The notes beneath the pieces are model-generated. The model was not told where the DNA came from. It saw nothing but the letters and a program-made list of their open reading frames with translations, and ran no database searches. Made by a program: the position numbers and the translations under genes. This document shows, piece after piece, positions 1 to 29,115 of a stretch of 29,115 nt of DNA. Every line of letters begins with the position of its first letter. The stretch's first letter is position 1. Origin of the DNA: a virus; the IMG/VR virus record IMGVR_UViG_3300000547_000006, positions 1 to 29,115 of that record. One strand, 5' to 3'.

Positions 1-2
1 AA

Positions 3-15
3 CTGTGGTATAATA
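3..15 (+). promoter_or_regulatory. Extended -10 promoter element upstream of the first gene
   Basis: A perfect TATAAT lies at 9-14, preceded by TG plus one base at 6-8, which is the extended -10 form used by host sigma70. The -35 region lies outside the window. The surrounding 17 bases match the gp32 promoter near 2912-2928 at all but two positions, which suggests a shared early or middle phage promoter class. A good Shine-Dalgarno (AGGAG at 23-27) and the start codon at 34 follow. Confidence 0.6.
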
Positions 16-33
16 TTATTTTAGGAGTACTAT

Positions 34-282
34 ATGTCTGTCGATCGCCTCGAACTTATTCGTCGTGCTGCCGAAAAAACGCAGTTCAAAAAGAAAGTAC
101 AGTCAAAAACCAAAAAGGCTGCACGTAATGCACGTGCCGGTCGCAAGTCAAAGGATTCAATGGATGCGTTTGACGAACAGTTTATGTATGATGACGAGCG
201 TACGACTCGTCGTGTAATCCGTGACTCAGGTATCGTTGATACCTTTGCTCACACAACCCGTTTTGACAATGAGTGGCATTAA
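34..282 (+). CDS. Small basic protein of unknown function
   Basis: This 82-residue protein belongs to no family I recognise. The first half is very rich in Lys and Arg (residues about 18-40 are almost all basic or Ala/Ser), and the C-terminal half is acidic/mixed and ends in Trp-His. It has no membrane segment or signal peptide. The start at 34 is well supported by AGGAG seven bases upstream and by the promoter at 9-14. The stop is separated from the next start (284) by one base, so it is the first visible gene of an operon running to gp59. The basic N-terminus would allow nucleic-acid binding, but that is only an inference from composition. All Arg codons are CGN, as in gp32 and unlike the tail genes. 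Confidence 0.7.
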   Translation: MSVDRLELIRRAAEKTQFKKKVQSKTKKAARNARAGRKSKDSMDAFDEQFMYDDERTTRRVIRDSGIVDTFAHTTRFDNEWH

Positions 283-283
283 T

Positions 284-694
284 ATGACTATGCATCTGCA
301 ACGTGGTCTTACGACCCTTAATACTCGTAAACGTAAAGTCAAAATTGACAAAACTGCATATGAATCTGAATGGCGTGAGCATAACAAGCAAGCTCGGCGT
401 GACAATTTACCACAGTTGCAATTTGCAACACTTGACGAGTACGTGGCATATCGTACGGGCTCTGGTCGTAAAGTAACCAAACCTATTGTATCAAAACCAA
501 TAGAGAAACGTTACATCCGCGAAACGCCCGTCTACAAGTCTAAAGGTACTAGTGGTGGTAATACCTCAAAGGTAGAGTCAAAGTCCTATAGCGGTGACTA
601 TATGGTCGGTATTGCGACAATGCATAAAAGCAACAGTGTACCTGTAGGCAAGGACGCTAACCCAGTCGATTATTCAACAATGAGGAGAAACTAA
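284..694 (+). CDS. Conserved T4-like phage protein of unknown function
   Basis: I take the ATG at 284, giving 136 residues, rather than the in-frame codon at 221, because 284 sits one base after the preceding stop in a tightly packed operon and the extra residues would overlap the upstream gene by 62 bases. The N-terminal half is basic and helical and carries a motif around 'LDEYVAYRTG', which I recall from hypothetical proteins of marine T4-like phages. The C-terminal half is Ser/Gly/Lys-rich and probably disordered. No catalytic motif, metal site or membrane segment is visible. The stop overlaps the next start as TAATG at 692-696, which suggests translational coupling. Function unknown. Confidence 0.7.
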   Translation: MTMHLQRGLTTLNTRKRKVKIDKTAYESEWREHNKQARRDNLPQLQFATLDEYVAYRTGSGRKVTKPIVSKPIEKRYIRETPVYKSKGTSGGNTSKVESKSYSGDYMVGIATMHKSNSVPVGKDANPVDYSTMRRN

Positions 695-957
695 TGGAAT
701 ATACTCGTAATGAAATGCTAGAACTACTTCGCATTCGCAAGTGCCGTGTGCTGTTTACTAAGGTAAATGGTGAAGAACGAGACATGACGTGTACACTTAA
801 AATGGCTGAAGTGCCTGAACAACATCGTCCTAAAACGTTTTCCTTTAATGAGGAAGCAGAAAAAACATCAGACGTAATTCGAGTTTTTGATGTTAATGCA
901 GATGGATGGCGTTCATTTAAAGTCGATAGTGTTAAACAGTTTGAGGTATTGCAATAA
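694..957 (+). CDS. Small WYL_2/Sm-like SH3-barrel protein (former DUF2693)
   Basis: The 87-residue protein begins with a short helix ('RNEMLELLRIRKC') and continues as alternating strands. It ends in a conserved stretch where Val-Ile-Arg-Val-Phe-Asp is followed by Gly-Trp-Arg-Ser-Phe and Val-Lys-Gln-Phe. This resembles the phage family once called DUF2693 and now named WYL_2, a predicted Sm-like SH3 beta-barrel found widely in T4-like marine phages. Related barrels bind nucleic acid or ligands, but no function is established for this branch. A TGAGGAG Shine-Dalgarno lies at 681-687 and the gene overlaps both neighbours by one base (TAATG). The family call rests on reading the sequence only. 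Confidence 0.65.
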   Translation: MEYTRNEMLELLRIRKCRVLFTKVNGEERDMTCTLKMAEVPEQHRPKTFSFNEEAEKTSDVIRVFDVNADGWRSFKVDSVKQFEVLQ

Positions 958-2084
958 TGGCATTATCCGTAAAGGTACCACGTAAACCTAAGGCACCACC
1001 CAAGCGCGCTAAGTTGGGGTTGCCTGGTTGTCCAACCGATAAAGGATTTCCTGCTTGTAAGTATTACTTTCAGGCAGAGGTCGATCGTAAGATCATATCT
1101 GACATCACAAAAAAGTATATACGTGAAGAATATTCAAAGGAGGATGCACGAGCTATACTTGCAAACTCTGAATATCACTTTCACATGTACACTCATTTAG
1201 CTGCAGCCATTTACTGGAAAAAAACAGGAATGGATTTTGATGATGTCAGTACTGCATATCTGAATCGAGTGAAAGAATACTACGATGATTTGATTGAACC
1301 TGGTAAACAAAAACTAGGGCTGGAAGTAGAGTCTAAACCAGATGTAAAAAAACCCAATCCGCAAGAACTCCTTGCACAAAAGGTATGGTCAACTGTTATG
1401 GTTGACATCGATCGTTTGGAAGATGAATGGACCGAAGGTAAGAAGACAGATATTAAACTGTATGATCTCTTTAAGACGCATGATCTTAAAGCAATGGCAG
1501 TACCCATTGTACTTAAGCGAGTCGAGCGTTGGTTGTCTGAATACGATGATGCATATAACAAAAACTGTCGTCAGGCAGTCGAAGGTTATTCACATCTTCC
1601 ACGAGCAGAACTTAAACGTCGGCTAGGTGTCGTGAAAGGAATGATAGCTGATCTTGAAAGAATCAAGGCAACTAAAAAGGTTACTCGTGCTCCTCGTGTA
1701 CCTAAGGCTCGTGCAGCTGACAAACAAATACAACGACTACAGTATCTTAAGGAATGTACTGAAAACAAACTTATGTCCGTTAATCCGATTCAGATTCCAG
1801 GTGCATATAGGTTGTTTACCTTTAATGTTAAAACGCGAATGCTCACTGAATACGTAACATCATCCACGTCTGGATTCGAAGTCAAAGGTACAACTATTAA
1901 TAATATTGATACTGAAAAGTCAAGGTGTACTCGACTACGTAAACCTGAAGTGTTCATTCCAATTGCATTGTCAAAAACACCAAAGCAAATTGACAATGAA
2001 TGGAATAAGCTTACGACAAAAACATCGGTACCTAATGGACGAATCAACAAAGACACAATTTTATTGAGGATAATGGATAAATGA
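957..2084 (+). CDS. Conserved 375-aa protein of T4-like marine phages, function unknown
   Basis: A large, highly charged protein that I recognise only as a conserved hypothetical of marine T4-like phages. Visible features are a basic Pro/Lys N-terminus, a Cys-Pro...Ala-Cys pair near residues 25-34, a helical region with 'AILANSEYHFHMYTHLAAA' about residues 66-84, a central linker (about 120-140), a helical segment with 'VERWLSEYDDAY' near 190-200, a very basic stretch about 235-260, and a C-terminal part with 'RINKDTILLRIMDK'. It has no signal peptide or transmembrane segment. It starts in a TAATG overlap with the previous gene and ends in an ATGA overlap with gp33, so it is probably co-translated with the late-transcription factor. 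A role in DNA or transcription is guessed from neighbourhood only. Confidence 0.7.
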   Translation: MALSVKVPRKPKAPPKRAKLGLPGCPTDKGFPACKYYFQAEVDRKIISDITKKYIREEYSKEDARAILANSEYHFHMYTHLAAAIYWKKTGMDFDDVSTAYLNRVKEYYDDLIEPGKQKLGLEVESKPDVKKPNPQELLAQKVWSTVMVDIDRLEDEWTEGKKTDIKLYDLFKTHDLKAMAVPIVLKRVERWLSEYDDAYNKNCRQAVEGYSHLPRAELKRRLGVVKGMIADLERIKATKKVTRAPRVPKARAADKQIQRLQYLKECTENKLMSVNPIQIPGAYRLFTFNVKTRMLTEYVTSSTSGFEVKGTTINNIDTEKSRCTRLRKPEVFIPIALSKTPKQIDNEWNKLTTKTSVPNGRINKDTILLRIMDK

Positions 2085-2323
2085 GCATAGATGAAGAACT
2101 TGAAAATACAATACTCACTAAAAAACGATTCACTAAACTTGTAGAAGAAAAGGCATCGGCTTCAAAGATTGGTTATATTGATGCAGTGATCGAGGTATGT
2201 AAAGATTTTGATTTGGATACGGCTGATGTCGGTAACCTCATATCACCTATCATCAAAAACAAAATTGAAGCAGAGGCAATTGATCTTAACATGATTAAAG
2301 GAGGTAATCAACTTCCAATATGA
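2081..2323 (+). CDS. 33: Late promoter transcription accessory protein gp33
   Basis: In T4, gp33 bridges the host RNA polymerase beta flap and the sliding clamp so that gp55-directed polymerase transcribes late genes. This 80-residue protein is shorter than T4 gp33 (112 residues) and lacks most of the N-terminal extension. It keeps the helical core and the C-terminal signature 'KIEAEAIDLNMI', which lines up with the T4 segment containing Lys-Ile-x-x-Glu-Ala-Ile-Asp-x-Asn-Leu. The position immediately before gp59 and gp32 matches T4 gene order. Start and stop both lie in ATGA overlaps (2081-2084 and 2320-2323). The clamp-binding hydrophobic tail of T4 gp33 is not obvious: the protein ends in Asn-Gln-Leu-Pro-Ile. 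Confidence 0.75.
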   Translation: MSIDEELENTILTKKRFTKLVEEKASASKIGYIDAVIEVCKDFDLDTADVGNLISPIIKNKIEAEAIDLNMIKGGNQLPI

Positions 2324-2907
2324 GAATAGAACCATACGATGCATTTAGGTTTTATATGGCAGTCAAAATGCACTTTGAATCTGATACATATGATTGTGTA
2401 AAGTATAATTACAAAACATCAGCTACTCAAAAATCATTTTGGAAGCGTCGTGACAAATTCCATTTTGCTAAAATTGCAAACAAGTTCAATGAACCTAATG
2501 AACTCATTAACTTTTTTGTGGCTCAGTTTGCGTCTGAAAAGAAGTGGGTCGGTGATATGTTAACCGATGAGAATACATGGACGCAATGGCAACGACGTAA
2601 TCAGTCTCTGTCATATACATTCGAACAAGATATAAATACATTATACGAATTGGTAAATAATTTTGATGAGCTTTTTAAGCCTACATTTTCACCCTATCCG
2701 ACTGTTGTATATTATTATATGCAAGGTAAGATAAGTCTTGAAACGGTAGTCATACTCGACAAACTTGTATCTTTCACTAAGAAGTGTGGTGTTACTGATA
2801 CGATCATTTGGCCTGATATGAAAAAGCGCATTCAAAAATATTCTACCTTTGTTAACCCTGATCTTGAAAAAATGAAAAAGATCGCACTTAGGGTATTTAC
2901 ATCATGA
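2320..2907 (+). CDS. 59: Loader of replicative DNA helicase gp59
   Basis: gp59 binds fork DNA and gp32-coated single strands and loads the gp41 helicase. The 195 residues compare with 217 in T4. The N-terminal half aligns well with T4 by eye: 'DAFRFYMAVKMH', then 'CVKYNYKT', then 'WKRRDKFHFAKIANKF', matching T4's Lys-Tyr-Asn-Trp and Lys-Arg-Arg-Asp-Lys-Tyr segments. The C-terminal part carries 'KISLETVVILDKLV', corresponding to T4 'ISFETFILLDSFL'. The start overlaps the gp33 stop (ATGA). The next gene is gp32, its partner, with a promoter at the end of gp59. There is no sign of truncation. Confidence 0.9.
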   Translation: MRIEPYDAFRFYMAVKMHFESDTYDCVKYNYKTSATQKSFWKRRDKFHFAKIANKFNEPNELINFFVAQFASEKKWVGDMLTDENTWTQWQRRNQSLSYTFEQDINTLYELVNNFDELFKPTFSPYPTVVYYYMQGKISLETVVILDKLVSFTKKCGVTDTIIWPDMKKRIQKYSTFVNPDLEKMKKIALRVFTS

Positions 2908-2924
2908 GCATACTGTGTTATAAT
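2896..2924 (+). promoter_or_regulatory. sigma70-type promoter for gp32
   Basis: A TTTACA -35 hexamer at 2896-2901 and a perfect TATAAT -10 at 2919-2924 are separated by exactly 17 bases, and TG at 2916-2917 makes it an extended -10. This is close to the ideal host promoter. It overlaps the end of gp59, and transcription would begin around 2931, giving a leader of about 55 bases to gp32. The block around the -10 is almost identical to that at 2-18. Confidence 0.75.
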
Positions 2925-2985
2925 AATAAAATATATGATGAGTAATTTGTGGATAATTCAGCTAATACTTTAAAAGGAAATATAA

Positions 2986-3900
2986 ATGTCATTTGCAAAT
3001 CTTAAAAAGAATCGTTCAGCCGCTATTGATAAACTCAAAAACGCTGCAGAAAAAGTTGGTGGTGGTGAACAAAAATCATATGGTGATGACCGTTTTTGGA
3101 AACCAACGGTTGATAAATCTGGTAATGGTTATGCAGTAATTCGATTCCTACCAGCAGCCGAAGGTGAAGATCTCCCTTGGGTTCGCTATTGGGATCATGG
3201 TTTCAAAGGACCAACTGGTCGTTGGTATATTGAAAAATCTCTTACATCAATTGGTCAACCAGATCCAGTTTCTGAAATGAATTCAGTACTTTGGAATACG
3301 GGTCGTGAAGAAGATAAACAAACTGTTCGCGATCGTAAGCGCCGTTTGCACTATGTGTCTAACATTTACGTTGTATCTGATCCAAGCAATCCTGAAAACG
3401 AAGGCAAGGTATTTTTGTTTCAGTTTGGTAAAAAAATCTTTGACAAGATCACTGATATTATGACTCCTCAGTTTCAAGATGAAGAACCAGTCAATCCTTT
3501 TGATTTTTGGGAAGGCGCAAACTTTAAACTGAAAATTCGTAATGTTGAAGGTTATCGCAATTATGACAAGTCAGAGTTTAATTCCTCTAAACCGCTGTCC
3601 GATGACGATGAAGAACTCGAGGCAATTTATAACAAGCTTCATGCTCTTTCTGAGTTCACTGATCCTAAGAGTTATAAGTCATATGCGGAACTCAAAGCTA
3701 AGTTGAATCAAGTACTTGGCGATGATGCAACACCAATGACGACTGCAGAATCAATTTCACTTGATGAAGTAGATGATCGTCCTAAGGTATCTGCACCTAA
3801 AGCATCGACAGTTGATCCTGAACCAGAGGTTAGCTCGTCATCTTCTGATGACGATAACGATACTTTATCGTATTTTGCTAAACTAGCAGCACAAAGCTAA
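2986..3900 (+). CDS. 32: Single-stranded DNA-binding protein gp32
   Basis: gp32 coats single-stranded DNA during replication, recombination and repair. The 304 residues match T4 (301). The N-terminal basic domain holds a Lys-Lys-Asn-Arg-Ser (LAST-like) motif at residues 7-11. The core shows 'GNGYAVIRFLP', 'DHGFKGPTGRWYIE', 'NPENEGKVFLFQFGKKIFDKI' and 'FWEGANFKLKIRNVEGYRNYD', all clear T4 counterparts. The C-terminus has the acidic 'SSSSSDDDNDT' tail that recruits partners. The T4 zinc ligands are mostly missing: His71 is kept, but the positions of T4 Cys77, Cys87 and Cys90 are Ser85, Asp93 and Ser96. AAGGA at 2974-2978 is the ribosome site. Strong SD, own promoter and own terminator fit high-level expression. 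All Arg codons are CGN. Confidence 0.96.
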   Translation: MSFANLKKNRSAAIDKLKNAAEKVGGGEQKSYGDDRFWKPTVDKSGNGYAVIRFLPAAEGEDLPWVRYWDHGFKGPTGRWYIEKSLTSIGQPDPVSEMNSVLWNTGREEDKQTVRDRKRRLHYVSNIYVVSDPSNPENEGKVFLFQFGKKIFDKITDIMTPQFQDEEPVNPFDFWEGANFKLKIRNVEGYRNYDKSEFNSSKPLSDDDEELEAIYNKLHALSEFTDPKSYKSYAELKAKLNQVLGDDATPMTTAESISLDEVDDRPKVSAPKASTVDPEPEVSSSSSDDDNDTLSYFAKLAAQS

Positions 3901-3907
3901 TCAAAAC

Positions 3908-3930
3908 AAGGGAACTTCGGTTCCCTTTTT
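3908..3930 (+). terminator. UUCG-loop intrinsic terminator between convergent genes
   Basis: An 8-bp stem (AAGGGAAC / GTTCCCTT) encloses a C(TTCG)G tetraloop and is followed by a T-rich run to 3930. It lies eight bases after the gp32 stop and before the end of the minus-strand tape-measure gene at 3945. Read on the minus strand, the same stem is followed by TTGTTTTG, so it may also stop transcripts coming from the other side. Confidence 0.85.
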
Positions 3931-3944
3931 ATTATTATAAAATA

Positions 3945-6230
3945 TTATGGCGCTATTGCTGCAGCATTCCAAATTGTGTCAGAAGGCGAATTAGGCTGTC
4001 TTATTGGTGGTGGCGGCGGATTATATACATTAGTAGTTGAACTATTATTTACAATATTGTTGTTAGTGCTAGGAGCGTTCACAATATTGTTTGTGTTGTT
4101 AACAGTTTCTTTTATTTGATTTTGCTCATTAGTTGCCATTGCCATTTGACTACTAAGTACTTCTGCCTTTTTATTAGATGGGGGCGAAATATTTTCACCA
4201 GTCTTTGGATTCAACCCAGCAAATTCATATAATGAATCAGGGATAGGATTCAAATTAATTTTACCGCCACCAATTTCAGTAAAGCCAAGATCAACTGAAG
4301 GCATATCTATCGTCATTGCATCTGGCGATGGCAATATGCCTTTTAGTATATTTTTGAAAAAGTTAATACCGATATTAGCAGCATCGCTCAAAAATTGTGA
4401 TAAGTCAACTTCCTTAATAGATTCAGTAATTGAATCGAAAACTGATGTTACTGAATCCCAAATTGATGTCCCTATATTTTTAAGATTAGCGGTTATATCG
4501 TCTATTGATGGAATAAAGTCAGCAAGCTTAGGGCTTTCTTCCATTTCTTTTAGCGCTAACTCTTTTTGTTCACGATTTTTAGCCAATTGCTTTTCAATAC
4601 GAGATCTTTCTTCACCATTCAGTGGCTTTAATCCCCTTGCTTCAAGTATACGCTCTGATTCTTCAACGCTGTATTTGCCATCTTTAAAAGAAGTTTGAGT
4701 TACTATGTTTCCAGTTTCAGGATCAACAGCAACTGCACCAGCAGTTTTAGTTTCTTGTTCAATCAGTTTTGCGTCATTGACTTCTTTTTGCAAATTTTCT
4801 TCATTGTCGCTAATTCCAAAAAACGATAAAACTGAGCCAAACTTATCTTTAATAAATTTAGATACGTTACCAATTGCATTTTGTAAATATTCAAGTGGAT
4901 AAAACAGTGCATCAATAATTTTGGTAAATGTTTCTTTAAAGGAAAATGAATCTAAAAGCTTTTCTGCTTCTTCAAAACCAAATGCGCCTAAGATCCAAGA
5001 TACTGCATTTTTGATTAACTCGAGTGGAGCTGAAACTATTGAAGTAAATAATTCATATACACTTTGTAAAATTTCAACTATACCGCCTTCCTTAAAGTTG
5101 TTTACAATAGTATTAATTAAATTTTTTACGAATTCGACAGGAGAAAATAATGCGTCAATAATTGTTGTAAATGTGTCTTCAAAGGAAAAAGAATCAAGAA
5201 TTTTTTCTGCCTTTTCAAATCCAAAAAATCCTAAGACCCAAGATACTGCGCTTTTAATTAAATCAAGAGGCCCAAAAATTAATGAATTGAATAGGCCTGT
5301 TACTGCGCCTTTGATTCCACCAATAATCCCTTCTTCACTAAATCCTTCGATAGTACCCTTTACAGTATCCCAAAGAGTTATAATTATTGTGAGTGGAAGA
5401 AATAACTTAGATGCAATACCAAGAGTTTTACTAAACACTCCAGCAAACGCTTTCAGTGTACCTGATAATCCAGAAAAGACACCACCTACTTTAGTAGCTA
5501 TTCCTGTTATATCTTTTAATGTTTTAAATGCAACAGCAAAGGGTTTAAAAAATGCAGCAACAGTTGCTTTAACACCTTGAAATATTTTTGATTGCGCAAT
5601 GCTAGTCTTTAATAAATTAAATTGAGCTGCAAGACTACCGAACAAAGATGTAATGGTACCTTTAATTGCAGTACCTATATTTCCTATTGTTGTAGATAAA
5701 GTTGTTCGTAGTGTTTTAAATTGCTTAACGATAGATGAACTAAAATTTTTAGTTGCTTTAGCAATTCCTTCGGTTATAAACTTCGGCGTAACAGCTTTAA
5801 AAAATAACTTAACTAAATTTGTAAATTGGGTTGTAAATAATTTTATGGCTTTTATTTGAGCAGATATTACACTGCCAATAGTACCTAATGTTATAGCAAG
5901 ACCAGTCAACAATCCACCTAAACCTACGCCCTCTTTTTCATTTTCTTTTTCTTCAAGTGTATCATTACCTAAATTTTCAAGTGCAGCAATTAGCCTATCG
6001 TTTTTTGCGTTTTCTTCACGTCTTTCTTCAAGTTCTTTAAGAGACTTTCCTTCAAAAAAATCTATTAAGTATTCTAAACTTTCAAAACTTTTTAAAAGCT
6101 CATCAAATTTTGTCGTAATGGTATCAGCTGTCAGTAACAAGTATTCATTAGTGTCTACTGTTTCTGACTTTAAGCCACTTATATTTGTATTAATTGTTTT
6201 TAGTTGAATTGTGACGTCTTCTAATGTCAT
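3945..6230 (-). CDS. Tape-measure-like tail protein (gp29-equivalent)
   Basis: This 761-residue protein is probably the tape measure that sets tail length and sits inside the tail tube, the job of gp29 in T4. Residues 1-100 are helical and coiled-coil-like, followed by a Gly-rich hydrophobic segment (about 103-127). Long amphipathic/hydrophobic helical stretches then run to about residue 470, including a second hydrophobic patch near 280-290. Two related units (about 317-373 and 399-455) share the pattern Ser/Ala-Trp-x-Leu-Gly-x-Phe-Gly-Phe-Glu. The C-terminus is Asn/Thr-rich with a Pro5 stretch. The gene directly follows the gp26/T-domain and membrane-protein genes, the usual place for a tape measure after tail chaperones. 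AGGAA before the ATG supports the start. Direct gp29 similarity is weak, so the assignment rests on composition and context. Confidence 0.65.
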   Translation of the reverse strand: MTLEDVTIQLKTINTNISGLKSETVDTNEYLLLTADTITTKFDELLKSFESLEYLIDFFEGKSLKELEERREENAKNDRLIAALENLGNDTLEEKENEKEGVGLGGLLTGLAITLGTIGSVISAQIKAIKLFTTQFTNLVKLFFKAVTPKFITEGIAKATKNFSSSIVKQFKTLRTTLSTTIGNIGTAIKGTITSLFGSLAAQFNLLKTSIAQSKIFQGVKATVAAFFKPFAVAFKTLKDITGIATKVGGVFSGLSGTLKAFAGVFSKTLGIASKLFLPLTIIITLWDTVKGTIEGFSEEGIIGGIKGAVTGLFNSLIFGPLDLIKSAVSWVLGFFGFEKAEKILDSFSFEDTFTTIIDALFSPVEFVKNLINTIVNNFKEGGIVEILQSVYELFTSIVSAPLELIKNAVSWILGAFGFEEAEKLLDSFSFKETFTKIIDALFYPLEYLQNAIGNVSKFIKDKFGSVLSFFGISDNEENLQKEVNDAKLIEQETKTAGAVAVDPETGNIVTQTSFKDGKYSVEESERILEARGLKPLNGEERSRIEKQLAKNREQKELALKEMEESPKLADFIPSIDDITANLKNIGTSIWDSVTSVFDSITESIKEVDLSQFLSDAANIGINFFKNILKGILPSPDAMTIDMPSVDLGFTEIGGGKINLNPIPDSLYEFAGLNPKTGENISPPSNKKAEVLSSQMAMATNEQNQIKETVNNTNNIVNAPSTNNNIVNNSSTTNVYNPPPPPIRQPNSPSDTIWNAAAIAP

Positions 6231-6232
6231 TT

Positions 6233-6634
6233 TTATTTCCTAGAAATCCAAGCTGTAACTCCGACATAAGCTCCAGTAATACCTGCACATGAAATATAAA
6301 ACATTGCTAATAAATCACTTAACACATCAATCCTAGATTCACTAATTGCTGGTGTAAATAAAACAAATGTAACTATACCTATCATTACAAGAGAAACCCA
6401 TGCCATTCTTTTTTGTGCATTGAGTTTTTTACTTTTTATTTCAATATCATGCAATAATTGAGATAATTCAACTTCTCTTCGATTTAGGGTTCCATCATTA
6501 TTATAATCATAATTTGACAATTTTTCGTTGTCAATTGGATATTCATATTCATAGTTTAAATGCGAATATCTTGGATATTCGTATTCACGATTTGGATACA
6601 AATATTTTTCTCTATGTGGCCTATGATAGGTCAA
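6233..6634 (-). CDS. Two-span membrane protein with an EF-hand-like loop
   Basis: The 133-residue protein has a Tyr/Pro-rich N-terminus with repeated Tyr-Glu-Tyr-Pro. A canonical 12-residue EF-hand loop follows at 43-54 (Asp43, Asn45, Asp47, Gly48, Thr49, Asn51, Glu54), then a charged helix and two hydrophobic spans at about 77-96 and 108-129 joined by a short acidic loop. It ends Trp-Ile-Ser-Arg-Lys. I recall similar membrane proteins with unknown roles in marine T4-like phages. The start is TTG (6634-6632), overlapping the T-domain stop as TTGA, with AAGGA correctly spaced upstream; no ATG lies near the N-terminus. It sits between the tail-chaperone frame and the tape measure. A holin or an injection-channel factor is possible but unproven. 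Confidence 0.65.
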   Translation of the reverse strand: MTYHRPHREKYLYPNREYEYPRYSHLNYEYEYPIDNEKLSNYDYNNDGTLNRREVELSQLLHDIEIKSKKLNAQKRMAWVSLVMIGIVTFVLFTPAISESRIDVLSDLLAMFYISCAGITGAYVGVTAWISRK

Positions 6635-6819
6635 TGTGTTTTCCTTTTTCGCAGTCTTTCATTTTCTTCTTTAATATATTCAACTAATAGTGCAATATAA
6701 ATTTCCCTTTCCCATGGTACCATTTCATTAAGTTCAGTTAAGCTATAATTATGATGCTGCATTAATGCAAAATTTACTTTATAATGATTAACAATTGATT
6801 CATGAGAAAGGGCTAGCCG
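6631..6819 (-). CDS. Frameshift-accessed T domain fused to gp26 (tail assembly chaperone-like)
   Basis: This frame has no suitable start of its own. It is open from a TGA at 6844-6846, passes under the end of gp26 and stops at 6631-6633. Entered by a -1 shift at 6819-6825, it adds 62 residues to the first 235 of gp26, a 297-residue fusion. The added part is helical and contains 'HHNYSLTELNEM' followed by 'VPWEREIYIALL' and a Glu/Lys-rich end. This is the style of the T part of G/GT tail chaperones, which bind the tape measure. The only ATG in frame (6762-6760) would give 43 residues but has no Shine-Dalgarno. It occupies the place where an annotator might put a small gp51-type hub assembly gene. 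The stop overlaps the TTG start of the next gene. Confidence 0.7.
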   Translation of the reverse strand, partial: RLALSHESIVNHYKVNFALMQHHNYSLTELNEMVPWEREIYIALLVEYIKEENERLRKRKTH

Positions 6820-7523
6820 AAAAAATTGGCCAAACCTTTTATATCAATTTCATTATGTTCTCCACAATTTTTACATGTAAATTCCACTGGCAGAGATGCA
6901 GTTGGAATTGCCTCAATGAATTTTTTTATTTTAGAAAATTGCTCTGAATTAAGTGATTCAAGAAAATCTTTTAACTCAGATTTAGTTTGTTCTTTTGCAT
7001 CAAAAATTTCATTATCAGAATAAATTGAATCAATACAATTAATAATAACATCAAAAATTTTATCAATTGTCATATTTTCTTCATTAAAATCTGACTCAAC
7101 AACAGAATTAACTGAAGGATATTTCATCATAATCCCAACATTATCAGTTAATTGAATTTTTCTTTTTGACTTATCAGGAACATTAACAGTAATGTTTTCC
7201 AAATTAACACTTACATCGTTTTTAGTATCGCATGATTTGCAATTAAGACCTATTTCAGTAGTTTCCCCAACTGACTTACCTCTTAATTGAAGAATAATAT
7301 ATTCAATATCAAATAGTGCTAATGATTCAACATCAACAGTATCTTCAGTACAAGATTTAATGACGTCTTTGAGAGCACGTATCATTTGTTTTTGATCATT
7401 CGATTCCATAGCTAACATCAAGACTTTTTCTTCTTTAACAAGATATGGTCTATATACAGCTTTTTTACCACTTGATGGAATTGTCATTTCATATTTTGGT
7501 GTATCTAACTTAGGCAAAGCCAT
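6813..7523 (-). CDS. 26: Baseplate hub subunit gp26 (T4_baseplate family)
   Basis: gp26 takes part in assembly of the T4 baseplate hub. The 236 residues compare with 208 in T4. The N-terminus ('MALPKLDTPKYEMTIPSSGK' then 'YRPYLVKEEKVLMLAME') is typical of the T4_baseplate family, as is 'LALFDIEYIILQLRGKSVGE' at about 68-87. Two Cys-x-x-Cys pairs, Cys95/Cys98 and Cys217/Cys220, form a probable zinc ribbon bracketing a helical insertion. The start has AGGAG on the minus strand with nine bases of spacing. It ends in TAG immediately after the slippery site, so two products are expected: gp26 alone and the gp26-T fusion. The G/GT-like layout raises the possibility that gp26 here is a tail assembly chaperone rather than a hub structural part. 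Confidence 0.85.
   Translation of the reverse strand: MALPKLDTPKYEMTIPSSGKKAVYRPYLVKEEKVLMLAMESNDQKQMIRALKDVIKSCTEDTVDVESLALFDIEYIILQLRGKSVGETTEIGLNCKSCDTKNDVSVNLENITVNVPDKSKRKIQLTDNVGIMMKYPSVNSVVESDFNEENMTIDKIFDVIINCIDSIYSDNEIFDAKEQTKSELKDFLESLNSEQFSKIKKFIEAIPTASLPVEFTCKNCGEHNEIDIKGLANFFG
6819..6825 (-). promoter_or_regulatory. Predicted -1 ribosomal frameshift slippery heptamer
   Basis: On the minus strand the heptamer is T TTT TTC in the gp26 frame (codons Phe-Phe), one Gly codon before the TAG stop. It fits the X XXY YYZ rule: both tRNAs re-pair after slipping back one base. An AAAAGG at 6840-6835 ends nine bases upstream and could act as an internal Shine-Dalgarno stimulator, as in E. 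coli dnaX. I see no convincing downstream hairpin. The site lies inside a window of only 31 bases where both frames are open. Confidence 0.7.
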
Positions 7524-7535
7524 AATATGTTACTC

Positions 7536-9065
7536 CTATTTTATATTAAAGTTAACTGGATTTGCGTTCGGCAAATTATCAATTTTTGAATCTTTACTTA
7601 CTGGCGCCGTTATTGTAGGCAGTGTTTTTAAATCTATTTTACCTGTAATCGTTGGTGCTAATCCTGGTAATTCAGATGTGTTTATGGTACCAAGTTGTTG
7701 ATTGGCCAATGTTGGAAGACTAGTCGCATCAAAGAGTCTTGCGGGTGGTGGTTCTAATCCTGGTAATTCAGATGTGTTTATGGTACCAGGTTGTTGATTA
7801 GTCAATGTTGGAAGACTAGACGCATCAAAGAGTCTTGTAGGTGATGGCTCTAATCCTGGTAAATTAGTTATATTTGCTGGATTTTGAAATGGGCCTACAG
7901 GAGGAGGAGGCTGTAAAACTGGTGTAACTGTTGGTAAATTAAATCTAGTGACTGCAGATGGAACAATAGGTCTTGGTAGTTCTAAAGATGCGCCAGCATT
8001 TTCAAATGCATCATTAGCTCTAGGCAGTGAAATAGGAATTCTTTGCCCAGTAAATGAATCATCGCGTCTAGGCAGTGAAATAGGAATTCTTTGCCCAGTA
8101 AATGAATCATCGCGTCTAGGTAAAGAATTTTCTATAATACTGGAGTTATTAGACAAACCAAATTCTCGTGGCGGCAAATTTTCAAAATTAGCAAATCTTT
8201 CAAATTGTGTGTCATTAAGCGGTAACTGTATACTGGATATACGTGAATTTGAAAATGATTCTACAACGGGTAAAGAAATAAAATCAGGTTGATTTATAAA
8301 TGCTTGATTATTTTGTGGAAGATTTCTAGTGTCAAATCCTAATTCATATTCAAACGGACTAAATTGACGTGGTAAAAATTGTTCAGCTGGTTGATTTATA
8401 AATGACTCAGATTTTCTTGGCAATCTTTGTTCTGGCGTTTGATTTTTGAATGGGTCAGTCTTTATGGGCAAGAATTGATCAGCACCTTTGATATTAAATG
8501 ACTCAGATTTTCTTGGTAATTCAAGTATTTGCTCACGACGAGAAAATAGTGTTTCTTCTTTCCAATTATCGTATGAAAGTACAGCAGTACATCTCAATAC
8601 TTGATTTTCATTACTATTTGATAATTCCATACTGCTTAAAGAAGTGGGATAAGCTGCATATAAAGTAATTACTTTAGTAACTTCGTCATTTTGATTTAAG
8701 TGTTCTATTGTAACCTGTCGCGTGTATATATCTTTTGTATTCACAGTATACACACCCAATTGTTCATCAATATCATTGATAACAAGTGACTGCCATGTTT
8801 TAAGGTAATTCCATGAATACCAATCATTTGTTAATATAAAGCTAACTGTAACATCTTCATTTAAAAAGGCATAAGGCTTTTTGTATGACTTCATGGTTGT
8901 CATGTAGTCAGACGTAGCAATTTGTCTTCCTGGCAATGTTACTGAATCGCAAAGTATATTAAGTTTGTCTCCATCACCCCTATCAAGTATTATTCGATAG
9001 CGATTACCACGGGCTGTACCACCTGATGATCTAAATTGCGCGAGCATCTGATCTACAGTACTCAT
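7536..9065 (-). CDS. Tail-tube-like protein with long 16-residue LP-repeat tail
   Basis: Residues 1 to about 175 look like the gp19/tail-tube fold of T4-like phages: 'LPGRQIATSDYMT', an aromatic 'PYAFLNEDVTVSFIL', 'TWQSLVIN', 'AYPTSLSSMELS' and a final strand ending Tyr-Asp-Asn-Trp. From residue 183 to the end (509) the chain is about 20 consecutive units, mostly 16 residues long, each opening Leu-Pro and often carrying Phe at position 8 (for example 'LPRRDDSFTGQRIPIS', present twice in exact copy). This tail is Pro/Asn/Ser-rich and probably extended or disordered. It overlaps the upstream gene by four bases (ATGA) and ends 12 bases before gp26. I do not know a named T4 counterpart; a tube initiator, terminator or minor tube protein are candidates. 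Confidence 0.7.
   Translation of the reverse strand: MSTVDQMLAQFRSSGGTARGNRYRIILDRGDGDKLNILCDSVTLPGRQIATSDYMTTMKSYKKPYAFLNEDVTVSFILTNDWYSWNYLKTWQSLVINDIDEQLGVYTVNTKDIYTRQVTIEHLNQNDEVTKVITLYAAYPTSLSSMELSNSNENQVLRCTAVLSYDNWKEETLFSRREQILELPRKSESFNIKGADQFLPIKTDPFKNQTPEQRLPRKSESFINQPAEQFLPRQFSPFEYELGFDTRNLPQNNQAFINQPDFISLPVVESFSNSRISSIQLPLNDTQFERFANFENLPPREFGLSNNSSIIENSLPRRDDSFTGQRIPISLPRRDDSFTGQRIPISLPRANDAFENAGASLELPRPIVPSAVTRFNLPTVTPVLQPPPPVGPFQNPANITNLPGLEPSPTRLFDASSLPTLTNQQPGTINTSELPGLEPPPARLFDATSLPTLANQQLGTINTSELPGLAPTITGKIDLKTLPTITAPVSKDSKIDNLPNANPVNFNIK
7658..7849 (-). repeat. Two near-identical 96-bp tandem units in the LP-repeat gene
   Basis: Units at 7658-7753 and 7754-7849 differ at a handful of positions and are followed by a partial third copy from 7850. 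Each encodes 32 residues, that is two of the 16-residue LP units ('LPGLEP...RLFDA' then 'LPTL.NQQ.GTINTSE'). The length being exactly twice the basic unit shows expansion by in-frame duplication. Confidence 0.9.
8020..8115 (-). repeat. Perfect 48-bp tandem duplication in the LP-repeat gene
   Basis: 8020-8067 and 8068-8115 are identical over all 48 bases and encode the same 16-residue unit twice. Neighbouring LP units are diverged, so this copy is recent and points to ongoing expansion or contraction by slippage or recombination. There are no spacers, so it is not a CRISPR array. Confidence 0.95.
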
Positions 9066-9658
9066 GATCGGTATATCCTTTTAGATTCGTTCCAAACTGA
9101 TCGCTTATTTTTACCTTTAAACTGTTCAGTCGGCAAAAATATTGCAATGTCCCATTCTGACGCTGGGATCAATGCAACTTTTGATTTTAAATGTTTTGTT
9201 AAATAGTGTTTAAAGCATGGCTTAAATTCACGATATTCAGCCGCGGCTGATAATATTTGATAATTTATCTTAAGTCTAGTATTTTCATTGTATCTTTTAT
9301 TTGTTGCAACATCCATTAACTTATCAAGGAGAATTGCACGAGTCATTGGTTCAATATAATGTAAATTAATTCCATAAAAACCATCTTGTGCTGGTCCGAC
9401 CATTATAGTTAAAGGAAACCTGTCATAATATGGAAGTTGATCTTTGTATTTTGGATCATAAAAATAATGATACATGCGACCAACTAATGGTCGTGTACGT
9501 TCCTCCAATAAAGGATCCCTAAGTAAATTTCGCCGATTGATTGAAGTTAAGTCTCGAGCTTTTTCCGCAAACCACCTACGCGATTCTTCAGTGCGGCGCG
9601 CAATTCCTTTACTTGCAATTTCGGTTTGTAATTTTTTGAATAATGATTCTTCAGCCAT
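9062..9658 (-). CDS. Conserved T4-like phage protein next to gp4 (possibly virion/DNA-end related)
   Basis: The 198-residue protein has a basic helical N-terminus (about 1-50) and then a conserved core: 'VGRMYHYFYDPKYKDQLPYY', 'DRFPLTIMVGPAQDGFYGIN', 'LHYIEPMTRAILLDKLM', and 'FKPCFKHYLTKHLKSKVA' about residues 150-167, ending 'EWDIAIFLPTEQF'. I recall this family from marine T4-like phages but cannot name its function securely. In T4 the neighbour of gene 4 is gene 2 (DNA-end protector), so a gp2-type role is one option at low confidence. No Shine-Dalgarno precedes the ATG. A TATAAATA late promoter ends exactly five bases before it, which predicts a leaderless transcript. The end overlaps the tail-tube-like gene by four bases. 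Confidence 0.65.
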   Translation of the reverse strand: MAEESLFKKLQTEIASKGIARRTEESRRWFAEKARDLTSINRRNLLRDPLLEERTRPLVGRMYHYFYDPKYKDQLPYYDRFPLTIMVGPAQDGFYGINLHYIEPMTRAILLDKLMDVATNKRYNENTRLKINYQILSAAAEYREFKPCFKHYLTKHLKSKVALIPASEWDIAIFLPTEQFKGKNKRSVWNESKRIYRS

Positions 9659-9663
9659 AGTAT

Positions 9664-9671
9664 TATTTATA
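9664..9671 (-). promoter_or_regulatory. T4-type late promoter, five bases before a start codon
   Basis: The minus strand reads TATAAATA, the full T4 late promoter octamer recognised by gp55-directed polymerase with gp33. Five bases separate it from the ATG at 9658. By T4 spacing the transcript would begin at or within a base or two of that A. Confidence 0.75.
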
Positions 9672-9676
9672 CTGAA

Positions 9677-10126
9677 TTACTTAAGGATTTTAATACCTAA
9701 AGATCGTAAAGTATCTTCAGTCCATATATCAAATTTAAGACCATGTTTCATTGCGAATTCTTGTGCAGCTTCCCACTTTGATTGGTTTTTAATGTATGTT
9801 AGTGATTCGCTTATGTATTTTTTTGTACGCCGTCCAGGATTTTTAGGTGGTGCCGTTTCTTTCTTTGGTTTAATTTCGATGATATATTTTTCACCATTAG
9901 AATTTTCAAACCAAAGATCCACATAGTATCGATGTATTTTATTATCTGTAGCACAACGATACGGTATGACAATTTCCTCTGATCCAAAATATTTTATATC
10001 TTGATTTTCATCAAGCCATTTTAGTGCAGCTCTTTCCCAACTGGATCTGTATATCACATTATTTACATCGCCAACATATTTGTGTTTATTTTTTACTTTA
10101 TATTTTCCTTTATAATAGTTAGCCAA
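9677..10126 (-). CDS. 4: Head completion protein gp4
   Basis: gp4 (also called gp50) finishes filled heads before tail joining and has a nuclease-like fold. The 149 residues equal the T4 length (150). Visible motifs are the N-terminal 'YYKGKYKVKNKHKYVGD', then 'VIYRSSWERAALKWLDEN', 'GSEEIVIPYR', 'HRYYVDLWFE' and 'YIIEIKPKKE'. The Glu of SSWE, the Asp of YYVDLWF and the Glu-x-Lys of IEIKP fit a PD-(D/E)xK-type nuclease site. The start is TTG (10126-10124), supported by AGAGGA seven bases upstream and by the N-terminal motif beginning right there. It overlaps the preceding small ORF by eight bases. T4 also places gene 4 near gene 53, which here lies just across the divergent promoter region. 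Confidence 0.9.
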   Translation of the reverse strand: MANYYKGKYKVKNKHKYVGDVNNVIYRSSWERAALKWLDENQDIKYFGSEEIVIPYRCATDNKIHRYYVDLWFENSNGEKYIIEIKPKKETAPPKNPGRRTKKYISESLTYIKNQSKWEAAQEFAMKHGLKFDIWTEDTLRSLGIKILK

Positions 10127-10307
10127 TTTTTCTTCCTCTTACCCAATTTTCACCTGGACACGTTTTTGATCTAACAACAGTTTTTCCATCATTCCACCAA
10201 AGCATACCTTTAGATGATGGTGGTTTAATTCCTAATTTTTTATATTGTTCCGATCGCTCTTTATACTTATCTTTATTTTTTGGTGTAAATCTACCACGAT
10301 ATGCCAT
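10119..10307 (-). CDS. 62-aa chimera: gp4-like N-terminus plus homing-endonuclease-type module
   Basis: Residues 1-15 ('MAYRGRFTPKNKDKY') closely match the start of gp4 encoded immediately downstream (Tyr-Lys-Gly-Lys-Tyr...Lys-Asn-Lys-His-Lys-Tyr). After a short linker, residues 33-62 hold 'KGMLWWNDGKTVVRSKTCPG' followed by Glu-Asn-Trp-Val-Arg-Gly-Arg. This Trp-Trp-Asn-x-Gly...Pro-Gly-x-x-Trp...Gly-Arg pattern resembles a short module I associate with phage HNH and GIY-YIG homing endonucleases, where it is thought to help DNA binding. No nuclease domain is present. The ATG at 10307 has only a weak GAG as ribosome site, and the end overlaps gp4. It could be a real small DNA-binding protein, the relic of a homing gene, or a leader peptide that couples gp4 translation. 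Confidence 0.55.
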   Translation of the reverse strand: MAYRGRFTPKNKDKYKERSEQYKKLGIKPPSSKGMLWWNDGKTVVRSKTCPGENWVRGRKIG

Positions 10308-10314
10308 ATAAATA
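10307..10314 (+). promoter_or_regulatory. T4-type late promoter for the plus-strand tail operon
   Basis: TATAAATA at 10307-10314 is the full late octamer. Transcription would begin near 10320, leaving a leader of about 27 bases to the ATG at 10347, which has GGAG as ribosome site. The promoter abuts the start codon of the divergent minus-strand ORF (10307-10305). Confidence 0.85.
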
Positions 10315-10341
10315 ATCTCATAAAATTAAAACATTACGGAG

Positions 10342-10349
10342 TATTTATG
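10342..10349 (-). promoter_or_regulatory. Candidate late promoter (one mismatch) for the minus-strand operon
   Basis: The minus strand reads CATAAATA, one base off the late octamer, 34 bases upstream of the ATG at 10307. It overlaps the start codon of the plus-strand gene at 10347. It mirrors the plus-strand promoter, but the mismatch lowers confidence. Confidence 0.4.
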
Positions 10350-11165
10350 GCCCGTCTTCGGTTCCCTTCTAATTCTCAAAATGATGAAAGTCCATATGTC
10401 GTATTCACTACACATAAAGCACAGTATAATAACGTAGGATCAAAAATTGATTCTGTTGAAACGGGAAATTCTGTTGCTTTATATTTTCCTGCAAATTATA
10501 CGGTATCTGATTCATTTAATTATCAAACAGAGTCAACTGGATTGGTAGGTGCTGCAGTGGAAAGTTTTAGAAGTGGAAGAGGCTCTTCTATTACTGAAGA
10601 AGATGTACAAGAGGTTGCAAAAGCAGCCCTAACAAATAAAAATTCAGCTGCAGTATTAACCGGGTTAGGGGCAGCTGGCATTGCTTCTTTAGGATTAAGC
10701 GGGTTTTCTAGTTTACTTGGAGGAGCTGCCGTTGGTTCTGCTGTTGGTAATGTGGCTGCTGAATTTGCTAAGGAAGAGCAGGTTGCATTAAATCCTAGAG
10801 AGTTTATGTTATTTAAATCTCCTAATATTAGAACATTTTCATTTTCATTTAACCTTATTCCATCAAATGAAAATGAAATAGAAGCTATACCAAATATTAT
10901 AAAATTTTTTAGAAAAGCTGCATACCCAAGTTTACATTCGGTAAATGCTGTTTATAACTTTCCAGAAGCATTTAATATTAACATAGGTAATTCGGACAGT
11001 GTTATTAAAATACCAGAAGTATTTTGTGAAGGTGTTAATGTTGCATATAATCCAAACTCAATGTCTTATTTTAGAGTCGATAATTTACCAGTTGAAATTA
11101 ATCTTGGATTATCGTTTAAAGAAATTAAACCTATCAATAAAGCTTTTGTTGATTTAGGATATTAA
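10347..11165 (+). CDS. Baseplate tail-tube initiator/cap, gp48/gp54-like
   Basis: In T4, gp54 and gp48 sit on the baseplate hub and start tube polymerisation. The ATG at 10347 (272 residues) is preferred over an in-frame upstream codon at 10245, because it has GGAG nine bases upstream and follows a late promoter, while the longer form would reach into the divergent gene. The N-terminus is 'MARLRFPSN'. A Gly/Ala-rich, flexible middle (about 70-150) separates it from a conserved C-terminal domain with 'NPREFMLFKSPNIRTFSFSF' and 'NIIKFFRKAAYPSL', typical of the gp48/gp54/tube-fold family. Only one such gene is visible here, so whether it plays the part of gp48 or gp54 cannot be settled; the other may be the tube-like protein at 7536-9065 or lie elsewhere. 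Confidence 0.75.
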   Translation: MARLRFPSNSQNDESPYVVFTTHKAQYNNVGSKIDSVETGNSVALYFPANYTVSDSFNYQTESTGLVGAAVESFRSGRGSSITEEDVQEVAKAALTNKNSAAVLTGLGAAGIASLGLSGFSSLLGGAAVGSAVGNVAAEFAKEEQVALNPREFMLFKSPNIRTFSFSFNLIPSNENEIEAIPNIIKFFRKAAYPSLHSVNAVYNFPEAFNINIGNSDSVIKIPEVFCEGVNVAYNPNSMSYFRVDNLPVEINLGLSFKEIKPINKAFVDLGY

Positions 11166-11167
11166 AT

Positions 11168-11884
11168 ATGTCTTATTTTAGAAATTTTAAAAAAGGTACC
11201 TTTAGAGTAAATGATAAAACTTTAGAGGTAGTTAATATTGCGCATTATACTCGCATTTTAGAAAAAATTGCCGATGACATTAGCTTTTATACATATTATA
11301 ATTTAGTTAATGGCGATAGGCTTGATACAATATCACAAAAAATATATGGTACTCCAGAATATTATTGGACAATATTTTTATTGAATAAAAATATAATAAA
11401 TACTTACGAATATGTAGCAAAAGAATACAACTTTGAACTTATAGAATACTTATCAGAAAAATATCCTGGATACGCTCTTAAGTTAGCTCCTGAGCAAACG
11501 TTAGCAAACAAATTTCAAATATCGGAAAAAGTTTCTTTTGCATCGTATGAAGGAATTTTGACTAATAAATTTACATCTCTTGGTTATTTGACTGTTGATG
11601 TTACATCTGAAAATAATTTTCCTCTCAATCAAACATTTACTATTACTGGAGAAACGTCGGGAGATTCTGTTGAAATTGCAAATGTTGTAGAATATTACAA
11701 TGCACCACACCACTATGAAACTTCAGATGGTGAATGGGTGCTTTGGAATAATTTATTGGGTACTCCTGTTACTATACTTGAATATGAAACATCAATTAAC
11801 GATACATATTCTCAACTTAAAGTAATACGACCAGATAAAATATATAATATTACATCTGAATTTGAAAGACAAATGGGTAGATAA
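11168..11884 (+). CDS. 53: Baseplate wedge subunit gp53
   Basis: gp53 is the wedge protein that clamps the inner baseplate together in T4. The 238 residues are somewhat longer than T4's 196. The N-terminal half carries 'YNLVNGDRLDTISQKIYGTP' followed by 'EYYWTIFLLNKNIIN', the LysM-like segment typical of gp53 and its relatives. The extra length lies in a beta-rich middle (about 110-180), probably an inserted domain, before a C-terminal 'IRPDKIYNITSEFERQM'. The gene starts two bases after the previous stop and its last base is the first base of the next start (TAATG). Confidence 0.88.
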   Translation: MSYFRNFKKGTFRVNDKTLEVVNIAHYTRILEKIADDISFYTYYNLVNGDRLDTISQKIYGTPEYYWTIFLLNKNIINTYEYVAKEYNFELIEYLSEKYPGYALKLAPEQTLANKFQISEKVSFASYEGILTNKFTSLGYLTVDVTSENNFPLNQTFTITGETSGDSVEIANVVEYYNAPHHYETSDGEWVLWNNLLGTPVTILEYETSINDTYSQLKVIRPDKIYNITSEFERQMGR

Positions 11885-13314
11885 TGGCTGATAATTTAGA
11901 TCCTAATGTTTATGCGCTTATGCCCAAAAAAATTAAGGGCATGGCAGTTGTTATTGAAAGATATAATAAAAGTACAGTTGATATTACATCAAACATAACT
12001 GAAATATCTTTATATGAATCAATTTATACTCCATTTATGTATGGCGAAATTATTATTGTAGATAATTCCGCTATGTTGTCTAAGTTTCCGTTCATTGGAC
12101 AAGAAAAAGTATTAATTGCTTGGGAACGCGAAGATAAAACTATCGCAAAAGTTTTTTATGTTACAGATGTTTTTGACGCTAAACAAATAAATGAAACAAC
12201 TGGCGGTTATGGTATATCAATTACATCAGAAAAACAAGTACGTAATTCAATATCTTTATTTTCAAAATCATACAAAGGAAATTCAGCAGATATTATAAAA
12301 GACATATATTCAGAGTTTTTACTAGAAGAATTAGATGTAAAAACACAAGGATATTACAGTCATAATATTGTTTTTCCATATATAAAGCCTTTAGCTGCAA
12401 TCAATATGATTCAAAAGGCAACACCTGCTGCAGACAAAACTCCAATATTTGTATATGATACTTTGTATGGAGAAAGGCCTGTATTAAACTCAATGGGTAA
12501 CATGTTAGATCAAGATCCTGTTTTAACTATTGACCCCAAAAATACTGTATCATTAAATCCTAGAAGCACTATGGTTGAACTTGAAAACTTTAGAAATCAG
12601 GCATATGATGTAAAAATTAATCGTGCATATAATACATTAGATCAGTTAGGGAATGGGGCGTATGCATGTCAAACATTAGCAGTTGATGTTAGTGAAAGAA
12701 GCTATAATGTTACGGACTTCGATTTTACAATTCATGCCCCGACATATTGTAGTAAAGATTGGATCTCTACGTTTTTTACTTTTGATGATGTCATAAATAC
12801 TGATAACCCTGATAATGTGTTAGTTAACGGAATACGAACAACAAAGGCCCCAGTACAGTATAGAAATAATTTATCTTTTGACGATCATCCAAACTTAAAT
12901 ACAATTGACGAAAATATTGCTGCTGGTATGGCATCTTATATGAAAAGATTGAAGTCAACATCAGTAAATGTATATATGAATTCTGTCACGGATTTAGAAG
13001 CTGGCAAAACAGTTGAACTTAAATGGTATAGATTTTCACCAAAGTTGCAAAATGAAGATCCTGATGATAAAGTTAATTCTGGAAAATATCTTATTGCTGC
13101 ATTAAGGCATTATATAAAAAATAATGAATATACAATGTCACTTGAGTTAATTAGAGATGGAATGGGAGAAGATGCACATCTCTATGTTAATAAAGAACCA
13201 CCTAATTTTGGTAATCCGCCACGCTCACAAGAGTCGCTTTTAGCTAATTACGATACGAAAGATCCTGAGTCTTTTATATCTGGAATATTTGGAGATTTTT
13301 TCGATAATGAATAA
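11884..13314 (+). CDS. Baseplate central hub protein, gp27-like
   Basis: gp27 forms the trimeric ring that adapts the needle (gp5) to the six-fold tail. The 476 residues are longer than T4 gp27 (391). The N-terminal domain shows 'VDITSNITEISLYESIYTPF', 'GEIIIVDNSAMLSKFPFIGQ' and 'VFYVTDVFDAKQI', the pattern of hub beta-barrel domains in gp27/VgrG-like proteins. Further on come 'KSYKGNSADIIKDIYSEFL' and a C-terminal barrel containing 'VTDLEAGKTVELKWYRFS' and 'SGKYLIAALRHYI'. It is followed directly by the gp5-like needle, as expected for hub partners. The final residues are acidic and flexible. Similarity to gp27 is by architecture, not close sequence. Confidence 0.75.
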   Translation: MADNLDPNVYALMPKKIKGMAVVIERYNKSTVDITSNITEISLYESIYTPFMYGEIIIVDNSAMLSKFPFIGQEKVLIAWEREDKTIAKVFYVTDVFDAKQINETTGGYGISITSEKQVRNSISLFSKSYKGNSADIIKDIYSEFLLEELDVKTQGYYSHNIVFPYIKPLAAINMIQKATPAADKTPIFVYDTLYGERPVLNSMGNMLDQDPVLTIDPKNTVSLNPRSTMVELENFRNQAYDVKINRAYNTLDQLGNGAYACQTLAVDVSERSYNVTDFDFTIHAPTYCSKDWISTFFTFDDVINTDNPDNVLVNGIRTTKAPVQYRNNLSFDDHPNLNTIDENIAAGMASYMKRLKSTSVNVYMNSVTDLEAGKTVELKWYRFSPKLQNEDPDDKVNSGKYLIAALRHYIKNNEYTMSLELIRDGMGEDAHLYVNKEPPNFGNPPRSQESLLANYDTKDPESFISGIFGDFFDNE

Positions 13315-14701
13315 TGGTTTTTATATTGGTGTAGTTGAGGATAGGCATGATCCAAAATTAATGGGTCGTGTAAGAGTTCGTGTGTTTGGTTTGCATTCAT
13401 CAGACAGAGTAAATGAAGTACCTATTGATAGTTTGCCTTGGTCTATGGTAATGCATCCTGCTAATGCATCTTCCACTGCAGGTGCTATTTCTCAATTGGT
13501 TGAAGGTACTTGGGTTTTGATTATGTACCTTGATGAAAATATGCAAGATCCGATTGTTATAGGATCTTTACCATCAACTTTAGGTTCACAAACTCCAGAT
13601 TACTCTCAGGGATTTTCAGACCCATTTGGAGTTTATCCAAAATGGTCTGATGGTACAGCAGATACGACTTTAGCGGGAAAACCTGATACCTATGTTCAAC
13701 ATCCAGCATATACAGAAAGGGCTCGAACAAAAATACCAAAAATACCAATTGCAAAAAAATATAAAGTTTCATCTGTTCAGGCGGATGGGCCAGAAGAAGA
13801 ATATGAAAGAGTTGAATGGGCGGAGTTTGAACTTCGCAATGAACAAGAATCTCAATATCCATATAATAATGTACATGAATATGAAGGTGGCATGATAGAA
13901 GAATTTGATTCAACACCTGGGAATCAAAGAATTACTCGAACGCATCCTTCTGGGACATATGATGAAATGCTTGTTGATGGCACGCGTACTATTAAAATTG
14001 TTGGTGACGGATATGAAATTATATTAGGCAATAAAAGTATGTATGTTAATGGGGATTTAAACATAACTGTTGATGGAAATCTAAATCAGCTTGTTAAAGG
14101 AAATTATACCCTTGAAGTTGGTGGAGATATGAATGAAATGATTGGCGGATCGCGTCAAAGTAAAATTGTGGGTAATGATGTAAAGGAAGTAGGGCAAGAT
14201 GTATCTCAAAATATTGGTGCAGAATATTATGTTCGCTGCGGAAATACTAGGTCATTGACAGTAGGAGGTGATGAATTTATATTAATTAGTGGAAGTTCAA
14301 ATAGGCAGCACGGTGATGATGTCAGTACAGCAATTATTGGTAACGAATCAAGATTTACTAAAGGCAATTATTCTAAAATATGTCTTTCTGATTCTATGGA
14401 AATAACTAGCGGTACTCATAATATTGAAACAATTGGAGATATAACAATTGATAGCGATAAAAATATAAAAGTTGAAAGTAAACTAATATTGACTGGTATA
14501 GGTTCTTCAATATTTCTTAATCCTGGTGCGGGTTATTATCCCAATTTAGGAAACTTCCAAGAATTATATGGCATTGAAGATGTTGAGGTATATAAAGAAA
14601 TGGCCGATGCGGTACAAAATATGAGTATTGAAGAATTTGAAAATACATATGCTGATACAATTGACAATGTTCAGGAATTCTGGGATAATCATCAGATTTA
14701 A
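13307..14701 (+). CDS. Baseplate hub needle, gp5-like without lysozyme domain
   Basis: gp5 is the membrane-puncturing needle of the tail. I start at ATG 13307 (464 residues) rather than the TTG at 13289, since the conserved OB-fold begins 'NNGFYIGVVEDRHDPKLMGR' right after this ATG and it gives an eight-base overlap with the hub gene. Residues 1 to about 95 are the OB-fold, including 'LPWSMVMHPANASS', 'VEGTWVLIMYLDEN' and 'QDPIVIGSLPS'. The middle (about 100-215) has no recognisable lysozyme, unlike T4 gp5. Residues about 220-390 are short strands with repeated Val/Ile-x-Gly-x, the triple-stranded beta-helix needle ('YVNGDLNITVDGNLNQLVKG'). A short acidic C-terminal region follows. Confidence 0.87.
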   Translation: MNNGFYIGVVEDRHDPKLMGRVRVRVFGLHSSDRVNEVPIDSLPWSMVMHPANASSTAGAISQLVEGTWVLIMYLDENMQDPIVIGSLPSTLGSQTPDYSQGFSDPFGVYPKWSDGTADTTLAGKPDTYVQHPAYTERARTKIPKIPIAKKYKVSSVQADGPEEEYERVEWAEFELRNEQESQYPYNNVHEYEGGMIEEFDSTPGNQRITRTHPSGTYDEMLVDGTRTIKIVGDGYEIILGNKSMYVNGDLNITVDGNLNQLVKGNYTLEVGGDMNEMIGGSRQSKIVGNDVKEVGQDVSQNIGAEYYVRCGNTRSLTVGGDEFILISGSSNRQHGDDVSTAIIGNESRFTKGNYSKICLSDSMEITSGTHNIETIGDITIDSDKNIKVESKLILTGIGSSIFLNPGAGYYPNLGNFQELYGIEDVEVYKEMADAVQNMSIEEFENTYADTIDNVQEFWDNHQI

Positions 14702-14702
14702 G

Positions 14703-14710
14703 TATAAATT
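14703..14710 (+). promoter_or_regulatory. Candidate late promoter (TATAAATT)
   Basis: TATAAATT, one base off the late octamer, starts one base after the needle stop codon and 22 bases before the ATG at 14725. A GGAG ribosome site lies at 14714-14717, so a transcript from here would have only a very short leader. Possible, but the mismatch and the AT-rich setting leave doubt. Confidence 0.4.
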
Positions 14711-14724
14711 ACTGGAGATTTTAA

Positions 14725-16242
14725 ATGGCAATTAATGAATTACTTTGTGGACAAGATGGGCTTTTTACACAAATAAAAGGATTCCAAAATACTGTTCAGC
14801 AATATGTAATGCTCGGAAAAAATGCTTTAAATTCAGTAGAGCAAGTTATTGGAGAAGTAGAAACAGTTGTTAATGTTATTCAAAATGCACCAGAAGTTTT
14901 AGTTTCGAGATTACAACAAGAAGCCCTTAACATTGTATCACAATCTGTTTTAGCTAATCCTGAAGGGGCTATTGCCACAATTTTAGAATTGAGGGCAGCA
15001 TATCAAGCAGCAGGTCCAGCAGCTGAAAGAATTTTAGATAATATTGAACAATTTATTAATGATCCTTTAAATACCTCTTTAGATGTTTGTAATGATATAC
15101 CAAACTTAGTACAAATTGGTAATACATTTTTAGAATTTCCTAAAAAAGCTCTTCAAGCAGATCCTACAAAAGAAGTTGAAAATATTAAATTAACTATCAT
15201 TAAAGAATACGAAGACATATTTGATAATCCTGTTACAGTTTCTGAAGAATTACTTCAAACACAATTTGAACAAGTTATACCAACGCATCCAAAGTATCCA
15301 ATACCAGATGTAAAAAATGACGTTATTTTAGCATCAAGAATCCCAATTACTAGTTCAGCAATTAACTTAGGGCCTGGTTCCGCACATACTGCTGCACTTA
15401 TCAATTCTGGTACGCCTGCAACTGATAACACCCCAGTCATTCCTGGTTTATCTCCTGTTGAAATTATTGATAGCAATAAAACCACATTGCCACCTCCTTC
15501 ATTAGCAAATCCGTTTCCAGAAGGACAGCAATTTGTTCAACAAGATTTTGCACCGTCAAAGTATGCAAAAAATATTGCGTCAAAGGTTAATCAGCTTGAT
15601 CCTGCAATTCGTGGATTGTTTGCCGCAGGCCTACAAGATTACATAAAAAATAATTATCCGCAAAGAGACATTAATGTAACAGAAACTTATAGATCACCAG
15701 AAAGATCTAATCAATTAAGAGCAAGTGGTATTAGGGCTGCAGCTGGTGGTTTTTCTTGGCATAATTTTGGAGCAGCTATGGATGTTGCAATTTATGTAGG
15801 TGGAAGGTATGATGATGGACGTCGTGGTGTTACTGAATATGTTGGTCTTGCTCGACAATCAATGCAAAAGTATGGGTTGATAAATGATCTTGATGGTGAT
15901 AGCGGACATTTTTATGTTGCATCATTTGGCCAAACTGTTCCTCAATCATTGAGAGATGGAACTGAAACTGTTGCTTCACTATCTTCAAGTAACGGAATTT
16001 CAACTACAGCAGTGGCTTCCGTAACAACACAAGATAATATTGCTCAGGCAAATATAACACAGCAACAGGGGAGTGAAGAAAATGTTGTAAGGGTTAGCGT
16101 AAGCGAGGCTCAGCGTGAAGCTAGAAATGAGGCAATTGCTAATGCACTTGCTGAAGGCAAAAGTAATGCAGAAGCCGAGCGTCTAGGCGCAATTGCAGGC
16201 AATTTGGCTGGAGCAGAAGCTCTTAGAAATATATTAATATAA
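14725..16242 (+). CDS. Virion-associated M15-type peptidoglycan peptidase with helical N-terminus
   Basis: The 505-residue protein has a helical, coiled N-terminal region (1 to about 175), a Pro/Thr-rich linker (to about 270) and a C-terminal peptidase domain (about 280-405). This domain shows 'TETYRSPERSNQL' at 319-331, 'SWHNFGAAMDV' with His346 and Asp353, and Gly-His-Phe with His395. That His-x6-Asp...His set is the zinc triad of the M15 family (D-Ala-D-Ala carboxypeptidase / L-Ala-D-Glu endopeptidase). It probably cuts cell-wall peptides during entry rather than lysis, because it sits between needle and wedge genes. The tail (about 455-505) is Ala/Glu-rich helix. GGAG supports the start. 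Confidence 0.8.
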   Translation: MAINELLCGQDGLFTQIKGFQNTVQQYVMLGKNALNSVEQVIGEVETVVNVIQNAPEVLVSRLQQEALNIVSQSVLANPEGAIATILELRAAYQAAGPAAERILDNIEQFINDPLNTSLDVCNDIPNLVQIGNTFLEFPKKALQADPTKEVENIKLTIIKEYEDIFDNPVTVSEELLQTQFEQVIPTHPKYPIPDVKNDVILASRIPITSSAINLGPGSAHTAALINSGTPATDNTPVIPGLSPVEIIDSNKTTLPPPSLANPFPEGQQFVQQDFAPSKYAKNIASKVNQLDPAIRGLFAAGLQDYIKNNYPQRDINVTETYRSPERSNQLRASGIRAAAGGFSWHNFGAAMDVAIYVGGRYDDGRRGVTEYVGLARQSMQKYGLINDLDGDSGHFYVASFGQTVPQSLRDGTETVASLSSSNGISTTAVASVTTQDNIAQANITQQQGSEENVVRVSVSEAQREARNEAIANALAEGKSNAEAERLGAIAGNLAGAEALRNILI

Positions 16243-16253
16243 AGTATATAGGT

Positions 16254-16261
16254 TATAAATA
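16254..16261 (+). promoter_or_regulatory. T4-type late promoter, five bases before gp25
   Basis: TATAAATA at 16254-16261 is followed by five bases and the gp25 ATG at 16267. There is no Shine-Dalgarno in that gap, and the nearest purine run (AGG near 16250) is too distant. The geometry is the same as at 9664-9671 on the other strand. Confidence 0.8.
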
Positions 16262-16266
16262 AACTC

Positions 16267-16689
16267 ATGGCAAACTTAAGTATTCAAGCTAGAGATAAAT
16301 TTTATACGGATTTAGACTTTGCTTTTAGAGCAATTCCTATGCAAGATGATTCGCGCGGTGATCTTGCAATTAAAAGGGAGGTTGAATCAGTAAAGCAATC
16401 CGTGTTAAATATACTTAAAACTAATAGGGGAGAAAGACCATTTCTTCCTTCTTTTGGTTCAAATTTATTATCCTATTTATTTGAAAATGTTGACAGCGTT
16501 ACTAAAACTTTAATACGCGAAAGCATTATTTTATCATTGCAAAACTTTGAGCCTAGGGTAAACGTTCTCTCTGTTAATGTTAATCAGCTATCAGATAGAA
16601 ATGCAATTTCAGTTACTTTAGAAGTTGAAATTATAACACCTGTTAATACAGTCACAACAATAGAATTTACGCTCGAGAGATTACGATAA
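16267..16689 (+). CDS. 25: Baseplate wedge subunit gp25
   Basis: gp25 is the sheath-initiator wedge protein; its family also includes type VI secretion TssE. The 140 residues match T4 (132). It shows 'FYTDLDFAFRAIP', the 'VKQSVLNILKTNRGERPFLP' block and 'SFGSNLLSYLFENVD', followed by a Glu-Pro-Arg motif in 'LQNFEPRVNVLSV', all hallmarks of the family. The gene lies directly before gp6, its wedge partner, and overlaps it by one base (TAATG). No ribosome site is visible. The late promoter five bases upstream suggests initiation on a leaderless mRNA, or coupling from upstream transcripts. Confidence 0.95.
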   Translation: MANLSIQARDKFYTDLDFAFRAIPMQDDSRGDLAIKREVESVKQSVLNILKTNRGERPFLPSFGSNLLSYLFENVDSVTKTLIRESIILSLQNFEPRVNVLSVNVNQLSDRNAISVTLEVEIITPVNTVTTIEFTLERLR

Positions 16690-18512
16690 TGTCAGAGAGA
16701 TTTAATAAGCAAATTAATGTATCAGAGCTTGATTATGATCAAATAAAAAATAATTTAAAAGATTTTTTAAGATCACAGGATATTTTAAGAGACTATGATT
16801 TTGAAGGTTCAGCACTTTCTACAATTATCGATGTGTTATCATATGTAACTCATTATAATGCAGTAAATGCTCATATTGGAATCAACGAAACATTTTTGGA
16901 AACATCTCAATACAGAGGATCTGCAGTTGGGCATGCAAGGCAATTAGGATACACACCTAAATCCGTTACAGGTGCAACAGCAACAATATCAATACAGGTT
17001 AACAATCCAGATAAAAATAATTTAATATTACCAAAAGGTCATGTTTTTAGAACTGTAATTGATGGATTAAATTACACATTTATTACTACAAAAGCACATG
17101 AAACTCAAAATGCTTTTTTTGCAGATGTCGAAATAAAAGAAGGGACACCACGTACTATTGAATATATTTTTGATTCTAACTCTTCTGAAAATTTTATTAT
17201 TCCTGACTTAAATGTTGATACGACTACATTGGATGTAAGGGTATACGATACGATCAACTCCGATTCATATGTTAAGCATATTTTTGTTAAAGATTTATAT
17301 GATATAACACCTGAATCTCCAATTTATTTTTTAAATGAATCTTTCGATGGTAGATATGAAATACGTTTTGGAGATGGTGTTTTAGGAAAAGCTTTAACTA
17401 ATGGGAATAGGATTGAAATTAATTATTTAGCTTCAGCAGGCTTAAGCGCAAATAATGCTTCTAGATTTTCGTCAAGAGATTCTATTGAAGGTAATGGAAA
17501 TTTAACTATAATAACAATAAATCCTTCAAACGGTGGTTCAGCAAAAGAATCTATAAGATCGATTAAATATAACGCGCCATTAACATTTGTATCACAGAAT
17601 AGAGCTGTAACTGCTAATGATTATCGTGCAATTATACTTGAAAACTTTAATAACATAAGCTCAATTGTTGTTTGGGGTGGAGAAAATAATACTCCACCTC
17701 AATATGGAAAAGTATTTATATCTATAGTCCCAGCTTTTGGAACAGTACTAACAGATATTGAACGGAAAACTATTCTTGAAGATATTGTTAAACCAAAATG
17801 CGCATTGACAGCAGTACCGGAACTTGTTGATCCTGAATATACATATGTTTCACTTGAAGTATTTTACAAAAGAAAGACAACTGAATCATCTTTAAGCTTA
17901 GGTGAAATAAATGAAATTGTGAGGCAAGGAATTATTGATTATAACGACAATGAACTTCGTAAGTTTAATGGCATTCTTAGATATTCAATGCTGCTTAATG
18001 AAATTGATAGGTCTGAAAAGTCCATAGTTAATTCAAATGTAAGAGTTTACTTGAAAAAAAGATTTGTTCCGGAGTTAAACGTAAATCGAAACTATGAATT
18101 ACTTTTTTCAAGTCCCATTTACAATTCTCCAACAAGAAATAGCGTAATTAAATCGACTACAGTGTTTGTTTACAATTTAGAAGAATGCATTTTGACTGAC
18201 TATATAAACGCAAGTGGCGAAAGAAGAATACGTATACTTCGTAATTCTGATAGACGAGTCATAAAAGAAGATGCGGGATTTGTTGATGCTTTAGCTGGGA
18301 AAATTGTTTTAGAAAATTTTGTTGTGTCTCAGTTTAATGGATCATATATTGAAATTACTGTAATTCCAGATTCAAACGATGTTGCGCCTAAACTTAATAA
18401 TGTTGTGGAAATTGATACAAATGATATTCTTGTTGCTGGAGAAAATGATCGTACCCTTACAGATATGTCTTTAAGCAATACTAAATACGACTTTATATCT
18501 AGACATGGCTAA
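16689..18512 (+). CDS. 6: Baseplate wedge subunit gp6
   Basis: gp6 forms the inner ring that ties the wedges together in T4-like baseplates (baseplate J-like family). The 607 residues compare with 660 in T4. The N-terminal block 'INVSELDYDQIKNNLKDFLR' and 'DYDFEGSALSTIIDVLSYVT' followed by 'HYNAVNAHIGINETFL' and 'GHARQLGYTP' is diagnostic. The central region has 'FDGRYEIRFGDGVLGKAL' and 'NRAVTANDYRAIILENFNNI', shared with J-like proteins. The C-terminal third is beta-rich. It overlaps gp25 by one base and the next gene by eight. Confidence 0.95.
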   Translation: MSERFNKQINVSELDYDQIKNNLKDFLRSQDILRDYDFEGSALSTIIDVLSYVTHYNAVNAHIGINETFLETSQYRGSAVGHARQLGYTPKSVTGATATISIQVNNPDKNNLILPKGHVFRTVIDGLNYTFITTKAHETQNAFFADVEIKEGTPRTIEYIFDSNSSENFIIPDLNVDTTTLDVRVYDTINSDSYVKHIFVKDLYDITPESPIYFLNESFDGRYEIRFGDGVLGKALTNGNRIEINYLASAGLSANNASRFSSRDSIEGNGNLTIITINPSNGGSAKESIRSIKYNAPLTFVSQNRAVTANDYRAIILENFNNISSIVVWGGENNTPPQYGKVFISIVPAFGTVLTDIERKTILEDIVKPKCALTAVPELVDPEYTYVSLEVFYKRKTTESSLSLGEINEIVRQGIIDYNDNELRKFNGILRYSMLLNEIDRSEKSIVNSNVRVYLKKRFVPELNVNRNYELLFSSPIYNSPTRNSVIKSTTVFVYNLEECILTDYINASGERRIRILRNSDRRVIKEDAGFVDALAGKIVLENFVVSQFNGSYIEITVIPDSNDVAPKLNNVVEIDTNDILVAGENDRTLTDMSLSNTKYDFISRHG

Positions 18513-20244
18513 AAATTTAAGCACAAAATATTTAATAAACACGTTATTACCTGATCACGTAATAGCGAGTTATCCACGTCTTGTTGATTTTTTAAAAGTA
18601 TTTTTAGACTATCTTAATAAAGAAAACCAATCATCATATTATCAAAATACACTTTATTTTCAGCGTGATATACGTGAACAAGATCCTGAATTTTTTGCGT
18701 ACATAAAAAAAGAACTAGGAGCTTTGTCATCTGGAAAATATGATATTGATTCAAAACTACTATACGATCAAGTTGTAAAAATTTGGCGATCAAAAGGTAG
18801 TGAAGAATCATTAATTTTTTTATTAAAAGCTATATATGGTGCTGATGAAAATACTGATATAATTTATCCAGTAAATTACATTTTACGAGCATCAGATGGT
18901 ATATGGGAGCAAGAAAGATTTATTACAGTTCGTACTGTGCGCGGAACTATTCCCAAAAATGCATCTTCAATTATTTTAGTAAATAATAACGTTGAACAGC
19001 TTATTGAACTAACTAATTTAGAAATCATAAATTCAGATATTACTAGATTTTATTTTAATATAAACTTTTTTGTAAAATTTGAAGTTGACCAAACTGTAAA
19101 AATTTTAGATAATGATATAGTTTTATTTGAAGGAAAGGTTGAATTATCTCCAGTTACATTATCAGTTATAAATGGTGGTAAAAATTGGCAAGTAGGACAA
19201 ATAATTAAAATACCAGGATCTGTAAAAGATACTGTCGCAAGAGTAGCATCTGCTACTAATGAAGGTGTAATTACTAGTGTTGAAATATTAGAATTTGGTT
19301 TTGAGGCTGATCCAAATAAAATATTTACTGTATCACCATATAGTATTAAACCTGTAACTGCTGATTTTGACTATTCATATGACCCCAACACTGCAACACA
19401 CGATTTAACTATTAGGGATACTACAGACGGGTTTTCTGAAAATATAAATGGGGTGACAACAAATCCAGAATCATCTGATTACTTTCTTGATGAATATGAA
19501 TTTGAAGATTATTCTGGAAAAGGCGTAATAAGACAAACTGATATTGATTTAACATCTAGCCAAGTAATTGATTCGCCCTCATCAGTTAGTCTACAAGAAT
19601 GGCTAATATCCAGAGCTTCATTGCAATATGTATTTGATACTGAAACAAAACAAAAAGGATCTTGGACAAGCAATAGAGGAATAATATCAGATAGCTTAAT
19701 TAGGTTACATGATAATTTTTATTATCAAAAGTTTTCTTATGATATTATTTCATCAAAAACGAAAAACGAGTATCAAGATTTACTCGATGTTGTTCATGTT
19801 GCTGGAACAAAATCTTTTTCTACAACAAATTTACAAGAACAATTAGATTCGAGATTGTCTCTTATTGCAGAAGTTCCGTTCAAATTTATTTACTTAAATG
19901 AAATAATAAATACTTTTGATAACTTAGATAAATCGTATACAGTAAAATATCAAGATACTCAAATTATTGAAGATATTAATTTTGATATATCATTTTTAAT
20001 AGAACATCAAGATTTGGTTACTGTTGGAGATGATGATTATAAAACTGTAAATGTAGCACCTATTAATGATTCAGTATTATCAATTGATGACGGTATTAAC
20101 ATAAGTACAGATAAACTTTTAGAAAGTAATGCAGTTGCAACACAGTTTGATGAGTTATTACTTTATAATTCAGAAAATTATTTTTCTGAAGAATATGTTT
20201 TATTTGCAACTAAATCCCCAAGTTTAGAAGCAACATTATCCTAA
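18505..20244 (+). CDS. Baseplate structural protein, possible gp7 equivalent
   Basis: The 579-residue protein has a helical N-terminal region ('ASYPRLVDFLKVFLDYLNKE') and 'KIWRSKGSEESLIFLLKAIY' leading into 'YPVNYILRASDGIWEQ'. I recall this combination from large structural proteins between gp6 and gp8 in marine T4-like phages. In T4 that position is taken by gp7 (1032 residues), so this may be a shorter wedge-core equivalent. Residues about 215-275 contain one degenerate copy of a beta module ('NGGKNWQVGQ' ... 'GVITSVEILEFG') that is repeated in gp8 and in the 933-aa protein downstream. The C-terminal part is acidic and mixed. It starts inside the gp6 gene and is followed by a late promoter. 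Confidence 0.6.
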   Translation: MAKNLSTKYLINTLLPDHVIASYPRLVDFLKVFLDYLNKENQSSYYQNTLYFQRDIREQDPEFFAYIKKELGALSSGKYDIDSKLLYDQVVKIWRSKGSEESLIFLLKAIYGADENTDIIYPVNYILRASDGIWEQERFITVRTVRGTIPKNASSIILVNNNVEQLIELTNLEIINSDITRFYFNINFFVKFEVDQTVKILDNDIVLFEGKVELSPVTLSVINGGKNWQVGQIIKIPGSVKDTVARVASATNEGVITSVEILEFGFEADPNKIFTVSPYSIKPVTADFDYSYDPNTATHDLTIRDTTDGFSENINGVTTNPESSDYFLDEYEFEDYSGKGVIRQTDIDLTSSQVIDSPSSVSLQEWLISRASLQYVFDTETKQKGSWTSNRGIISDSLIRLHDNFYYQKFSYDIISSKTKNEYQDLLDVVHVAGTKSFSTTNLQEQLDSRLSLIAEVPFKFIYLNEIINTFDNLDKSYTVKYQDTQIIEDINFDISFLIEHQDLVTVGDDDYKTVNVAPINDSVLSIDDGINISTDKLLESNAVATQFDELLLYNSENYFSEEYVLFATKSPSLEATLS

Positions 20245-20249
20245 AAATA

Positions 20250-20257
20250 TATAAATA
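20250..20257 (+). promoter_or_regulatory. T4-type late promoter
   Basis: TATAAATA at 20250-20257 lies five bases after the preceding stop and 27 bases before the ATG at 20285. Transcription would begin near 20263. A TGGAGT ribosome site sits in the leader at about 20275-20280. It would give the gp8 and peripheral baseplate genes their own late transcript. Confidence 0.85.
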
Positions 20258-20284
20258 AAATTATAAGAATTAAATGGAGTAATC

Positions 20285-20725
20285 ATGGTAAAAGATAACC
20301 TTAAAATTACTGGGCATTTGTCAGTTATTTTGACAGATGATTCACAGAATGTAAAACAAAAGTTTGAAGTTCCAAATTTAGTTGTTTCTGCAGGTAAAGA
20401 TTTTATTGCAGATAGAATGATTGGAACAGATTCGGCTGTAATGTCTCATATGGCTGTTGGAACTTCTAATGCAAACTTGAATATTGATAATACAACTTTA
20501 GAAACTGAAATTGCACGTGTTGCTTTAACTGATTCAGTTCGAACAGATAACACAATACGATATAGCGCAACATTTATTGCTGGAGTTGGAACAGGCGCTC
20601 TAGTTGAAGCTGGTATTTTAAATGATGGAACTGCTGGTGATATGCTTTGCAGAACAACATTTCCTGTAGTAAATAAAGCTTCAGGAGATACACTTACTAT
20701 TAATTGGGACGTAACGATTAATTAA
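20285..20725 (+). CDS. Small virion structural protein
   Basis: A 146-residue, beta-rich protein with no Cys-based site except one Cys near the end. The conserved core has 'NLVVSAGKDFIADRMIG', 'VMSHMAVGTSNANLN', 'TTLETEIARVALTDS', 'RYSATFIAGVGTGALVEAGI' and 'AGDMLCRTTFPVVNK', ending in 'DTLTINWDVTI'. This pattern is common in phage tail or baseplate genes, where it is annotated only as a structural protein. It lies first behind its own late promoter and two bases before gp8. A strong ribosome site (TGGAG) supports the start. Its location suggests a peripheral baseplate or fibre-attachment component present in many copies. Confidence 0.65.
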   Translation: MVKDNLKITGHLSVILTDDSQNVKQKFEVPNLVVSAGKDFIADRMIGTDSAVMSHMAVGTSNANLNIDNTTLETEIARVALTDSVRTDNTIRYSATFIAGVGTGALVEAGILNDGTAGDMLCRTTFPVVNKASGDTLTINWDVTIN

Positions 20726-20726
20726 T

Positions 20727-22547
20727 ATGGCTGTTATCAGACCAGAATTTCATTCTAGCTTTGCTACGCAATTTTTAAGAGACTTGCAATATTTGCGAGC
20801 AAATGTTTTTTATTACTTAGGGAAAATTGATCCTTGGGCAGATGACGATTCACCGCCAGATGAACCAGATCAAACAACCTTAGGAGATATTGACACTAGA
20901 AATAATATTATATTTATGAAACAAGTTCAATCTGCAGACGTAACAATTGTAATTAATCGTTATAATTGGGCAAGCGGAACAGTATTTGAACAGTGGGATC
21001 ATACTATTGATATGACTAATAAAGTTTTTTATTGCGTTACAAATGATTTTAACGTATATAAATGTATAGACAATAATAATGGTTCGCAATCAACAGTAAA
21101 ACCAACTGGTACGTCTTTAACTCCATTTGAACTATCAGACGGTTATATTTGGAAATACTTATATAATATTCCACCTGTAAAAAGACAAAAGTTTGTGACA
21201 AGTGACTTTATTCCAGTTCAAAGGGCATTAACAGATGCATTTTATAGCAAAGGTGCAATTGAAGAAGTTTCTATTGTAAGTGCTGGAATTGGATACAGTG
21301 ATACATTGCAAACAACTATTCAAATATCAGATGCAACTGGAAGTAATGCAATTTTAGTTCCGTCTGTTTCTAAAACCACAGGCGAAATTACTAAGGTAAC
21401 AATTTTAGATGGTGGGGAAAATTACTCAGATCCAACATTATCATTGTTACAGTCGCCAGAAACTGGTACTGGATTATATAATGATAATCCAAATGCTGTG
21501 TTAAAAGCTATTGTTGAAGATGGCGTAATAGTCAATGTTACTATTGAAGATCCTGGTCAAAATTATCCTTCTGGAATTAATACTGAAATTATAGTTCAAG
21601 GTGATGGAGAAGGCGCGGAATTAACACCAGTAATATTTAATAGCAGTATTGTTGATGTAATTATTGAAAATCCTGGCTTAAATTACACCTTTGCTAATCT
21701 AACAGTTTTAGGTACTGGAACTAATGCAAACTTGACTGCAGAATTAAGCGCGTCCGATTTTCTTTCGGATCAATCAATTATTGAGCAATCAGCATTACCT
21801 GGTGCGATTCATGCAATAAAAATGACAGAAGGTGGTAATAATTATACTGAAACCACAACAGTACAAATTTTAGGCGACGGTTTTGGAGCTGAAGGTTATC
21901 CAGTCATAGGTGAAGGCGGTTCTATTGAAAAGGTAATTATAACAAATCCGGGTGAAGGCTATACACGCGCGACAATTACGTTTTCAGATCCAGAAAGAAT
22001 TATTGGAGAAGGCTACATAAATGCAAATGCATATGCAATATTGCCTCCACTAGGAGGTCATGGAAAAAATGCTACAAAAGAACTTTATGGATCAACTGTA
22101 TTGATTTACACTTTAGTAAAAGATGAAGAAGAACTTGATTTTTTAGCTCAAGACTACAGACAATACGGATTGATTGAAAGTCCTACAGACTTAATTAGTA
22201 ATCAAAAAATTACTGCAAGATCTGCAATTGTTACATTCAATATTTTGCTTGATGATGCATCTTCAATTGAAGTTGACGAAACTCTTGTAAGTAATGGTAT
22301 ACGTTATAAAGTTGTTGGAAAAAATAATAATGAAGTAAGATTACAACAATTAAGCCCTGTATATAAATTAATAGGGAATATTTTTACAGCTGAAAATGAT
22401 CCAACTCAAATATATAATGTTGTAAGGATAATTTCATTACCAAACGTAAATAAATACTCAGGTAATCTTTTGTATGTATCAAATAATCCGCCACTTACTA
22501 CTACAGAAGATCAATCATTTGCAATCAGGACTTACATAACATTTTAA
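20727..22547 (+). CDS. 8: Baseplate wedge subunit gp8 with a large repeat insertion
   Basis: gp8 is a wedge protein linking gp6/gp7 to the periphery. Residues 1 to about 170 carry gp8-like signatures: 'FLRDLQYLRANVFYYLGKID', 'VINRYNWASGTVFEQWD', 'DFNVYKCIDNNNGSQS' and 'DGYIWKYLYNIPP'. The C-terminal part (about 435-606) returns to this fold with 'KITARSAIVTFNILL' and 'GNLLYVSNNPP'. At 606 residues it is almost twice T4 gp8 (334). The extra length is about 250 residues (176-430) of Gly-x-x-Tyr repeats such as 'SAGIGYSDT', 'DGGENYSDPTL', 'DPGQNYPSGI', 'NPGLNYTFANL', 'EGGNNYTETT' and 'NPGEGYTRATITF'. The call is firm for the flanks; the insert is a separate beta-structured module. Confidence 0.85.
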   Translation: MAVIRPEFHSSFATQFLRDLQYLRANVFYYLGKIDPWADDDSPPDEPDQTTLGDIDTRNNIIFMKQVQSADVTIVINRYNWASGTVFEQWDHTIDMTNKVFYCVTNDFNVYKCIDNNNGSQSTVKPTGTSLTPFELSDGYIWKYLYNIPPVKRQKFVTSDFIPVQRALTDAFYSKGAIEEVSIVSAGIGYSDTLQTTIQISDATGSNAILVPSVSKTTGEITKVTILDGGENYSDPTLSLLQSPETGTGLYNDNPNAVLKAIVEDGVIVNVTIEDPGQNYPSGINTEIIVQGDGEGAELTPVIFNSSIVDVIIENPGLNYTFANLTVLGTGTNANLTAELSASDFLSDQSIIEQSALPGAIHAIKMTEGGNNYTETTTVQILGDGFGAEGYPVIGEGGSIEKVIITNPGEGYTRATITFSDPERIIGEGYINANAYAILPPLGGHGKNATKELYGSTVLIYTLVKDEEELDFLAQDYRQYGLIESPTDLISNQKITARSAIVTFNILLDDASSIEVDETLVSNGIRYKVVGKNNNEVRLQQLSPVYKLIGNIFTAENDPTQIYNVVRIISLPNVNKYSGNLLYVSNNPPLTTTEDQSFAIRTYITF

Positions 22548-22549
22548 AT

Positions 22550-25500
22550 ATGAATACATATAACACTGCACCTTATTTTGACGACTTTGATGAAAACAAA
22601 GGGTTTCATCAAATTTTATTTAAACCAGGATTTGCTGTTCAGGCCCGTGAACTGACTCAGTTACAAACAATTCTTCGTGACCAAATTCGAAAATTTGGTG
22701 ATCATATTTTTAAACACGGATCTGTGGTTATTCCAGGTAATGTGTTTGCAAATTTGAATACACCATATGTAAAAATTGCATCTTATGCTCCTTTTACATC
22801 AAATGCTCAAACCTTTAATGGTAAAACTATAGTTGGTTTAACTTCTGGCGTTAAAGGTATCGTTAAAACAGTTGACTCATATGAAGGTAGTGATTTATTT
22901 TACATTGCTTATACCTCTGGCGGCGGTTCTTCAGGAACTGTTTCCTTCAATGCGGGCGAAACTGTTTATATAGAAGACAGCCCAGGATTAACTGCAATTA
23001 TTGCTTCGACAGATCATGTTGGTTTTGGAACAACCGCTTCAATAAACAGTGGTGTTTATTATATTAATGGAAACTTTGTTTACGTTGAAAATCAAATTGT
23101 TGTCGTTGATAAAATATCAAGTACACCGTCTGCTTCAATTAGATTGAAAATTACTGAATCCATTGTTAGCAGTAATGAAGATGAAACGTTATTAGATCCC
23201 GCTCAAGGTAGCTATAATTATACTGCTCCAGGCGCAGATAGACTTAGTATTGCGTTAGATCTTGTTGTTATGCCGTTAACTAGTTCGATAGATGATAATT
23301 ATATCGAATTAATGAGATATGATAATGGAGAGTTGTTAGAACATTCCAGATATCCAAAATATTCTGAATTAGAAAAAAATTTAGCTCGTAGAACTTTTGA
23401 TGAATCAGGTAATTATGTTGTTCAAGGATATTATCCTTCTTTTAGAGAACATTTAAAAGTTGATAGAAATAATGGAGTTTTTGAAAACGGAGATTCATCA
23501 AAATTAGTATACGAAATATCTCCTGGCAAAGCCTACATTGAAGGGTTTGAAGTAGAAAAAATTGCAAGAACAAGACTAGTTGTAGATAAAGCAAGAACGG
23601 AAGAACATAAACAATCAAGAGAAGAAATATTTAGGCCAAAATTTGGACAATATATTTATGTTTGTGACATTACTGGTGCCTTTTCTATTCAAAATAGAGA
23701 TATAATCACTTTTTATAATGACAATGATAGCACTAATGCTAGTGCGTCTGTGGTTGGAACTGCTAGAGTATTTGGTATTGATTATGTTAGCCAATTGTCT
23801 GTTATTTCTGGTATTTACAAACTTTATATTTCAGATGTTTCTATAGTAAATAATTTTACACTTGAAGATGTCGGGGGTATTAGATACGGAGTCGATGAAA
23901 GTGCTACAGTTCTTACTAAATACAAGGCTCAAATATCAGCTGGAGGGTTTACAGTTGATGAAATTGTAAAAAATGGTGCAGATGTAAGAGTTGCTACTGT
24001 AAAATATTATGATATTAATAACGGTGATTTATATGTGTATAAGCACGATCATACAAAAGCAACACCTAGATTGGGAGATGAAATGGTTGGTGAAACCAGT
24101 TCTACTACATCAGTCCCAACAACCAAAGAAGTAGTAATTAGCGAAGGTATTAGAGCACCAATTTTTAGATTGCCAGTTAATGTTGCGTCCTCACTCCTTA
24201 ATGAAAATTTTCAATACGATCTTGAATACGTAACTCAAAAAGAATTAATAATTGCTGTTGATTCTTTAGGTCAAGGATCTACTACTATTTCTAGCGGTGT
24301 AATAGATCCTATTGAAGATGGCACATTTGTAGCAATATCTGATTCTGGTATTGTTCCTATTTCATCTTTTTCTTTAAATGAAAATGGTAATACATTAAGT
24401 TTTGATAATATAACATATGCAAACTCTACTATATATGTTTATGCTCATGTAACAAAAACTAATATATCACCTAAAACAAAAACTATTACTACTGTCACAG
24501 AAACTTTTTCTGATGGAATTGGAAAAAAAGTTCTTGGAAATACTGATATTATTGAATTAGTTTCAGTTATTGATACGCAAGGTGACATTACTGTAAATTA
24601 TAGTTTGGACAACGGACAAACAGAATATGGATATAATAAAGGATCTATTACATTAAAATCTGGAACTGCAGTGGGTTCTATTTCTGTAACGTACAGATAT
24701 TATGAACATAGCACATCTGGTGATTTTTTCTGTATTGACTCGTATGCGCAAAATGTAGGATATAGAGACCGTCAAGCATATTTTGTATCAAAAACAACTG
24801 GAGAAACCTATAATCTATATAATTGTATAGACTTTAGACCTTCTATTGGAGCTTCTGGTTATTCAGGAGCTGGAGCAAAATCCATTGATATGGTAGTAAA
24901 TGATACAATTTTTAGAACAAATTTAGAGTTTTATTTAGGAAGAGTTGATTCCATTGTATTACAAAAAGATAATCAACCAAGAGTTATAAGCGGAAAGCCA
25001 GATGAGTCTCCAACTTCTCCAATTATTCCAAATGGTGCATTTGAAATAAGCAGAGTGTATGTACCTCCATATACTTTTTTTGCAGAATCAGTATCTCATA
25101 CTAGATTAGATGTCTCTAGATATACAATGAAAGATATATCTAATATTGTAAAAAGAGTTGAAAGAGTAGAAGAATATGCGACCTTGACTCAAAATGAACA
25201 AAGTTTAACTTCTTTTGAAGTTATAGATCCAGCAACAGGGCTTAGCAGATTCAAAACTGGATATCTTGTAGAAGACTTTAATGAACCTCTTGTTTTAGGT
25301 AGAAAAACAGGACCTGGATATAGCGCTTCATTTTTAAATACTTTTTTAACAGCATTTAGAAATGAAACTGTTGTTGATTTTAGAATGACTACAAATTCAG
25401 AACATTATCAACAATCAGGTGAATTTGTATCTTTACCTTATACAGAAGAAATTATTTTTGAACAAAATCAAAGCTCTAGAATTACAAATATTAACCCATT

Positions 25501-26083
25501 TTTGGTTATACGTTGGGATGGCACACTTGAAGTTATACCCCCAAGAGACGATTATGTTGAAATAAGAGAACTACCAACAATATATGAAACTATTGAAAAT
25601 ATAACCAGAGAAACAATATACGAAACCATTTATGTACAACCACCGTCTCCGCCTCCAGCACCACCTAGAGCGACTCCAGATGCTGGTAGAAGTGCTCCTA
25701 TTGAAAATATGTATCAAGTTGCAACTTATGGTAATATCGCAAGGTCAGACGCTGATCAAGATTTGTATGAATATACTGGATTTGAAAGTCCATCATTTGC
25801 TAAGGTAGATATTGATACCAATAATCTTTCAGGAACAATCGTTATTAAAGACGCCCGAAGCGGAGAAGAAAAAACAGTTAGTGTTACAGGAACAGCAGTA
25901 CCAGGTTCAAAACCAGAACTCGGGGAATCGTATGAATTTAAAGATGAGGGTGGGCGCGTGTTTGCTGTTTTGCAACCAGCTGATTTCGCAAGAGCAGAAA
26001 GAATTGGATATGCGGTAAGAGATGCTGATGATATTAGCGATGGTAGCTATCAATTAAATAAACTCGATCAATGGAAAAAATAA
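22550..26083 (+). CDS. Large baseplate/fibre structural protein (DUF4815-like)
   Basis: The 1177-residue protein opens with 'APYFDDFDENKGFHQILFKP' and 'GFAVQARELTQLQTILRDQI', the hallmark of the phage structural family DUF4815 seen in T4-like marine phages and some large phages. The body is beta-rich, with many short Gly/Ser/Thr strands. Toward the C-terminus (about 880-1010) come 'EEYATLTQNEQSLTSFE' and 'ITNINPFLVIRWDGTLEVIP', then a Pro-rich linker near 1025-1040 ('QPPSPPPAPPRATP') and a small C-terminal beta domain. It follows gp8 by two bases and precedes another very large gene by three. Its position matches the peripheral gp9/gp10-type proteins of T4, and it may connect fibres, but homology to them is not evident by eye. 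Confidence 0.75.
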   Translation: MNTYNTAPYFDDFDENKGFHQILFKPGFAVQARELTQLQTILRDQIRKFGDHIFKHGSVVIPGNVFANLNTPYVKIASYAPFTSNAQTFNGKTIVGLTSGVKGIVKTVDSYEGSDLFYIAYTSGGGSSGTVSFNAGETVYIEDSPGLTAIIASTDHVGFGTTASINSGVYYINGNFVYVENQIVVVDKISSTPSASIRLKITESIVSSNEDETLLDPAQGSYNYTAPGADRLSIALDLVVMPLTSSIDDNYIELMRYDNGELLEHSRYPKYSELEKNLARRTFDESGNYVVQGYYPSFREHLKVDRNNGVFENGDSSKLVYEISPGKAYIEGFEVEKIARTRLVVDKARTEEHKQSREEIFRPKFGQYIYVCDITGAFSIQNRDIITFYNDNDSTNASASVVGTARVFGIDYVSQLSVISGIYKLYISDVSIVNNFTLEDVGGIRYGVDESATVLTKYKAQISAGGFTVDEIVKNGADVRVATVKYYDINNGDLYVYKHDHTKATPRLGDEMVGETSSTTSVPTTKEVVISEGIRAPIFRLPVNVASSLLNENFQYDLEYVTQKELIIAVDSLGQGSTTISSGVIDPIEDGTFVAISDSGIVPISSFSLNENGNTLSFDNITYANSTIYVYAHVTKTNISPKTKTITTVTETFSDGIGKKVLGNTDIIELVSVIDTQGDITVNYSLDNGQTEYGYNKGSITLKSGTAVGSISVTYRYYEHSTSGDFFCIDSYAQNVGYRDRQAYFVSKTTGETYNLYNCIDFRPSIGASGYSGAGAKSIDMVVNDTIFRTNLEFYLGRVDSIVLQKDNQPRVISGKPDESPTSPIIPNGAFEISRVYVPPYTFFAESVSHTRLDVSRYTMKDISNIVKRVERVEEYATLTQNEQSLTSFEVIDPATGLSRFKTGYLVEDFNEPLVLGRKTGPGYSASFLNTFLTAFRNETVVDFRMTTNSEHYQQSGEFVSLPYTEEIIFEQNQSSRITNINPFLVIRWDGTLEVIPPRDDYVEIRELPTIYETIENITRETIYETIYVQPPSPPPAPPRATPDAGRSAPIENMYQVATYGNIARSDADQDLYEYTGFESPSFAKVDIDTNNLSGTIVIKDARSGEEKTVSVTGTAVPGSKPELGESYEFKDEGGRVFAVLQPADFARAERIGYAVRDADDISDGSYQLNKLDQWKK

Positions 26084-26086
26084 ATT

Positions 26087-28888
26087 ATGTCATCAACTAA
26101 AAAAGTAACGTCATCAAGAGTTTTATCAAGACAAGAGTCTTTACAATATATCAGGTCTCAAACAATTACCTTTAGAGTAAGAGGGGCAAGACCTAACACA
26201 AGACTTTTTGTTTTTTTTGATGAGGAAGAGGTAACTAACGATTGTTTTGTCGAAGGATCTACAGAAGATTTTTTAATAACAGATAATGATGGTAATGTAG
26301 ACATCAGATTTTTTATTGCTGCTGGCAAGTATACAGTTGGCATAAAGCAAGTAATTGTTGCCGATACAAATGACTTGTTTCTAATCAATGTACCTGGAAC
26401 TGTTAACGGCTCTTCTAGAGGAACATTTGCGGCTACAGGAAGAATTGATTTTTATCAAACAACCGAAGTTACTACAATTGATACGATTATAACAGATGTA
26501 AAATATAATTATATAACTACTCAAAATCAAAATCCGCCACAAGTTGACCCACCTCGTCGCCAGGCCTTAAATGATGGACCAATTCAATTAATTGGCGGAG
26601 GATTTGGTGGTGGTATTCCAACTACTGGGGTAGCTAATTATGGTTATAATGGCAATGATACTTCCGGACAGCCTGATTATATTATTACGCAACGCGGAAA
26701 AATTACAGATCCAAATGCAATTAGAGAATTTACAGAAGCAGCCAATCAACAATTGGAAAAAGGTAAAAGTATAAATTTTACCACAATAGCAGTAAGTCTT
26801 CCGTCTGACGTATTTGAAGGCCCATTCGATCCTTATAAGGATTATTATGAAGATGAATACACAGATTGCAAAACTCAAGATCCATTAGCGCAATCTTTTT
26901 TCACATACGGAATTAAGGGCGGGTTTTTTTTGACGGGCGTTGAAGTATATTTTGCATCTAAAGATCCAGATGTACCAGTGCGTATGGAAATTCGTCCAAT
27001 GGTAAATGGTTATCCATCTGATTTGCCACAAAACAATCCAAACCTTGTTTCTTTTGTTAATCCAAAAAATATTATTACTTCACAAGATGCTTCTGAGCCT
27101 ACATTGTTTAAATTTGAAGTCCCAATTTACCTTGCTGAAGACAAAGATTATTGTTTTGTTTTGTTAAGCAATTCTAATAAATATAATGTTTTTACATCTC
27201 AAATGGGCGAGCTTTCTATAGAAAATGATAGAGCAATTCTTGAACAACCTTTTATTGGGTCTTTATTCAAGTCTGAAAATAATATTACTTGGACTGCGTA
27301 TCAATACGAAGATATCAAATTTAAAATGTATAAAGCTAAATTTGATATTTCTCAACCCGCAATTATTGATCTCGAATCCGTTTTGCCTGTTACTGCTTCA
27401 AGCGGAGACGCATTTTATACTAATAGCGGATCTAGCAGAGTTTACTATGTTGCACCAAGACAACATGGTTTACAAATTGGTGATAAGATTGCTATAAATG
27501 CTATACCCACTGCAACATATAATGGCATATTAGGCGAAGACTTATCTGGCGAATTTGATGTTGTAGATATTAGGTCTGAAATAGTCGTAGGGTTTGATGC
27601 AAAAAATGGCGCCACCGCTAACAAAGACGGACGAATTATTTATGGTGATGGCGTCGTAAAAGTAGAAGTTCAATCTCCTGGTATTAACTATCAAGAAGGT
27701 AATACTACAATTACCTTTTCAACTGGTAATGCTGCAGCTGCTCCAGTAATAGAAAATGGTAGAATTGTCGCCGTTAATATAACAAATATGGGTACGGGTT
27801 ACGAAACCCCGCCTCAAATTACTGTAAATTCTCCTACTGGAACTGGTGCAGTGTTAATTGCAGTATTAGATCCAATGTTTACTGTTAATATTAATAAAAA
27901 TGTTACGTCCTTTTCACCTCATATTAAAGTATTAAATTATGACAATTCTTTTAATAGAAATTTTGTACAAACAACAATAGGAAATTATCAAGGTGGTAAT
28001 TTAGTATCGTATACTAGCGGTTCTCAAATAGAATTTTCAACAAATAACAGTCTTATATCATTGCCGACTCATTCATTGATTGCATCACGTAATAACGAAT
28101 TTTTTAGAATGGGTAATAGTTCTTCAATGAATATTAATTTAGAACTTTATTCGACTAATGAAAACGTATCTCCATTGCTTGACACGAGATCCACTCCCCA
28201 AATTTTTGCATATGAAACATCTATTAATAATCAACCTGGAGAGGATCGTTCTTCTTCAAATCCAACTGGATCTATAGATTTTCTTTCTATTACCTCAGCC
28301 GGCACTGGATATACCGTTACGCCAACTGTTGAGTTTATTGGCGGAGGCGGATCTGGTGCAGCTGCAACAGTAACGCTTACAAATGGTGAAATAAGTGGGG
28401 TTGAAATTACAGATCCAGGAACAGGTTATATTAGACCGCCTCTTGTAAGAGTAATTCCAGCAGCTGGCGACACAAACGGACAAGGAGGAGCAATTAGAGC
28501 TTTCTTGACTCCATTTAACTCTGAATTGTTAGCTGGACACGGTAACGCTTTAGCTAGATATTTGACTAGAAAAATATTTTTATCTACTGTTTCTACGGGT
28601 ATCAGACTTTTTTCGACAATTTCATCGCAATCAAATTGCAATGTAGATTGGTACGTACGTACATCTCTTTCAAGTTCTGGTGTAGATCACGATCAAGTAA
28701 ATTGGAAACGATTAGAGTGTCCTATTGAAAGAAATCAATCTTCATCGGCGGGTGAATTTTTAGAATATTTATTTGAACTTAATGACTTGCCTGAATTTGA
28801 TACATACGATCTTAAGTGCGTTATGCTTTCAGATAATCCAATAAATACTCCATATATTTCTGGTTATAGGGTAATTGTAGTAGCATGA
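26087..28888 (+). CDS. Large peripheral baseplate/fibre structural protein
   Basis: The 933-residue protein starts with a basic helix and an Ig-like beta region ('RSQTITFRVRGARPNTRLFV', 'DNDGNVDIRFFIAAGKYTVG'). A Gly-rich linker follows (about 165-195), then a conserved block near 265-320 with 'DPLAQSFFTYGIKGGFFLTG', 'VEVYFASKDPDVPVRMEIRP' and 'EDKDYCFVLLSNSNKYNVFT'. This block is widespread in marine T4-like phage structural proteins and recalls the gp10 region of the baseplate. Two repeat modules with Gly-Thr-Gly-Tyr ('NMGTGYETPP' and 'DPGTGYIRPP') lie at about 520-595 and 728-795, related to the insert in gp8. The C-terminus is a separate beta domain. Stop and next start overlap (ATGA). 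Confidence 0.7.
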   Translation: MSSTKKVTSSRVLSRQESLQYIRSQTITFRVRGARPNTRLFVFFDEEEVTNDCFVEGSTEDFLITDNDGNVDIRFFIAAGKYTVGIKQVIVADTNDLFLINVPGTVNGSSRGTFAATGRIDFYQTTEVTTIDTIITDVKYNYITTQNQNPPQVDPPRRQALNDGPIQLIGGGFGGGIPTTGVANYGYNGNDTSGQPDYIITQRGKITDPNAIREFTEAANQQLEKGKSINFTTIAVSLPSDVFEGPFDPYKDYYEDEYTDCKTQDPLAQSFFTYGIKGGFFLTGVEVYFASKDPDVPVRMEIRPMVNGYPSDLPQNNPNLVSFVNPKNIITSQDASEPTLFKFEVPIYLAEDKDYCFVLLSNSNKYNVFTSQMGELSIENDRAILEQPFIGSLFKSENNITWTAYQYEDIKFKMYKAKFDISQPAIIDLESVLPVTASSGDAFYTNSGSSRVYYVAPRQHGLQIGDKIAINAIPTATYNGILGEDLSGEFDVVDIRSEIVVGFDAKNGATANKDGRIIYGDGVVKVEVQSPGINYQEGNTTITFSTGNAAAAPVIENGRIVAVNITNMGTGYETPPQITVNSPTGTGAVLIAVLDPMFTVNINKNVTSFSPHIKVLNYDNSFNRNFVQTTIGNYQGGNLVSYTSGSQIEFSTNNSLISLPTHSLIASRNNEFFRMGNSSSMNINLELYSTNENVSPLLDTRSTPQIFAYETSINNQPGEDRSSSNPTGSIDFLSITSAGTGYTVTPTVEFIGGGGSGAAATVTLTNGEISGVEITDPGTGYIRPPLVRVIPAAGDTNGQGGAIRAFLTPFNSELLAGHGNALARYLTRKIFLSTVSTGIRLFSTISSQSNCNVDWYVRTSLSSSGVDHDQVNWKRLECPIERNQSSSAGEFLEYLFELNDLPEFDTYDLKCVMLSDNPINTPYISGYRVIVVA

Positions 28889-29115
28889 TAAAGGTTAAAA
28901 ATCAAAATGGGATAGTTGTTCCTGGATTATATAAAGATAATCTGGGAACAATTGCTGTTAAAAATGATGCCGAATATCTTAAATACAAGAGAGAAAAAAA
29001 TCAACTTGAAACAATAAATAATTTAACAAAAGAAATATCTGACTTAAAAATAATGGTTGAGTCTCTTTCTCAATCTATAACAAATGTAAACAATCACGTT
29101 ACAAATAAAAAAAAA
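28885..29115 (+). CDS. Small coiled-coil protein, cut off by the window end
   Basis: An open frame starts at ATG 28885 in an ATGA overlap with the previous stop and runs 77 codons to the end of the window without a stop. The N-terminus is 'MIKVKNQNGIVVPGLYKDNL', then a Lys/Glu-rich helical stretch with a heptad-like pattern (Leu, Ile and Val spaced through about 30-68). Short proteins of this type, with a Val-Pro-Gly-Leu start and a coiled-coil end, are common after baseplate genes in marine T4-like phages; their function is unknown. The closing Lys run suggests the end may be near. Confidence 0.6.
   Translation, partial: MIKVKNQNGIVVPGLYKDNLGTIAVKNDAEYLKYKREKNQLETINNLTKEISDLKIMVESLSQSITNVNNHVTNKKK

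Follow-up and report, generated by a model that had tools for sequence, protein, structure and literature searches.

The window analysed here, i.e., the whole 29,115 bases of the IMG/VR virus record IMGVR_UViG_3300000547_000006, comes from a marine phage that is related to T4 and has not been cultured. The following features were found on its minus strand, given in the order in which they are read on that strand:

7536..9065, minus strand: gene of a tail tube family, directly upstream of gp26 (phrog_45, E 6.7e-34; PF06841, E 2.7e-08)
6813..7523, minus strand: gp26, TAC-N ('G'), 236 aa in the zero frame, with its TAG stop at 6815-6813
6844..6846, minus strand: TGA, upstream limit of the open T frame
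6835..6840, minus strand: AAAAGG, a weak Shine-Dalgarno-like element and possible stimulator, 9 nt upstream of the heptamer, where relatives have (G)GAGGG
6825-6819, minus strand: slippery heptamer T TTT TTC, within the gp26 codons AAT TTT TTC
6634..6818, minus strand: 62-residue extension in the -1 frame ('T', TAC-C; gp51 in databases), followed by a stop and predicted to be helical along almost all of its length
6631..6633, minus strand: TGA stop of the T frame
6233..6634, minus strand: 133-aa ORF that separates T from the tape measure gene (phrog_27150, unknown function, E 3.3e-07)
3945..6230, minus strand: 761-aa ORF, likely for the tape measure protein, judged by its position and by a match to phrog_4200 (tail length tape measure, E 4.5e-10)

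The 3' end of gp26 reads AAT TTT TTC GGC TAG, with the heptamer in phase and one codon ahead of the stop. A back-shift by one base yields FF-RLALSHESIVNHYKVNFALMQHHNYSLTELNEMVPWEREIYIALLVEYIKEENERLRKRKTH, which runs to the TGA at 6633-6631 and gives a fused product of 235 + 62 = 297 aa with its junction at Phe235-Arg236. As the TGA at 6846-6844 closes the T frame upstream, the shift must fall downstream of position 6844. Beyond the gp26 stop the -1 frame stays open through a conserved extension that has no start of its own in the window: the first ATG encodes a Met 20 codons past the shift, and no ATG, GTG or TTG is found before it. The original prediction had described a perfect T TTT TTC one codon ahead of the gp26 TAG, at coordinates that proved exact, and was also correct in placing a T-frame stop at 6846-6844 and no start before the 20th codon. 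It had further described the open frame as a 62-residue helical domain, and with this the translation, a match to phrog_634 'baseplate hub assembly catalyst' (E 2.7e-26) and the helices predicted by AlphaFold2 (residues 2-24, 29-34, and 37-62 of a 63-residue model that begins at the heptamer and has a mean pLDDT of 82) all agree. A relative of the T extension is encoded in 640 phage records. Comparison of the helical 63-aa model with the PDB returned solely unrelated helical folds, no informative structural match was obtained, and the gp41 rows obtained in a sequence-profile search of the PDB with T (E at least 0.05) were rejected as chance matches. The locus precedes the tape-measure-like ORF at 6230-3945, as had been claimed, with the single 133-aa ORF intervening. 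The latter has a TTG start that overlaps the end of T, and short ORFs are also present between T and the tape measure position in the phages Mosig and Melnitz and in Rhizobium phages.

The genes of the window contain 77 in-frame X XXY YYZ heptamers, and more than 24 open codons in the -1 frame follow just one of them, T TTT TTC at 6825-6819 (64 codons). Loci for comparison were drawn from IMG/VR and from annotated phage records. In a first pass 179 loci had a T next to gp26, in every case in the -1 frame relative to it, and T TTT TTN was present at all 158 distinct junctions. Records from outlying lineages were added deliberately after this first pass, and clustering at 70% identity resulted in 130 representatives (less than 70% identical), 121 of which carry the heptamer and have T in the -1 frame. 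The heptamer is T TTT TTC in 63 of these, T TTT TTT in 42, T TTT TTA in 15, and T TTT TTG in one, and the distance from its start to the gp26 stop is 10 nt at 95 loci, 7 nt at 21 and 16-34 nt at five. The probability of a heptamer expected from the codon usage of the same genes is about 0.40 per gene, and at other xFF/xFL sites in the same gp26 genes a heptamer is found in 15 of 277 cases; the combined log10 P for conservation is -55, a value that should not be taken literally because the loci are related. At 40% identity the 121 representatives still fall into 18 clusters, and the lineages among the sampled loci in which the heptamer is found comprise Kyanoviridae, Pelagibacter and Methylophilales phages and Pootjesviridae, along with Pseudomonas phage pf16, Aeromonas phages 65.2 and AsFcp_1, and Vibrio phages VH7D and D483. 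Heptamer and -1 frame, for which the original prediction had looked to an alignment of gp26 loci, are both kept, and the comparative evidence for a gp26/T frameshift arrangement, drawn from sequence, is very strong. From its length alone the -1 frame could have been put down to chance or to a sequencing artefact, as 62 open codons begin at 17% of window positions in some frame. However, the -1 product is homologous to a tail family (phrog_634) and the identical architecture recurs at 121 distinct loci; such an origin is already refuted by conservation and its probability is vanishingly small.

The pattern of nucleotide differences indicates that the T frame evolves in the manner of a protein-coding sequence even ahead of the first codon that could start it. 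In T-frame codons 4-18, which lie ahead of the first ATG of the window, the shares of the differences that fall on codon positions 1, 2, and 3 are 0.29, 0.20, and 0.51 when the two loci share 60-80% of their nucleotides, and 0.26, 0.16, and 0.58 when they share 80-95%. This bears on whether T might instead be a separate small protein, translated by restart or coupled translation past the gp26 stop, initiated either at the Met that lies 20 codons into the frame or at a non-standard codon such as ATT. Annotators have commonly treated it as such: in the 15 heptamer-bearing annotated records that were compared, T has its own CDS in 11, is omitted in four (S-WAM1, S-H9-1, VH7D, and 65.2), and is joined to gp26 in none. 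In some relatives (VH7D and P10VF) TAATG or TGATG is also found at the gp26 stop. When the heptamer codons are counted as residues 0 and 1 and the T frame is scanned up to T codon 16, none of ATG, GTG and TTG occurs in 55 of the 121 representatives, only GTG or TTG in 36, and an ATG in 30, and in this last group, about one quarter of the relatives, a separate T product could be made. These 30 relatives nevertheless retain the heptamer, the only candidate starts of the window fall inside the conserved domain, the T-frame codons ahead of the candidate starts evolve as protein, and stimulators (see below) are placed where a -1 shift requires them. It is therefore very unlikely that T is made as a separate protein. 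Under the preferred reading, a -1 shift from gp26 into T, annotation pipelines should join the two frames.

The gp26 protein matches PF12322 T4_baseplate (E 6.1e-67) and phrog_150 (E 1.3e-71), and its AlphaFold2 model has a mean pLDDT of 93. A Foldseek search of gp26 against the PDB alone gave uninformative top rows, and a PDB sequence profile of G gave no meaningful match; tail chaperones surfaced in a second-look structural alignment with residues 1-95 of the model. Its top three rows were three solved structures, Rbstp2171 (3fgx; Z 8.1, rmsd 3.8, 85 aligned), HK97 gp13 (2ob9; Z 7.1, rmsd 4.3, 84 aligned), and YqbN (3klu; Z 6.7, rmsd 4.2, 85 aligned), followed by a row at Z 4.5; for a computed model, Z values of 7-8 are moderate. 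Each of the three structures is of a phage tail assembly chaperone (PMC9603447). A TAC-N fold for gp26 is supported by this predicted model, and with it the earlier suggestion that gp26 is a G-type chaperone. Compared with single-domain chaperones the gp26 of the window is longer and has two CxxC pairs.

T4 gp51 is matched by PF12322 on residues 1-201 (E 3.9e-52), by phrog_150 on residues 3-248 and by the T profile on residues 200-243, and direct alignment of T4 gp26 with gp51 gives E 2e-06. In T4, gp26 corresponds to G, and gp51 to G-like and T domains in a single frame, like the GT of the window. This in-frame arrangement supports the proposal that the 'gp51-like' gene of the window encodes one half, T, of a fused protein. 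Unlike its counterpart in the window, T4 gp26 ends TTC TTT and has no heptamer, and in T4 and two other sampled Tevenvirinae gp26 and gp51 are two divergently oriented genes. With gp51 as a separate G+T gene and a gp26 that lacks the heptamer, T4 has in two genes what these phages appear to produce through a frameshift. In phage lambda a short chaperone is accompanied, at a low level, by a -1 frameshifted extension, which binds the tape measure protein (PMC5009743). The slippery site of lambda gpG/gpGT is G GGA AAG, that of the window T TTT TTC.

Taken together, the conserved heptamer and frame relation, the protein-type evolution of the T frame, the fold of gp26 and the in-frame G+T of T4 gp51 support the reading that gp26 is the short tail assembly chaperone G and that a minority -1 slip at T TTT TTC gives GT, and we consider this reading very probably correct. 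Most ribosomes would halt at the TAG and release the 236-aa G protein, like lambda gpG. A minority would slip back one base with tRNA-Phe on TTT TTC, so that T TTT TTC is re-read as TTT TTT, and these ribosomes would bypass the TAG and complete the 297-aa GT, whose C-terminal T domain is helical. If the lambda scheme applies, the presumed client of both proteins, the 761-aa tape-measure-like protein encoded a short way downstream, would be coated by many G and a few GT molecules, and tail tube subunits would be brought in by T; neither G nor GT need remain in the virion. What the analysis shows is the anatomy of the locus, its conservation, protein-level selection on the T frame and the chaperone fold of a predicted model; the slipping, its efficiency and the binding to tape measure and tube are inferred.

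Elements that may stimulate the shift were found on both sides of the heptamer in relatives. With an anti-Shine-Dalgarno 9-mer of the E. coli type, which may not be that of the host, the best match upstream of the heptamer has a mean of -6.3 in the relatives as opposed to -5.1 in synonymous recodings (z -8.8), and in up to 83% of representatives nine-mers that end 10 to 5 nt ahead of the heptamer reach -4 kcal/mol or better in pairing to the 3' end of the 16S rRNA. AAAAGG had been proposed as such a stimulator in the window. It does lie 9 nt upstream, at the spot occupied by the Shine-Dalgarno-like element in most relatives, but at -3.9 kcal/mol, compared with a mean of -4.2 kcal/mol for synonymous recodings of the same peptide (same E. 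coli-type 9-mer), its match is not better than the synonymous null, and although rightly placed it is therefore not demonstrable as a stimulator in the window. Downstream of the heptamer RNA folding exceeds that of synonymous T-frame recodings (mean z -1.69, t -11, 39% below -2), and perfect stems of at least 8 bp that start 4-9 nt past the heptamer are present in 10 of 121 representatives where 0.6 would be expected. In six loci (L049, L079, L089, L061, L032, and L057) T TTT TTA is followed, at a distance of 5 nt, by a shared perfect stem of 8 bp. Its arms are GGGCTCTC/GAGAGCCT or variants of these, with compensatory changes at two covarying pairs; the remaining T TTT TTA loci are without this stem, which is a candidate for a lineage-specific frameshift stimulator. 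A stimulatory hairpin was also sought downstream of the heptamer in the window and none was found (folding z +0.4), nor does the closest relative (L001) have a clear one. As the window has neither a clear hairpin nor a strong Shine-Dalgarno match, the efficiency of slipping there is uncertain. It is conceivable, at slightly short of an even chance, that the heptamer is fixed and that stimulators are swapped between lineages, with a Shine-Dalgarno-like element, hairpins of 8-11 bp with unrelated sequences, or neither clearly, as in the window; the G:GT ratio could then be tunable to host and genome composition.

The placement of these elements also bears on the proposal that it is RNA polymerase rather than the ribosome that slips on the T6 run, so that mRNAs with an altered number of U residues fuse the two frames. 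A run of six T residues is indeed present in all 121 heptamer-bearing representatives. T6 is, however, short for polymerase slippage, the phase of the run is fixed as T TTT TTN, for which polymerase has no need, and both the upstream Shine-Dalgarno-like element and the downstream hairpins work on ribosomes. Slippage by the polymerase is for these reasons highly improbable, and ribosomal slipping on the heptamer continues to be the preferred explanation.

A single gene thus appears to yield two versions of a tail-building helper, a well-conserved instance of a mechanism that is known from tailed phages, T4 relatives among them. The tail assembly chaperones of T4-like phages were reportedly identified by Vladimirov, Gautam and Davidson (Virology 2022, 566:9-15), in a study whose abstract is said to describe conservation of frameshifting in several groups of T4-like phages and to name T4 genes 26 and 51. 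A passage in the paper on phage Adele, citing this study, presents poly-T in TAC-N genes of T4-like phages as known -1 signals (PMC12846349), and a passage in the PRFect paper, citing the same study, describes some T4-like phages as having a short TAC gene and a longer fused one, not frameshifting (PMC10885494). In phage Adele itself (Vandenendeviridae/Andersonviridae) the TAC locus shifts by -1 at a conserved poly-T motif, GTTTTT, close to where TAC-N ends, and has a T frame without stops (PMC12846349); it differs from the locus of the window in phage family and motif and is alike in its poly-T -1 site. The idea of a frameshifted chaperone in T4-like phages is therefore not new, and the window locus is a further case of a known kind. 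What may be added here is the uncultured marine lineage, the counts over 121 diverged loci, the Shine-Dalgarno and hairpin statistics, and the finding that the records never join the frames.

Nine of the 130 representatives lie outside the class with heptamer and -1 T. In seven, namely T4, CHI14, a Proteus phage, K393, 1.255.O, TSW001, and L117, no T was found by profile beside gp26, and the other two are IME-SM1 (L184) and an Ackermannviridae record (L195). In T4, CHI14 and the Proteus phage gp51 is a separate gene. The exceptions to the heptamer followed by a -1 T domain are Tevenvirinae and Ackermannviridae. Stenotrophomonas phage IME-SM1 was considered as a case of +1 shifting and rejected, as the shift site reads TTTTT where the related phage Marzo has TTTTTT. 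The gp26 ORF of IME-SM1 continues in the wrong frame (L184 2715-2725, compared with L196), and the site is probably a homopolymer error with one T missing in the record.

In six loci from Ackermannviridae and Vibrio phage K393 (L186, L195, L197, L199, L200, and L201) a T-like domain is again found in the -1 frame of gp26, with LF or IF in place of the conserved FF and a site that reads CTT TTY or ATT TTC, not T TTT TTN. This site resembles the shift site of T7 gene 10. The T frames of two of these phages, PM10 (L195) and cp19 (L201), contain no ATG, GTG or TTG until 32 bases beyond the gp26 stop. In Aeromonas phage TSW001 (L185 2720-2940) the heptamer is missing from the end of gp26, which has CTT TTC, and a terminator-like inverted repeat comes next, located inside an open -1 frame that reaches a T-like segment.
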